Positions 1 through 64,000 of a DNA stretch of 64,000 nucleotides are shown in pieces. The DNA lies in contig NZ_CP094718.1 of NCBI RefSeq assembly GCF_025558425.1, forward strand, positions 1,116,001 through 1,180,000, in the 5' to 3' direction. Origin of the DNA: Staphylococcus sp. IVB6240 (lineage in GTDB: Bacteria > Bacillota > Bacilli > Staphylococcales > Staphylococcaceae). The notes below the pieces were generated by a model. That model was not told where the DNA came from, made no database searches, and worked only from the letters and a program-made list of their open reading frames with translations. The stretch's first letter is position 1. Each line of letters starts with the position of its first letter. Position numbers and translations under genes: made by a program.

Positions 1-1260
1 GTATTAGAAGCAGTAAAATCAGATGCGAAACCAAAAATTAAAAAACCAGAATTGCTTGCACCCGCTGGAAACTTAGAGAAATTAAAAATTGCCATCCATT
101 ATGGTGCAGATGCTGTATTTTTAGGTGGTCAAGAATATGGTTTGCGTTCAAATGCTGATAACTTCACAATTGAAGAAATTCGTGAAGGGGTAGAATTTGC
201 AAATCGTTATGGTGCAAAAGTTTATATCACAACAAATATTATTGCTCATGATGAAAATATTGAAGGCCTTGATGAATACTTAATGCAGTTAGAAGGAACA
301 GGTGCAACGGGTATTATCGTAGCAGACCCATTAATTATTGAAACATGTAAACGTGTGGCACCAAAACTTGAAATTCACTTATCAACACAACAGTCTTTAA
401 GTAACTACAAAGCGGTTGAATATTGGAAAGAAGAAGGATTAGACCGTGTCGTACTTGCACGTGAAACAGGTGCAATGGAAATGAAAGAAATGAAAGACAA
501 AGTCGATATCGAGATCGAAGCGTTTATTCATGGTGCAATGTGTATCGCATATTCAGGACGTTGTACATTAAGTAACCATATGACAGCGCGTGACTCTAAC
601 CGTGGTGGTTGCTGTCAAAGTTGCCGTTGGGATTATGATCTTCTAACAGTTGATGAAGATGGAGAATTAGACGTTTATTACGAAGATGGTGAAGCAGTGC
701 CATTCGCAATGAGCCCACGAGACTTAAAATTAATCGAATCTATTCCAAATATGATGGATTTAGGAATCGATTCTTTAAAAATTGAAGGTCGTATGAAGTC
801 TATTCATTATATTGCTACAGTTGTATCAGTATATCGTAAAGTAATCGATGCTTATGCAGCAGATCCAGAAAACTTTAAAATTAAACCGGAATGGTTAATT
901 GAACTTGATAAATGTGCAAACCGTGATACAGTACCTGCATTCTTTAAAGGAACACCTGGTTATGAGGAGCAAATGTTTGGTAATGAATCTTCTAAGAAAT
1001 CACCATATGACTTTATCGGACTTGTGTTAGCCTATGATGAGGAAACACAAATTGCAACGATTCAGCAACGTAACCATTTCAAACCAGGTCAAGAAGTTGA
1101 ATTCTTTGGACCTGAGATTGAAACGTTCACACAAGTAGTAGAAGCAATCTACGATGAAGAAGGTAATGAGCTTGATGCTGCGCGTCACCCATTACAAATC
1201 GTTCAAATTAAAGTTGATCGTCCAATCTATGTAAATAATATGATGAGAAAAGAGGTATAG
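1..1260 (+). CDS. trhP: U32-family tRNA uridine hydroxylase TrhP (5' end outside window)
   Basis: The frame is open from base 1, so the start lies upstream of the window; about 420 codons are visible. The protein contains the peptidase-U32 signature ([16 protein letters not shown]) followed by further cysteines (GGCCQSCRW) that typically bind an Fe-S cluster. Family members once called collagenase-like proteases (YrrO in Bacillus) are now known as prephenate-dependent tRNA U34 hydroxylases that make 5-hydroxyuridine. In related genomes a shorter U32 paralogue sits just upstream, which I cannot see here. The stop is one base before udk, so the two are co-transcribed. Confidence 0.85.
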
Positions 1261-1261
1261 C

Positions 1262-1891
1262 ATGATGGCGCCTACAACAATTATTGGTATAGCTGGTGGC
1301 TCAGGTTCCGGAAAAACTTCAGTCACTAATAAGATTATGAATAATTTAGAAGGCCATAGTGTGGCATTGATTGAGCAGGATTATTATTATAAAGATCAGT
1401 CTCATCTTACATTTGAGGAACGCCTTAAAACGAATTATGATCATCCATTTGCATTCGATAATGATTTATTAATTCAGAATTTAAGAGATTTATGTGCAGG
1501 TAATGAAGTTGAAGTGCCTACGTATGATTACACTAATCACACGAGAAGTGAGAAAACCATTGCATTTCAACCTAAAGATGTTATTATCGTAGAAGGTATA
1601 TTTGCGCTTGAAAACGAAGAACTCCGCAATCTGATGGATGTGAAGATTTATGTCGATACAGATGCTGACCTACGTATTTTAAGACGCTTATTACGAGATA
1701 CACGAGAGCGTGGTCGTACAATGGACTCAGTCATTGACCAGTATCTTAGCGTCGTTCGCCCAATGCATAATCAATTTATCGAGCCAACGAAGAAGTTTGC
1801 AGATATTATTATTCCAGAGGGTGGTAGTAATAAGGTAGCTATCGACATTATGACAACAAAGATTCAAGCACTCGTTCAGAAGAAAGATTAA
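1262..1891 (+). CDS. udk: Uridine kinase
   Basis: Phosphorylates uridine and cytidine to UMP and CMP in pyrimidine salvage, in the cytosol. The P-loop GGSGSGKT is at residues 12-19, and the uridine-kinase pattern continues with EQDYYYKD and VEGIFAL. The length (about 208 residues) is normal for the family. Two adjacent ATGs (1262 and 1265) follow a GAGG site at 1252-1255. The second would give an N-terminus like the S. aureus protein as I remember it, so the start is uncertain by one codon. It follows the U32 gene directly and precedes greA by 24 bases. Confidence 0.93.
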
Positions 1892-1915
1892 TTCATTAAA
1901 AAGGAAGATGAACAT

Positions 1916-2392
1916 ATGGAAAACCAAAAACAATATCCAATGACACAAGAAGGTTTTGAAAAACTTGAGCAAGAATTAGAAGAGTTAAAAACCGTTAAAC
2001 GACCTGAAGTAGTTGAAAAAATTAAGGTTGCTCGTAGCTTTGGTGACTTGTCTGAGAACTCTGAGTATGATGCTGCAAAAGATGAGCAAGGTTTCATTGA
2101 GCAAGATATTCAACGTATTGAAACAATGTTACGTCACGCATTAATCATTGAAGATACTGGCGATAACAATGTTGTTCAAATTGGTAAAACTGTTACATTT
2201 GTTGAATTACCAGGTGATGACGAAGAAAGTTACCAAATCGTTGGTTCAGCTGAAGCGGACGCATTCAATGGTAAAATTTCAAATGAATCACCAATGGCGC
2301 AAGCTTTAATTGGCAAACACTTAAATGAAGAAGTTCGTGTACCACTTCCAAACGGTGGAGAAATGAACGTTAAAATTACAAAAATTCAATAA
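1916..2392 (+). CDS. greA: Transcript cleavage factor GreA
   Basis: GreA binds the secondary channel of RNA polymerase and triggers cleavage of backtracked RNA. The 158 residues match the family length. The N-terminal half is a coiled coil carrying the tip acidic residues ([13 protein letters not shown]), and the C-terminal half is the FKBP-like domain ending in the typical [10 protein letters not shown] segment. An AAGGAAG site lies 8-10 bases before the ATG. It is the last gene of the unit and is followed by a strong terminator. Confidence 0.95.
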
Positions 2393-2407
2393 TAATAATA
2401 ATATTCA

Positions 2408-2444
2408 AAAGACTAGAGCATGGGTATGTGCTTTAGTCTTTTTT
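2408..2444 (+). terminator. Rho-independent terminator after greA
   Basis: AAAGACTA GAGCA pairs with TGCTT TAGTCTTT around a short loop and runs into a T tract. It begins 16 bases after the greA stop. Confidence 0.85.
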
Positions 2445-2855
2445 GGTTCCCAATAATCTCAACGAGCCTCTTATGTAAGACCTTAAGACAATAGCGTTAA
2501 ACTTATTTCTAAAAATCCGCATATTTAAGATTAAAACTTCTATAATTTTTTTATATTTTACTTTTATCCCTTTGAAATGTTCATCTCAGTTTTGATTTTT
2601 AATGATAAAAACCATTCAATTTCCTTATCTTTCTCAAGCCTTTTTGGAAGTGAAATTGCTTAAATGTCAATATAAACAAATAATACTTTTATGAATGATT
2701 CATTTCATACCACACAATAGATAGAAAGATAATAGTAACACTTCACTGATTTAACGCGATTTAATGGCTTGTCTATCATATGTCAGGCCGTGATGAATTT
2801 TGTTCATTTATACAAAAATCGAACAATAGGCATATTATCTTAAGAAAACATTGAA
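2445..2855. other. Long AT-rich intergenic region without a gene
   Basis: About 410 bases between the greA terminator and the promoter of the 5-oxoproline operon. No frame has a ribosome binding site plus a credible protein, and I recognise no degraded gene. It probably holds upstream control sequence for the operon, but I could not identify a CodY, CcpA or GlnR site by eye. Confidence 0.5.
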
Positions 2856-2884
2856 TTGTCAGCCTATACCAATGATGTTAAAAT
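2856..2884 (+). promoter_or_regulatory. Sigma-A promoter of the 5-oxoproline operon
   Basis: TTGTCA, a 17-base spacer, then TAAAAT. The predicted transcription start is near 2891, about 29 bases before the pxpB ATG. The promoter lies inside the longest possible open frame (which could start at 2851) and so rules out that upstream start. Confidence 0.75.
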
Positions 2885-2919
2885 ATTTTAATGTAAGGGA
2901 TTACGGAAGGGGGATGAAG

Positions 2920-3651
2920 ATGCAATTTAAACAAATTAGTGAACAATCTTTTATGATATATTTTGATGCACAGATAAATGAAGAAATATTCAGTGAAGTT
3001 AATGCTGTATCTGATTATTTGAAGTCATTGGAGCATCCATATATCCAAGAGATTGTACCATCATATCGAGCGATTCTTGTCTATTTTGATGGTATCTCAA
3101 TCACTTATGAAGCATTATTAGAAGAGCTTGAGCTATCTACATATGTTTTATCTGCGACGGAAGTCAATCAACCAAGACGTATCGTCAATATTCCTGTCTT
3201 GTATGGTGGGAAATGGGGTCCTGATTTAGAATATGTCGCAGAATATCATAAGTTATCAGTAGAAGAAGTGATTCAATATCATATTGAAGGTTATTATCTT
3301 GTTTATATGATTGGATTTATGCCTGGTTTTCCATTCTTAGGTGGTTTAAATGCTCGCATTCATACACCACGTAAAGAAGAACCACGTTTAAAAATTCCAG
3401 CTGGTTCAGTGGGTATTGCGAACAATCAAACAGGATTGTACCCTGCAGATTCTCCAGGTGGATGGCAAATTATAGGACGCACACCAATCGATGTCTTTGA
3501 CTTAAAACGTGATCCTAAGATTCTTTACCAACCTGGCGATAAAATTAAATTTTATGCGATCAACGAAGAAGAGTTTCTACATATTCAAAAATATGTAGAA
3601 AAAGGACGATTAAATTATGATGAGTGGGTGAGAATCGGCTATGAGCATTAA
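2920..3651 (+). CDS. pxpB: 5-oxoprolinase subunit PxpB (KipI / AHS1 family)
   Basis: One half of the KipI-KipA module that, with PxpA, hydrolyses 5-oxoproline (pyroglutamate) to glutamate using ATP. The protein has 243 residues from this ATG and carries AHS1 features such as IGFMPGFPFLGGL and the PRLKIPAGSVGIA segment. The start is set by GGAAGGGGG at 2905-2913, which would be too close to the in-frame ATG at 2914. KipI/KipA domains are homologous to the carboxyltransferase half of urea carboxylase, which matters here because biotin genes follow. It overlaps pxpC by 11 bases. Confidence 0.88.
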   Translation: MQFKQISEQSFMIYFDAQINEEIFSEVNAVSDYLKSLEHPYIQEIVPSYRAILVYFDGISITYEALLEELELSTYVLSATEVNQPRRIVNIPVLYGGKWGPDLEYVAEYHKLSVEEVIQYHIEGYYLVYMIGFMPGFPFLGGLNARIHTPRKEEPRLKIPAGSVGIANNQTGLYPADSPGGWQIIGRTPIDVFDLKRDPKILYQPGDKIKFYAINEEEFLHIQKYVEKGRLNYDEWVRIGYEH

Positions 3652-4666
3652 AATATTAAAGCCAGGATTATTTACAACTGTTCAAGATTTAGGGCGTTTT
3701 GGGCATCAATCTGAAGGGTTCTCTCCTGCAGGTGTGATGGACAGACCAAGTTATGAAATTTTAAATGCATTGCTTGAAACAGAACAACAACCTGCACTAG
3801 AAATCACAATGATCGGTCCAAAAATTAAATTCTTATCACAAAATTTATTCGCGATTACAGGTGCAGAATTTTCAGCGACACTAAATGGAGAACCCATTCC
3901 ACATCAAACTGCGATTAAAGCAGAAGATGGTGATGTTTTAGACTTAGGGGCTGCCAAAGAAGGTATGCGCGCGTATATCGGTTTTGCTGAACAATTAGAT
4001 ATTCCATTAGTAGAAGGAAGCTATGCCACACACACACGTACACATGTTGGGGGTTATAAAGGACGCGTGTTAAAAGAAAATGACATTATCGCAACACGTG
4101 GTACAAATATGGATATCAGCTTGATTGGACGTTCAAGCGACTTTAGAAGTTTTAGTGCGAATAGCGAGTTACCCATAGGCATTATGGATGGACCACAGTT
4201 AGAGGCATTTTCAAAGCGCACCATTGCTGAAATAGAACATATTGAGTTTGAAGTGTCAGAAAGTTCGGACCGCATGGGATATCGTTTAAAAGGTGGTTCC
4301 ATCAAACCAATGGAAAGTGCAGATATTATTTCTGAACCCGTTGCACTCGGAAGTATACAAGTACCAAAAGATGGTAACCCGATAATTTTATTAAATGATC
4401 GTCAAACTGTTGGTGGTTATACAAAGATTGGTACTGTGATAGATAGCGATATTGTAGATATTATTCAAAAGCGACCGGGTGAAAAGGTTCAATTTGAGTG
4501 GGTCACTTTCAATGAAGCAAATGAAATTCTTGCACGAAAAGGGCGTAAACTTGCTGATGCTAAAGAAAAGCTAAGAAGGTATCCGAAACGTTATTTAAAA
4601 AATATACGACCAACACAACGTAAAATTAAAAGCGTATTAAAAGGAGATAGTATACCATGGACTTAA
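3641..4666 (+). CDS. pxpC: 5-oxoprolinase subunit PxpC (KipA / AHS2 family)
   Basis: Partner of PxpB; the family is also annotated as biotin-dependent carboxyltransferase or allophanate hydrolase subunit 2. The start MSIKILKPGLFTTVQDLGR is the classic KipA N-terminus, and GYTKIGTVIDSDI near the end is also typical. At 341 residues it is full length. The last 30-40 residues are lysine/arginine rich and probably a tail. It overlaps pxpB (11 bases) and accB (10 bases), so translation is probably coupled. Confidence 0.87.
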   Translation: MSIKILKPGLFTTVQDLGRFGHQSEGFSPAGVMDRPSYEILNALLETEQQPALEITMIGPKIKFLSQNLFAITGAEFSATLNGEPIPHQTAIKAEDGDVLDLGAAKEGMRAYIGFAEQLDIPLVEGSYATHTRTHVGGYKGRVLKENDIIATRGTNMDISLIGRSSDFRSFSANSELPIGIMDGPQLEAFSKRTIAEIEHIEFEVSESSDRMGYRLKGGSIKPMESADIISEPVALGSIQVPKDGNPIILLNDRQTVGGYTKIGTVIDSDIVDIIQKRPGEKVQFEWVTFNEANEILARKGRKLADAKEKLRRYPKRYLKNIRPTQRKIKSVLKGDSIPWT

Positions 4667-5097
4667 AACAAATCGAACAAACACTTACTTTATTAAAAAC
4701 ATACGGTGTCAAACACTTCCGATATGGTGATGAAGATATGGAGTTAGAGCTTGATTTACCTGCAACACAACAGAGTGAAGACTATCAAGTGGCACCACAA
4801 GCACCGGTTCAAACAGCACCACAAGTAGCACAAACTCAAGAAGAAACATCAGAAGATACATTTAAAGAAATCCGTTCTCAAATGATTGGTACATTCTATC
4901 TACAAGATGAAAAAGAATTAACAAAACCAGTCATTAAAGTTGGCGATGTGATTCAAAAAGGGGACATCATTGGCTATGTTGAAGCGATGAAAGTGATGAA
5001 CGAGGTAACAGCTGATGAAAGTGGCGAAATTGTAGAAATCCTTGTAGATCATGGTGAAAATATTGAACATAACCAATGCATCGTTAAATTAAAATAA
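4657..5097 (+). CDS. accB: Biotin carboxyl carrier protein, second AccB-type copy
   Basis: AccB-like layout: an N-terminal helical region (residues 1-45), a Gln/Ala/Pro-rich linker (about 45-70), then a biotinyl domain with the AccB thumb region (GTFYLQDEKE) and the acceptor lysine in EAMKVMNE. The residue after the lysine is Val where Met or Leu is more usual. It lies between pxpC and a biotin carboxylase, not with fatty-acid genes. Staphylococci, as I recall, have another accBC pair elsewhere for fatty-acid synthesis, so this copy is probably dedicated to 5-oxoproline metabolism (inference). Confidence 0.85.
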   Translation: MDLKQIEQTLTLLKTYGVKHFRYGDEDMELELDLPATQQSEDYQVAPQAPVQTAPQVAQTQEETSEDTFKEIRSQMIGTFYLQDEKELTKPVIKVGDVIQKGDIIGYVEAMKVMNEVTADESGEIVEILVDHGENIEHNQCIVKLK

Positions 5098-5110
5098 GGG
5101 GGATATCCGA

Positions 5111-6475
5111 ATGTATCGAGTATTAGTCGCAAATAGAGGTGAAATCGCAGTAAGAATCATCCGTGCATTACGGGAAATGAATATGGAATCTGTTGCGGTG
5201 TACGCTGTAGGCGATGAAGATAGCTTACATGTGAAACTGGCAGACCAAGCTGTTTGTATTGGGAATGCAAATCCATTAGACAGTTACTTAAATATTCATA
5301 ATATCCTTTCAGCTGCTGAAATCACGAATGCAAATGCGGTTCACCCTGGTTATGGCTTTTTATCTGAAAGTCCAGTTTTTGCTGAAAAAGTTGAAAATGA
5401 AGGCTTATATTTTATCGGCCCAACAAAAACAACGATGGAGTTAATGGGGGATAAAATCACTGCACGTCAAACGGTGGACCAAGCAGGTGTTCCGATTATT
5501 CCAGGCTCTAAATCATCTGTTGAATCTGTCGATGAAGTGAAAGAACTAGCAGAGTCATTAGGCTATCCACTTGTATTAAAAGCAGCAAGTGGTGGTGGCG
5601 GTAAAGGGATCCGTATTGTCAAAGATGAAAGTATGTTAGAACAGGCGTTTAAAGAAGCAAAAAGTGAAGGAAATAAATACTTTAATGATGATCGTGTTTA
5701 TGTTGAGGCATTTATTCCTGTTGCTAAGCACGTAGAGGTACAAGTGCTTGGTGATGGTGAAACAAACTTCATTCACCTTGGAGAACGTGACTGTTCTGTA
5801 CAGCGTAAAAATCAAAAATTAATTGAAGAATCACCATGTAGTGCTTTAACGCCAGAAAAGCGTGAAAAAATGTGTAATGATGCGGTAAAAGTGGCACGAG
5901 CATCAAACTACCGCAGTGCTGGTACAATTGAATTTTTAGTGACTGAAGATGCGTATTATTTCATTGAGATGAATGCACGTATTCAAGTAGAACATACCGT
6001 TACTGAAATGCGTACAAATGTTGACCTTGTGTGTGAACAGTTACGCATTATGCAGAATGGCACATTGTCATTGAGACAAGAGGATATTCCATTTGAAGGT
6101 CATGTTATCGAAGCACGTATTAATGCTGAGAATCCAGAACAAGCATTTAGACCGACACCAGGAACTGTTCAAAGATTACATTTGCCACAAGGATTTAATG
6201 TACGTGTTGACTCACTCCTTTATAGTGGTTATACTGTGTCATCATATTATGATTCTTTGGTTGCTAAAGTCATCGTCAAAGGAGATAATCGTGAACATGC
6301 TATCAACAAGTTAAAAGTGACATTGGATGAAATGATTATCGATGGTTTTACAACAACTGCAGACTTCTTATATGCTGTGCTATCTTATCCACCATACTGT
6401 GAAGGAGATGCAAGTGAAGTCGACATTAAGTTTTTAGAGCGTCATGATATTATCAAGGGGGTTCAACATGGTTAA
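5111..6475 (+). CDS. accC: Biotin carboxylase, second AccC-type copy
   Basis: ATP-grasp biotin carboxylase that carboxylates carrier-bound biotin with ATP and bicarbonate. It has the N-terminal [13 protein letters not shown], the glycine-rich [13 protein letters not shown] loop and the catalytic [14 protein letters not shown] segment. The 454 residues are full length for AccC. An AAGGGGG site is well placed for the ATG. No carboxyltransferase (accD/accA or pyc type) is adjacent; the only candidate acceptor is the PxpBC pair. Its last 8 bases overlap pxpA. Confidence 0.88.
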
Positions 6476-7229
6476 AGTAGATTTGAACTGTGACTTAGGT
6501 GAAAGTTTTGGTAACTACAAAGTTGGTAATGACGAAGAAGTATTACCACTCATTACATCTGCAAATGTTGCCTGTGGTTTTCATGCAGGCGATGAAAATG
6601 TTATGGCACAAACAGTTAAATATGCGAAACAGCATCATGTGAGTGTAGGGGTTCACCCAGGCTTTCCTGATTTACAAGGTTTTGGCCGTCGCAATTTAGA
6701 CATGTCACCTGAAGAAATCTATCACATGATGGTTTATCAAATTGGGGCATTGAAGGCATTTTGTGAAATTGAAGGTGTCGAGTTGAATCATGTTAAACCA
6801 CATGGCGCACTTTATCAAATGGGTGCGAAAAACCGAGAAATTGCACATGCCATTGCCAAGGCTGTATATGCAGTCGATCCAAATTTTTATCTCGTTGGTT
6901 TATCAAACTCAATTCAACTAGAAGAAGCAGAAAAAATCGGATTACCAACAGCGTCTGAGGTTTTTGCAGACCGACGTTATGAAAAAGATGGTCAATTAGT
7001 AAGTAGAAGAAAACCAGGTGCACTGATTGAAGATGCGCAAGAAGCGATTCAACAAGTAGTACGCATGGTGACAGAAGGTAAAACAACAGCCATTACTGGT
7101 GAAGAAATCGACATTAAAGCAGACACAATTTGTGTGCATGGAGATGGTGCACACGCATTAGAATTTGTAAGACAAATTAGAGAGCAACTTTCAGAAGTTG
7201 GGGTCAAGATAATTAAAATTGGGGGTTAA
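6468..7229 (+). CDS. pxpA: 5-oxoprolinase subunit PxpA (LamB/YcsF family)
   Basis: Predicted TIM-barrel-like subunit that opens the 5-oxoproline ring together with PxpBC. It starts [18 protein letters not shown], the hallmark of the family, and contains [10 protein letters not shown] and [11 protein letters not shown] with likely metal- or substrate-binding His/Asp residues. Length is 253 residues. The ATG follows AAGGGGG at 6455-6461 and overlaps the accC stop by 8 bases, so longer versions starting further upstream are unlikely. Confidence 0.9.
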
Positions 7230-7232
7230 TGA

Positions 7233-8471
7233 ATGAAATCAAATCCAAATAAAATTGAAAATCCGGGTGAATTCCAATTCACAAAAGCACATAGGCGACT
7301 GTTATTAGGTTCTGTATTCTTGATGGCAACATCAGCAATCGGGCCAGCCTTTTTAACACAAACAGCTGTATTTACAGAACAATTTTTAGCAAGTTTTGCA
7401 TTTGCCATTTTATTATCAATCATTATTGATATCGGTGCACAAATTAATATTTGGCGTGTGCTTGTTGTAACAGGTTATCGTGGACAAGAAATTGCGAATG
7501 AGGTTGTAAAAGGTCTTGGAACATTTATCTCAATCTTAATTGCAATTGGTGGTCTGGCGTTTAATATTGGGAATATTGCAGGAGCAGGACTTGGTTTAAA
7601 TGCCATTTTCGGTATAGATGTCCGTGTCGGTGCGGCAATCACAGCAGTTATTTCTATTCTTGTATTTATTTCTAAAAATGGTCAGAAAATGATGGACTTT
7701 GTCACTATGATGTTAGGTGTTTTAATGATTGCTGTTGTTGCATATGTTATGGTGCAATCAAATCCACCATATGCAGATGCGGCAAAACATATGATCTTAC
7801 CTGAAAATCCAGCTGCACTTGTATTACCAATTATTACGCTGGTAGGTGGAACAGTAGGTGGTTATATTACATTTGCTGGTGCACACCGAATTCTGGATGC
7901 AGACATTAAAGGCAAGGACTACTTACCTTTCGTCAATCGTTCAGCAATCACAGGTATTTTAACAACAGGTGTTATGCGTGGTCTATTATTCTTAGCGGTG
8001 TTAGGTGTCGTAGTGACAGGTGTTACTTTGAATCCTGAAAACCCACCAGCATCTGTATTTGAACACGCGATTGGTCCAATTGGTAAAAATATCTTTGGTG
8101 TAGTATTGTTTGCGGCGGCGATGTCATCAGTGATTGGTTCAGCTTATACGAGTACAACATTCATCAAAACATTGCACAAAAAGTTAAATAAGTTTGATAA
8201 CTATGTTGTTATAGCGTTTATCCTTATTTCAACATTAATCTTCTTATCAATTGGTAAACCTGTTAAATTGTTAATCATTGCAGGGGCATTGAATGGCTTA
8301 ATCTTACCAATTACATTAGGAACTGTGTTGATTGCATCTAAAAATAAACGTATTGTTGGTGATTATCAACACCCAACATGGATGTTAATCTTCGGTATCG
8401 TGGCAGTCATCGTGACATTATTCACAGGATTCTTCTCATTCCAAGGCTTAGCGCAACTTTGGACACAATAA
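7233..8471 (+). CDS. NRAMP-fold permease (YcsG type), probable 5-oxoproline transporter
   Basis: About eleven hydrophobic segments give a 412-residue integral membrane protein of the NRAMP-like superfamily, related to B. subtilis YcsG, which also sits with pxpA and kipIA. True NRAMP metal transporters carry DPGN in helix 1 and MPH in helix 6. Here helix 1 reads TSAIGPAFLTQ and the helix 6 region reads TFAGAHRI, so the metal ligands are missing. I therefore infer an organic substrate, most simply 5-oxoproline. It begins 3 bases after pxpA and ends the operon. Confidence 0.75.
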   Translation: MKSNPNKIENPGEFQFTKAHRRLLLGSVFLMATSAIGPAFLTQTAVFTEQFLASFAFAILLSIIIDIGAQINIWRVLVVTGYRGQEIANEVVKGLGTFISILIAIGGLAFNIGNIAGAGLGLNAIFGIDVRVGAAITAVISILVFISKNGQKMMDFVTMMLGVLMIAVVAYVMVQSNPPYADAAKHMILPENPAALVLPIITLVGGTVGGYITFAGAHRILDADIKGKDYLPFVNRSAITGILTTGVMRGLLFLAVLGVVVTGVTLNPENPPASVFEHAIGPIGKNIFGVVLFAAAMSSVIGSAYTSTTFIKTLHKKLNKFDNYVVIAFILISTLIFLSIGKPVKLLIIAGALNGLILPITLGTVLIASKNKRIVGDYQHPTWMLIFGIVAVIVTLFTGFFSFQGLAQLWTQ

Positions 8472-8492
8472 TTTAATTAAGAGATGCATTGA

Positions 8493-8525
8493 AGTCGAGA
8501 TAACAATTGTTGTCTCGGCTTTTTA
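8493..8525 (+). terminator. Terminator of the 5-oxoproline operon
   Basis: AGTCGAGATAACAA pairs with TTGTTGTCTCGGCT (wobbles allowed) and is followed by TTTTT. Confidence 0.85.
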
Positions 8526-8787
8526 AATTGCTTGATAGAAGCATTTAGAATTTGACAAGAACATAAGAAATGCTTAATAGTAAATTTTGAGAATAGTTGA
8601 GTGATGTGAGTCTATGCATTTTACTTATCTATTCACTTTCCAGAGGCACTACATAATCCCTGTTATGTTGAAAATACGACAATCGATTTCCGAGAGTGTG
8701 CAGTCAATACGTCTCATGCCAAAAGATACGATTATTTTTATAGAATATATGATTAAATGAAATCAAGTGAGATACATGATTGAAATA
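8526..8787. other. Intergenic stretch with no recognisable gene
   Basis: Between the pxp operon terminator and the mtnN promoter. Stop codons are frequent in all frames and I see no conserved structure. Confidence 0.5.
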
Positions 8788-8796
8788 TGGTAAAAT
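8788..8796 (+). promoter_or_regulatory. Extended -10 promoter of mtnN
   Basis: TGGTAAAAT fits the TGn extended -10 form. No good -35 hexamer is 17 bases upstream, which extended -10 promoters tolerate. The mtnN ATG is 44 bases downstream. Confidence 0.55.
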
Positions 8797-8840
8797 AGCA
8801 CCGACTATATAAACAGTTTTAACAAATAGGAGGCGTTCTC

Positions 8841-9527
8841 ATGATTGGTATTATTGGTGCAATGGAAGAAGAAGTAGAAATTTTAAAACAAGAAATGACA
8901 GAACTTGAAGAAACACAAATTGCGCATACGCGTTTTTATAAAGGTCTTTTATTAGGAAAAGAAGTGGTATTGCTACAAAGTGGTATTGGTAAAGTGAATG
9001 TGGCAATTTCAACAGCATTATTAATTGATCGTTTTAACCCAGACTATGTGATTAATACCGGATCAGCTGGTGGGCTACAACCTGGTTTAACATTAGGAGA
9101 TGTCGTTATTAGTACACAAGTTGGCTATCATGATGCGGATGCGCGTACCTTTGGCTATGAAATGGGACAAATTCCTGGTATGCCAGCAACTTATGAAGCG
9201 GATGATTATCTAACTGATAAAGTAAAAAGTGTACTGAAAACATTGAATCAAGGGTCTATGGAAGGCCTCATTGTGTCTGGAGATAGTTTTATCGGTACCG
9301 AAGCACAACGTGAAGTCATACTTAAAGACTTCCCACATGCGATTGCGGCAGAGATGGAGGCAGCTGCTATTGCTCAAACATGTTATCAATTCGGCAAACC
9401 ATTTATCGTGACTAGAGCCATTTCAGACTTAGCTGATGGTGAAGCAAGTATGACTTTTGATGAATTCCTTAAAGTTGCGTCAAAATCTTCTAGTGAAATG
9501 GTACGAGCACTCGTAAAAGAACTGTAA
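8841..9527 (+). CDS. mtnN: 5'-methylthioadenosine/S-adenosylhomocysteine nucleosidase
   Basis: Hydrolyses MTA and SAH to adenine plus a thioribose sugar, recycling methylation and polyamine by-products. It starts [15 protein letters not shown] and carries the [14 protein letters not shown] and [11 protein letters not shown] segments, the latter with the ribose-binding Met-Glu. The conserved catalytic Asp is in [11 protein letters not shown]. Its 228 residues are standard. AGGAGG lies 7 bases before the ATG. Confidence 0.95.
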
Positions 9528-9554
9528 TAGATATATTAGAGAGTCATAGAGATA

Positions 9555-9563
9555 TGTTATAAT
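9555..9563 (+). promoter_or_regulatory. Extended -10 promoter of the yqeG-nadD-rsfS operon
   Basis: TGTTATAAT is a perfect TGnTATAAT element, 36 bases before the yqeG ATG. Confidence 0.65.
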
Positions 9564-9598
9564 AACAGGAATGAAGTTATTTAATTTGGAGGCACATC

Positions 9599-10126
9599 AT
9601 GGGGATTTTAAAGCGATTATTTTTACCCAATCAATATGTGAAAGATATTCACGAAATTGATTTTCAACAGTTAGAAAAACTAAATATACGTGGCATTATT
9701 ACTGACCTTGATAATACACTTGTAGGTTGGGATGAGGCGAACCCAACACCTAAAGTAGAACAATGGTTCAAAACGATTGATGAACATGGTTTCAAGGTGA
9801 CGGTCGTTTCAAATAATAATGAGAAGCGCGTTACTGGATTTTGTAAAGATTTAAATGTGGATTATATTTTTAAAGCACAAAAACCACGTGGAAAATCACT
9901 GCGTAAAGCAACGAAAAAAATGGGTTTGAAAAAAGAACAAGTTGTTGTTATTGGTGACCAAATGATGACAGATGTTTTTGGTGGTAACCGTAGTGGTTTG
10001 TATACGATTATGGTTGTCCCTGTTAAAAATTCAGATGGTTTAGCAACGAAAGTGAATCGTCTAATTGAACGTCGTATATTAAGCCACTTTAAACGAAAAG
10101 GTTACATCACATGGGAGGAGTCATAA
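9599..10126 (+). CDS. yqeG: YqeG-family HAD phosphatase
   Basis: HAD-IIIA phosphatase of 175 residues; substrate unknown to me. HAD motif I is in ITDLDNTLVGWD (nucleophile Asp, then Asp+2 replaced by Asn as usual for YqeG), motif II is in TVVSNNNEKR and motif III in VVIGDQMMTDVFGGN. TTTGGAGG precedes the ATG. It is the first gene of the yqeG-H-aroE-yhbY-nadD-yqeK-rsfS cluster, and the stop is one base before yqeH. Confidence 0.88.
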   Translation: MGILKRLFLPNQYVKDIHEIDFQQLEKLNIRGIITDLDNTLVGWDEANPTPKVEQWFKTIDEHGFKVTVVSNNNEKRVTGFCKDLNVDYIFKAQKPRGKSLRKATKKMGLKKEQVVVIGDQMMTDVFGGNRSGLYTIMVVPVKNSDGLATKVNRLIERRILSHFKRKGYITWEES

Positions 10127-10127
10127 T

Positions 10128-11228
10128 ATGTCAGCAGCACTAAAATGTATTGGTTGTGGGGCAACACTACAATCTGATTATCCAAATAAAGCAGGCTATG
10201 TACCGAAAGCAAGTTTGGAAAAAGAAGATGTGATTTGCCGTCGCTGTTTCCGTTTAAAAAACTATAATGAAGTTCAAGATGTCGGCATGGAAAGTGAAGA
10301 CTTTTTAACATTACTGAATAGTTTAGCGGATAAAAAAGGGATTGTTGTGAACCTTGTTGATGTATTTGACTTTGAAGGATCATTTATCCATGCATTAAAA
10401 CGCATTGTCGGAAATAAAAAGATTATACTTGCAGCAAATAAAATTGATTTATTACCAAAACAAATTAATAAGCGTCGTGTAACAGAATGGTTACGACGCA
10501 GTGCAAAAGAATATGGCCTTAATCCAGATGACGTTGTATTGTTATCAGCTATGAAAGGATATGGCGTTGATGATCTCATGCAAGCGATTGAAAAGCATCG
10601 TAATCAACAAGACGTCTTTATTGTGGGGACGACGAATGTAGGGAAATCAACATTAGTCAATAAATTGATTGAGGAGAGTGTGGGTGAAAAGAATGTAATT
10701 ACAACATCTAAAGTACCTGGAACAACACTTGATATGATTGATATTCCAATTGATGAGCATAGCTTTATGTATGATACACCGGGTGTTGTACAGGCGCATC
10801 AAATGACACACTATGTGACGACGAAAGAGCTTAACTTGATTATGCCTAAAAAAGAGATTAAACAGCGTGTATTCCAATTGAATGAAGCGCAATCTCTATT
10901 TTTCGGGGGGCTTGCAAGAATTGATTATATCAGTGGTGGTAAACGTCCACTAATTTGTTATTTCTCTAATGAAATTAACATTCATCGTACAAAACTTGAA
11001 AAGGCTGATAAGCTTTGGCGTGAACAACTAGGTGCACTTCTAACACCACCATCTAATCGTGAAAACTTTGATTTTGACAGTTTAAAACAAGTTTCATTGC
11101 ATACTGAAGATGGTAAGAAAGACGTTATGATTGCTGGACTTGGTTTTATTACAATTGATGAGGGTGCAGATGTTGTTGTCACTGTACCGAAAAATGTAGA
11201 AGTATATTTACGTCCGTCTATTATGTAG
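10128..11228 (+). CDS. yqeH: Ribosome biogenesis GTPase YqeH (circularly permuted)
   Basis: Needed for 30S subunit assembly in Bacillus. An N-terminal zinc finger is formed by Cys7, Cys10, Cys37 and Cys40. The GTPase motifs occur in permuted order: G4 (AANKIDLLP) comes first, then G1 (GTTNVGKST, about residues 166-174), then G3 (DTPG, about 216-219), which is diagnostic of the YqeH/RsgA type. A C-terminal domain follows. Its 366 residues match the family. Confidence 0.95.
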   Translation: MSAALKCIGCGATLQSDYPNKAGYVPKASLEKEDVICRRCFRLKNYNEVQDVGMESEDFLTLLNSLADKKGIVVNLVDVFDFEGSFIHALKRIVGNKKIILAANKIDLLPKQINKRRVTEWLRRSAKEYGLNPDDVVLLSAMKGYGVDDLMQAIEKHRNQQDVFIVGTTNVGKSTLVNKLIEESVGEKNVITTSKVPGTTLDMIDIPIDEHSFMYDTPGVVQAHQMTHYVTTKELNLIMPKKEIKQRVFQLNEAQSLFFGGLARIDYISGGKRPLICYFSNEINIHRTKLEKADKLWREQLGALLTPPSNRENFDFDSLKQVSLHTEDGKKDVMIAGLGFITIDEGADVVVTVPKNVEVYLRPSIM

Positions 11229-11240
11229 GAGGAGAAGCTT

Positions 11241-12047
11241 ATGAATTTTGCAGTGATTGGTCATCCAATAGAACATTCTTTATCTCCAATCATGCATCAT
11301 GCGAATTTTGATGCATTGCAGTTGGAGTATGGCTATCAAGCGTTGAATATTCCACCTGCTCATTTCAACCATATCAGAGATATCGTATCAGAGTATGACT
11401 TTGATGGGTTTAATGTCACCATTCCACACAAGGAACGTATCATTCCTTATTTAGATGAACTAACGGATGAAGCGAGAGCGATTGGTGCGGTAAACACAGT
11501 TCATATCAAAGAGGGGCGTTGGATTGGTCATAACACAGATGGACTTGGTTTTGTAAAAGGTTTAATTGAATATTATGGCGACCTTTCAGATGCTAAAATT
11601 CTAATCCTTGGTGCAGGTGGTGCGAGTAAAGGGATTGCCTATTCATTATCTCAAAAAACAGCACATACCATCGCCGTTGCTAATCGTACAATGTCGCGTT
11701 TTGATGATTGGCAGTTTGAAGTGACACCATATCACTTATCTGACGTCGACCAAATAGCGGGTCAGTTTGATATTATTATCAATACAACGCCGGTAGGTAT
11801 GCACACATCAACAGATCAAGTTGTATCACTGAAAGAATTAAAACACGACGCTTTAGTTTGTGATATTATATATGTTCCTGCAGAAACAGCATTTCTAAAA
11901 GCTGCAAGACTGCAAGGCTATAATACGTATAATGGTCTTGATATGTTTGTCTATCAAGGTGCAGAAAGTTTTAAATTTTGGACAGGTTTAGACGCTGACA
12001 TTGAGATAATGCGAAATCGTGTCAAAGAAAAATTATATACAGAATAG
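11241..12047 (+). CDS. aroE: Shikimate dehydrogenase
   Basis: NADPH-dependent reduction of 3-dehydroshikimate in aromatic amino-acid synthesis. Shikimate-binding Ser13 and Ser15 lie in HSLSP, catalytic Lys64 in NVTIPHK and Asp100 in NTDG. The dinucleotide loop is GAGGASKG. The 268 residues are standard. The ATG follows AGGAGGAG. It shares the operon with ribosome-assembly genes, as in other staphylococci. Confidence 0.95.
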   Translation: MNFAVIGHPIEHSLSPIMHHANFDALQLEYGYQALNIPPAHFNHIRDIVSEYDFDGFNVTIPHKERIIPYLDELTDEARAIGAVNTVHIKEGRWIGHNTDGLGFVKGLIEYYGDLSDAKILILGAGGASKGIAYSLSQKTAHTIAVANRTMSRFDDWQFEVTPYHLSDVDQIAGQFDIIINTTPVGMHTSTDQVVSLKELKHDALVCDIIYVPAETAFLKAARLQGYNTYNGLDMFVYQGAESFKFWTGLDADIEIMRNRVKEKLYTE

Positions 12048-12066
12048 AGTTTAATAGGAGGTCATT

Positions 12067-12360
12067 ATGACTTTAACAGGAAAACAAAAGCGCTTTTTAA
12101 GAAGCCAAGCACACCATATCGATCCAATCTTCCAAATTGGTAAAGCGGGGATTAATGAAAATATGGTGACTCAAATTGATGAAACATTAGAAAAAAGAGA
12201 ATTAATTAAAGTACACATTTTACAAAATAACTTAGATGATAAGAATGATTTAGCTGAAACTTTAGCACAAGCAACGAATAGCTATCTTGTTCAACTCATC
12301 GGTTCAATCATTGTGCTGTATCGTGAATCTGAAGAAAATAAACAAATCGAGTTGCCATAA
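12067..12360 (+). CDS. yhbY: YhbY-family CRM-domain RNA-binding protein
   Basis: Small (97-residue) ribosome-associated protein made of one CRM domain. It shows the typical start LTGKQKRFLRSQAHHIDPIFQIGKAG (seen in two adjoining parts) and a GKxG-like loop. It is linked to pre-50S particles in E. coli. Its stop codon TAA shares its last base with the nadD ATG. Confidence 0.9.
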   Translation: MTLTGKQKRFLRSQAHHIDPIFQIGKAGINENMVTQIDETLEKRELIKVHILQNNLDDKNDLAETLAQATNSYLVQLIGSIIVLYRESEENKQIELP

Positions 12361-12926
12361 TGAAACGTATCGTCATTTATGGTGGCCAATTCAACCCCAT
12401 TCACAGTGCGCATGAAATGATTGCCAGTGAAGTGAATGCGGCATTAAAGCCTGATGAATTTTATTTCATGCCAAGTTACATGTCACCACTTAAAGAACAT
12501 GATCAACCTATTCCGATTGAGGATCGGTTAGCAATGATTCAACTTGTGATTGATAACTTAGGATTTGGTGTTTTACGGACTGATGAAATTGAACGAAAAG
12601 GGAAAAGCTATACGTACGATACTATTAAAGCCATTTATGAAGAAAATCCTAATGTTTCTTTATACTTTGTCATAGGGACAGATCAATATGATCAATTAGA
12701 GAAATGGTACTGTATTGAAGAACTTAAGCAGATTGTTACGTTTATCGTTGTGAATCGCGGGCGTCAAATTGAAACAGAAGATCCACATATTAGACCGTTA
12801 GAGATTCCAGAAATGGCAATTAGCTCAACAATTATTCGTGATAAATGTAAAAAGCATGAAACCATTCATATGTGGGTACCATTAAATGTAGAATCGTATA
12901 TTATGAGGAGGGGATTGTATGGATAA
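12360..12926 (+). CDS. nadD: Nicotinate-nucleotide adenylyltransferase
   Basis: Adenylates NaMN to deamido-NAD in NAD synthesis. The nucleotidyltransferase signature GGQFNPIHSAH carries His15 and His18, and the ISSTIIRDK motif near the C-terminus binds the ATP phosphates. Length is 188 residues. Start and stop overlap both neighbours (1 base with yhbY, 8 bases with yqeK). Confidence 0.95.
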   Translation: MKRIVIYGGQFNPIHSAHEMIASEVNAALKPDEFYFMPSYMSPLKEHDQPIPIEDRLAMIQLVIDNLGFGVLRTDEIERKGKSYTYDTIKAIYEENPNVSLYFVIGTDQYDQLEKWYCIEELKQIVTFIVVNRGRQIETEDPHIRPLEIPEMAISSTIIRDKCKKHETIHMWVPLNVESYIMRRGLYG

Positions 12927-13491
12927 ACAATTTGCTATTGAGCTTGTTGAACAAAAATTGCCGAAGAAGCGTTTCAAACATTCATTACGTGTGGCTGAAA
13001 CAGCTGTAAAGTTAGCTGAAATATATGAAGGTGATAAAGAGAAAGCTGAGTTAGCTGGCATCCTACATGATTTTTGTAAGTATGATGAATTGAGTTTTCT
13101 TTATCAACAAGTGACGAAATATCAATTAGATTCTAACTTATTAAGTTACGGTTCTGAAATTCTTCATGGTCCAGTTTGTGCTGCGCTTATGGAACATCAA
13201 TATGGTGTGACAGATGAGGAAGTATTAAAAGCTATTCACTATCATACAACAGGTCGTAATGAGATGACGAAAACAGAGAAGTTAGTTTTCATCGCTGATT
13301 ACATTGAACCTAAAAGAGAAATCCCTGGTGTTGATGAAATACGTGAATTAGTGTATAACGGCGGCGGTTTAGATCGTACAATTTATGAGATTTCTAAAAG
13401 AACAGTGTTACATCTTGTTAGTAAAGATGTCAGTGTCTACCAACCGACAATCGACTGTTTGAATTACTATAACTTAAATGAAATTAATTAG
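12919..13491 (+). CDS. yqeK: HD-domain phosphohydrolase YqeK (Ap4A hydrolase)
   Basis: Symmetrical diadenosine tetraphosphate hydrolase family with a di-iron HD domain. Metal ligands are visible as His21 (KHSLRVA) and His50-Asp51 (LHDFCKY), with further ligands in HGPVCAAL and the HYHTTG segment. Length is 190 residues. GGAGGGG lies 5 bases before the ATG, inside the end of nadD. Confidence 0.92.
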   Translation: MDKQFAIELVEQKLPKKRFKHSLRVAETAVKLAEIYEGDKEKAELAGILHDFCKYDELSFLYQQVTKYQLDSNLLSYGSEILHGPVCAALMEHQYGVTDEEVLKAIHYHTTGRNEMTKTEKLVFIADYIEPKREIPGVDEIRELVYNGGGLDRTIYEISKRTVLHLVSKDVSVYQPTIDCLNYYNLNEIN

Positions 13492-13502
13492 AGGATGATT
13501 AA

Positions 13503-13859
13503 ATGAACGCAAATGAATTATTAATGTTAAGTGTAAATGCAGCAGATGAGAAGAAAGCTGAAGATATTATTTCAATTAATATGCAAGGTATTTCTGATAT
13601 TGCTGACTACTTTTTAGTTTGTCATGGGAACAATGAACGACAAGTGCAAGCAATTGCCAAAGCAGTTAAAGATAAAGCAGAAGAACAAGGGATTCATGTG
13701 AAACGCATGGAAGGTTATGAAGAAGCACGTTGGGTACTACTTGACTTAGCAGATGTAGTCGTACATGTCTTCCATAAGGATGAACGTGACTATTATAATC
13801 TTGAAAAGTTATATCAAGACGCTGAAATTCTTGGTTATCATGAGGTGATTAAGTCATAA
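13503..13859 (+). CDS. rsfS: Ribosomal silencing factor RsfS
   Basis: Binds L14 on the 50S subunit and blocks subunit joining when nutrients are low. The 118 residues include the conserved DYFLVCHGNNERQVQAIA and WVLLDLADVVVHVF. It shares its final A with the ATG of the next gene. Confidence 0.95.
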   Translation: MNANELLMLSVNAADEKKAEDIISINMQGISDIADYFLVCHGNNERQVQAIAKAVKDKAEEQGIHVKRMEGYEEARWVLLDLADVVVHVFHKDERDYYNLEKLYQDAEILGYHEVIKS

Positions 13860-14581
13860 TGGCTTATCAAACACTCAGTGCTTTTTATGATAAATTAACG
13901 GACGACCAACCCTATGATCAGTGGTTAGAAATTGTTCAACGTTATTTATCCAAATCACATATCACATCCATATTAGATTTGGGGTGTGGTACAGGCACAT
14001 TAACTGAAAAATTCTTAAGTTTTTCGGATCAAGTGATAGGTATGGATTTGAGTGAAGAGATGGTCATTTATGCCCAACAAAAGTCCAATGATGTATCATG
14101 GCTTGTTGGAAATATGGCTGATTTTCAATTATCGCAGCGTTTCGATGCTATTACCATCTTATGCGATTCGTTAAATTATTTATCAGATGAAGAAGATGTA
14201 CTCGCAACGTTCAATCATGTATATCAACACTTAAATCATGAGGGTGTACTGATATTTGATGTGCATACTACACATAAAATGGATACACAGTTTAACGGTG
14301 AAACGTATCTCGATGATCGGGAAAATTTAACATTAGTGTGGCAAACTGAAGCGGGTGAATTACCACATAGTGTTTGGCATGATTTAATCTTTTTTGTTCA
14401 AGAAGAAGACGGTCAATACACACGCCATGATGAGACACAATTCCAAAGAACATTGGATAAGTCGATTTATCAAAGTATGTTAGAATCAATTGGGTTCAAA
14501 AATATTCAAACATTTTATGATTTTAATCCCGAATGTCACGATGCGAAAAGCGATCGCTTATTTTTTGTTGCATCAAAATAA
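13859..14581 (+). CDS. yqeM: Class I SAM-dependent methyltransferase (YqeM type)
   Basis: The SAM-binding motif is ILDLGCGTGTLTEK (about residues 39-52), followed by an acidic residue after motif II (GMDLSEEM) and a motif IV-like ITILCDSLNYL. Substrate unknown. In Bacillus the same gene sits between rsfS and comER/comEA. Length is 240 residues. It is the last gene before the comEA hairpin. Confidence 0.88.
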   Translation: MAYQTLSAFYDKLTDDQPYDQWLEIVQRYLSKSHITSILDLGCGTGTLTEKFLSFSDQVIGMDLSEEMVIYAQQKSNDVSWLVGNMADFQLSQRFDAITILCDSLNYLSDEEDVLATFNHVYQHLNHEGVLIFDVHTTHKMDTQFNGETYLDDRENLTLVWQTEAGELPHSVWHDLIFFVQEEDGQYTRHDETQFQRTLDKSIYQSMLESIGFKNIQTFYDFNPECHDAKSDRLFFVASK

Positions 14582-14593
14582 ATACAAAGTAAT

Positions 14594-14633
14594 AACCCTC
14601 CTTTATGCATGTATTCATATGCAAAGGAGGGTT
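14594..14633 (+). promoter_or_regulatory. Hairpin enclosing the comEA ribosome binding site
   Basis: AACCCTCCTTT (14594-14604) pairs perfectly with AAAGGAGGGTT (14623-14633). A further inner stem of about 6 pairs (GCATGT with the stretch ending TATGC, one wobble) forms if bases 14605-14606 bulge. The 3' arm contains the whole Shine-Dalgarno of comEA, 7 bases before its ATG. Only a weak T run (GTTTCAT) follows, so RBS sequestration looks as likely as termination. Confidence 0.7.
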
Positions 14634-14637
14634 TCAT

Positions 14638-15300
14638 ATGTCTTTCATTTCCCAATTACAAGCTTGGTGTTTAAAATACCGTTTCATCTCAGTATTTGCA
14701 ATTGTTTTATTATGTGTAGCAGTATTTGTACTTATTCGATTAATTTCTTCTGATGATGAAGAGGCAGCTTCGACGTCACTCATTCAGCAAACAGAGGTAA
14801 GTGACTCAAATGCAACAGCACACTTATCTCAAGGAAAAACGTCTACAGAACAACAAGCTGTTCCGATTGTTGTTGATGTAAAAGGAGCAGTAAAACATCC
14901 AAATACATATCAGATGATGTCAGATGATCGAATGAAGCAATTGATTGATAAAGCAGGGGTTTTACCTAATGCTGACTTAACAAAAATTAATCTTGTTGAA
15001 AAGTTGACGGATCAAAAGATGATCTATATCCCACAAAAAGGAGAACAGGTTGATCCATCATTATCTGCTGGGCCCAATAATTCAAATGGAGCTAGCCCAG
15101 GGCAAAATCAGGTCATTAATTTGAATACAGCACAACTCAATGATTTAACGAATGTTCCGGGAATAGGACCTGCGAAAGCACAAGCGATATTAGCTTATCG
15201 AGAGGAAAAGGGTCAATTTCAGTCTGTTGAAGAATTGAAAGAAGTGAAAGGTATTGGAGATAAAACATATGAAAACTTAAGCAGTTATTTTACGGTTTGA
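14638..15300 (+). CDS. comEA: Competence DNA-receptor protein ComEA
   Basis: Membrane-anchored receptor that binds incoming double-stranded DNA during transformation. A signal anchor (about residues 19-40) is followed by a polar linker, an SLBB-like domain (VVDVKGAVKHPNTYQM), a second linker and a C-terminal helix-hairpin-helix domain (NLNTAQLNDLTNVPGIGP, then EVKGIGDKTYENL). Length is 220 residues. The ATG at 14638 is fixed by AAAGGAGG; an upstream in-frame ATG at 14605 lacks a site and falls in the hairpin. Confidence 0.93.
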   Translation: MSFISQLQAWCLKYRFISVFAIVLLCVAVFVLIRLISSDDEEAASTSLIQQTEVSDSNATAHLSQGKTSTEQQAVPIVVDVKGAVKHPNTYQMMSDDRMKQLIDKAGVLPNADLTKINLVEKLTDQKMIYIPQKGEQVDPSLSAGPNNSNGASPGQNQVINLNTAQLNDLTNVPGIGPAKAQAILAYREEKGQFQSVEELKEVKGIGDKTYENLSSYFTV

Positions 15301-15322
15301 TTGGAGCATTTGTTGGTTTCAA

Positions 15323-15331
15323 TGTTATAAT
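15323..15331 (+). promoter_or_regulatory. Extended -10 promoter before comEB
   Basis: TGTTATAAT, 32-35 bases before the comEB start. It could let comEB and comEC be expressed from sigma-A independently of comEA. Confidence 0.5.
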
Positions 15332-15365
15332 CTAAAGAAATTCAGTGCATACAAGGAGTGACATG

Positions 15366-15830
15366 ATGGAAAGAATAGAATGGCATGATTATTTTATGGC
15401 GCAAGCACATTTACTTGCATTGCGATCTACATGTAAACGATTGTCTGTAGGTGCAACAATTATAAAGGATAATCGCATTATTGCAGGTGGTTATAATGGC
15501 TCTGTAGCAGGAGAAGTTCACTGTATTGATGAAGATTGTCTCCTTGAAGATGGACATTGTATTCGTACGATTCATGCAGAAATGAATGCAATATTGCAGT
15601 GTTCAAAACAAGGTGTTTCTACAGAAGGTGCGACAATCTATGTGACACATTTTCCATGTTTAAATTGTACGAAGTCTATCATACAAGCAGGTATCAAGAC
15701 GATCTATTATGCTAAAGATTATCACAATCATGCGTATGCTTTACAGTTACTTGAGCAATCAGGTGTCAAATATGAGCATATTCCTTTTGAACCTGAACGC
15801 ATTGCCAACTATATTATGGATAGCCAATGA
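15366..15830 (+). CDS. comEB: dCMP deaminase-family protein ComEB
   Basis: Zinc-dependent deaminase of about 154 residues. The zinc site is His70-Ala-Glu72 (TIHAEMNA) with the PCLNC cysteine pair. In Bacillus the gene sits in comE but is not strictly needed for transformation. Two ATGs in tandem (15363, 15366) follow AAGGAG at 15353-15358; the second has the better spacing. The stop overlaps the comEC start. Confidence 0.9.
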   Translation: MERIEWHDYFMAQAHLLALRSTCKRLSVGATIIKDNRIIAGGYNGSVAGEVHCIDEDCLLEDGHCIRTIHAEMNAILQCSKQGVSTEGATIYVTHFPCLNCTKSIIQAGIKTIYYAKDYHNHAYALQLLEQSGVKYEHIPFEPERIANYIMDSQ

Positions 15831-18061
15831 TTTACATATTAATAGCATATATCGTTGGTCAGTTCGCTTATCATCATAGCTTATCTGCATGTTGTATTGG
15901 GTTTGTTATGTATGTAAGTATGGTGATAAAGCGACAAACGATATATGTCATATTGATATCTACATTTTGTATCATGATGGGTTACTACATTGAATCAAAC
16001 TCGATGCAGTCTACAACAGGCGATATTCAAGTATCTGACAAAACAATCCATTCCATGATACATATTGAGTCGCTACCTATTTATAATGGGGATTTTTATC
16101 ATACAACTGTTACAATGAAGAACCAAGCTTATCGACTGATTTTTAGAGAAATCAAAAATACCACACGTCAACCGCAAGCCTCATTTTGGGTGGATCATGA
16201 TTGTGAAATAAAAGCGACAACAAAACCCGCACAACAAGAGAATTCACTTCCTACACTATTTACAAATCAACTTGATTTAAATGCTTGTAATATCACATAT
16301 CATATAACGTTAAAAGATAAAATTCTACAGCTACGTAATACAGCAATTGAAAGACTAGCTCAATCTAAGTTATCAGGTTTTCCATATATTATCGCACTAG
16401 TCACTGGGACAACAGATTACATTCCAATACTTCAAAAACAACAATTAAGAGATCTTGGTATTTCTCACTTGTTTGCAGTGAGCGGGACTCATGTTGCCAT
16501 TATGACAGGATTACTCTATATGATTGGAAAACGCTGTCCAATTCCACTGTATGTCGCTAAAGGATGTATACTCATCGTACTGCCACTATTTTTAATATTT
16601 GCTGGTAATAGTCCGAGTGCACAACGAGCGGTTGTGATGGCGATACTAGTCATTCTTTTACTACGATATACACCGCAACAACCACTGTATATTCTACTTA
16701 TTTCCTACATAATTTTATCTGTTTATAATCCTCAGATTCATACCCACATTGGTTTTCAATTCTCCTATACTATCTGTTTTTTATTACTGATGCTTCGTGA
16801 TACTTATATCAATAAAACATTTATCAAAGCTTTTTTTATCACAAGTATGATTTCCATTTTAGGTACGATTCCGATTAGTTATCAATACTTCAATGAACTT
16901 CAGTGGATTGGCTTGATTTCGAATATATTTTTTATTCCACTATATGGTTTTTGTATTATTCCATTATCATTCCTAACAATATTAATTGCTTTACTGTGCC
17001 CATCATTGTTATTTCTTTTTAAACTACCATTTTCTTTCTTTTTTGCTATTCACAAATTTATTTTAGTTTGTCTTAAACCACTTATTGCATTTAAAGTCAT
17101 TCTCCCAGACTTTGGTGAGTTGGGATACGCCACTTCTATAGTATTTACTATCTTTTTTGCGTACTTTTTAGCACAAAACAAGCGTGGCGTGCTTATCATC
17201 TTAACAGCTTGCACTTTTATAGTGTTATTGATTTGTCATCCTCATCATGAAAATCGAATGACGATGATTGATGTTGGTCAAGGAGATGCCATCCTATTTG
17301 AAACGTCAACTGGGCAGACGGTATTAATAGATACAGGAGGGGAGCGGGAGGATAAAAATCATTTTGCACACAAATTATCTATCACTGATCAGAAATTATT
17401 TCCATATTTGAAGACTCGTGGCATTCATAAGATTGATTATTTAATTCTTACACATCCACATGCCGATCACATGGGAGAATTAGAACATCTTGCACAACGG
17501 GTAATAATTGAAAACATTGTGATTAATCCTAATCATTTTGATAAGGTGAATGCTACAATTGTTCAAAAGGTATTAAGACAAGAACAATCGAAACTTTGGG
17601 ATTTTAAAAAATTGAATCAACTTAAATTAGGTGATTTTAAATTTCAATTTTTAAATTGTGATGTTGAAATGAGTGATGACCCTAACGAACATTCTATTGT
17701 GACTTTAGTGAATATTAATCAATACAAATTATTATTGATGGGGGATGCGACTATAAAAAATGAGGAAAAGCTCTTGCAATCGTATCAATTACCTAAGATT
17801 GATATTTTGAAAGTAGGCCATCATGGTAGTAAAACAAGCAGTTCTGTGGCTTTTCTTGAAACAATTAAACCAGATATTGCCCTTATTTCAGTAGCAAAAC
17901 ATAATATGTATCATTTACCAAGCCCACTGATATTAGATAGGTTTATCAATAATCATATCCCCGTCTATAGTACTGCGGATAACCATCATGTGATTATTAC
18001 ATTCCCTAATGATATAAATCATTCTTATAAATTGAGCCATGAGTCAAAGGGTGATTCATAG
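15827..18061 (+). CDS. comEC: DNA uptake channel ComEC/Rec2
   Basis: Forms the membrane channel for single-stranded DNA. Order: N-terminal hydrophobic helices, a soluble OB-like segment, the Competence domain with many helices (from about residue 180, LFAVSGTHVAIMTGLL), and a C-terminal metallo-beta-lactamase domain with MIDVGQGDAILFE and the zinc-type HPHADH motif near residue 543. The 744 residues are full length and I see no frame break. It overlaps comEB by 4 bases. Confidence 0.94.
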   Translation: MIYILIAYIVGQFAYHHSLSACCIGFVMYVSMVIKRQTIYVILISTFCIMMGYYIESNSMQSTTGDIQVSDKTIHSMIHIESLPIYNGDFYHTTVTMKNQAYRLIFREIKNTTRQPQASFWVDHDCEIKATTKPAQQENSLPTLFTNQLDLNACNITYHITLKDKILQLRNTAIERLAQSKLSGFPYIIALVTGTTDYIPILQKQQLRDLGISHLFAVSGTHVAIMTGLLYMIGKRCPIPLYVAKGCILIVLPLFLIFAGNSPSAQRAVVMAILVILLLRYTPQQPLYILLISYIILSVYNPQIHTHIGFQFSYTICFLLLMLRDTYINKTFIKAFFITSMISILGTIPISYQYFNELQWIGLISNIFFIPLYGFCIIPLSFLTILIALLCPSLLFLFKLPFSFFFAIHKFILVCLKPLIAFKVILPDFGELGYATSIVFTIFFAYFLAQNKRGVLIILTACTFIVLLICHPHHENRMTMIDVGQGDAILFETSTGQTVLIDTGGEREDKNHFAHKLSITDQKLFPYLKTRGIHKIDYLILTHPHADHMGELEHLAQRVIIENIVINPNHFDKVNATIVQKVLRQEQSKLWDFKKLNQLKLGDFKFQFLNCDVEMSDDPNEHSIVTLVNINQYKLLLMGDATIKNEEKLLQSYQLPKIDILKVGHHGSKTSSSVAFLETIKPDIALISVAKHNMYHLPSPLILDRFINNHIPVYSTADNHHVIITFPNDINHSYKLSHESKGDS

Positions 18062-18081
18062 AACGAACTATTCCTAAATCA

Positions 18082-18090
18082 TGTTATAAT
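18082..18090 (+). promoter_or_regulatory. Extended -10 promoter of holA
   Basis: TGTTATAAT, 33 bases before the holA ATG, so the replication gene need not depend on competence transcription. Confidence 0.6.
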
Positions 18091-18123
18091 ACGTATACAT
18101 TTATTTTTGAAAGGGAGAAACAC

Positions 18124-19098
18124 ATGTCCTATTTGCATGTTGTATATGGTGAAGTGCCAGAACTCGTAGATAAAGAAAGTGATCAACTGATCGATCAATA
18201 TTTAGAGAAGGCACCAAGAGATGATTTTAACTTTGTGAAATATAATTTATATGAGACAGAACTTAACGTTATTATGGAGGAGGCAATGACACTGCCGTTC
18301 TTCTCTGACAAAAAAGTCGTGTTAGTACAAAATAGTTATGTATTTACAGGAGAAAAAGTACCAAAAGGAATACAACCTAATATTGATGGTTTGATTCAAT
18401 TTATCGAAAATTATGATGGAGAGACACTAGTGATATTTCAAGTGAATGCAGTGAAGTTGGATGAACGAAAAAAGGTTGTAAAACAATTAAAAAAACATGC
18501 AACTTTAAAGAAAGTTGAACAATTTACAGAACAAGAAATGAAACAATGGGTTCAAACACAACTTCATGCACAGTTTAAAGATATTAAACAAGATGCTTTA
18601 GATGAACTTATCCAATTAACAGGAATTCATTATCGTATTGTTCAACAAGAACTTGAAAAAATCATTTTATTTATTGGAGATCAACCAGTTATTAATAAAA
18701 ATGATGTAGTAACGATTGTAAATAGAAGTTTGGAACAGAATGTCTTTTTATTAACGGAATACATCCAAAAAGGCCAGAAAGATCGTGCCATTCAACTGAT
18801 GAAAGATTTAATTCAATTAAAAGAAGAACCCATCAAGTTGTTAGCTTTAATCACCAGTAACTATCGTCTATACTATCAATCTTTAATTCTCAGTCAAAAG
18901 GGATATTCTCAGCAACAAATTGCGAAAACGGTCGGTGTTCATCCATACCGCGTAAAACTAGCCATGCAACAAACAAGAAAATATCAACTTCATCAATTAT
19001 TAGATATTATCAACGCATGTGCTGAAACAGATTATAAGCTAAAATCTTCATATATGGATAAGGTCCTGATTTTAGAGTTGTTTATATTAAGTCTATAA
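18124..19098 (+). CDS. holA: DNA polymerase III delta subunit
   Basis: Clamp-loader subunit that opens the beta clamp. The 324 residues carry HolA features: an N-terminal YLHVVYGEVPELVDKE, a central QFTEQEMKQWV and a C-terminal helical collar domain (LKEEPIKLLALITSNYRLY). GGGAGAAAC precedes the ATG. It is the conserved neighbour of rpsT in Firmicutes. Confidence 0.92.
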   Translation: MSYLHVVYGEVPELVDKESDQLIDQYLEKAPRDDFNFVKYNLYETELNVIMEEAMTLPFFSDKKVVLVQNSYVFTGEKVPKGIQPNIDGLIQFIENYDGETLVIFQVNAVKLDERKKVVKQLKKHATLKKVEQFTEQEMKQWVQTQLHAQFKDIKQDALDELIQLTGIHYRIVQQELEKIILFIGDQPVINKNDVVTIVNRSLEQNVFLLTEYIQKGQKDRAIQLMKDLIQLKEEPIKLLALITSNYRLYYQSLILSQKGYSQQQIAKTVGVHPYRVKLAMQQTRKYQLHQLLDIINACAETDYKLKSSYMDKVLILELFILSL

Positions 19099-19102
19099 TA
19101 AA

Positions 19103-19143
19103 GAGGGGGTTGGGAGTTGCTTAAATAGTATCCCAGCCTCTCT
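19103..19143 (+). terminator. Terminator-like palindrome after holA
   Basis: GAGGGGGTTGGGA pairs, with a mismatch or bulge, with TCCCAGCCTCTC. The T run after it is weak. It resembles the palindrome between dnaK and dnaJ. Confidence 0.6.
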
Positions 19144-19156
19144 AAATCTATTAAGA

Positions 19157-19200
19157 TAAAAAAAGACTTCTAACATTGAACAAGTTCAACATTAGAAGTC
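19157..19200 (-). terminator. Terminator of rpsT
   Basis: Read on the minus strand, GACTTCTAA and TTGAAC pair with GTTCAA and TTAGAAGTC around a symmetric two-base internal loop, followed by seven T residues. It lies 28 bases beyond the rpsT stop. Confidence 0.85.
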
Positions 19201-19227
19201 ATATCACATAGTATGAATACTATGAAA

Positions 19228-19476
19228 TTATTTTGCTGACATTAATTTAGATTTCATTCTATCAGCTTTGTTAGAATGAATTAAATTCTTTTGCGCAGCT
19301 TTATCAATACGTTTGATTGCTTTGCTTACTAATTCTTGTTTATTGTCAGCATTAGTTTCGATTGCTTTTTTTGCATTTTTCACTGCAGAACGCATATCAT
19401 TTTTTTGTGAAATGTTTTGGCTCTCAGCTACTTGTGTCGTTTTAACACGTTTAATAGCAGATTTAATGTTTGGCAT
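19228..19476 (-). CDS. rpsT: 30S ribosomal protein S20
   Basis: The 82 residues starting MPNIKSAIKRVKT are rich in Lys and Ala and typical of S20, which binds 16S rRNA early in assembly. AGGAGG lies 8 bases before this ATG. A GTG three codons further upstream would overlap the ribosome binding region and is rejected. The gene is transcribed against its neighbours, as in other staphylococci. Confidence 0.95.
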   Translation of the reverse strand: MPNIKSAIKRVKTTQVAESQNISQKNDMRSAVKNAKKAIETNADNKQELVSKAIKRIDKAAQKNLIHSNKADRMKSKLMSAK

Positions 19477-19534
19477 GAAAGACACCTCCTAGAATCAACT
19501 TGGTATCAAAATAACTTTGATTACAACAAAATTT

Positions 19535-19563
19535 ATTCTATCAAATGTGTACACATTGTGCAA
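19535..19563 (-). promoter_or_regulatory. rpsT promoter with palindromic spacer
   Basis: On the minus strand TTGCAC, a 17-base spacer, then TAGAAT. The spacer contains the perfect 14-base palindrome AATGTGTACACATT (19544-19557), a possible repressor site. Confidence 0.6.
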
Positions 19564-19637
19564 TCATTAATTATACAGTTCATCTTATTTTTTATTTTTA
19601 TGACTAAAAACATATTATAAAATGCTTATTCATGTAG

Positions 19638-19666
19638 TTGCAATTATGGCTTAAAAACGTTATCAT
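19638..19666 (+). promoter_or_regulatory. Sigma-A promoter of lepA
   Basis: TTGCAA, 17 bases, TATCAT. The predicted start is near 19673, about 49 bases before the lepA ATG. Confidence 0.6.
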
Positions 19667-19721
19667 AGCAAAGATGTAAGAGTTTATAAATCGGGAATAT
19701 AATGAAAGTGAGCAGGATGTT

Positions 19722-21545
19722 ATGAACAATAATGAACGTTTAAACAGACGTAAAAATATAAGAAATTTTTCGATCATTGCCCACATTGACCATGGTAAGT
19801 CAACATTGGCGGATCGAATTTTAGAAAATACAAAATCAGTAGAATCACGTGAAATGCAAGCACAATTACTAGATTCAATGGATTTAGAGCGTGAACGTGG
19901 TATTACCATTAAATTAAATGCCGTTCGTTTAAAATATGAAGCAAAAGATGGCGAAACATATACATTCCATTTAATTGATACACCTGGGCATGTCGACTTT
20001 ACATATGAAGTTTCTCGTTCATTAGCTGCATGTGAAGGTGCAATTTTAGTTGTGGATGCGGCACAAGGTATCGAAGCGCAAACTTTAGCAAATGTTTATC
20101 TTGCTTTAGATAATGACCTTGAATTAATTCCTGTTATCAACAAAATTGATTTACCTGCTGCTGAGCCGGAACGTGTAAAACAAGAAGTAGAAGATGTGAT
20201 TGGCTTAGATAAAGATGATGCTGTCTTAGCAAGTGCGAAGTCTAATATCGGTATCGATGAGATTTTAGAAAAGATTGTTGAAATCGTCCCAGCACCAGAT
20301 GGCGATCCTTCTGCACCTCTTAAAGCATTAATCTTTGACTCTGAATATGACCCATATCGTGGGGTTGTCTCTTCTATAAGAGTCGTTGACGGTGTTGTAA
20401 AAGCAGGAGACCGTATTAAAATGATGGCGACTGGTAAAAGCTTCGAAGTAACAGAAGTAGGGATCAATACGCCTAAACAATTACCCATTGATGAACTTAC
20501 AGTGGGTGATGTAGGTTATATTATTGCGAGTATTAAAAATGTGGATGATTCTCGTGTAGGTGATACAATTACGCATGAGGACAATCCAGCTTCTGAACCT
20601 TTACAAGGGTATAAAAAAATGAATCCAATGGTATATTGTGGTCTTTTCCCAATCGATAATAAAGATTACAATGATCTGCGTGAAGCGTTAGAAAAATTAC
20701 AGTTGAACGATGCTTCTCTAGAATTTGAACCTGAATCATCAAAAGCACTGGGCTTTGGTTATCGTACAGGTTTCTTAGGTATGCTGCATATGGAAATTAT
20801 TCAAGAACGTATTGAACGTGAATTTGGCATAGAGTTAATTGCCACAGCGCCATCTGTAATTTATACAGTTGTGTTGAGAAATGGCGAATCAATTAAAGTG
20901 GATAACCCTGCGCAAATGCCTGACCGTGATCAAATTGAAAAAGTATTTGAACCATACGTACGTGCAACAATGATGGTACCAAATGATTATGTGGGTGCTG
21001 TAATGGAACTATGTCAACGTAAGCGTGGTCAATTTATCACAATGGATTATTTAGATGATATCCGAGTAAGTATTGTTTACGAACTACCATTATCAGAAGT
21101 TGTATTTGATTTCTTTGATCAGTTGAAATCGAATACAAAAGGTTATGCGTCATTTGACTATGAATTCATTGAAAACAAAGAAAGTAATCTTGTTAAAATG
21201 GATATTTTATTAAATGGTGATAAAGTAGATGCCTTAAGCTTTATTGTGCACCGTGATTTTGCATATGAACGTGGTAGAGTGCTTGTTGAAAAATTAAAAA
21301 CGTTGATCCCTAGACAACAATTCGAAGTACCGGTACAAGCAGCGATTGGTCAAAAAATCGTGGCACGTACAAATATCAAATCAATGGGTAAAAACGTACT
21401 TTCAAAATGTTACGGTGGGGATATTAGCCGTAAACGTAAGTTGCTTGAAAAACAAAAAGCTGGTAAAGCGAAGATGAAGGCCGTTGGTAGTGTTGAAATT
21501 CCACAAGATGCCTTCTTAGCAGTTCTAAAAATGGATGACGAATAA
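19722..21545 (+). CDS. lepA: Elongation factor 4 (LepA)
   Basis: Translational GTPase that acts on stalled or assembling ribosomes. G1 is AHIDHGKST (residues 20-28), G3 is DTPGHVD and G4 NKIDLP. EF-G-like domains follow, and the C-terminus ([18 protein letters not shown]) is specific to LepA. The 607 residues are standard. The ribosome binding site (AGCAGGA) is modest. Confidence 0.96.
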
Positions 21546-21556
21546 TGAATATAAAG

Positions 21557-21597
21557 CTCCCAGTCACTTGCATGACATTGTGACTTGGGAGTTTATT
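21557..21597 (+). terminator. Hairpin between lepA and hemW
   Basis: CTCCCAGTCAC pairs with GTGACTTGGGAG (one bulged base) and is followed by TTTATTT. It may only attenuate transcription, because hemW follows closely with no obvious promoter of its own. Confidence 0.7.
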
Positions 21598-21614
21598 TCG
21601 TAGGAGGATGACTC

Positions 21615-22736
21615 ATGCAAAAAGTAAAAAGCGCTTATATTCACATACCTTTCTGCGCAAAAATTTGTACTTATTGTGATTTTAATAAGTATTTTATACA
21701 ACACCAACCTGTTGATGATTATTTAACAAGCTTGATTACGGAAATGTCTTGGGTCGGTAAACAAAAATTATCCACGATGTTTGTGGGTGGTGGGACGCCG
21801 ACAGCACTTTCTGAAGCACAGTTAGAGCGATTATTAGTGGCAATACAAAAACAATTTGATATTACTGACGAATATACTTTTGAAGCAAATCCAGATGAAT
21901 TAACTGAAGGGAAAGTAGCGTTGCTTAAAAAATATGGTGTGAATCGCTTATCATTAGGTGTTCAAACCTTTGATGAGGACTTACTTAAAGTATTAGGGCG
22001 TAGTCATCAACGTGAAGATATTTATTCAGCTGTAGAAAATGCGCGTAAATATCAAATTTCTTCTATCAGTATTGATTTGATGTATCAACTCCCTGGACAG
22101 ACGATGACGCAGTTTGAAGAAAGTCTTGAGGAGGCGCTTTCTCTAAATATTGATCATATCTCAAGTTATGGTCTGATATTAGAAAAACAAACACAATTTT
22201 ATAACTTGTATCAACGTGGAGAATTAAATGAACCAGATGAAGATCTTGGTGCAGAGATGTATCATTTTATGATTGAAAAGTTAGGACAGCATGGATTTAA
22301 GCAATATGAGATTTCTAACTTTGCACGTGAAGGCCATTCATCTGCTCATAACAAAGTTTATTGGAAAAATGAAAACTATTATGGTTTTGGAGCGGGTGCT
22401 AGCGGTTATGTAAATGGCGTGAGGTATTCTAATACCAATCCTGTAAATCATTACATTGAACAGGTTTCACAAAACAAAAGACCGGTTCGTACGGAAGAGA
22501 CTTTGACAAAACAAGAGAAAATGGAAGAAGAAATGTTTCTAGGATTACGTATGAATGAGGGTGTTGAAAAATCACGTTTTAATAAAAAATATCATATTGA
22601 ACTCTTAAATTATTATCAAGATGAAATAGAGGACTTAAAAGCTAAAAATTTAATCTATGAAACGCCAACACACATTGCCTTAACAGAAGAGGGAAGAGTG
22701 ATTGGAAACTATGTTTTTGAGGCTTTTATCAAATAA
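21615..22736 (+). CDS. hemW: Radical SAM heme chaperone HemW
   Basis: Inserts heme into target enzymes; often misnamed coproporphyrinogen oxidase HemN. The radical SAM cysteines are Cys14, Cys18 and Cys21 (CAKICTYC). The HNKVYW motif, characteristic of HemW, is present. Length is 373 residues. AGGAGG is well placed for the ATG. Confidence 0.92.
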   Translation: MQKVKSAYIHIPFCAKICTYCDFNKYFIQHQPVDDYLTSLITEMSWVGKQKLSTMFVGGGTPTALSEAQLERLLVAIQKQFDITDEYTFEANPDELTEGKVALLKKYGVNRLSLGVQTFDEDLLKVLGRSHQREDIYSAVENARKYQISSISIDLMYQLPGQTMTQFEESLEEALSLNIDHISSYGLILEKQTQFYNLYQRGELNEPDEDLGAEMYHFMIEKLGQHGFKQYEISNFAREGHSSAHNKVYWKNENYYGFGAGASGYVNGVRYSNTNPVNHYIEQVSQNKRPVRTEETLTKQEKMEEEMFLGLRMNEGVEKSRFNKKYHIELLNYYQDEIEDLKAKNLIYETPTHIALTEEGRVIGNYVFEAFIK

Positions 22737-22768
22737 AACATAGAAAATAAAGAAACGTAAGCTTTAAC

Positions 22769-22785
22769 ATTGACTTACTTTGACC
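22769..22785 (-). promoter_or_regulatory. CtsR operator upstream of hrcA
   Basis: On the minus strand GGTCAAA GTA AGTCAAT, close to the consensus tandem heptads (A/G)GTCAAA-NAN-(A/G)GTCAAA. It overlaps the -35 element of the hrcA promoter. CtsR control of the staphylococcal dnaK operon is established knowledge. Confidence 0.7.
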
Positions 22786-22798
22786 TTTTTGATAAATT
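22770..22798 (+). promoter_or_regulatory. Sigma-A promoter of the hrcA-dnaK operon
   Basis: TTGACT, 17 bases, TAAATT. The predicted start falls at about 22805, inside the CIRCE element. Confidence 0.65.
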
Positions 22799-22802
22799 AT
22801 AA

Positions 22803-22829
22803 TTAGCACTTGATATAAATGAGTGCTAA
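22803..22829 (+). promoter_or_regulatory. CIRCE operator (HrcA binding site)
   Basis: TTAGCACTT, nine bases, GAGTGCTAA. It matches the CIRCE consensus TTAGCACTC-N9-GAGTGCTAA except for the last base of the left arm. It sits 13 bases before the hrcA ATG. Confidence 0.93.
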
Positions 22830-22841
22830 TGAGGTGGAAAC

Positions 22842-23831
22842 ATGATTACTCAAAGGCAAATAAGTATTTTAAATGCAATTGTTGAAGATTATGTTGAATT
22901 AGGCCAACCCATTGGTTCAACCACATTAATAAAGCGACATAACGTTCAAGTAAGTCCAGCTACAATTCGAAATGAAATGAAGTTACTGGAAGAAAATCGT
23001 TTGATTGAAAAGACGCATTCATCATCTGGGCGTGTCCCATCTGAAGCTGGTTTTCGACTTTATGTGAATCAGTTATTACAGCAAAAAAATGTGAATGAAC
23101 CTCAAAGCAAACTAAATCTGAACACATTGTTTAGTGAGAATCATTTTGATATTTCTACTACGCTAAATCGTCTCGCACAATTGTTTTCAGACCGAACGCA
23201 TTATACGACGATTGTAGTAGGTCCTGATCATAGCAAGTCACCGATTATTGATGCCCATTTGATTAAGGTTAATCCACAACATCTCATCGTGGTATTAATA
23301 TATCAAACAGGTCATGTCAAACACCTACATTTGTCATCAAGCGTTGCTGTTGAAGATAAAACAGTTATTAAAATATCTAATTATATTTCAAAAAATCTTG
23401 AAGTATTTCTAAATAACGGTCAACAACAGCATATCGATACGTATCGACTGATGGGGTTTGATGATGATGAGGTGACAGTCCTATTACAGGTATACTATTT
23501 ATTGCGGAAACATTTAAATTCCGAATCATCACGTATCTATTTAGGTGGTAAACATCAATTGATAGAAAGACTAGATGAGACAACTGTGACATCGATACAA
23601 CCTATATTAAAGTATGTTGAATCTGGTAAGATTACACAATTAATCGATCAAATATCTGATGCACCTATTCATATTAGTATCGGTTCTGAAATTGATCAGA
23701 ACTTACAAGGGATTGCGATAGTGACCAGACCTTATACACTTACAAATGATATAGAAGGTCACATAGCAGTCGTTGGCCCAACAGCAATGCGTTATCAAAA
23801 TGTGATACAATTGCTAAGTCAAACGAGATAA
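22842..23831 (+). CDS. hrcA: Heat-inducible transcription repressor HrcA
   Basis: Represses the dnaK and groE operons by binding CIRCE, with folding helped by GroEL. An N-terminal winged helix (RQISILNAIVEDYVELGQPI) is followed by the TIRNEMKLLEENRLIEKTHSSSGR segment in two parts and a GAF-like dimerisation domain. Length is 329 residues. GAGGTGG lies before the ATG. Confidence 0.96.
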   Translation: MITQRQISILNAIVEDYVELGQPIGSTTLIKRHNVQVSPATIRNEMKLLEENRLIEKTHSSSGRVPSEAGFRLYVNQLLQQKNVNEPQSKLNLNTLFSENHFDISTTLNRLAQLFSDRTHYTTIVVGPDHSKSPIIDAHLIKVNPQHLIVVLIYQTGHVKHLHLSSSVAVEDKTVIKISNYISKNLEVFLNNGQQQHIDTYRLMGFDDDEVTVLLQVYYLLRKHLNSESSRIYLGGKHQLIERLDETTVTSIQPILKYVESGKITQLIDQISDAPIHISIGSEIDQNLQGIAIVTRPYTLTNDIEGHIAVVGPTAMRYQNVIQLLSQTR

Positions 23832-23876
23832 AACAATTCAAGTACACATACAAAAAAGTGTCGCGGAGGTTTGGAA

Positions 23877-24467
23877 ATGCCAGAAGATAAAGAATTACGT
23901 GAAGAAGTTAACGAAGAAACAACTGAAGAAACTGTCGACCCTAATACAGTAGAAGATGAAAATGTTGATACTCAAGAAACTGTAGAGGAAACAGAAACTG
24001 CAAGTGAACCTACTTTAGAACAACAAGTGGAAACTTTAAAATCTGAAGTAGAAGCTGCTCAAGAAAAATATTTGAGATTATATGCAGAATTTGAAAATTA
24101 CAAACGCCGTATTCAAAATGAAGCGGATATTCAAAAAACATACCGTGCGCAATCAGTATTAACAGATGTGTTACCAACACTTGATAATATTGAAAGAGCG
24201 CTACAAATAGAAGGCGATGACGAATCATTCGTTTCACTAAAAAAAGGTGTACAAATGGTTTATGATAGTCTCATTAAAGCACTTGAAGATAATGGATTAG
24301 AGCGTATCAAAGCAGAGGGTGAACAATTCGATCCGAACTATCACCAAGCTGTTATTCAAGACGACAATCCAGAATTTGAATCTGGTGCAGTAACTGAAGA
24401 ATTGCAATTAGGATATAAATTAAAAGACCGCGTATTACGCGCATCAATGGTTAAAGTAAATCAATAA
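23877..24467 (+). CDS. grpE: Nucleotide exchange factor GrpE
   Basis: Releases ADP from DnaK. It has a long acidic N-terminus (about residues 1-45, rich in Glu and Thr), a long helix with [14 protein letters not shown], and a C-terminal beta domain ending [13 protein letters not shown]. Start: GGAGG then 7 bases then ATG at 23877, giving 196 residues; a TTG two codons earlier is less suitable. Confidence 0.95.
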
Positions 24468-24470
24468 TTT

Positions 24471-24499
24471 TTGACGAAAAACGATCATTTATGTAAAAT
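24471..24499 (+). promoter_or_regulatory. Internal promoter upstream of dnaK
   Basis: TTGACG, 17 bases, TAAAAT in the 64-base gap between grpE and dnaK. No CIRCE or CtsR heptads are nearby, so it could supply basal DnaK outside HrcA/CtsR control. Confidence 0.6.
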
Positions 24500-24513
24500 A
24501 ACATTGTTTGTAA

Positions 24514-26355
<1,842 letters not shown>

Positions 26356-26389
26356 TAGATCATAATAGATTGACTGTAATCAGTCGCTC

Positions 26390-26434
26390 AAAGGGGCTAG
26401 GACAATCATCGTCCCAGCTCCTTTTACTTTAGTG
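26390..26434 (+). terminator. Hairpin between dnaK and dnaJ
   Basis: AAAGGGGCTAGGAC pairs with GTCCCAGCTCCTTT (one wobble, one mismatch), followed by TTTTACTTT. It is probably a partial terminator that lowers dnaJ relative to dnaK. Confidence 0.65.
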
Positions 26435-26473
26435 TCTACAATCTAAATTGAATGAGTAAAAGGAGAGATAGCA

Positions 26474-27610
26474 TTGGCGAAAAGAGACTATTATGAAGTC
26501 CTAGGAATTTCGAAGAGTGCTTCGAAAGATGAAATAAAACGAGCTTACCGTAAATTGTCAAAAAAGTATCATCCGGATATTAATAAAGAAGAAGGCGCGG
26601 ATGAGAAGTTCAAGGAAATAAGTGAAGCTTATGAAGTATTAAGTGATGAGAATAAACGTGCTAACTATGATCAATTCGGTCATGCAGGTGCACAAGGTGG
26701 ATTCGGTCAAGGTGGCTTTGGTGGCCAAGACTTCTCAGGCTTTGGCGGTGGTGGCTTTGAAGATATCTTCAGTTCTTTCTTCGGTGGCGCACAACGTCAA
26801 CGAGATCCAAACGCCCCACGTAAAGGTGATGACCTTCAATACACAATGACTGTTTCGTTTGAAGAAGCTATTTTTGGTACAAAGAAAGAAATATCAGTAA
26901 GAAAAGAAGTAGTTTGTCATACATGCGATGGTGAAGGTGCGAAACCTGGTACGAAAAAACATACATGCAGCTATTGTAATGGTTCTGGTCACGTATCAGT
27001 TGAGCAAAATACAATCTTAGGACGTGTCCGCACACAACAAGTATGTCCTGAATGTAACGGGACAGGTCAAGAATTTGATGAGCCATGTCCAACATGTCAT
27101 GGTAAGGGTACAGAAGTTAAAACAGTTAAACTTGAAGTGACAGTTCCAGAAGGTGTCGACAATGACCAACAAATTCGCTTGTCTGGTCAAGGCTCACCTG
27201 GTGAAAATGGTGGACCAGCTGGCGACTTATATGTTGTATTCCGTGTAGAGCCATCTGATAAATTTACACGTGAAGGTGACGATGTGTATTATCAACATAC
27301 AATCAACTTTGCACAAGCAGCATTAGGTGATGAAGTGAAAATCCCAACATTAAACGGCCAAGGCATGTTAACAATTCCAGCAGGTACTCAATCAGGTAAA
27401 CAGTTCCGCTTAAAAGGCAAAGGTGTTAAAAACGTGCATGGTTATGGTTATGGTGACCTATTTATTAATATTAAAGTCCATACACCTACAAAACTAAATG
27501 ATCGCCAAAAAGAATTATTAAAAGCTTTTGCTGAAGAAAGTGGCGATGAAATCAATGAACAACCAAGCAATTTCAAAGATAAAGCACGTCGTTTCTTTAA
27601 GGGAGATTAA
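26474..27610 (+). CDS. dnaJ: Co-chaperone DnaJ (Hsp40), TTG start
   Basis: The J-domain has HPD at residues 33-35, then a Gly/Phe-rich region, four CxxCxGxG zinc repeats ([32 protein letters not shown]) and the C-terminal substrate domain. Length is 378 residues. The start codon is TTG: AAAAGGAGAG lies at 26459-26466 and the protein from TTG begins (M)[11 protein letters not shown] as in other DnaJ proteins; no ATG is in position. Confidence 0.95.
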
Positions 27611-27612
27611 AA

Positions 27613-28545
27613 ATGAATTGGATTGAATTATCAGTTACGGTAAACGAAGATGCTGAAGCCATTGTTTCTAATGTATTACAAGACTTCGGTTCAAATGGTG
27701 TCGCAATAGAGGACTCAAATGAAGTCAATAAAGAGAGAGAAGATAGATTTGGTGAAGTTTTTGATTTAAACCCTTCTGATTATCCTGATACACACATGGT
27801 AATAAAGGGTTACTACACAGAAATGCAAGCTGATAACGCTTTTGTTGAACGTTTAAAGGAAAAGCTATCATCAATTGAAGAAATTGACACAAATATTTTA
27901 CAGGTATCCACAAAGGTGATTGAAGAATCGGATTGGGAGAATGAATGGAAAAACTATTTCCATCCATTCCAAGCATCAGAGAAGTTCTTTATTGTGCCAA
28001 GCTGGGAGACGGTATCACAGGATAGCGATTTCCTATATATTGAATTAGATCCAGGTATGGCTTTCGGTACAGGTGATCATCCGACAACTAGCCTTTGCTT
28101 AAAAGCGATTGAACGTGTTGTAAAGCCGCATCATTCTGTCATTGATGTAGGGACAGGCTCAGGTATCTTAAGTATTGCGTCACATCTCATTGGTGCCAAG
28201 TCAGTTAAAGCGATTGATTTAGATGAGATGGCTGTGAAAGTCGCAAAAGATAATTTCGAGAAAAATGGTTGTGCTAGTGAAATAGAAACAGCAACTGGGA
28301 ACTTATTAACAAACGAAACTGCACAATATGATGTTGTTATTGCGAATATATTACCTCACATTATTGAATTGATGATTGAAGATAGTTATGAACGATTAAA
28401 TCCATCTGGTTATTTTATTACATCTGGGATAATTGAAGAGAAAAGCGAGTCAATTCAATCGCAAATGAAAGACGTCGGCTATGAAATCATTGATGTCCAA
28501 CATGATAATGGTTGGGTTTGTATTACTGGACAGAAGGTGAGTTAA
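27613..28545 (+). CDS. prmA: Ribosomal protein L11 methyltransferase
   Basis: Trimethylates lysines and the N-terminus of L11. N-terminal substrate-recognition domain, then a SAM domain with [14 protein letters not shown] and the NILPHII motif. The segment [14 protein letters not shown] is typical of PrmA. Length is 310 residues. It follows dnaJ by 2 bases, with AAGGGAG as ribosome binding site. Confidence 0.95.
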
Positions 28546-28547
28546 TC

Positions 28548-29300
28548 ATGCAACGTTATTTTTTAAATGAAAACGCTGAGAGTCATCAGCGTTTTTTTAT
28601 CACAGATAAAGATGATATACATCATATGTCAAAAGTGATGCGCTATACTGAAGGCGATCATATCATCATTAATTTTAATAATAGACAAACATTCGAAGTT
28701 GAAATCATACAAATCGACAACAAATCAATAGAAATCGAGACAATTGAACAACTGGAAATTGAAACAGAAATGCCAGTGTCGATTACGATTGCCAGTGGAT
28801 TAATCAAGTCTGATAAATATGAGTGGCTGATCCAAAAGGCGACAGAAATGGGTGCAAATGATTTGATTGCCGTTCAAATGGATCGTTCAGTCGTAAAATT
28901 AAATGACCAAAAAGCATCAAAAAAATTAGATAGATGGCAAAAAATAATCAAAGAAGCTGCAGAACAAAGCTATCGACAACTTATTCCAAACATAAAATAT
29001 TACTCGAATTTAAAATATGTATATGATATGATTAGTGAATATGATTATATTCTAATGGCATACGAAGAACAGGCAAAAAAAGGTGAGTCATCACAATTTA
29101 AAAAGATGCTTACACAGCTTAAACCAAACGATAAAGTACTTCTCTTGTTTGGGCCAGAAGGTGGCTTTAGTGAAGAGGAAGTGGCATTATTTGAATCCAA
29201 TGCACATATTGTTGGCTTAGGACCGCGTATTCTTCGTGCTGAAACAGCTCCGCTCTATGCGTTGAGTGCCATTAGTTACGAAATAGAATTAATGAGGTGA
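28548..29300 (+). CDS. rsmE: 16S rRNA m3U1498 methyltransferase RsmE
   Basis: SPOUT-fold enzyme of 250 residues. It begins MQRYFLNE and has the C-terminal knot motifs LLLFGPEGGFSEEE and GLGPRILRAETAPL. GAAGGTGAG precedes the ATG at 28548; an in-frame start 36 bases upstream is inside prmA and lacks a site. Its first codons follow the prmA stop directly. Confidence 0.93.
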   Translation: MQRYFLNENAESHQRFFITDKDDIHHMSKVMRYTEGDHIIINFNNRQTFEVEIIQIDNKSIEIETIEQLEIETEMPVSITIASGLIKSDKYEWLIQKATEMGANDLIAVQMDRSVVKLNDQKASKKLDRWQKIIKEAAEQSYRQLIPNIKYYSNLKYVYDMISEYDYILMAYEEQAKKGESSQFKKMLTQLKPNDKVLLLFGPEGGFSEEEVALFESNAHIVGLGPRILRAETAPLYALSAISYEIELMR

Positions 29301-29304
29301 AGTC

Positions 29305-30651
29305 ATGTCAACAGTTGCCTTTCATACTTTAGGGTGTAAAGTGAACCATTATGAAACAGAAGCAATTTGGCAATTATTTAAAGAAGCTGACTATGATCGT
29401 GTTGATTTTGAACAAAACGCAGATGTTTTTGTCATCAATACGTGTACAGTTACAAATACAGGGGACAAAAAAAGTCGCCAAGTGATCCGCAGAGCGATCA
29501 GACAAAATCCTGATGCAGTTGTTTGTGTAACAGGTTGTTATGCACAGACATCTTCTGCAGAAATTATGGAAATTCCAGGTGTCGATATCGTCGTTGGTAC
29601 ACAAGATCGTCATAAACTTTTAGGATATATTGACGAATATCAACAAGAAAGACAACCCATTAATGGTGTTAGCAATATCATGAAGAATCGTACATATGAA
29701 GAATTAGATGTACCTTACTTCACTGATAGAACACGTGCATCACTTAAAATTCAAGAAGGTTGTAATAACTTCTGTACATTCTGTATTATTCCATGGGCGC
29801 GTGGCTTGATGCGTTCTCGTGATCCACAAAAAGTAGTGGAGCAAGCAACACAACTTGTGCAATCTGGTTATAAAGAAATCGTATTAACGGGTATTCATAC
29901 AGGCGGTTACGGTCAAGACTTAAAAGATTATAACTTAGCGCAACTTTTACGTGACTTAGAAACAGTGGATGGTTTAGAACGTATTCGTATTTCATCTATT
30001 GAAGCAAGTCAATTAACAGATGAAGTGATTGATGTTTTACAAAAATCGTCAAAAGTTGTTCGCCATTTACACATTCCACTACAATCCGGATCTGACAGTG
30101 TATTAAAACGTATGCGTCGTAAATATTCAATGGCACATTTTTCTGAACGTATTATGAAATTACACGAAGCGTTACCAGGCCTAGCTGTAACGAGTGATGT
30201 CATCGTTGGTTTCCCTGGTGAGACTGAAGAAGAATTCCAAGAAACATACGATTTTATTGTAAAACATAAATTCTCTGAGTTACACGTATTCCCATATTCA
30301 CCAAGAATTGGTACACCTGCTGCACGTATGGATGACCAAATTGATGAAGAAGTAAAAAATGAACGAGTACACAAGTTAATTGAATTAAGTAATCAACTTG
30401 CGAAAACGTATGCGTCTCAATTTGAAAATGATGTGTTAGAAGTAATTCCTGAAGAAAAGAGTGCCAAAGATGGTGTGCTTGTTGGATATGCTGATAACTA
30501 CATGAAAGTTGAATTTGAAGGTGATGCATCACTTATCGGCGAAATCTGTAAAGTTAAAATTGATCAAGTGGGCTATCCAATCAACTATGGTACATTCCTA
30601 AGAACGGTTGAACATGCAAATAATCAATCTGAATTTGAAATGCTAGCATAA
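29305..30651 (+). CDS. mtaB: tRNA t6A37 methylthiotransferase MtaB
   Basis: Converts t6A to ms2t6A at position 37. Radical SAM cysteines are in CNNFCTFCIIPWARG. The N-terminal UPF0004 domain binds a second cluster (TLGCKVN, INTCTVT, VTGCYAQ), and a C-terminal TRAM domain follows. Length is 448 residues. It is the last gene of the heat-shock transcription unit in this window. Confidence 0.94.
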   Translation: MSTVAFHTLGCKVNHYETEAIWQLFKEADYDRVDFEQNADVFVINTCTVTNTGDKKSRQVIRRAIRQNPDAVVCVTGCYAQTSSAEIMEIPGVDIVVGTQDRHKLLGYIDEYQQERQPINGVSNIMKNRTYEELDVPYFTDRTRASLKIQEGCNNFCTFCIIPWARGLMRSRDPQKVVEQATQLVQSGYKEIVLTGIHTGGYGQDLKDYNLAQLLRDLETVDGLERIRISSIEASQLTDEVIDVLQKSSKVVRHLHIPLQSGSDSVLKRMRRKYSMAHFSERIMKLHEALPGLAVTSDVIVGFPGETEEEFQETYDFIVKHKFSELHVFPYSPRIGTPAARMDDQIDEEVKNERVHKLIELSNQLAKTYASQFENDVLEVIPEEKSAKDGVLVGYADNYMKVEFEGDASLIGEICKVKIDQVGYPINYGTFLRTVEHANNQSEFEMLA

Positions 30652-30710
30652 AATTATAAAGTAATTATATAAAAAAATGGTTGTTATCCATAAAAATGTA
30701 AATTTGTTGA

Positions 30711-30740
30711 TTGACCGTGAATAAGATTTATTTTATACTA
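30711..30740 (+). promoter_or_regulatory. Promoter of rpsU
   Basis: TTGACC, 18 bases, TATACT, about 72 bases before the rpsU start. Confidence 0.55.
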
Positions 30741-30811
30741 ATTTATACATGGTGAGTAACTATGTAAATATGAAAAAAGTTTTTTTGATATTTGGAGGGA
30801 GGGAAATACAG

Positions 30812-30988
30812 ATGTCTAAAACAGTAGTCCGTAAAAACGAATCACTAGAAGATGCATTACGTCGTTTTAAGCGCTCAGTGTCAAAAAGCGGTACAATTCA
30901 AGAAGTTCGTAAACGCGAATTCTATGAAAAACCAAGCGTAAAACGTAAGAAAAAATCTGAAGCTGCTCGTAAGCGCAAATTCAGATAA
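30812..30988 (+). CDS. rpsU: 30S ribosomal protein S21
   Basis: A 58-residue basic protein, [19 protein letters not shown] and onward, ending in a Lys/Arg-rich tail. GGAGGGAGG lies 9-15 bases before this ATG; the upstream in-frame ATG at 30749 is within the leader. In Bacillus yqeY follows rpsU; here no such gene lies between rpsU and the nfeD-like gene. Confidence 0.95.
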
Positions 30989-31037
30989 ATCATTAATGTG
31001 TTGAACTCCCTCAACATTCAAAATTAATGATATATAG

Positions 31038-31083
31038 AATCTCAACGATAGCATAATGCTACTAGTTGAGATTCTTTTTTTAT
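31038..31083 (+). terminator. Terminator of rpsU
   Basis: AATCTCAAC and AGCAT pair with ATGCT and GTTGAGATT across small internal loops, followed by C and seven T residues. Confidence 0.85.
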
Positions 31084-31172
31084 CCAAATTTATAGAGTTA
31101 GAGGTATGACTATAAGTACTCAGAAAATTCATGTATACTTAATAAAAGAGAGTGAGGTGAATTAAGAACAAG

Positions 31173-31871
31173 ATGGGTTTACATACGTGGATCGTCAGTG
31201 GGACGATTACATTTCAAGAAGGGATGCATCAATTTGGTGTATGGGTCACTTCACCAATGATATCTCTCATCTTAACCTGTCTCATCTTTCTTGGTTTTGT
31301 TTACCAACTGTATTCAAAGCGCATTAACTTTGCAGGTATCATATCTATTATTTCTTTCTTACTCTTATTACTAGGGTTTATTGTACTAGGAGATGTATCT
31401 GCAATTACGCTGTTGATGATTATAGTAGGAGTTATTCTTGTCATCATTGAACTTTTTGTGGTTGGTGCAGTACTAGGAATCATAGGCATGGGTCTGATCA
31501 TCTTTAGTTTAATCACAATTGGTGACAACTTATCGATGATGCTCTTAAATGTATTCGTCGCATTAATTTTAAGTATTATTGAGTGGGTGATTTTAGTGAA
31601 TATTTTCAAAAAAACAATTTCTTTATTTGAGAATGTCGTGTTAAAAGATTCTACAAATAAAGAATCTGGTTACACATCGCACAATGATCGCTCTCATTTA
31701 GTGGGAGAGGTTGCTACGACACTCACAGATTTGCGCCCGTCCGGTATCATTCTCTTAAACAATGAACGGATTGATGCGGTATCAGAAGGTCCTTTCATTT
31801 TAAAAGACTCACAAGTGGATATTGTTGAGGTTGAAGGGACTCGGGTCGTTGTAAGATTAACAAAATCATAA
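31173..31871 (+). CDS. NfeD-family membrane protein (short form)
   Basis: A 232-residue protein with about five hydrophobic helices (residues 25-150) and a C-terminal OB-like soluble domain ([15 protein letters not shown], then [12 protein letters not shown]). It is the short NfeD form without the serine-protease domain. It is the usual partner of the flotillin FloA encoded next. The ribosome binding site (GAGGTGA) is 12 bases before the ATG, further than usual. An in-frame TGA blocks longer versions. Confidence 0.82.
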
Positions 31872-31887
31872 AAGGAGATGGCAAAAT

Positions 31888-32886
31888 ATGTTTTCAGCAG
31901 GATTTATTTCTTTAATTATTATCGCAGTGCTTGTCGTTGTTGCATTAATGATATTATTTTCATTCGTACCGATTGGACTGTGGATTTCTGCATTAGCTGC
32001 AGGCGTTAAAGTCAGCATCGCCACATTAGTGGGTATGCGTTTACGTCGAGTTTCACCTAGAAAGGTGATTGGTCCTTTAATTAAAGCACATAAGGCTGGT
32101 TTACAAATCACAACTAACCAATTAGAATCACATTACTTAGCAGGTGGTAACGTCGACCGAGTTGTAGATGCAAATATCGCAGCACAACGTGCCGACATCA
32201 ATTTACCATTTGAACGTGGTGCAGCAATTGACTTAGCAGGTCGTGACGTATTAGAAGCGGTTCAAATGTCTGTTAATCCTAAAGTGATTGAAACACCATT
32301 TATCGCTGGTGTCGCAATGAACGGGATTGAAGTAAAAGCAAAAGCACGTATTACAGTGCGTGCGAATATTTCACGTTTAGTGGGTGGTGCTGGTGAAGAT
32401 ACAATCATCGCTCGTGTTGGTGAAGGTATTGTTTCTACAATTGGTTCAAGTGAACACCACACAGAAGTACTTGAAAACCCTGATAATATCTCTAAAACTG
32501 TTTTAAGCAAAGGTCTAGACTCAGGTACAGCTTTTGAAATTTTATCAATTGATATTGCCGATGTAGACATCAGTAAAAACATTGGTGCCGACTTACAAAC
32601 CGAACAAGCCATTGCTGATAAAAACATTGCACAAGCGAAAGCTGAAGAGCGTCGTGCAATGGCCGTCGCTCAAGAACAAGAAATGAAAGCACGTGTTCAA
32701 GAAATGCATGCAAAAGTTGTGGAAGCAGAAGCTGAAGTACCACTTGCTATGGCAGAAGCATTACGTTCAGGTAATATTAGTGTGAAAGAGTATTATAATT
32801 TAAAAAATATTGAGGCAGATACTGGTATGAGAGAAGCAATCAACAAGCACTCTCAAGAACAAAACAATACACCATCTGATCAATAA
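31888..32886 (+). CDS. floA: Flotillin-like protein FloA
   Basis: Scaffold of functional membrane microdomains. An N-terminal membrane hairpin (about residues 5-50) is followed by an SPFH/band-7 domain ([20 protein letters not shown]) and a coiled-coil region rich in EA repeats ([20 protein letters not shown]). Length is 332 residues, typical of YqfA/FloA. GGAGATGG precedes the ATG. Confidence 0.94.
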
Positions 32887-32899
32887 ATGAGGTGATCTT

Positions 32900-33511
32900 A
32901 TGAGTATGGGTTTCATTATTTTCCTCATTACAATCGCTTTTTCATTATTTAGCGCACTTGGGGATAAGCAGCATGAAAAACGTCAACAGCAACAACCACC
33001 TCGTCCAAAGAAGCATGTAGAAACACCTGAAAAAGGATTTTTTGAAAAAGTACAAGAAACTTTATCAGAAATAGAAGAAGCTTTCTCGGAACAAGAACCA
33101 GATACTGAAAAGCCAGTTGAGTCACCACGTCAACAAAAGCCGATTGAAGAACCAAAACGTCCTGACGTTGTACAGACTGAACATACAGCAGAACCGACCG
33201 TGTCAAGTCGTCGAAAAGATGGAGAACAACAACGTCAACGATTAAATGATATGGTTGCTGAACGTATGAATCAGCTAGATAATGAGTTGCACCGTGAACG
33301 TCAAAAACAACTTGCTAGAGTTGAGCGTCGTGCAAGAATGATTATTGAAGATGAATACTTGTCTAATCGCACGAAGCAAATCAAGTTGAAGGCTTTGATG
33401 GATACAACAAATGTAAAGAATGCTTCAGATAGAAAAATGGCTTTTTCAGATAATGAAGTGATCAATGGGGTTATCTGGTCTGAGATTTTAAACAAACCGA
33501 AACAATTATAA
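32900..33511 (+). CDS. Membrane-anchored protein of the flotillin cluster, function unknown
   Basis: I do not recognise a domain. One N-terminal hydrophobic segment (MGFIIFLITIAFSLFSAL) is followed by a charged Pro/Glu/Gln-rich region (residues 25-110) and a basic, probably coiled-coil C-terminal part. It occupies the position of B. subtilis yqfB after floA, but I cannot show homology. AGGTGATC precedes the ATG. Co-transcription with nfeD and floA suggests a role with FloA (inference). Confidence 0.75.
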   Translation: MSMGFIIFLITIAFSLFSALGDKQHEKRQQQQPPRPKKHVETPEKGFFEKVQETLSEIEEAFSEQEPDTEKPVESPRQQKPIEEPKRPDVVQTEHTAEPTVSSRRKDGEQQRQRLNDMVAERMNQLDNELHRERQKQLARVERRARMIIEDEYLSNRTKQIKLKALMDTTNVKNASDRKMAFSDNEVINGVIWSEILNKPKQL

Positions 33512-33519
33512 AATCATTT

Positions 33520-33558
33520 GAGCTGTGAGACAAAATACGTCTTCACAGCTCGTTTTTT
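33520..33558 (+). terminator. Terminator of the nfeD-floA operon
   Basis: GAGCTGTGAGAC pairs with GTCTTCACAGCTC, followed by G and TTTTTT. Confidence 0.9.
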
Positions 33559-33615
33559 ATGTCTGGATGTTCTTTCGCAATAAAGTATTTATATCAAAAC
33601 GAAATAAGAAAATCA

Positions 33616-33624
33616 TGCTATAAT
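33616..33624 (+). promoter_or_regulatory. Extended -10 promoter of phoH
   Basis: TGCTATAAT, a perfect TGnTATAAT element. The leader to phoH is about 80 bases and AT-rich. Confidence 0.65.
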
Positions 33625-33709
33625 AAAGAGGAATATGAATAGGTTTATTTGTACCTAATCTCATTTTTTTGTTAGATTAAGGTCAACAATTATGTAAAGG
33701 AGCGACTGT

Positions 33710-34654
33710 ATGCCTGAAATTATTCAGATAGATGACATCCATCAAGCACAAGCGTTACTAGGCAATAATGATGAACATTTAACGCTTATTGAAAATGCAT
33801 TTGGTGTCATGATTCATGCACGTGGACAAGAGGTTGCAGTGAAAGGACAAAAGATACATGATGTCACAGCAGCTGAGTCTGTATTACGCAATTTATTAAA
33901 AGTCATTGAAAAAGGTGAATCTATCGCTGTAAAAGATGTTCAAGCAGCGATTAAAATGGCCAAAAATGGAACCATTGACCATTTGATCGACCTTTATGAT
34001 GAAGCAATTACAAAAGATGCGTATGGCAAAACCATTCGACCTAAAACAATGGGACAGCGTATGTATATTCATGCGATGAAACAACATGATCTTGTTTTTG
34101 GTATTGGTCCAGCTGGGACAGGGAAAACATTTTTAGCAGTCGTGTATGCTGCCAAAGCATTACGTGCAGGAGAAGTTAAACGTATTGTTCTAACAAGACC
34201 TGCTGTAGAGGCGGGCGAATCACTTGGTTTTTTACCTGGTGATTTGAAAGAAAAGGTAGATCCGTATTTACGCCCTTTATATGACGGATTACACACAGTG
34301 CTAGGTGTAGAACAGACGACACGATTTATTGAACGTGGTGTGATAGAAATAGCGCCACTCGCTTATATGCGTGGACGTACACTAGATGATGCATTTGTCA
34401 TATTAGACGAAGCACAAAATACAACGCAAGCCCAAATGAAAATGTTTTTGACACGTTTAGGATTTGGATCAAAAATGGTTGTAACAGGAGATAAAACACA
34501 AATAGATTTACCAAAAGGCGTTAAAAGTGGGCTCGTGGAAGCTGAACAACGATTAAAGGGACTTAAAGGTTTAAGCATCCAACATCTTGATCAAGCAGAC
34601 GTTGTACGCCATCCACTTGTAGGTCGAATTATTACAAGATATGAGGAGGACTAA
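33710..34654 (+). CDS. phoH: PhoH-family ATPase (PhoH-like, YbeZ type)
   Basis: Predicted RNA-linked P-loop ATPase. Walker A is [10 protein letters not shown]; Walker B and following are [11 protein letters not shown], and the [13 protein letters not shown] segment is characteristic. The KH-like N-terminal part is typical of the YbeZ subgroup, which works with YbeY, encoded next. Length is 314 residues. Confidence 0.93.
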
Positions 34655-34656
34655 AC

Positions 34657-35130
34657 ATGTTCACGATTGACTTTAATGATCATACTGGCTTAGTGGAACA
34701 AGCATGGATTGATCAAATAGAAACATTATTAACGTTTGCCAAACAACAAGAAGGCATCGACGAGAACGCAGAATTATCTGTGAGTTTTGTTGATCAAGAA
34801 GAAATTCAAACAATTAATCGCGATTATCGAGATAAAGATAAAGTGACAGATGTGATTTCATTCGCTTTCGAGGAAGAAGAAGATGTATTCGAAGGGTTTG
34901 AAGGAGCTGAAATCCCACGTGTACTCGGCGACATTATTATTTGTACAGATGTTGCGAAATCACAGGCAGAACAGTACAATCATTCTTTTGAACGTGAATT
35001 AGGATTCCTTGCATTGCATGGTTTCTTGCATCTTCTTGGTTATGACCACATAACTGAAGAAGAAGAAAAAGAAATGTTCGGACGTCAAGATGCGATTTTA
35101 AACGCTTTTGGCTTAACAAGAGACGCATGA
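34657..35130 (+). CDS. ybeY: Endoribonuclease YbeY
   Basis: Single-strand RNase for 16S rRNA 3'-end maturation and ribosome quality control. The zinc ligands are His121, His125 and His131 in [11 protein letters not shown]. Length is 157 residues. It starts 2 bases after phoH and overlaps dgkA by 4 bases. Confidence 0.95.
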
Positions 35131-35465
35131 TTTCAAGATTTAAGTATGCATTTGAAGGCGGTAAGACACTGATCTTCAAAGATCGAAACTTTGTTTTGCA
35201 TATAATTGCAGGGATGATTGTAATTGTCCTCGGAATACTGCTTCATGTCGAACTGATGGAATGGCTGTTCTTATTGTCTGCTATCTTTCTTGTGATGTTA
35301 ACAGAAGCGCTAAACACAGCAATTGAATATACCGTTGACCTTGTCACAAAGGATTATCATATTGATGCTAAGAGAGCAAAAGATATTGCTGCATTCAGTG
35401 TGTTGCTTGCTTCAATCTATGCAGTGATCGTTGGCACGCTTATCTTTGTACCAAAATTATTTTGA
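35127..35465 (+). CDS. dgkA: Undecaprenol/diacylglycerol kinase family protein
   Basis: Small integral membrane kinase of 112 residues with three predicted helices and the catalytic segment [15 protein letters not shown]. In Gram-positive bacteria this family mainly phosphorylates undecaprenol. It starts 4 bases inside ybeY; ATGA overlap implies coupling. Confidence 0.9.
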
Positions 35466-35478
35466 GGAGATGACGCAT

Positions 35479-35886
35479 ATGACATACACAGATAAACATT
35501 TTGAAGAAGTAAGAAAAGCACAACAAAATGCTTATGCACCATACAGCGAATTCAAAGTGGGTGCGTATCTTATTACAAAAGATGGACAAACGTTCTACGG
35601 AGCAAACATTGAAAATGCAGCATATCCTGCTACGATTTGTGCAGAACGTTCTGCGCTAGTTGCAGCGATGTCACAAGGTTACCGACCTGGGGATTTCGAA
35701 TCGATTACAATAACAGTTGATAGTGATGAAGTGTCTTCACCATGTGGTTCGTGCCGACAAGTATTGAAAGAATTATGCGACGATGAAATGCCAGTTTATA
35801 TGACAAACCATAAAGGTGAAATGAAGTCATTAACCGTAGCTGAGTTATTACCACTTGGATTTTCAGGAAAGGATTTAAATAAATAA
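35479..35886 (+). CDS. cdd: Cytidine deaminase
   Basis: Deaminates cytidine and deoxycytidine in pyrimidine salvage. Zinc ligands are Cys54 (with catalytic Glu56 in CAE), Cys89 and Cys92 (PCGSC). Length is 135 residues. GAGGAG at 35463-35468 favours the ATG at 35479 over an earlier one at 35470, which is too close. The stop shares a base with era. Confidence 0.94.
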
Positions 35887-36782
35887 TGAATGAATATAAA
35901 TCAGGGTTTGTTACCATTATTGGTCGCCCAAATGTAGGGAAGTCAACGTTTGTCAATAGAGTCATTGGAAATAAAATTGCGATTATGTCTGACAAAGCAC
36001 AAACAACTCGCAATAAAATTCAAGGTGTCATGACGCAAAATGATGCCCAAATCATCTTCTTAGACACACCAGGAATTCATAAGCCGAAACATAAATTAGG
36101 TGACTATATGATGAAAGTTGCTAAAAATACTTTATCAGAAATTGATGCGGTTATGTTTATGGTGAATGCCAATGAAGAGATTGGTCGTGGTGATCAATAT
36201 ATTATGGAAATGCTAAAAACCGTTAAAACACCGGTCTTTTTAGTATTAAATAAAATTGATTTGGTGCATCCTGATGAATTAATGCCAAAAATTGAAAAAT
36301 ACCAATCCTACATGTCATTTTCAGAGATTATACCTATTTCAGCATTAGAAGGACATAATGTCGATCATTTTATAAATGTGTTGAAAAGTTATCTTCCTGA
36401 AGGACCACAATACTATCCAGATGGTCAAATTTCAGACCATCCTGAACAATTTGTTGTGAGTGAATTAATTCGTGAAAAAATCCTTCAAACAACGTCTGAA
36501 GAAATCCCACACTCCATCGGTGTTAATGTCGAACGTATGATTCAAGAGTCTGAGGATCGCGTACATGTAGAAGCTGTTATCTATGTAGAACGAGACTCAC
36601 AAAAAGGGATTGTCATCGGTAAGGGTGGTAAGAAACTAAAAGAAATCGGGAAACGCGCACGTCTAGATATTGAATATCTACTTGGTTCTAAAGTGTATCT
36701 TGATTTATGGGTAAAAGTTCAAAAAGATTGGCGTAATAAATCTCAATTCATCAAACAGATGGGATACGTAGAAGACGAATAG
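35886..36782 (+). CDS. era: Ribosome assembly GTPase Era
   Basis: Binds 16S rRNA near its 3' end and aids 30S maturation. G1 is GRPNVGKST (residues 13-21), G3 DTPG and G4 NKID. The C-terminal KH domain contains [15 protein letters not shown]. Length is 298 residues. It lies in the usual ybeY-dgkA-cdd-era-recO order. Confidence 0.97.
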
Positions 36783-36802
36783 GATATAAGGTGGGGCGAT
36801 AA

Positions 36803-37564
36803 ATGCTCGTCAAACAAAAAGGAATTATTATTAAAACCGTTGACTATGGTGAATCAGATAAAATTATTACGATTTTAAATGAACATGGTGCCAAGATTCC
36901 ATTAATGGTTCGCCGTGCAAAGAAAGTGAAGTCGGGATTACAGGCGACAACTCAACTCTTTGTCAAAGGTTTGTTCATATATAATAAATGGCGTGGTATG
37001 GGGACGTTAACTTCAGTGGATGTCATCGATAGTTACTATGATCTGCGTGTAGATTTAATAACAAATAGCTATGCGAGTTTATGTTTAGAAACAATTGATG
37101 GGGCAATGGATACAGATCAGGTTGATCCACAAATGTATGCTTTGTTAGAGTTTGCATTAACACAAATTGAGAAAGAGGTTTCAGCACAATTAATTGCGAA
37201 TATTGTTATGTTAAAATGTATGACATATTATGGTTTTGATATTAATTTAACGCAATGTGCCGTGAAGCATACAGAAGAGCCAGGTGAATTTGTAGGATAC
37301 AGTTTTAAATATGATGGTGTGATTTCAAAATCAGCAGCACATCTAGACCCATATCTTATGCCACTTAGTAACAAAACGCTGTACCTCATGGCGATTTTAA
37401 AGCAACTACCACTATTAAAAATTAACTCTATTTCTATTCATGATGATATTGTAGAAGAAATGTCGCAATTTATCTTATTGATATATAAAGAATATGCAGG
37501 TATGTATTTTAAAAGTCAGCGTATGATAAACCAATTGAGACGGTTTAATGCCACAATTGAATAA
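36803..37564 (+). CDS. recO: DNA repair protein RecO
   Basis: Mediator that loads RecA in the RecFOR pathway. The 253 residues start with the OB-fold segment [20 protein letters not shown] and continue into a helical domain. Only one Cys of the zinc-finger region typical of some RecO proteins is evident. It is the last gene of the phoH operon. Confidence 0.92.
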
Positions 37565-37569
37565 TATAA

Positions 37570-37615
37570 AAAGCATTGTAGTAAAGAGTCACCCTCTTAA
37601 TTACAATGCTTTTTT
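37570..37615 (+). terminator. Terminator after recO
   Basis: AGCATTGTA pairs with TACAATGCT, followed by TTTTT. Confidence 0.85.
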
Positions 37616-37640
37616 ATGGGGAAATATATTATAAATTGGA

Positions 37641-37741
37641 TTAAGAGATTCTAGGATACAGAACTTCGTAGTGTTTCAAAATTTGAAATTCAACTTTGGT
37701 TGCTACTCAAGTTCTGTTAAAATCCTAATTGTTTCTCTTAC
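37641..37741. repeat. Large nested inverted repeat between recO and glyS
   Basis: Outer arms TAAGAGA and TCTCTTA, then AGGAT/ATCCT and ACAGAACTT/AAGTTCTGT, enclose an inner GTAG/CTAC pair and the palindrome TTTCAAAATTTGAAA (37674-37688). The roughly 100-base element lies just downstream of the glyS stop (minus strand). It could act as the glyS terminator or be a small mobile or structured repeat. There is no clear T tract. Confidence 0.55.
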
Positions 37742-37757
37742 AACCGCTTCTCATATA

Positions 37758-39149
37758 TTAAAATTTAACTTTTTCTGCTAAGAACGCATTTAATTCGCTA
37801 ATTGGCATACGTTCTTGCTCCATTGTATCACGGTGACGAACTGTCACTTGTTGATCTTCTAATGAATCGAAGTCAAATGTAATACAATATGGTGTACCGA
37901 TTTCATCTTGACGACGGTAACGTTTACCAATTGATTGTGATTCGTCAAAGTCGACTACAAAGTCTTCACTTAATTGTTCATAAACTTTAATCGCATCAGC
38001 AGATAATTTCTTGCTTAATGGTAAAATAGCTGCTTTATAAGGTGCAATAGCAGGGTGGAAATGAAGAACAGTACGTGCATCTTTACTTCCTTCAACACCT
38101 TCTTCATCATAAGCATCACATAAGGATGCTAAAGTGACACGGTCAGCACCAAGTGATGGTTCGATACAGTATGGAATGTATTTTTCATTTGTTTCTGGAT
38201 CGTGGTATTTAAAGTCATCACCTGAATGTTCACTATGTTGTTTCAAGTCATAGTCTGTACGGCTTGCGATACCCCATAATTCACCCCAACCGAATGGGAA
38301 GCGGAATTCGATATCAGTTGTCGCATTTGAGTAGTGAGATAACTCATCTTCATCATGATCACGAAGACGTAAGTTTTCATCTTGTAAACCTAAGTCTTTC
38401 AACCATTTCGCTGCAAACTCTTTCCAGTAGCTTTGCCATTCAATTTCAGTACCTGGTTTACAGAAGAATTCTAATTCCATTTGTTCAAATTCTCTTGTAC
38501 GGAAGATGAAGTTACCAGGTGTGATTTCGTTACGGAATGATTTACCAATTTGACCAATACCAAATGGCAATTTCTTTCTCATTGAACGTTGTACGTTTTT
38601 GTAGTTTACAAAAATACCTTGCGCTGTTTCAGGACGCATGAAAATTTCATTTGTTGAATCTTCAGTAACACCTTGGAATGTTTTAAACATTAAGTTGAAC
38701 TGACGGATGTCTGTCCAGTTTGCAGTACCACTTACAGGACAAGTAATACCTTCTTCTTCAATAATACGTTTCATTTCGTCAAAGCTTAAACCATCAGCGA
38801 TAAAGTTTTCGTCGCCTTTAACATTCGCCATATAGTCTTCAATTAATTTATCCGCACGATAGCGAATTTTACTATCTTTATTATCGATCATTGGGTCATT
38901 AAAGTTACCAATATGACCTGAAGCTTCCCAAGTTTTTGGGTTCATTAAGATGGCAGCATCTAAACCAACGTTATATGGTGATTGTGTAATAAATTTTTTC
39001 CACCATGCTTTTTTTATGTTGTTTTTTAATTCTACACCTAATGGACCGTAATCCCATGTATTTGCTAAACCACCGTAAATCTCACTACCTGGGAAAACGA
39101 ATCCTCTGTGTTTCGCCAATTGAACAATTGTATCCATATTTTTTTCCAT
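37758..39149 (-). CDS. glyS: Glycyl-tRNA synthetase (dimeric type)
   Basis: Class II synthetase charging tRNA-Gly; eukaryote-like single-chain alpha2 form. The 463 residues include motif 2 ([19 protein letters not shown], shown to 19 residues) and the C-terminal anticodon-binding domain. GAAGGAG lies 9 bases before the ATG on the minus strand. It is preceded by a T-box leader. Confidence 0.96.
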
Positions 39150-39164
39150 AGTCGTTCACTCCTT

Positions 39165-39345
39165 CAAAATAAAAAGTCCCAAGGAAAAGAAAAGTATTCT
39201 TTACCTTGGGACGAATTAACATAATAATCCGCGGTTCCACCCAAATTAGTGTCTCCACTCACTTTGATTCATTTAATTGTGTGCCAATATCAGTTGTTAA
39301 GCTTTCACTATCCTTAACTCGCTTTAAGTATCATTTTATGTTATC
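39165..39345 (-). promoter_or_regulatory. Glycine T-box riboswitch upstream of glyS
   Basis: On the minus strand the leader has the T-box sequence GGGTGGAACCGCGG (about 39229-39243), followed by a terminator with GTCCCAAGG pairing with CCTTGGGAC and then TTTTTATTTT (39171-39213). A GGC glycine codon at 39283-39285 (in ATTGGCAC) is the likely specifier. Uncharged tRNA-Gly should favour the antiterminator and switch on glyS. Confidence 0.92.
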
Positions 39346-39441
39346 CCTATAAGAAAGGCAAGTGAAAACATAATTGTATATCAATAAATTAAAAGATATA
39401 ATAGAATTTGTAATAAATTGCCTTGTTTTATTTCAAATAGG

Positions 39442-39455
39442 GTATTGTTCAATAC
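39442..39455. promoter_or_regulatory. Palindrome between glyS and ccpN
   Basis: GTATTG TT CAATAC, a 14-base inverted repeat in the divergent region, 26 bases upstream of the proposed ccpN -35. A possible operator; no known regulator motif is matched. Confidence 0.35.
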
Positions 39456-39480
39456 TATATTAAAAATTATTGTATTATCT

Positions 39481-39510
39481 TTGTCGATAATTAAATATAT
39501 AAAATATGAT
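39481..39510 (+). promoter_or_regulatory. Possible promoter of ccpN with a long leader
   Basis: TTGTCG, 18 bases, TATGAT. The start would be near 39517, leaving a leader of about 150 bases that contains two good Shine-Dalgarno sequences (AAAGGAGGG at 39525-39533, GAGGTGAAG near 39556) not followed by any substantial reading frame. Confidence 0.4.
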
Positions 39511-39668
39511 GCTGATATTCAGAAAAGGAGGGAATTCTGCTATTTAATAAGCATGAGGTGAAGAGAAAAGTGTTTATATTTAAAAAGTAGAAATAAATCA
39601 TCGTTGTGTGCTTATGAATGAAGTACAACCGTACACAAAATGATATTTCACCCCTTAAATAGTCAGAG

Positions 39669-40298
39669 ATGATCATAGAACTCAATAAACGACAAGAAAA
39701 AATTGTAGAAATTGTAAAATCATCAGGTCCTATTACTGGAGAAAAAATAGCTGAACAGTTAAATTTAACACGTGCAACATTAAGACCAGATTTAGCAATA
39801 CTAACGATGTCTGGCTTTCTTGAAGCGAGACCACGCGTAGGATATTTCTATACTGGTAAATCACGTGCACAATTACTAACTGAACCATTGAAGAATAAAG
39901 TTGTAAAAGACTATCAGTCACACCCAGTTATATTGAAGAGTGATGTCACTGTATATGATGCTATTTGCTCTATCTTTATTGAAGATGTAGGAACATTATT
40001 TATTGTTAATGAAGAAAATGACCTCGTTGGTGTCGTATCACGTAAAGACTTGCTACGTGCCTCTATGGCAGGACAAGATATCCATCATATGCCAGTGAAC
40101 ATAATCATGACTCGAATGCCGAATATTGTGTTACTGAATGAAAATGATTATGTTCTTTATGCAGCAAAACAAATGATTACAAAAGAAATCGATTCTATCC
40201 CTATTGTAAAAGAGAAAGAAAATGGTCATTTTGAAGTGACTGGCCGTGTGTCAAAAACGACCATTACAAAACTATTTGTGTCACTATTTGACCAATAG
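39669..40298 (+). CDS. ccpN: Transcription repressor CcpN (HTH plus CBS domains)
   Basis: An N-terminal HTH (about residues 8-60: RQEKIVEIVKSSGPITGEKI) is followed by two CBS domains (about 80-205). In Bacillus CcpN represses gluconeogenic genes on glucose and is co-transcribed with the PpsR gene, as here. Length is 209 residues. The ribosome binding site at this ATG is poor (CAGAG), so the start is less certain than for its neighbours. Confidence 0.88.
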   Translation: MIIELNKRQEKIVEIVKSSGPITGEKIAEQLNLTRATLRPDLAILTMSGFLEARPRVGYFYTGKSRAQLLTEPLKNKVVKDYQSHPVILKSDVTVYDAICSIFIEDVGTLFIVNEENDLVGVVSRKDLLRASMAGQDIHHMPVNIIMTRMPNIVLLNENDYVLYAAKQMITKEIDSIPIVKEKENGHFEVTGRVSKTTITKLFVSLFDQ

Positions 40299-40310
40299 GA
40301 GGAAAGTAAG

Positions 40311-41135
40311 ATGATCAACACAAAAATAATTATTGCATCTGACTCAGTTGGTGAAACAGCTGAACTCGTTGCAAAAGCTTGTATGTCTCAGTTCTATAAT
40401 TGTGAATTAAAAACGGATATTTTACGTTATCCATATATTGAAACAAAGCAAAATGTTGAAGATGTTATTGATATCGCTAAAGATTGCAACAGTATTTTGA
40501 TTTATACACTTGTTAAACCGGATATTCGTGAATATATGGAACAATTAATTGAAACGCATAAAATTAGATCCATTGATATTATGGGACCAATTATGCAAAC
40601 AATGCAGCATGTATTTGAACAAGTGCCTTTAAATGAACCGGGTATTGTTCATAAACTTGACGAAGATTATTTCAAAAAAATTGAAGCAATGGAATTTGCT
40701 GTAAAATATGATGACGGTAAAGACCCTAAAGGATTACCCAAAGCAGACATTGTTTTAATTGGTGTATCTCGTACATCTAAAACCCCAATTTCACAATATT
40801 TAGCTCATAAGCGATATAAAGTGATGAATGTACCTATTGTACCGGAAGTCAATCCACCTGAAATGCTCTTTAAAATAGATCCTAAAAAATGTATTGCATT
40901 AAAAATCAGTCCCGAAAAATTAAATGCGATTCGTAAAGAACGTTTAAAACAATTAGGGTTATCTGACTCAGCACGTTATGCAGATGATCGTCGAATTGAA
41001 GAGGAATTGGAATATTTCAATCGCATTGTTGAAAAAATTGGTTGTCCAGTCCTTGATGTTTCTGAAAAAGCGATTGAAGAAACAGCAAATAACATTATTC
41101 AAATAATTGAGCATAAAGATTCCTTTTTAAATTAA
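40311..41135 (+). CDS. Pyruvate, phosphate dikinase regulatory protein family (YqfL/PpsR)
   Basis: Bifunctional ADP-dependent kinase/phosphorylase family (DUF299) that controls PPDK or PEP synthase by threonine phosphorylation. The P-loop-like [11 protein letters not shown] is the family hallmark, and [12 protein letters not shown] is the conserved N-terminus. Length is 274 residues. AGGAGG is well placed. No PPDK gene is in the window, so the target is unknown here. Confidence 0.88.
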
Positions 41136-41142
41136 ATAATAG

Positions 41143-41148
41143 TATAAT
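41143..41148 (+). promoter_or_regulatory. Possible -10 element of the dnaG-rpoD operon
   Basis: TATAAT about 72 bases before dnaG, in AT-rich sequence without a clear -35. Confidence 0.4.
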
Positions 41149-41219
41149 AGAGACGTTACACTTTAAAGGTACAATTGTTTGATAGCGTGATATTGAATAC
41201 AAATTGATAGGTGATGTGT

Positions 41220-44134
<2,915 letters not shown>

Positions 44135-44170
44135 TAAAAATACGAGACACATTGCAATATAAATTGGACT

Positions 44171-44225
44171 GGCGAGAACATTAACCATTTATTAAATATG
44201 GATATGATTCTCGCCTTTTATTTTA
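44171..44225 (+). terminator. Terminator after rpoD
   Basis: GGCGAGAA pairs with TTCTCGCC around a long loop, followed by TTTTATTTT. Confidence 0.8.
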
Positions 44226-44271
44226 AAGATTGAATTGATGTGCACTTGTAGTCGCAATTGATAAAAATCTG

Positions 44272-44277
44272 TATAAT
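44272..44277 (+). promoter_or_regulatory. Possible -10 element of trmK-yqfO
   Basis: TATAAT 43 bases before trmK; TTGTAG lies 20 bases upstream, a long spacing. Confidence 0.4.
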
Positions 44278-44319
44278 AAACATTGTTAATTTAGATGCAT
44301 ATTTAAAGGAGTCACAAGA

Positions 44320-45000
44320 ATGATACCAATCAATAGACGTTTGAAAAAAGTGAGTGAATACGTAATCGGTGAAAAATTAGCAGATATCGGGTCAGACCAT
44401 GCATTTTTACCTATGTATTGCATAGAACAAAATATCACACAGTCAGCCATTGCTGGAGAGGTGATACCAGGACCTTACTCAGCTGCTGTTAAAAGTGTTG
44501 AACGCCATGGTTTTCAGAAACAAATTGATATCCGTTTAGGAAATGGGCTTACCATTTTAAATCCTGAAAGTGATCATGTTGATTCTGTAACTATTTGTGG
44601 TATGGGTGGTCCATTGATTGCTAAAATACTTAACGAAGGTTTTAAACATATTCCATACCGTCCTAGATTGATCTTGCAATCAAATATTCAATCTGAACCG
44701 ATACGTCAATTTTTACAATCAAACGGCTATCAAATTATCACTGAAACATTAATTAAAGAACGTGCACATATTTATGAAATTATTGTTGCTGATCCAGGAA
44801 CTATGACACTTTCAGATCGAGATTTAAAATTTGGTCCATATTTACATCCAGAACCATCAGAACTATTTGCTGAAAAATGGACACGTGAAATTGAAGCTTT
44901 AGAAGACATAAAAAAACAACTTGATCCAGTTCGCCATAAAAAGCGCTATGATGAAATCACAAGACAAGAAAATGAAATAAATGAGGTGATAAATCAATGA
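44320..45000 (+). CDS. trmK: tRNA m1A22 methyltransferase TrmK
   Basis: Rossmann SAM domain (KLADIGSDHAFLPMYCI, shown to 17 residues) with the TICGMGGPLIAKIL motif, then a C-terminal helical domain. Length is 226 residues. AAAGGAG precedes the ATG. The last 4 bases overlap yqfO. Confidence 0.92.
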   Translation: MIPINRRLKKVSEYVIGEKLADIGSDHAFLPMYCIEQNITQSAIAGEVIPGPYSAAVKSVERHGFQKQIDIRLGNGLTILNPESDHVDSVTICGMGGPLIAKILNEGFKHIPYRPRLILQSNIQSEPIRQFLQSNGYQIITETLIKERAHIYEIIVADPGTMTLSDRDLKFGPYLHPEPSELFAEKWTREIEALEDIKKQLDPVRHKKRYDEITRQENEINEVINQ

Positions 45001-46097
45001 AGTTAAAAACATTATTAGATATTCTCAATCATCATGTCCCATTTTCTAGTGCAGAGTCATGGGATAATGTTGGCTTATTAATTGGTAATCGTTATTCAAC
45101 AGTCACTGGCATCATGACAGCACTCGATTGTACCTCAGAAGTAGTTGATGAAGCGATTGAAAAAGGATGTAACACAATCGTTGCACATCATCCACTGATT
45201 TTTAAAGGTATGCGTGCCATCACGGCAGACGAAGGTTATGGAAATATTATTTATAAATTAATTCAAAATAATATCAATCTCATCGCTATGCATACGAATT
45301 TAGATGTTCATCCTCAAGGTGTCAATGCAATGCTGTCACAGCGATTGGGATTACAAGACCTCAAGATATTAACACCCGAATCAATCACATACTATAAAGT
45401 TCAAGTTTATATCCCTGAAGTCAATGCAGATGAACTTAAACATGCGTTATCAGAGCAAGGGCTTGCGACAGAAGGGGAATATGAGTATGCCTTTTTTAAC
45501 ACAAAAGGTTTAGGACAGTTTAAGCCAGTAGGAGCGGCGCAACCACATTTAGGTGAAATTGGACAAATCGAAACAGTTGAAGAAGTCAAAATTGAATTTA
45601 TGATTGATGCATCACAAAAACAATTGACACAAACGTTAATTCAACAACATCATCCATATGAAACACCCGTATATGACTTTATTCCACTTGAAAAGAATAT
45701 TCAACGTGGCTTAGGTATGATTGGTCAGTTATCAAAACCAATGACAGTTTCGACTTTTGTTGAACATGTTAAAGCGCAATTAAATATGCCAAGTGTTCGT
45801 TTTATTGGAGATTTAGATCGTAATATTGAGACAGTGGCGATTGTTGGCGGTTCTGGGATTGGCTATGAACAAACTGCTGCTCATCGCGGTGCAGATATCT
45901 TTTTAACAGGTGATATTAAACATCACGATGCTTTAGATGCGAAGATAGCTGGTATCCAATTATTAGACATCAATCATTATAGTGAATATGTCATGAAAGA
46001 AGGCCTTGTTACTTTATTAAATCAATGGCTATCTAATGATTTCGATGGAGAAATCTGTGCCTCAAACACACATACAGATCCATATCAATATATGTAA
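44997..46097 (+). CDS. yqfO: Nif3-like dinuclear metal protein (YqfO)
   Basis: NIF3 family with likely metal ligands in IVAHHPLIFKG, AMHTNLDVHP and the C-terminal FLTGDIKHHDAL. A PII-like insert lies in the middle (about residues 125-230). The 366 residues fit this three-part form. Function unproven; often called GTP cyclohydrolase I type 2 homologue. Coupled to trmK. Confidence 0.9.
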   Translation: MKLKTLLDILNHHVPFSSAESWDNVGLLIGNRYSTVTGIMTALDCTSEVVDEAIEKGCNTIVAHHPLIFKGMRAITADEGYGNIIYKLIQNNINLIAMHTNLDVHPQGVNAMLSQRLGLQDLKILTPESITYYKVQVYIPEVNADELKHALSEQGLATEGEYEYAFFNTKGLGQFKPVGAAQPHLGEIGQIETVEEVKIEFMIDASQKQLTQTLIQQHHPYETPVYDFIPLEKNIQRGLGMIGQLSKPMTVSTFVEHVKAQLNMPSVRFIGDLDRNIETVAIVGGSGIGYEQTAAHRGADIFLTGDIKHHDALDAKIAGIQLLDINHYSEYVMKEGLVTLLNQWLSNDFDGEICASNTHTDPYQYM

Positions 46098-46105
46098 ACA
46101 GAAAA

Positions 46106-46151
46106 CAAACCCCTTCATTATGTGTAAATACATACACAATGAAGGGGTTTG
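46106..46151. terminator. Bidirectional terminator between yqfO and ispH
   Basis: CAAACCCCTTCATT pairs with AATGAAGGGGTTTG, extended by TGTGTA/TACACA-type inner pairs. It lies 8 bases past yqfO and 3 bases past ispH (minus strand), so it probably ends both transcripts. Confidence 0.85.
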
Positions 46152-46154
46152 ATG

Positions 46155-47123
46155 CTATTCCATAATTTCAACTGGTTTCGCTTTTTTAATTTTAGGTAAA
46201 ATCTTTTCAACTGGGACATGTGACGTTGTATCATGTGTCGCAGGGTTCATTGGATCATATTGGTTAAAGAAATTGATCACTTCTTTAACGATTGGGGTAG
46301 GTGTAGAAGCACCAGCAGTAACTGCTACTGTTTCTACGCCATCTAACCAGTTCAGGTCAAGCTGTGAAATATCTGCAATACGATATGACTTTGTATTTGC
46401 AATATCTTTAGAAACTTGTGCTAATCTGTTTGAGTTATTACTTTTTGGATCGCCAACGACAATAAGTAAGTCTGCCTCACCAGCGTGGTTGGCAACAGCT
46501 TCTTGACGGACTTGTGTTGCTTGACAAATCTCTTTATGCTGCTCAATATGTGGATATTTCACCTTTAGATCATCCATCAAATGTAAGACATCCCATTGTG
46601 ACATCGTTGTCTGGTTTGTCACAATTAACGGAAATTCATGTAAACTCTCAGGTAGCGCGTCTACATCTTCCTTCGTTTCAACAAGGTGCACAATATCAGG
46701 TGCAACACCGACTGCGCCTTCAGGTTCTGGATGCCCTTTTTTACCAATATAAACGACATGATAGCCAGCTGATTTTTTCTGTCTTATGAGTTCGTGAGTA
46801 TTCTCAACATCAGGGCACGTGGCATCAATACAAGTTAATCCTTTTTCTCTTGCACGTTTTTTCACTTCTGGTGATACACCATGAGCAGTAAAGATAACCG
46901 TTCCCGTTTCAATTTGTTCTAAAATTTTAAGTCTATTCGGACCATCTAATGTGATGATTCCATCCGTTTCAAAAGCATCCGTAACATGCTTATTGTGTAC
47001 AATCATACCTAAAATATATATCGGACGTGGTAGGTTCGGGTCTAAAGAAGCATTTCGTGCGATCACCATCGCATCAACAACGCCGTAACAATAACCACGT
47101 GGTGTAATTTTTATAATTTCCAT
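46155..47123 (-). CDS. ispH: 4-hydroxy-3-methylbut-2-enyl diphosphate reductase
   Basis: Last step of the MEP isoprenoid pathway. Cluster cysteines are in PRGYCYGV (Cys12), DATCPDV and KEICQAT. Length is 322 residues from the ATG at 47123, which gives the usual start [18 protein letters not shown] at 47132 is only 3 bases from GGAGG, so I prefer the ATG. ispG, the preceding enzyme, is also on the minus strand further along. Confidence 0.94.
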
Positions 47124-47151
47124 ATTTATCACGAACCTCCTTCAATCATTT

Positions 47152-47160
47152 ATTATAGCA
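47152..47160 (-). promoter_or_regulatory. Extended -10 promoter of ispH
   Basis: On the minus strand TGCTATAAT, 28 bases before the ispH ATG. Confidence 0.6.
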
Positions 47161-47350
47161 ACATATCAGGTGCTTTTAAAGAAAAGGGACCATTTAGCTA
47201 TGAAGTTCAATAGAAAGTTAAACAATTTTTTGAATTCATCCTAAATAAATTGTTATTTAGCTAGAATTATATGACATCATCATATTGTTTATTTTCTTTA
47301 TGCCGTATTTCATTTATAATGGATAGATGAATCTTTAAGGAGGCCAAACA

Positions 47351-48691
47351 ATGGCAAAACATCCATTTGAGCAATTTAACTTTGACTCAGATATTTTAGC
47401 AGCTATAGATGCGTTAAATTTTAAACAACCAACTGATATACAACAACGTGTGATTCCAAAAATGATGAAACAAACAAATATCATTGGACAATCACAAACA
47501 GGTACAGGAAAGTCACATGCCTTTTTACTACCTTTATTCCAACAAATCAAACCTGAAATTACTGAACCACAAGCGATTATTGTTGCACCTACACGTGAAT
47601 TAGCAACACAACTTTACCATGCAGCCCTTCAATTAGCAGAACATAAGCAAGGTGTAAAAGTAAGCTTATTTATTGGTGGTACAGATTTTGAAAAAGATAA
47701 ACAAAAAACAACGAATCAGCCACAATTAATTATTGGAACACCGACTAGAATTAATGATTTAGCAAAAATTGGCGCACTGCATGTACACCTCGCACATTAT
47801 TTAGTTGTGGATGAAGCAGACTTGATGATTGATTTAGGACTTATTCAAGAAGTGGACCAAATCGCTGCGAGACTTGATGATGAGACAAAAATGGCAGTTT
47901 TTAGTGCTACAATTCCTAAATCATTACACCCATTTCTTAATAAATACTTGGAAAATCCAACATTTATTGAAGTAAAAAATACTTCAAAAAATAAAAGCAG
48001 TATTCAATTTTACTTAATACCAACAAGAGGTTCAGCAAAAATTGAAAAAACAATTGAACTCATTCACACATTAAATCCATATTTAGGTATTATTTTCTGT
48101 AACAGTCGTGAGAATGCCGATCATCTTGCACAACAACTGACTTCAGAAGGTATTCAAGTTGGTATGATTCACGGTGGCTTATCACCACGTGAACGTAAAC
48201 AACAAATGAAGCGTATTCGTAATCTCGAATTCCAATATGTGATTGCGAGTGACTTAGCATCACGTGGTATTGATATCGAGGGTGTCAGCCACGTTATTAA
48301 CTTCGATGTTCCTAAAGATATTGACTTCTTTACACATCGCGTTGGTCGTACGGGACGAGGAAACTATAAAGGTATCGCCATTACATTATATACACCAGAT
48401 GAAGAGAACTTAATTCATCAAATCGAGGCAAAAGGTTATCATTTTGAGAACGTAGATGTGAAAAATGGTGAGTTGGTACCGATTAAAGCCCACAACACAC
48501 GTCGTTTACGTCAAAAACAAGATGACCATATTACGCAACAAGTAAAACATAAAGTAAAACGAAATAATAAGAAAAAAGTAAAACCAGGTTATAAGAAAAA
48601 GTTTAATCAAGAACTTGAAAATCTTAAACGCCAAGAAAAACGTCAATTTAGTCGTCGTAAAAACCGACAAAATCGTAAAAATAAAAAGTAA
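47351..48691 (+). CDS. cshB: DEAD-box RNA helicase CshB
   Basis: Cold-shock RNA helicase. Motif I SQTGTGKS, motif II VDEAD, motif III SAT and motif VI HRVGRTGR are present. The C-terminal 70 residues are very Lys/Arg rich (RNA-binding tail). Length is 446 residues. AAGGAGG precedes the ATG. It is transcribed divergently from ispH. Confidence 0.94.
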   Translation: MAKHPFEQFNFDSDILAAIDALNFKQPTDIQQRVIPKMMKQTNIIGQSQTGTGKSHAFLLPLFQQIKPEITEPQAIIVAPTRELATQLYHAALQLAEHKQGVKVSLFIGGTDFEKDKQKTTNQPQLIIGTPTRINDLAKIGALHVHLAHYLVVDEADLMIDLGLIQEVDQIAARLDDETKMAVFSATIPKSLHPFLNKYLENPTFIEVKNTSKNKSSIQFYLIPTRGSAKIEKTIELIHTLNPYLGIIFCNSRENADHLAQQLTSEGIQVGMIHGGLSPRERKQQMKRIRNLEFQYVIASDLASRGIDIEGVSHVINFDVPKDIDFFTHRVGRTGRGNYKGIAITLYTPDEENLIHQIEAKGYHFENVDVKNGELVPIKAHNTRRLRQKQDDHITQQVKHKVKRNNKKKVKPGYKKKFNQELENLKRQEKRQFSRRKNRQNRKNKK

Positions 48692-48706
48692 AGGATGGAT
48701 TACCAA

Positions 48707-49597
48707 ATGTTAATTGGATCACATGTTTCAATGAGTGGTAAGAAAATGCTTCAAGGATCTGCTGAAGAGGCGCATAAATATGGTGCATCTACGTTTATGA
48801 TCTATACAGGTGCTCCACAAAATACACGTAGAAAACCAATTGAAGAATTGAATATTGATGCTGGACAACAAGCAATGAAAGACTATGGTTTATCAAATAT
48901 TGTTGTGCACGCACCCTATATTATTAATATTGCTAATACAACCAAACCAGAAGTATTCCAACTTGGTGTAGATTTCTTACAAAATGAAATTGAACGCACT
49001 GAAAAAATTGGGGCACAAGACATTGTGCTACATCCAGGTGCGCATGTGGGTGCTGGTGCTGAAGTTGGTATTAAACGTATCATTGAAGGTTTAAATGAAG
49101 TATTAACAAACGATAATAATGTACGTATTGCTTTGGAAACAATGGCTGGTAAAGGTTCAGAAGTAGGGCGCACTTTTGAAGAAATTGCACAGATTATTGA
49201 CGGCGTACACCACAATGAAAGATTGTCAGTTTGTCTAGACACTTGTCATATTCATGATGCTGGTTATGATGTTGTGAATGATTTTGATGGTGTCCTTAAT
49301 CAATTTGATAAAATTGTGGGTGTTGATCGTATTAAAGTTGTACATGTTAACGACAGTAAAAATCCAGTTGGTGCGCATAAAGACCGTCATGAAAATATTG
49401 GTTTTGGTCACATTGGTTTTGACGCATTGAATTATGTTGTCCATCATGAACAATTCAAAGAGATTCCTAAAATTTTAGAAACACCTTATGTTGGTGAAGA
49501 TAAGAAAAATAAAAAAGCACCATATGCATATGAAATTGAAGCATTTCGTAATAAAAAATTCGACCCTGAGATGAAAGATAAAATTTTATCAATTTAA
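48707..49597 (+). CDS. nfo: Endonuclease IV (AP endonuclease)
   Basis: Cuts abasic sites in base-excision repair. TIM barrel with trinuclear zinc motifs: [36 protein letters not shown] and [21 protein letters not shown]. Length is 296 residues from the ATG at 48707; AAAGGA overlaps an earlier ATG at 48695, ruling that out. Confidence 0.95.
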
Positions 49598-49611
49598 TTT
49601 TGAAAAAAATG

Positions 49612-49663
49612 GAACTATACATTGATTAAACAGTGTTGACTCAATGTATAGTTCTTGTCTTTT
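49612..49663 (+). terminator. Terminator after nfo
   Basis: GAACTATACATTGA pairs with TCAATGTATAGTTC (14 pairs), followed by TTGTCTTTT. Confidence 0.85.
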
Positions 49664-49664
49664 G

Positions 49665-49685
49665 TAGTCGTAAACATTACTATTT
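49665..49685 (+). promoter_or_regulatory. Zur box upstream of znuC
   Basis: The 21 bases from 49665 (core TCGTAA-N2-ATTAC-N-ATTT) match about 17 of 21 positions of the Bacillus/Staphylococcus Zur consensus AAATCGTAATNATTACGATTT. Located 45 bases before znuC, whose operon encodes Zur. Confidence 0.65.
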
Positions 49686-49729
49686 ACATTTAATGACGTG
49701 ACGTATATAGTATTTAATGAGGTGAAATA

Positions 49730-50500
49730 ATGATGCAACCTGTATTTGAATTAAAAGATATTGATTTTTATTTTGAAAATAAAAAAGTGTTAGAGAATAT
49801 CAATATCTGTATAAATAAAGGTGAATTCTTGGCCATTGTTGGTCCAAATGGGGCAGGAAAATCAACTTTATTAAAATTAATGTTAGGTCTATTACCTATT
49901 CAAAAAGGTGAAATTTTTGTTGATGGAGAAGCGTATCAAAAAAGTTTGACATCAGACAAAATTAGTTATGTCTCACAAAAAGCATCTGCAGTTGCTGCTG
50001 GCTTTCCTGCTACAGTCAATGAAGTTGTGTTAAGTGGTCTAACGAGACAAAAGAGATTATTTAAATGGTTTAATCGCCAAGATCATCAAAAAGTAGACCA
50101 AGTGCTTGAACGCCTTAATATTAGCCATTTAAAAGGGAAGAATATCTCAGAATTATCAGGTGGACAACAACAACGTGTTTTGATTGCTAGAGCTTTAGTA
50201 AGTGATCCAACCGTCCTTATTTTAGATGAACCAACAAATGGCATTGATGCAAAACATGTTGGAGAATTTTATGATACACTTGAACATTTAAAAAATGAAG
50301 GTGTTACGATTATTCTGGTAACACATGATATAGGTGTTGTTGCAGATACTGCGACAGAAGTGGCATGTATTAATAAACATCTCCATTTCCATGGATCTGC
50401 ACATGAATTTAAATCATTAGATGAAGTCGAAATTTCAAAAATATATGGTCATCCTATTAAATTTGTTGACCATAAACATGATAGGGATTGTTGTTTATGA
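49730..50500 (+). CDS. znuC: Zinc ABC transporter ATP-binding protein
   Basis: Walker A GPNGAGKST (residues 38-46), signature LSGGQQQR, Walker B VLILDEP. At 256 residues it is a manganese/zinc-type importer ATPase; zinc is assigned from the adjacent zur and the Zur box. The C-terminus has His/Cys residues (HKHDRDCC). The start may be 49730 or 49733. No substrate-binding lipoprotein is in the operon, so it must be elsewhere. Confidence 0.9.
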   Translation: MMQPVFELKDIDFYFENKKVLENINICINKGEFLAIVGPNGAGKSTLLKLMLGLLPIQKGEIFVDGEAYQKSLTSDKISYVSQKASAVAAGFPATVNEVVLSGLTRQKRLFKWFNRQDHQKVDQVLERLNISHLKGKNISELSGGQQQRVLIARALVSDPTVLILDEPTNGIDAKHVGEFYDTLEHLKNEGVTIILVTHDIGVVADTATEVACINKHLHFHGSAHEFKSLDEVEISKIYGHPIKFVDHKHDRDCCL

Positions 50501-51360
50501 TAGATGCGTTAATGAATTTTGAATTTATAAGGTATTCATTTATCAGTGGTATATTGATTGGTTTAATTGCACCACTGATTGGAACGTTTATTGTTGTCCG
50601 AAGATTATCACTGATTGCAGATGCATTAAGTCACGTGACATTAGGTGGTATTTCTTTTGGGATGTTTTTAATTACTGCCGTTCCACTTTTTTCAAATATT
50701 AATCCTATTTGGACCGGAATTCTCTTTTCAATTATTGGGGCATTATTAATTGAAAAATTGCGTAGTTCATATAAAAATTATCAAGAAATTGCCATACCGA
50801 TTATTATGAGTACGGGTATTGGGTTAAGTGCCATCTTCATCTCATTGGCTGATGGATTTAATCAAGAGTTAGTCGGCTTATTATTTGGTTCTATCAGTGC
50901 AGTGTCAATTAGTGATTTAATCACCATTATTATCATTACAGTATTAGTACTCGTATTTATCTTGTTATTTTATAAAGAATTATTTATTCTTTCTTTTGAT
51001 GCTGAATATAGCCAAGTCATCGGTATTCCGAAATGGATACAATTTCTATTTATTGTGATTGTTGCCCTTGTTATTTCTGCATCGATGCGTGTCATTGGGG
51101 TATTATTAGTCAGCGCGCTCATTACGCTACCAGTCGCAATTGCAATGCGCTGGACAAAAGGGTATAAACAATTTATCTTTATGAGTATTATGATTGGTGA
51201 ATTTTCCGTCATAACTGGACTAATTTCTGCTTTCTATTTAGATATCTCTCCAGGTGGTATTATTGTTGTTATTTTAGTTTTATTGTTATGTTTAACAATG
51301 GGGTACCAAGGATTGATGAAAGGGAAAGTAAAAGAGGTGAAAGCAAATGGAAACGAATAA
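50497..51360 (+). CDS. znuB: Zinc ABC transporter permease
   Basis: ABC-3 family permease of 287 residues with about eight hydrophobic segments and the family motif around [20 protein letters not shown]. It overlaps znuC by 4 bases at this ATG and zur by 14 bases. An upstream in-frame TTG is possible but less likely. Confidence 0.9.
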
Positions 51361-51754
51361 TGCGATTCAACTACTTAAAGAAAACGGCCATAAATATACT
51401 GATAAAAGACGCGACATGATTAATATCTTTGTCAATGAAGATAAATATATTAATGCAAAACATGTACAAAAAATCATGAACGACACATATCCAGGCATCT
51501 CTTTTGATACCATCTATCGTAATCTGCATTTATTTAAAACACTAGGCATTATTGAAAGCACTGAATTAGATGGAGAAATGAAATTTAGGATTTCATGTAC
51601 AAAACATCATCATCACCATTTCATATGTAAATCATGTGGTGATACAAAAGTCATTGATTATTGTCCAATGACTGAAATTCAAAAATCATTACCTGAAGTT
51701 GAAATTGAGATGCATAAGCTAGAAGTTTATGGTATTTGTGAAAATTGTCGTTAA
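51347..51754 (+). CDS. zur: Zinc uptake regulator Zur (Fur family)
   Basis: Fur-family repressor of 135 residues: N-terminal winged helix ([20 protein letters not shown]), then a His-rich metal region ([14 protein letters not shown]) and a second CxxC (CENC) that forms the structural zinc site. Placement after znuCB and a Zur box indicate zinc rather than iron or peroxide sensing. Confidence 0.9.
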
Positions 51755-51755
51755 G

Positions 51756-51793
51756 AAAAAACCTTGTAGGCAACAATGCTTACAAGGTTTTTC
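51756..51793 (+). terminator. Terminator of znuCB-zur
   Basis: AAAAACCTTGTA pairs with TACAAGGTTTTT. The T-rich arm also supplies the T tract, and the A-rich left arm would serve the opposite strand. Confidence 0.8.
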
Positions 51794-51821
51794 TAATGCT
51801 TAAAATCAATTATGAAGAAAA

Positions 51822-51852
51822 AGGCGAGATAGTCTCTTATACTATCTCGCCT
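51822..51852 (-). terminator. Terminator of ispG
   Basis: AGGCGAGATAGT pairs with ACTATCTCGCCT; read on the minus strand it is followed by TTTTTC. It begins 18 bases past the ispG stop. Confidence 0.85.
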
Positions 51853-51869
51853 ATATTAACCACTCACTT

Positions 51870-52973
51870 TTATGATTGGGCTGCTTTATCACGGTTAGCT
51901 TCCATTTCTGCAGCAAGTTTGTCGATTTCTTTTTTAAGTTCATCAACCATTGTTTCTTCAGGTACTTTTCTAACTGTTTTTCCTTTCATAAACAATAGGC
52001 CTTCTCCACGTGCACCGGCAATACCAATATCTGCTTCACGTGCTTCACCCGGTCCATTAACAGCGCAGCCTAACACTGCAACTTTTAATGGTACTTGCAA
52101 TTTCTCAATGTAATCTTCTACTTCATTAGCAATTGAGATAAGGTCAATTTCGATTCGACCACAGGTAGGGCAAGCAATTAATGTTGCAGCATTACTCGCA
52201 AGACCAAAAGCTTTCAATAATGACTTCGCAACTTTTACTTCTTCAACGGGATCTGCTGATAAAGAAATACGAGCAGTATTACCAATACCTAGCGCTAAGA
52301 TAGCACCTAAACCAGCAGAAGATTTTACTGTACCATTGAATAGTGTGCCACTTTCAGTAATCCCTAAATGTAGTGGGTAGTCAAAAGCTTGTGCTGCTTT
52401 TGTATATGCTTCAATGGCTAAATTAACATCACTTGCTTTCATTGATACGATAATATCGTGGAAGTCTAAGTCTTCAAGAATTTTAATGTGATGCAATGCA
52501 CTTTCTACCATTCCATCTGCAGTTGGATAACCATATTTTTTCAAGATATGCTTTTCTAATGAACCTGCATTAACCCCAATTCGAATTGGAATACCTTTCT
52601 TTTTACATGCTTCAACAACTGCTTCAACTTTCTCACGTCTGCCGATATTACCAGGATTGATACGAATTTTATCCGCACCGTTCTCAATAGCGATAAGCGC
52701 TAATTTATAATTGAAATGTATGTCTACTACAAGTGGAATATTAATTTGTGCTTTAATATCTTTGATTGCATGTGCATCTTCTTCATTCGGACATGCGACA
52801 CGAACTATTTGACAGCCAGCTTCTTCAAGTCGCTTGATTTCTGCAACAGTTGCCTCTACATCATGGGTTTTTGTCGTTGTCATACTTTGAATCACAACTT
52901 CATCGGAACCACCAATTGTTAAATTACCAACTTTGACAGGTCGGGTATTTTTACGATGTGTAATTTCTGACAT
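51870..52973 (-). CDS. ispG: 4-hydroxy-3-methylbut-2-en-1-yl diphosphate synthase
   Basis: Penultimate MEP-pathway enzyme, flavodoxin- or ferredoxin-dependent. A TIM-barrel N-terminus ([14 protein letters not shown]) and C-terminal 4Fe-4S cysteines in ACPTCGR and [12 protein letters not shown]. Length is 367 residues. AAAAGGAG precedes the ATG on the minus strand. Confidence 0.94.
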
Positions 52974-53049
52974 GTTAGAAACTCCTTTTTACCAATTTTA
53001 TATATTGAAAATGCACTTAAATAGGCTAATCTTTTCAACGTTAATATTT

Positions 53050-53079
53050 ATTATACAATATTAAATGGCGGTTATTCAA
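53050..53079 (-). promoter_or_regulatory. Promoter of ispG
   Basis: On the minus strand TTGAAT, 18 bases, TATAAT, about 75 bases before the ispG ATG. Confidence 0.6.
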
Positions 53080-53095
53080 AACAATGAACTAATTT

Positions 53096-53138
53096 TTGTC
53101 ACATTTTACGTTTAAGTGATATATAATTGTGTTATACA
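53096..53138 (+). promoter_or_regulatory. sodA promoter region
   Basis: Two candidates overlap: TTGTCA-N18-TATATA (53096-53125) and an extended -10 TGTTATACA (53130-53138). Either gives a leader of about 100 bases. Confidence 0.45.
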
Positions 53139-53149
53139 ATAACTAAACA

Positions 53150-53230
53150 TTCCTGTTATTAATGCTTTATAAGCAGATTAATTGTAACAGGAAAGTAGGA
53201 ATTGTTAGAATATAACTGGAATCAACAATT
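53150..53230 (+). promoter_or_regulatory. Structured sodA leader with two hairpins
   Basis: Hairpin 1 (53150-53193) pairs TTCCTGTTA with TAACAGGAA, plus inner ATTAA pairs. Hairpin 2 (53200-53230) pairs AATTGTT with AACAATT and ends directly against the AGGAGG ribosome binding site. It may affect message stability or ribosome access. Confidence 0.5.
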
Positions 53231-53246
53231 AGGAGGATGATTAATT

Positions 53247-53846
53247 ATGGCTTTCGAATTACCAAAATTACCTTATGCATATGATGCATTAGAACCACAC
53301 TTTGACAAAGAGACTATGGAGATTCACCATACAAAACATCATAACACGTATGTAACTAAGTTAAATGTTGCAGTAGAAGGTACTGAGTTTGAAAACAAAT
53401 CAATTGAAGATCTTGTAGCAAACTTAAACGATGTACCAGAAGAAAAACGTACTGCTGTTCGTAATAATGGTGGCGGTCATTTAAATCACTCATTATTCTG
53501 GCAATTATTAACACCTAACTCAGAAGAAAAAGGTGAAGTGGTTGAAAAAATCACAGAAAAATGGGGTAGCTTAGATAGCTTCAAACAAGAATTTGCTGAC
53601 AAAGCAGCAGCTCGCTTTGGTTCAGGTTGGGCTTGGCTCGTTGTAGACAATGGAGAATTAGCAATTGTCACTACGCCAAACCAAGATAACCCAGTAACTG
53701 ACGGCAAATCACCATTACTAGGTCTTGATGTTTGGGAACATGCTTACTACCTTAAATATCAAAACAAACGTCCAGATTACATCAATGCATTCTGGAGCGT
53801 TGTAAACTGGGAAAAAGTAGACGAATTATATCAAGCAGCTAAATAA
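53247..53846 (+). CDS. sodA: Superoxide dismutase, Mn/Fe family
   Basis: Converts superoxide to hydrogen peroxide. Metal ligands are His27 (EIHHTKHH), the His of [11 protein letters not shown], and Asp/His of DVWEHAYYL. Length is 199 residues. It resembles staphylococcal SodA; whether Mn or Fe is used cannot be decided from sequence by eye. AGGAGG precedes the ATG. Confidence 0.95.
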
Positions 53847-53864
53847 TTTTGATATATTTGATAG

Positions 53865-53897
53865 AGCGTGTAATTCATTGTAATTACACGCTTTTTT
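53865..53897 (+). terminator. Terminator of sodA
   Basis: AGCGTGTAATT pairs with AATTACACGCT, followed by TTTTTT. The 200 bases from here to the PBP gene hold no gene. Confidence 0.9.
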
Positions 53898-54113
53898 ACG
53901 TTGCTTTATTGATAGTCATTTGAAGTCTATGATCCTACATATAAATGAAAAAGTTAAATTCCTTTATGAGGTATTTCTTCTATTGTAATTAAAGCTATGA
54001 ACCCATATCATTTTAAATAACAAAATTCTTTTACTTTTTCTGAAAAAATATTAGCCAAATAAGGAAATATCATATATCATTTTAAGAAGAAAACGTGCGA
54101 ATTGAGGTAGATT

Positions 54114-56165
54114 GTGTTGTTAAAACGTTTAAAGGAAAGAACAAACGATGAAAAAATGCGCAATCAAATGAATAAACGTATTAATTTCATCTTTGGTGTT
54201 ATCATTTTTGCCTTTGTTGCAATTGTATTAAGGCTCGGCTACCTTCAAATTGCGCAAGGCTCACATTATAATCAAATGATTCGAGAGAGTGAAAATGTTA
54301 CAGTCAATGAATCCGTTCCTCGAGGAAGAATCTTAGATCGTAATGGTCATATTATCGTGGATAATGCCTCAAAAAAAGCGATTACCTATACACGAGGTAA
54401 AAAGACGGATCAACAAGAAATCCTAGGCACTGCAAAGAAACTAGCCAAATTAATTGAGATGGATACTGATAAAATAACAGATCGTGATAAAAAAGACTTT
54501 TGGATTACATTGCATCCTGAAACAGCTCAAAAACGTATGAAAAAGGAACTCGATCTTTATAAAAATGGAGATATTTCACAAGAAGATTACGATCAACAAT
54601 TGCGAGATAAAATCACAGATACAGATATTAAGACGTTAAGCAATCATGATTTACAAGTACTCGCGATTTATCGTGAAATGATGCAAGGAAGTACGTTAAG
54701 CCCAAGAACCATCAAAAATGAAAAGGTAAGTGATAAAGAGTTTGCGACAGTTTCACAACAGCTTTCTAACTTACCAGGTATTAATACCACAATGGATTGG
54801 GACCGTAAATATCCATATGGTGATTCACTGAGAGGTATTTTAGGAAGTGTATCAACACCTGAAGAAGGCTTGCCGAAAGAATTAACAAACTATTACTTAT
54901 CAAAAGGCTACTCACGTAATGATAGAGTAGGTAAAGGGTATTTAGAGTATCAATACGAAAGCATATTACGTGGGAAAAAGAAAGAAATGCGTTATACAAC
55001 GGATAAATCTGGTGCAATTATTGATTCCGAAGTTGTGAATAAAGGTTCCAGAGGGGACGACCTCATCTTAACGATTGATATGGAATTACAACAAAAAGCT
55101 GAAGAGTATCTTGAAAAGCATATTAGCAAACTACGCGCACAAGGCGCAACAAACATGGATTCAGCATTGCTCGTTGTTCAAGATCCTAATAATGGTGATA
55201 TTTTGGCACTTGCGGGCCGTCAAATTGACACAGATGGGTCATTAACAGATTTTGATATCGGTACATTTACGACACAATATACTGTCGGATCTTCAGTCAA
55301 AGGGGGTACCTTGCTGGCTGGCTATCAAAATAATGTGATTCAACCTGGGGATGTGCTCACTGACGAACCTTTAACGTTCCAAGGTGGGCTTACAAAGCGT
55401 TCATACTTCAATAAAAACGGCAGTCGTGTTATAGATGATACGCAAGCACTTATGCATTCATCAAACGTATACATGTTTAAAACAGCGTTAAAAATTGCAG
55501 GTGTTGATTTTTATCAAGGAATGTCTCTTCCAGATGATATTACTGAAGCCGGTAAGAAGTTACGTAAAGGGTTGAACCAAGTCGGTCTTGGCGTTAAAAC
55601 AGGGATTGATTTGCCTAATGAAGTACAAGGCCAAATTGAACCATTAAATGACAACCCAGGAAACTATTTAGATTTAGCAATCGGTCAATATGATACGTAT
55701 ACGCCATTACAATTGGCACAATACGTTTCTACAATTGCGAATGATGGTGATCGTATTCAATCTCACATTGGTAAAGAAATTCGAAAAGCAACTAACGATG
55801 ACTCAATTGGACCTGTTAAGCATAAAATATCAGGTAAAGTACTCAATCATGTGAATAATACACCTGAACAAATAGAACAAGTACAAACTGGTTTCGACAT
55901 GGCATTTAATAAACCACAAGGTACTGGGTATAATAGCTTCAAAGATACAGTTGTACGTTCTGCTGGTAAGACAGGAACAGCTGAGGTATTCCAAGATGGC
56001 CAACCACGTGTTAACTCAACGTATATTGGCTATGCGCCGGCAGATGATCCAAAGCTTGCATTTTCAATTGTTTACACAAATCAACCTGTTCCAGAACCAT
56101 GGTTACCAGGTGGAGACCTAGGTAGAGATATTATTAACTATTATTTTAGTAATAAGAACTCCTAA
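54114..56165 (+). CDS. Class B penicillin-binding protein (staphylococcal PBP3 type)
   Basis: Peptidoglycan transpeptidase of the outer membrane face. A single N-terminal anchor (INFIFGVIIFAFVAIVLRLG, residues about 25-44) is followed by a dimerisation domain (VPRGRILDRNG) and the transpeptidase domain with Ser393-xx-Lys396 (SSVK), Ser449-x-Asn451 (SSN) and Lys619-Thr-Gly (KTGTA). Length is 683 residues. The start is GTG 54114 or TTG 54117 after GAGG; both are non-ATG. Confidence 0.93.
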   Translation: MLLKRLKERTNDEKMRNQMNKRINFIFGVIIFAFVAIVLRLGYLQIAQGSHYNQMIRESENVTVNESVPRGRILDRNGHIIVDNASKKAITYTRGKKTDQQEILGTAKKLAKLIEMDTDKITDRDKKDFWITLHPETAQKRMKKELDLYKNGDISQEDYDQQLRDKITDTDIKTLSNHDLQVLAIYREMMQGSTLSPRTIKNEKVSDKEFATVSQQLSNLPGINTTMDWDRKYPYGDSLRGILGSVSTPEEGLPKELTNYYLSKGYSRNDRVGKGYLEYQYESILRGKKKEMRYTTDKSGAIIDSEVVNKGSRGDDLILTIDMELQQKAEEYLEKHISKLRAQGATNMDSALLVVQDPNNGDILALAGRQIDTDGSLTDFDIGTFTTQYTVGSSVKGGTLLAGYQNNVIQPGDVLTDEPLTFQGGLTKRSYFNKNGSRVIDDTQALMHSSNVYMFKTALKIAGVDFYQGMSLPDDITEAGKKLRKGLNQVGLGVKTGIDLPNEVQGQIEPLNDNPGNYLDLAIGQYDTYTPLQLAQYVSTIANDGDRIQSHIGKEIRKATNDDSIGPVKHKISGKVLNHVNNTPEQIEQVQTGFDMAFNKPQGTGYNSFKDTVVRSAGKTGTAEVFQDGQPRVNSTYIGYAPADDPKLAFSIVYTNQPVPEPWLPGGDLGRDIINYYFSNKNS

Positions 56166-56342
56166 AATAAATAAACAAGAAGCGGATATATTCTCAATTA
56201 GAGTATTGTCCGCTTCTTCTTTAACTCATAAAGATTGTTTTCAAAATATGTTAACTACGATATTAAATTAATACTTTTCAATTTAACAATAAAATGATAT
56301 GATTATAAAGTCGTATTTTGAAGAAAGATTAGGAGGGGTAAT

Positions 56343-56492
56343 ATGCGCGTAAACGTAACGCTTGCATGTACAGAATGTGGAGACCGTAACTATATCTCTA
56401 CTAAAAACAAACGTACGAACCCAGAACGTATCGAAATGAAAAAATTCTGTGCACGTGAAAACAAACAAACTTTACACCGTGAAACAAAATAA
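56343..56492 (+). CDS. rpmG: 50S ribosomal protein L33
   Basis: A 49-residue basic protein starting [18 protein letters not shown]. The first zinc pair is Cys9 and Cys12; the second is incomplete, with Cys36 only (KFCARE), so it is neither a full four-cysteine nor a cysteine-free form. GGAGGGG precedes the ATG. It is a conserved neighbour of the PBP gene. Confidence 0.92.
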
Positions 56493-56501
56493 TTTAATCT
56501 T

Positions 56502-56536
56502 GGGCTAGAACATTGGATGTGTTCTGGTCCTTTTTT
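56502..56536 (+). terminator. Terminator of rpmG
   Basis: GGGCTAGAACA pairs with TGTTCTGGTCC, followed by TTTTTT. Confidence 0.88.
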
Positions 56537-56590
56537 GTGGACGTAAAATACTAAAACTCTTCTCTGGATTTGAAATAAAACTAAATAAAA

Positions 56591-56620
56591 TTGTAAATAT
56601 AGTTATAGTTGTATTATAAT
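56591..56620 (+). promoter_or_regulatory. Promoter of the small gene at 56684
   Basis: TTGTAA, 18 bases, TATAAT. The start near 56627 would give a leader of about 57 bases beginning with the hairpin TGAAG-AATCAT / ATGAT-CTTCA (56626-56651). Confidence 0.55.
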
Positions 56621-56683
56621 AATTTTGAAGCAATCATAGCATGATACTTCAGTATTAAAACTTATAAATGAAAGAAGGTTTAT

Positions 56684-56782
56684 ATGATGACAAAGAAAAC
56701 AGCTTCTATTTCTGGACGTGTCGTAGAAACAACAGAAGGTAAAATCAAAGGTACTGTAAAAGATACAACGCCAAAAAAATAA
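56684..56782 (+). CDS. Small protein of unknown function (31-32 residues)
   Basis: I do not recognise this protein. It reads MMTKKTASISGRVVETTEG and continues with KIKGTVKDTTPKK; it is hydrophilic, Thr/Lys rich and predicted soluble, with two similar halves (SGRVVETTEG and KGTVKDTT). AGAAGG lies 7 bases before the first ATG. It has its own promoter and terminator, which argues that it is a real gene and not chance. Confidence 0.65.
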   Translation: MMTKKTASISGRVVETTEGKIKGTVKDTTPKK

Positions 56783-56789
56783 TTTTTGT

Positions 56790-56833
56790 TAACCCAGCGT
56801 GGTCGTGAGATATCATGATTATCGTTGGGTTTT
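56790..56833 (+). terminator. Terminator of the small gene
   Basis: AACCCAGCG pairs with CGTTGGGTT (one wobble), with inner TCGTGA/TCATGA pairing, followed by TTTTT. Confidence 0.8.
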
Positions 56834-56886
56834 TACTTACCAATAGGAATTGTCTATAACCACTGCCATTGATAACTGCGATATTC

Positions 56887-56915
56887 ATGACACTTTAACA
56901 ATACCACGTTATAAT
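56887..56915 (+). promoter_or_regulatory. Promoter of fthC
   Basis: ATGACA, 17 bases, TATAAT. About 20 bases separate the predicted start from the ribosome binding site. Confidence 0.6.
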
Positions 56916-56940
56916 GGAAATAAGATGGGAGGAATATGAT

Positions 56941-57480
56941 ATGTCTAAAAAAACAATCAGACAACATATTTTGAAGCAAATGAAACATCTTAGTTCAGAG
57001 CAAAAAAAATTAGCAGATCAATGGTTATTTAATGAATTGATTGAACACGAGCTTTACCAGAAAGCAACTAAAATTGGCATAGTATTGTCCATGCCACATG
57101 AAGTAAATACTGACCCGATGATTCAACACATGCTTGAAGATGATAAACAAGTTTTTGTCCCTTCAATGAACTACAAAAATAAGACAATGGATTTTCAACA
57201 ACTGACAGATTTATCGATTGTTGATTATGATGAAAAAGGCATACGTTATATCACAGAAGACACACAAATATACAACAATTTAGACTTAGTGATTGTACCC
57301 GGTGTTGCATTTAATGAAGAAGGTTATCGCATTGGATATGGTGGAGGCTATTTTGATCGTTATTTAAATACATATGACGTACAAAACATCAGTTTAATTT
57401 ATGATATTCAGTTATGTGATAATATTCCGATTGAATCACATGACTTTCGTGTAGAACATCTTATCATTGCAAAAACTTGA
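56941..57480 (+). CDS. fthC: 5-formyltetrahydrofolate cyclo-ligase
   Basis: Converts folinic acid to 5,10-methenyl-THF with ATP. It has the family motif GVAFNEEGYRIGYGGGYFDR. Length is 179 residues from the ATG at 56941, 8 bases after GGGAGG; an ATG at 56914 precedes the binding site and is rejected. The C-terminus ends just before gluP. Confidence 0.92.
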   Translation: MSKKTIRQHILKQMKHLSSEQKKLADQWLFNELIEHELYQKATKIGIVLSMPHEVNTDPMIQHMLEDDKQVFVPSMNYKNKTMDFQQLTDLSIVDYDEKGIRYITEDTQIYNNLDLVIVPGVAFNEEGYRIGYGGGYFDRYLNTYDVQNISLIYDIQLCDNIPIESHDFRVEHLIIAKT

Positions 57481-57497
57481 GAGCACCGGAGGAAATT

Positions 57498-58937
57498 ATG
57501 TTAGACGAAAAAGATTTTTGGAAATCAAGCTACATATGGATACGTTATTTTGGTTATTCATGTGTGCATTATGATAAAGACAGGCAGGAAGTCTGGCTTG
57601 TTAATAAAAAGAAACAGCACGTTGTGATATTTAAACAAGGTGAATATACAACGCAATCACTCGAATTTGATAAAGATCGTATTTTAGAACATCAACAACA
57701 AATTAATGCGTTTTTAAGTATCGATGTCAAACGCTATGATATTTATTTCTTAACTGAAAAACCTTTCAATCAAGCAACATTAAATGTGAAAGAACCGATA
57801 CTAGTAAAATTCCATTCAATACAAGATTTAAAACGTCTTAATAAACACATTTCTCATCCAATTGCGAAAGGACATCTTTCTAAACAAGATAATCACGCAA
57901 CGGACTATTTTAAAAAACGTGTATTGAATCAGAGTCCTATTGAAAAAGGCATGTATACTTTTACTCCTGCAACATTTAGCTTGATTGCAGTAACTGTCCT
58001 CATTTGGGTGTGGGCGCGATTTTTTGCGCCACATCACACAGATATTGAGATTATTGACTTAGGTGCACTTGCACATTTTAATGTTGTACATGGAGATTGG
58101 TATCGCTTAATTTCTTCTATGTTTTTACACTTAGATATTGAACACCTATTGCTCAATATGATGTCACTTTATATTTTTGGGAAATTAGTAGAATCTTATA
58201 CAAGTTCTTTAAAAATGTTAGGAATATACTTTTTATCCGGATTTATTGGCAACATTTTAACACTTGCTTTTAATACAGATAGCTTATCGATTGGAGCAAG
58301 TGGCGCTATATTTGGTTTACTAGGCGCACTCATTGCACTATTAATGATTAGTCAGCACTACAATCGCAAAACTGTATTCCAATTACTGGTAGCTGCTATT
58401 ATTATGGCAGTGATTTCAATCTTTATGCGCAATGTAAATATTATTGCTCATTTAGGAGGTCTACTTGGTGGCGCACTTGCTGTATATTTAGGTTATTACT
58501 ACGGTTCATTTAAGAAAAAGTTTTATTGGCTAATAGGTGTGACGGTTCTTATCATTTTAATTTTGGTTGTCAAAATTTTTATGACTCCAAGTGAAAATAT
58601 TTATAATCAAATCATTCAAGACGAAATGCAAAAGAGACATTATACGCAAGCAGAGGAAATGATTGAACAAACGATTAGTAGAAATTATGCTGATGATATG
58701 ACTTATTATTTATCAGGTATGGTGATGGCTGCTCAAAAATCAAAAGCTGAGGCGATTGCTGAATGGGAACATGGCTTAGAGATGTTTCCTAATTCTGTAC
58801 AATTGAATTATGTTATGGCAATTTCAAATCGTTCACTAGGTGATCAAAAGACAGCGAGAAAATATATTCGTAAAGCAGCTGAACTTTCACCACAAAATGA
58901 AAGTGTGAAAATCTTAAAACGAGAGTTGGAAGATTAA
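57498..58937 (+). CDS. gluP: Rhomboid intramembrane serine protease (YqgP/GluP type) with TPR tail
   Basis: A soluble N-terminal domain (residues 1-150), six to seven membrane helices with the catalytic Ser268 in GASG and His318 in IIAHLGG, an Asn in HLLLNMMSLYIFG, and a C-terminal soluble TPR-like region (about 370-479). Length is 479 residues from the ATG at 57498, directly after CGGAGG. In Bacillus YqgP acts in membrane-protein quality control. Confidence 0.9.
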   Translation: MLDEKDFWKSSYIWIRYFGYSCVHYDKDRQEVWLVNKKKQHVVIFKQGEYTTQSLEFDKDRILEHQQQINAFLSIDVKRYDIYFLTEKPFNQATLNVKEPILVKFHSIQDLKRLNKHISHPIAKGHLSKQDNHATDYFKKRVLNQSPIEKGMYTFTPATFSLIAVTVLIWVWARFFAPHHTDIEIIDLGALAHFNVVHGDWYRLISSMFLHLDIEHLLLNMMSLYIFGKLVESYTSSLKMLGIYFLSGFIGNILTLAFNTDSLSIGASGAIFGLLGALIALLMISQHYNRKTVFQLLVAAIIMAVISIFMRNVNIIAHLGGLLGGALAVYLGYYYGSFKKKFYWLIGVTVLIILILVVKIFMTPSENIYNQIIQDEMQKRHYTQAEEMIEQTISRNYADDMTYYLSGMVMAAQKSKAEAIAEWEHGLEMFPNSVQLNYVMAISNRSLGDQKTARKYIRKAAELSPQNESVKILKRELED

Positions 58938-58938
58938 T

Positions 58939-59142
58939 ATGGAAACGAAACTGAATACATTTTATGATGTTCAACAATTATTAAAGAAATTTGGATTTAT
59001 TATTTATTTTGATGATAAGGCGGATATGTTAGAAATGATTGAACAAGAACTAAAATCATTATTTAAACATCAGCTCATTACTAGTGAGGAATTTTTTCAA
59101 TCCCGTCATATTATTAATGAGAGAAGGTTAAATCGCTTATGA
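58939..59142 (+). CDS. yqgQ: YqgQ-family protein
   Basis: A 67-residue DUF910 protein with the core [16 protein letters not shown]. Its function is unknown; in Bacillus it also sits between the rhomboid gene and glucokinase. It starts one base after gluP and overlaps glcK by 4 bases. Confidence 0.88.
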
Positions 59143-60119
59143 CAGGTAAGATTATTTTTGCTGCTGATATTGGTGGTACAACATGTAAGTTAGGCATTTT
59201 TGATGCGCAATTGCAACTGATAAAAAAATGGTCTATTCATACTGACACATCAGATGAAACAGGATTTCAATTATTAAATCAAGTATACAATGCTTTAATT
59301 GAACAATCTAAAGTGTTAAATTATGAAATAGATGATGTGATTGGAATCGGCATCGGTGTGCCGGGACCTGTTGATTTTGAATCAGGCATTGTAAATGGTG
59401 CTGTTAATCTTAATTGGCCAGGGAAGGTGCATGTATCAAAAATCATGAAAGACCTTTCCGGATTACCAGTATTTGTTGATAATGATGCCAATGTGGCGGC
59501 TTTAGGTGAGAAACATAAAGGTGCCGGTCAAAATCATTCTGAAGTTGCAATTATTACACTAGGTACAGGTGTTGGTGGCGGTATTATTTCAAATGGTAAG
59601 ATTGTTCATGGACATAATGGTTCGGGTGCCGAAATTGGCCATATACGTGTTGACCATGATCAGCGTTTCAACTGTAACTGTGGCCATGCAGGGTGTGTAG
59701 AGACAGTGGCATCTGCAACAGGTGTTGTCAATCTCGTTCATTATTATCATCCACAGTTATCCATACAATCTAGTTTACGACCATTGATTAAAAATGATCA
59801 CATCACTGCAAAAGACGTTTTTGACGCAGCAAAGCAAGGGGATATTTTTGCTCTTTTTATTGTTGAAAGAGTGGCAAACTATCTTGCATATTTAGCAAGT
59901 ATTTTAAGTGTAACAGTCAATCCTAAATATATTATTTTAGGTGGTGGTATGGCAGGAGCTGGCCATATCTTAATAGAAAATATAAAGACAGCTTATCAAC
60001 AACTCGCTTTTACACCGTCTCAAGCCAATACTGAAATTGTACCGGCTTTATTAGGCAATGATGCAGGTATCGTTGGTGCAGCTGGACTTATAAAAACATA
60101 TCTTATGGAAGAGGAGTAG
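59139..60119 (+). CDS. glcK: Glucokinase (ROK family)
   Basis: Phosphorylates glucose with ATP. The phosphate loop is [11 protein letters not shown], the ROK zinc motif [10 protein letters not shown], and glucose contacts lie in [11 protein letters not shown]. Length is 326 residues. The start overlaps yqgQ by 4 bases. Confidence 0.93.
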
Positions 60120-60125
60120 ATAGAA

Positions 60126-60437
60126 ATGGCAATTGTAGATGTTGTAGTAATACCAGTAGGAACAGAAGGACCAAGCGTCAGTAAATATATCGCAGAAATC
60201 CAAACAAAACTTGAAGAATTTAAACAAGAAGGTAAAATTAACTATCAATTAACACCAATGAATACTTTAATTGAAGGTGACTTAAAAGATTTACTAGAAG
60301 TGATTCAAGTTATTCATGAACTACCATTTAATAAAGGCTTAGACCGTGTTTGCACAAATATTCGAATTGATGATCGTCGTGATATCGAACGCGAAATGAA
60401 TGATAAATTGGCATCTGTACAAAAACATTTAAAATAA
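60126..60437 (+). CDS. MTH1187-type thiamine-binding protein (YqgV)
   Basis: A 103-residue ferredoxin-like fold protein of the MTH1187/YkoF family (VVVIPVGTEGPSVSKYIAEI). Some members bind thiamine; the role here is not established. It follows glcK by 6 bases. Confidence 0.85.
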   Translation: MAIVDVVVIPVGTEGPSVSKYIAEIQTKLEEFKQEGKINYQLTPMNTLIEGDLKDLLEVIQVIHELPFNKGLDRVCTNIRIDDRRDIEREMNDKLASVQKHLK

Positions 60438-60465
60438 TTCTTTAACTTCGATTGGAGTCAAAAGC

Positions 60466-61089
60466 ATGAAATTATCATATTTAACATTAGGCTGGGTTGA
60501 AACAAATGCATATTTTGTCGAAAATGACACAGAGCTTTTATTGGTAGATCCAGCAGGGGAACCAGAAAAGATACTAGAGAAAATAGCCTCAATTGGTAAA
60601 CCATTAATTGGCATTTTACTAACACATGCACATTTTGATCATATTGCTGCTTTAGACGATATTTTAGCGAAATATAATGTGCCAGTATATATTCATCCAG
60701 AGGAAACAGATTTTCTAGTAGATGCCCAAAAAAATGGATCAGCAAAGTTCGCTGCGCATGGATTACCTATTATAACAAGTCAAGCACATCCTAATTTATT
60801 AGAAGAAGGGCCATTTGAAATTGGTCAGTTCAATATCGATGTCTTGCATACACCGGGACATTCTCCTGGTAGCTTGTCATTTGTATTCGAATCCTTTGCG
60901 ATTGTAGGAGATACATTATTTAACAATGGTATTGGACGTACAGACTTATATCGTGGTGATTATGAAACACTTGTTGATTCAATCAAAGATAAATTGTTTG
61001 AACTTGATGAAACGTTACCACTTTATCCAGGTCATGGCCCATCCACAACAGTAGAAGCCGAATATATGAATCCATTTTTAAATGGCTAA
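60466..61089 (+). CDS. Metallo-beta-lactamase fold hydrolase (glyoxalase II-like, YqgX)
   Basis: Zinc motif THAHFDH (about residues 53-59), further ligands in HTPGHSPGS and the terminal YPGHGPST. At 207 residues it matches the short glyoxalase II-like YqgX group. It follows the thiamine-binding gene and ends 55 bases before comGA. Confidence 0.88.
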   Translation: MKLSYLTLGWVETNAYFVENDTELLLVDPAGEPEKILEKIASIGKPLIGILLTHAHFDHIAALDDILAKYNVPVYIHPEETDFLVDAQKNGSAKFAAHGLPIITSQAHPNLLEEGPFEIGQFNIDVLHTPGHSPGSLSFVFESFAIVGDTLFNNGIGRTDLYRGDYETLVDSIKDKLFELDETLPLYPGHGPSTTVEAEYMNPFLNG

Positions 61090-61104
61090 CTAAATAAGTA
61101 ATTC

Positions 61105-61144
61105 AATCACCTCTTACGTGTATAACAATAAGAGGTGATTTTTT
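61105..61144 (+). terminator. Terminator hairpin containing the comGA ribosome binding site
   Basis: AATCACCTCTTA (61105-61116) pairs perfectly over 12 bases with TAAGAGGTGATT (61129-61140), followed by TTTTT and at once the comGA ATG at 61145. The 3' arm holds the comGA Shine-Dalgarno AGAGGTGA, 6 bases before the ATG. It ends the yqgX transcript and hides the comGA start on any read-through message. Confidence 0.85.
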
Positions 61145-62119
61145 ATGCAATTTCTATTGGATACAGTGATAAAGCATGCGATTACAGAAGGGGCATCAGA
61201 TATTCATTTTATTCCTTCTAATGAACAAGTAGAGGTGAATTTTCGAATTAAAGACCGATTAAGTTGTTACGACACATTAAATTCTGAGACGTATCAACGT
61301 TTACTGACGCTCCTAAAATTTCAAGCAGGATTAGATGTATCATCTAGGCATCGCGCACAAAGCGGACGCTATATTTATCAATTTAAAGAACTATACTACT
61401 TGCGTGTATCTACATTGCCTTTAAACTTAGGGACTGAAAGTTGTGTTGTGCGCATTACACCACAATAATTCCAAAACATATCACTCAAAGATACAGAGGA
61501 TATTTGTCGCTTGATGGAAAAGAAGCAAGGACTGATCTTATTCAGTGGGCCCACTGGTGCTGGAAAGAGCACACTTATGTATCAGATGGTACTTTATGCC
61601 AAACAAGCACTTAATCTAAATATCATCACGATTGAAGATCCGGTCGAACAGATTCTAAATGGCGTCACACAAATATCTGTAAATGAAAAAGCAGATATCA
61701 CATATAGTGCATCATTAAAAGCCATTTTACGTTGTGACCCAGACGTCATACTTATTGGGGAAATACGAGATGCCAGAATAGCCAAAGAAGTGATACAAGC
61801 GAGTTTAAGTGGTCATCTTGTTCTAACAACCATCCATGCAAATGATTGCCAAGGTGTACTGCTCAGATTATTAGAAATGGGCATTCCACAACAAGATATA
61901 CTTCAAGCCACCAATTTAATCGTCAATCAACGGCTTGTGACGACTGTAGATCAAAAAAGAGAACTTGTATATGAAACAATGTTACATTCAGACATTCAAC
62001 ATTTTTTAACGCATGATTTCCAACTTCCTGGAACATTTACAAGCTTGTCAGAAAAACTGAATTTATTAAATGATAAGGGGGTTATTGATGGAGCCACTCT
62101 TAGAAAGTATCAGAAGTAG
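61145..62119 (+). pseudogene. comGA: Competence pseudopilus ATPase ComGA, interrupted by a premature stop
   Basis: GspE/PilT-type ATPase that powers the competence pseudopilus. The frame runs 325 codons including the final stop, the normal length, but codon 108 (61466-61468) is TAA. Codons 1-107 encode the N-terminal domain only. After the stop the same frame continues, with Walker A GPTGAGKST and Walker B-like DPDVILIGEIRD intact. S. aureus ComGA, as I recall, has Tyr here, so one base change (TAT/TAC to TAA) explains it. A TTG/ATG at 61511-61516 could restart a 201-residue fragment, but no good binding site precedes it. Confidence 0.88.
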
Positions 62120-63155
62120 ACGATCCTTTGCACTTATTAAAGCGAATCATTTATTAATTATCGACCGTGTTTGCCAGTTATTAAATCACGGTTTTACCTT
62201 TGTAGAAGCCATTCAATTTGTTTATAAACAGCTAGATATCAGAGATGAAAAATTGAATGATCAGTTGCAACAATCCATATTAAATGGTGGATCCTGTTAT
62301 GACATATTTAAGTTATTTAAATATCCAGATATCATTCTTATGCAAATTTATTTTGCTGAGAAATATAGTGAATTAAGTACAACACTTGAACAATGTTCGA
62401 TCTTTTATGGTAACCATTTAAAATTAAAAGCGCAGTTCATTAAGGCCATTCAATATCCTATTCTGCTCCTCTTTATTTTTATTTTCCTCATCGTGACCCT
62501 TAATAAAACGGTTATTCCAGAATTTGAACATATGTATGCAACTATGCAAATCAATCATACTTTTACACAATTACTATTAAAAGCTATTCTTGCACATTTT
62601 CCATTATTCTTTTTTATGAGCATGATAGCAATCTGTATATTTATTTATCTTTTTAAACATTGGCTCAGACAACAATCCATTAAAAAGCAAATTGACGTAT
62701 TAACACACATGCCTGGTTTTAAAAATTATTTCCGCTTATTCACCACTTATCAAATCTCACAACAATTTTCTCTCTTTTTTAAAAACGGTATTAAGTTAAA
62801 TGATATTGTTCAAATATATGAAAACCAAAATGAAAATGGGTTTTTGAAGTATTTTGGACAATATATGAAAACAGAAATTCAAAAAGGGCAGTCATTTTCA
62901 AACATACTTCAATCATTAAATTGCTTTGAAAAACATTTCATCTCATACATTGAACAAGGGGAAGAAAGAGATAAATTAGATGTTGAATTACACATTTATA
63001 GTAAATTCCTTTTGGATCATATTCAGTTCTTTATAAAGAAGCACATTAAGCTTATTCAGCCCACAATGTTTATTGTCATTGGGTTATTAATTATGGGTGT
63101 TTATTTAGAAATGATGCTACCAGTATTGGAAATGATGCAAAATATTGAACAATAG
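62088..63155 (+). CDS. comGB: Competence pseudopilus membrane protein ComGB
   Basis: GspF/PilC-type platform protein of 355 residues with three hydrophobic segments (IQYPILLLFIFIFLIV, FPLFFFMSMIAICIFIYL and the C-terminal MFIVIGLLIMGVYLEMML) and two cytosolic helical domains. The ATG at 62088 has AAGGGGG six bases upstream and overlaps the end of comGA by 32 bases, so its translation may depend partly on comGA translation. Confidence 0.9.
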   Translation: MEPLLESIRSRRSFALIKANHLLIIDRVCQLLNHGFTFVEAIQFVYKQLDIRDEKLNDQLQQSILNGGSCYDIFKLFKYPDIILMQIYFAEKYSELSTTLEQCSIFYGNHLKLKAQFIKAIQYPILLLFIFIFLIVTLNKTVIPEFEHMYATMQINHTFTQLLLKAILAHFPLFFFMSMIAICIFIYLFKHWLRQQSIKKQIDVLTHMPGFKNYFRLFTTYQISQQFSLFFKNGIKLNDIVQIYENQNENGFLKYFGQYMKTEIQKGQSFSNILQSLNCFEKHFISYIEQGEERDKLDVELHIYSKFLLDHIQFFIKKHIKLIQPTMFIVIGLLIMGVYLEMMLPVLEMMQNIEQ

Positions 63156-63165
63156 GAGTAAAAAC

Positions 63166-63486
63166 ATGAAACAATTACTATCAAAATTGCGACAAACGAA
63201 AGGATTCACACTCATTGAGATGCTACTCGTTTTACTGATTATAAGTGTACTTCTCATTTTAATTATCCCAAATATCGCAAAACAATCTGATCATATTCAA
63301 AAAACAGGATGCAAAGCACAAATGCGCCTTGTCGACAGTCAAATAGAAGCCTATACTTTAAAATTTAATCAAAAACCAAATTCGATAGATGATTTAATTC
63401 GGGAAGGGTATTTAAAAGATGTTCAAAAGACTTGTAAATCTGGGGAAACAATTCGTATTCAAAATGGCGAGGCCGTTGCATCATAA
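63166..63486 (+). CDS. comGC: Major competence pseudopilin ComGC
   Basis: A 106-residue type IV-like pseudopilin. The prepilin signal TKG/FTLIEMLLVLLIISVLLI has Gly13-Phe14 at the cleavage site and Glu18 at mature position 5. Two Cys residues (TGCKAQ and KTCKSG) could form the known intramolecular disulfide. AGGAG lies 7 bases before the ATG. Confidence 0.93.
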   Translation: MKQLLSKLRQTKGFTLIEMLLVLLIISVLLILIIPNIAKQSDHIQKTGCKAQMRLVDSQIEAYTLKFNQKPNSIDDLIREGYLKDVQKTCKSGETIRIQNGEAVAS

Positions 63487-63910
63487 AAATGTTTTTACCT
63501 TAGTCGAAATGTTAATTGTTATGTGCGTTATTTCTATCACGTTGTACCTCTTTATGACTATTAAATCATCGATGTATTCACAACAAAACATAAAAGATCA
63601 AATCAAGTTATTGACAAGCAAGATTGATTATTACCAGGCATATGCTATCAAACATAGGCAAACAGTACTCATGGTATTTCGCCCAAACAAAAATAATATT
63701 CGAGTTGTATTTCAAAATGGCCAAAAGGATATCGTGATACCATTGTCACCTTTACATCTTGATGAAGGAAGTACACTTAATACAATTGCTTTTGACAAAG
63801 ATGGGAATATCTTGAAATTCGGTAAATTAAAGTTCCAATATATGCAATATCATTTTGACTTAATATTTCATATCGAACAAGGGAGGTATCGTATTGTAAG
63901 TAATGAATAA
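63464..63910 (+). CDS. comGD: Minor pseudopilin ComGD
   Basis: A 148-residue type IV pseudopilin with the signal HHKNV/FTLVEMLIVMCVISI. Glu15 is the usual +5 Glu, but the residue before the cleavage site is Val10 where Gly, Ala or Ser is expected. The start at 63464 gives the S. aureus length; it overlaps comGC by 23 bases and its binding site (GGGG) is distant, so the exact start is uncertain. Confidence 0.82.
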   Translation: MARPLHHKNVFTLVEMLIVMCVISITLYLFMTIKSSMYSQQNIKDQIKLLTSKIDYYQAYAIKHRQTVLMVFRPNKNNIRVVFQNGQKDIVIPLSPLHLDEGSTLNTIAFDKDGNILKFGKLKFQYMQYHFDLIFHIEQGRYRIVSNE

Positions 63911-64000
63911 AAAAGGTTATACACTGTTAGAAGCGCTTTTTGCATTTTTTCTATTTTCTATCATCTGTTTTTCACTCATTCCAATATTACAGCAACTAGA
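63903..64000 (+). CDS. comGE: Minor pseudopilin, probably ComGE (cut by window end)
   Basis: Starts MNKKGYTLLEALFAFFLFSI: Gly5-Tyr6 cleavage site, Glu at +5 and a hydrophobic helix, a clear pseudopilin N-terminus. GGGAGG lies 14-19 bases upstream, within comGD, which it overlaps by 8 bases. Position after comGD suggests ComGE, but ComGF is possible since the rest is outside the window. Confidence 0.7.
   Translation, partial: MNKKGYTLLEALFAFFLFSIICFSLIPILQQL

What the first reader, a model, noticed from the sequence alone, without database searches (positions are those of the whole stretch)
61145..62119. Single in-frame stop breaks the competence ATPase ComGA
The comGA frame is intact over its full normal length except for a TAA at 61466-61468. 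The upstream part lacks the ATPase motifs; the downstream part keeps both Walker motifs. A single base change from TAT or TAC explains it, which means either very recent loss, phase-like variation by point mutation, or a sequencing error. The comE genes and comGB-comGD have open frames, so only this step is broken. Loss of transformability with the rest kept would be a recent event in this lineage.
Basis: partly seen in the sequence, partly recalled or inferred. Interest (0 to 1): 0.75.

Follow-up and report, generated by a model that had tools for sequence, protein, structure and literature searches.

The report
Decaying DNA-uptake genes in camel staphylococcus
The stop codon is really in the sequence, but it is one of four breaks found in this strain's DNA-uptake genes, while other strains of what is most likely the same camel staphylococcus keep intact copies of at least two of those genes, so this looks like ordinary recent loss of a trait and not a single broken step.

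Summary
comGA (61145-62119) is a 324-codon frame interrupted once, by TAA at 61466-61468, between the N-terminal part and the ATPase core. The inference "only this step is broken" fails. In the same chromosome comK1 is 7 bases short and frameshifted, and comGF and sigH are each split between two frames. Twelve of 16 competence genes surveyed have open frames. In the window, 0 of 58 non-competence genes with a colinear S. rostri counterpart are broken. The species is most likely Staphylococcus dromedarii: contigs carrying full-length ComGA and ComK1 have exactly the published chromosome lengths of IVB6238 and IVB6233. So the stop is polymorphic and young: one other residue of 324 differs. SigH and ComK1 are each needed for comG expression in S. 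aureus, so the stop probably sits in a silent operon. comGA is clearly broken or unmatched in 7 of 84 Staphylococcus species genomes. Verdict: strain-level pathway decay of a known kind. The sigH and comGF frameshifts lie at poly-A runs and need resequencing.

The parts
61145..61468 (+). comGA, upstream piece: 107 codons and the premature stop
61466..61468 (+). premature TAA at codon 108
61469..62119 (+). comGA, downstream piece in the same frame (216 codons and terminal stop) with the ATPase core
61511..61516 (+). possible restart: TTG at 61511 and in-frame ATG at 61514; an AGAGG lies 11 bases before the TTG
   Evidence: use not tested
62070..63155 (+). comGB, open (mechanical ORF; the real start may lie further on)
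63166..63486 (+). comGC, open
63461..63910 (+). comGD, open (aligned part; start not settled)
63903..64000 (+). comGE, open, cut by the window end (97 codons in L058 6904-7197); named by position and by likeness to the S. rostri frame
14605..15300 (+). comEA-like, open (HHH and SLBB domains)
15827..18061 (+). comEC, open, 744 codons

Best explanation
This strain has most likely lost natural competence, and comGA is one casualty of a pathway under relaxed selection. Shown: comGA carries a nonsense codon, comK1 is 7 bases short and frameshifted, comGF and sigH are each read in two frames; the other 12 surveyed competence genes and the compared non-competence genes of the window are open. Shown: full-length ComGA and ComK1 nearly or wholly identical to this strain's, on contigs attributed by exact length to other strains of S. 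dromedarii. Inferred: with SigH and ComK1 broken the comG operon is hardly transcribed, so losing ComGA costs little more. Inferred: the upstream product is an N-terminal domain without ATPase motifs and any downstream product lacks the domain that PilB/GspE-type hexamers use, so no working pilus motor is made. The order of the lesions is unknown.
For: comGA stop. comK1: one search matches only model positions 36-149 in a 175-codon frame; the first ORF ends after 48 codons, the rest lies in another frame; the 214-residue ComK P0132 is identical over the 162 residues queried. sigH: two frames here, one frame of 196 residues in S. rostri and S. microti; own is the only one of 84 genomes with two adjacent part-matches. 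comGF: two frames here; one frame in S. rostri (L061) and in the sister genomes G074 and G045. Controls: 0 of 58 non-competence window genes broken; one-sided Fisher, 4 of 16 against 0 of 58, P = 0.0016; against 1 of 59 (counting secA2) P = 0.0065. Strains: contigs of 2,261,574 and 2,298,032 bases equal IVB6238 and IVB6233. In S. aureus, deletion of sigH or comK1 abolishes PcomG expression and transformation (PMC10182052, passages).
Against: Twelve of 16 surveyed competence genes are open, so decay is partial. The sigH and comGF lesions are single-base length differences at A8 and A6 runs; the dromedary genomes were assembled from PacBio reads and polished with the same reads, with no Illumina or Nanopore mentioned in the main text, the setting in which such errors can persist. 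The Fisher test takes its controls from the window only. Transformability was not measured.
Confidence: 0.85

Rival explanations
1. The stop, and with it the frameshifts, are errors of the assembly; the strain has intact competence genes.
For: sigH and comGF lesions lie at poly-A runs; long-read-only assembly; other strains have intact comGA and comK1.
Against: 0 of 58 control genes with 99 A/T runs of six or more are broken; the comGA change is a substitution and the comK1 change a 7-base difference, not typical of such errors; the 107-residue product is also on a 6,949-base contig, though its independence is unknown.
Confidence: 0.1
2. ComGA loss is a single recent event in an otherwise working pathway.
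For: Near-identity to the intact allele apart from the stop and one residue; comE, comC, comF, dprA and coiA open.
Against: comK1, sigH and comGF are disrupted too.
Confidence: 0.04
3. The two halves of ComGA are both made, by restart at 61511 or 61514, and assemble into a working two-piece ATPase.
For: The stop falls between the N-terminal part and the core; a purine-rich AGAGG precedes the internal TTG by 11 bases; single lesions in three other species lie in the same linker.
Against: In G007 the stop is at 128, and the next ORF start listed there, an ATG, lies past the P-loop; in G031 the core is not found; the regulators are broken in this strain; no unusual RNA fold at the site (z -0.26).
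Confidence: 0.01

Closest known systems
Competence type IV pilus ATPase ComGA (NF041000; PF00437 T2SSE family with PilB, GspE, PilT)
   Same: Operon position, 324-codon frame and model coverage when read from a near-identical intact copy
   Different: Interrupted at codon 108; no intact polypeptide expected
Within-species pseudogenisation of transformation genes, e.g. comM in Acinetobacter baumannii (PMC11472951, passages)
   Same: Intact and broken alleles of a transformation gene side by side within one species
   Different: There mostly mobile-element insertions into one gene whose loss does not fully block recombination; here small mutations in four genes including both activators, no insertion seen in these four
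Staphylococcal competence regulon under SigH and ComK1 (S. aureus; PMC3486894 and PMC10182052, passages)
   Same: Same genes; SigH and ComK1 control comG in S. aureus
   Different: Both regulator genes are disrupted here

Membership tests
ComGA (NF041000, equivalog) | Protein reaches the curated 300-bit cut-off | tested here: not met
   Window pieces score 94.3 and 209 bits; intact P0003 scores 316.4
ComGA (NF041000, equivalog) | First gene of a comG operon with comGB and pilin genes | tested here: met
Pseudogene | Frame interrupted relative to intact orthologues | tested here: met
Pseudogene | No functional product | not testable with these tools
   needs protein detection and a transformation assay
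Competence pathway decay | Lesions in more than one competence gene, beyond the local background | tested here: met
   4 of 16 competence genes against 0 of 58 control genes
Competence pathway decay | Lesions confirmed by independent reads | not tested
   no reads available here
Phase-variable gene | Reversible change at a repeat tract, with mixed states | tested here: inconclusive
   The comGA lesion is a substitution and not at a repeat tract; sigH meets at an A8 run but no data on mixed states

The most novel reading that the evidence does not exclude
Breaks of comGA gather at the linker between the N-terminal domain and the ATPase core in four staphylococcal lineages (codons 108-128). If that is not chance, the separate halves may be tolerated or even used, for example as a two-piece ComGA or as a free N-terminal domain with a role apart from DNA uptake, so that ComGA splits preferentially at this point when competence fades.
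Probability: 0.04. Interest if true: 0.6.

Novelty: new member of a known kind. Interest (0 to 1): 0.3.

Why it matters
It turns a single-gene story into a pathway story: a staphylococcus of dromedaries appears to carry intact and broken competence genes in strains that are more than 99% identical (ANI from PMC13322412, section 4). That makes the question why non-transforming species keep competence genes (raised in PMC8938553, passages) testable by comparing sister strains, and it warns against calling a strain competent from a partial gene list.

Tried and rejected
Without result: plasmid collection search with the comGA region (no match). dN/dS of comGA against four relatives: synonymous sites mostly saturated (ratios computable in 5 of 20 comparisons, 0.02-0.05), so uninformative for the age of the stop. 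Promoter scan and RNA fold around the stop: nothing unusual.

Considered and rejected: three other apparent stops in the window lie in leader sequence upstream of the HemW-like and rpsU-like genes and in the last codons of a 5-formyltetrahydrofolate cyclo-ligase-like gene (gene names recalled). I first took the species for S. muscae (recall); a paper on S. dromedarii with matching contig lengths replaced that. The own chromosome (2,195,277 bases) equals none of the five published lengths; the type strain is listed as 2,192,277, so the strain itself is not identified. comK2: one ComK match only in the own genome, but the second copy is near threshold in close relatives, so absence is not claimed. 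Structure prediction and fold search were not used.

Full report
Check of the observation. The comGA frame runs from ATG 61145 to the stop at 62117-62119 and is interrupted once, by TAA at 61466-61468. In the own genome the T2SSE family has one match over its cut-off, this one, with one TAA inside. The first 107 residues match only the start of the ComGA model and the downstream 202 residues match the ATPase core; neither reaches the 300-bit cut-off, whereas the near-identical intact protein scores 316.4. In solved relatives (PilF, GspE, PilB) the alignment continues across this point. That the stop lies at a linker between two domains follows from the model coverage; the domain names are recalled knowledge of the family.

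Background. I took 81 ORFs of the colinear S. rostri contig. Sixty-six have a match in the window, two of them only to paralogous genes, leaving 64. Four of these 64 alignments contain a stop; three are not gene lesions (leader sequence twice, the last three codons once). comGA is the only true internal stop, and no frameshift is seen. Without the six competence genes, 58 control genes (50,358 bases, 99 A/T runs of six or more) remain, 0 of them broken.

Other competence genes of the same chromosome. comK1: the own genome matches only model positions 36-149, in a 175-codon frame. The gene begins in one frame, which ends after 48 codons, and continues in another; from start to stop it is 7 bases shorter than the 214-codon gene of a near-identical assembly (arithmetic). 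sigH: named by position before nusG and secE (recalled) and as a sigma-70 family protein; it is one frame of 196 residues in S. rostri and S. microti but two frames here, meeting at an A8 run. Over 84 genomes, own is the only one with two adjacent part-matches, G007 has an internal TAG, G059 (one TAA) and G082 (short match) were not examined, and the best match of the other 80 has no stop. comGF: one frame in S. rostri and in the sister genomes G074 and G045, but two frames here, meeting at an A6 run; the S. microti counterpart also aligns in two frames of the own sequence. Open in the own genome: comEA, comEC, comGB, comGC, comGD, comGE, comGG, comC (261), comFA and comFC (against S. microti; named by position, recalled), coiA (325) and dprA (295). 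So 4 of 16 surveyed competence genes are broken. One-sided Fisher against 0 of 58 control genes gives P = 0.0016, and P = 0.0065 if secA2, which has two in-frame stops in this chromosome, is counted among the controls. The controls come from the window only.

Other strains. A 324-residue ComGA that differs only at the stop and at one residue four codons on stands on one contig of 2,261,574 bases. An intact 214-residue ComK, identical over the 162 residues queried, is on 3 contigs, the longest of 2,298,032 bases. These lengths equal the published chromosomes of S. dromedarii IVB6238 and IVB6233 (PMC13322412, sections 3 and 4 read); the five strains share ANI of 99.43-99.89%. That the contigs are these strains is inferred from exact length, since the tool hides the names. 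The own chromosome, 2,195,277 bases, is near the listed type strain (2,192,277) without equalling it. The 107-residue product also occurs on a 6,949-base contig whose independence is unknown. [quoted passage not shown]

Meaning. In S. aureus deletion of sigH or of comK1 abolishes PcomG expression and transformation (PMC10182052, passages). If this holds here, comG is silent in this strain and the comGA stop is one mark of relaxed selection. The mutation types differ (a substitution, a 7-base difference, two single-base length differences), as expected of decay and not of one error source. The two poly-A lesions are the weakest.

Wider pattern. Among 84 Staphylococcus genomes, one per species, comGA is clearly broken in 6 (own, G007, G031, G046, G056, G066) and unmatched in 1 (G064, a draft of about 140 contigs that also has no comGB match), 7 of 84 together; in G023 the C-terminal end is irregular and was left out of this count. 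Lesion points: residue 108 (own), about 110 (G046), 109-115 (G031), 128 (G007), about 281 (G066); G056 has six stops. Taking G023 at 291 and leaving out G056 and G064, four of six lesions fall within 21 residues; a uniform model gives 0.012, a test chosen after seeing the data. G007 has both a comGA and a sigH stop. Stops, splits or missing matches were also listed for comEC (G012, G017, G056, G067), dprA (G056, G058, G083; no match in G014 and G018), comC (G032; no match in G056 and G061) and coiA (no match in six genomes, one TAG in G023); these were not examined further, and draft contig ends may explain some.

Literature. Searches on competence gene decay in staphylococci listed no paper whose title or abstract start is about comGA pseudogenes or about this species; only passages of some listed papers were seen. 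The two papers on the dromedary strains hold no occurrence of 'competence' in their main text. A study of natural transformation within two other species found inactivation of transformation genes rarely to explain variation apart from comM (PMC11472951, passages).

Verdict. The stop is real in the assembly, most likely real in the strain, and part of a partial, recent decay of competence; sister strains keep at least comGA or comK1 intact. It is ordinary in kind; its use lies in the contrast between strains.

Noticed in passing
G000:C1:660115-660752, minus strand (L063 1116-1753): comK1 frameshifted, 7 bases shorter than the intact gene of a near-identical assembly; outside the window.
   Followed up: yes
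G000:C1:263429-263993 (L087 about 2930-3494): sigH read in two frames that meet at an A8 run; one stop-free match in 80 of 84 genus genomes.
   Followed up: partly
L058 7133-7584 (window-equivalent 64132-64583, just past the window end): comGF read in two frames that meet at an A6 run; one frame in S. rostri and in sister genomes G074 and G045.
   Followed up: partly
L089 2295-4682 (G000:C1:157294-159681): Accessory secA2-like gene carries two in-frame stops in this chromosome against 796 codons in S. rostri and S. americanisciuri.
   Followed up: no
L047 and L109 (genome G007): Another staphylococcal species has both a comGA stop (residue 128) and an internal sigH stop: a parallel case.
   Followed up: partly
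L048 (genome G056): Advanced decay: comGA with six stops, comEC, dprA and comK in pieces, no comC match.
   Followed up: no
L050 (genome G031): comGA core not found; its N-terminal part and the comGB match of this genome are each reported in a 415-codon frame, suggesting an in-frame fusion by deletion.
   Followed up: no
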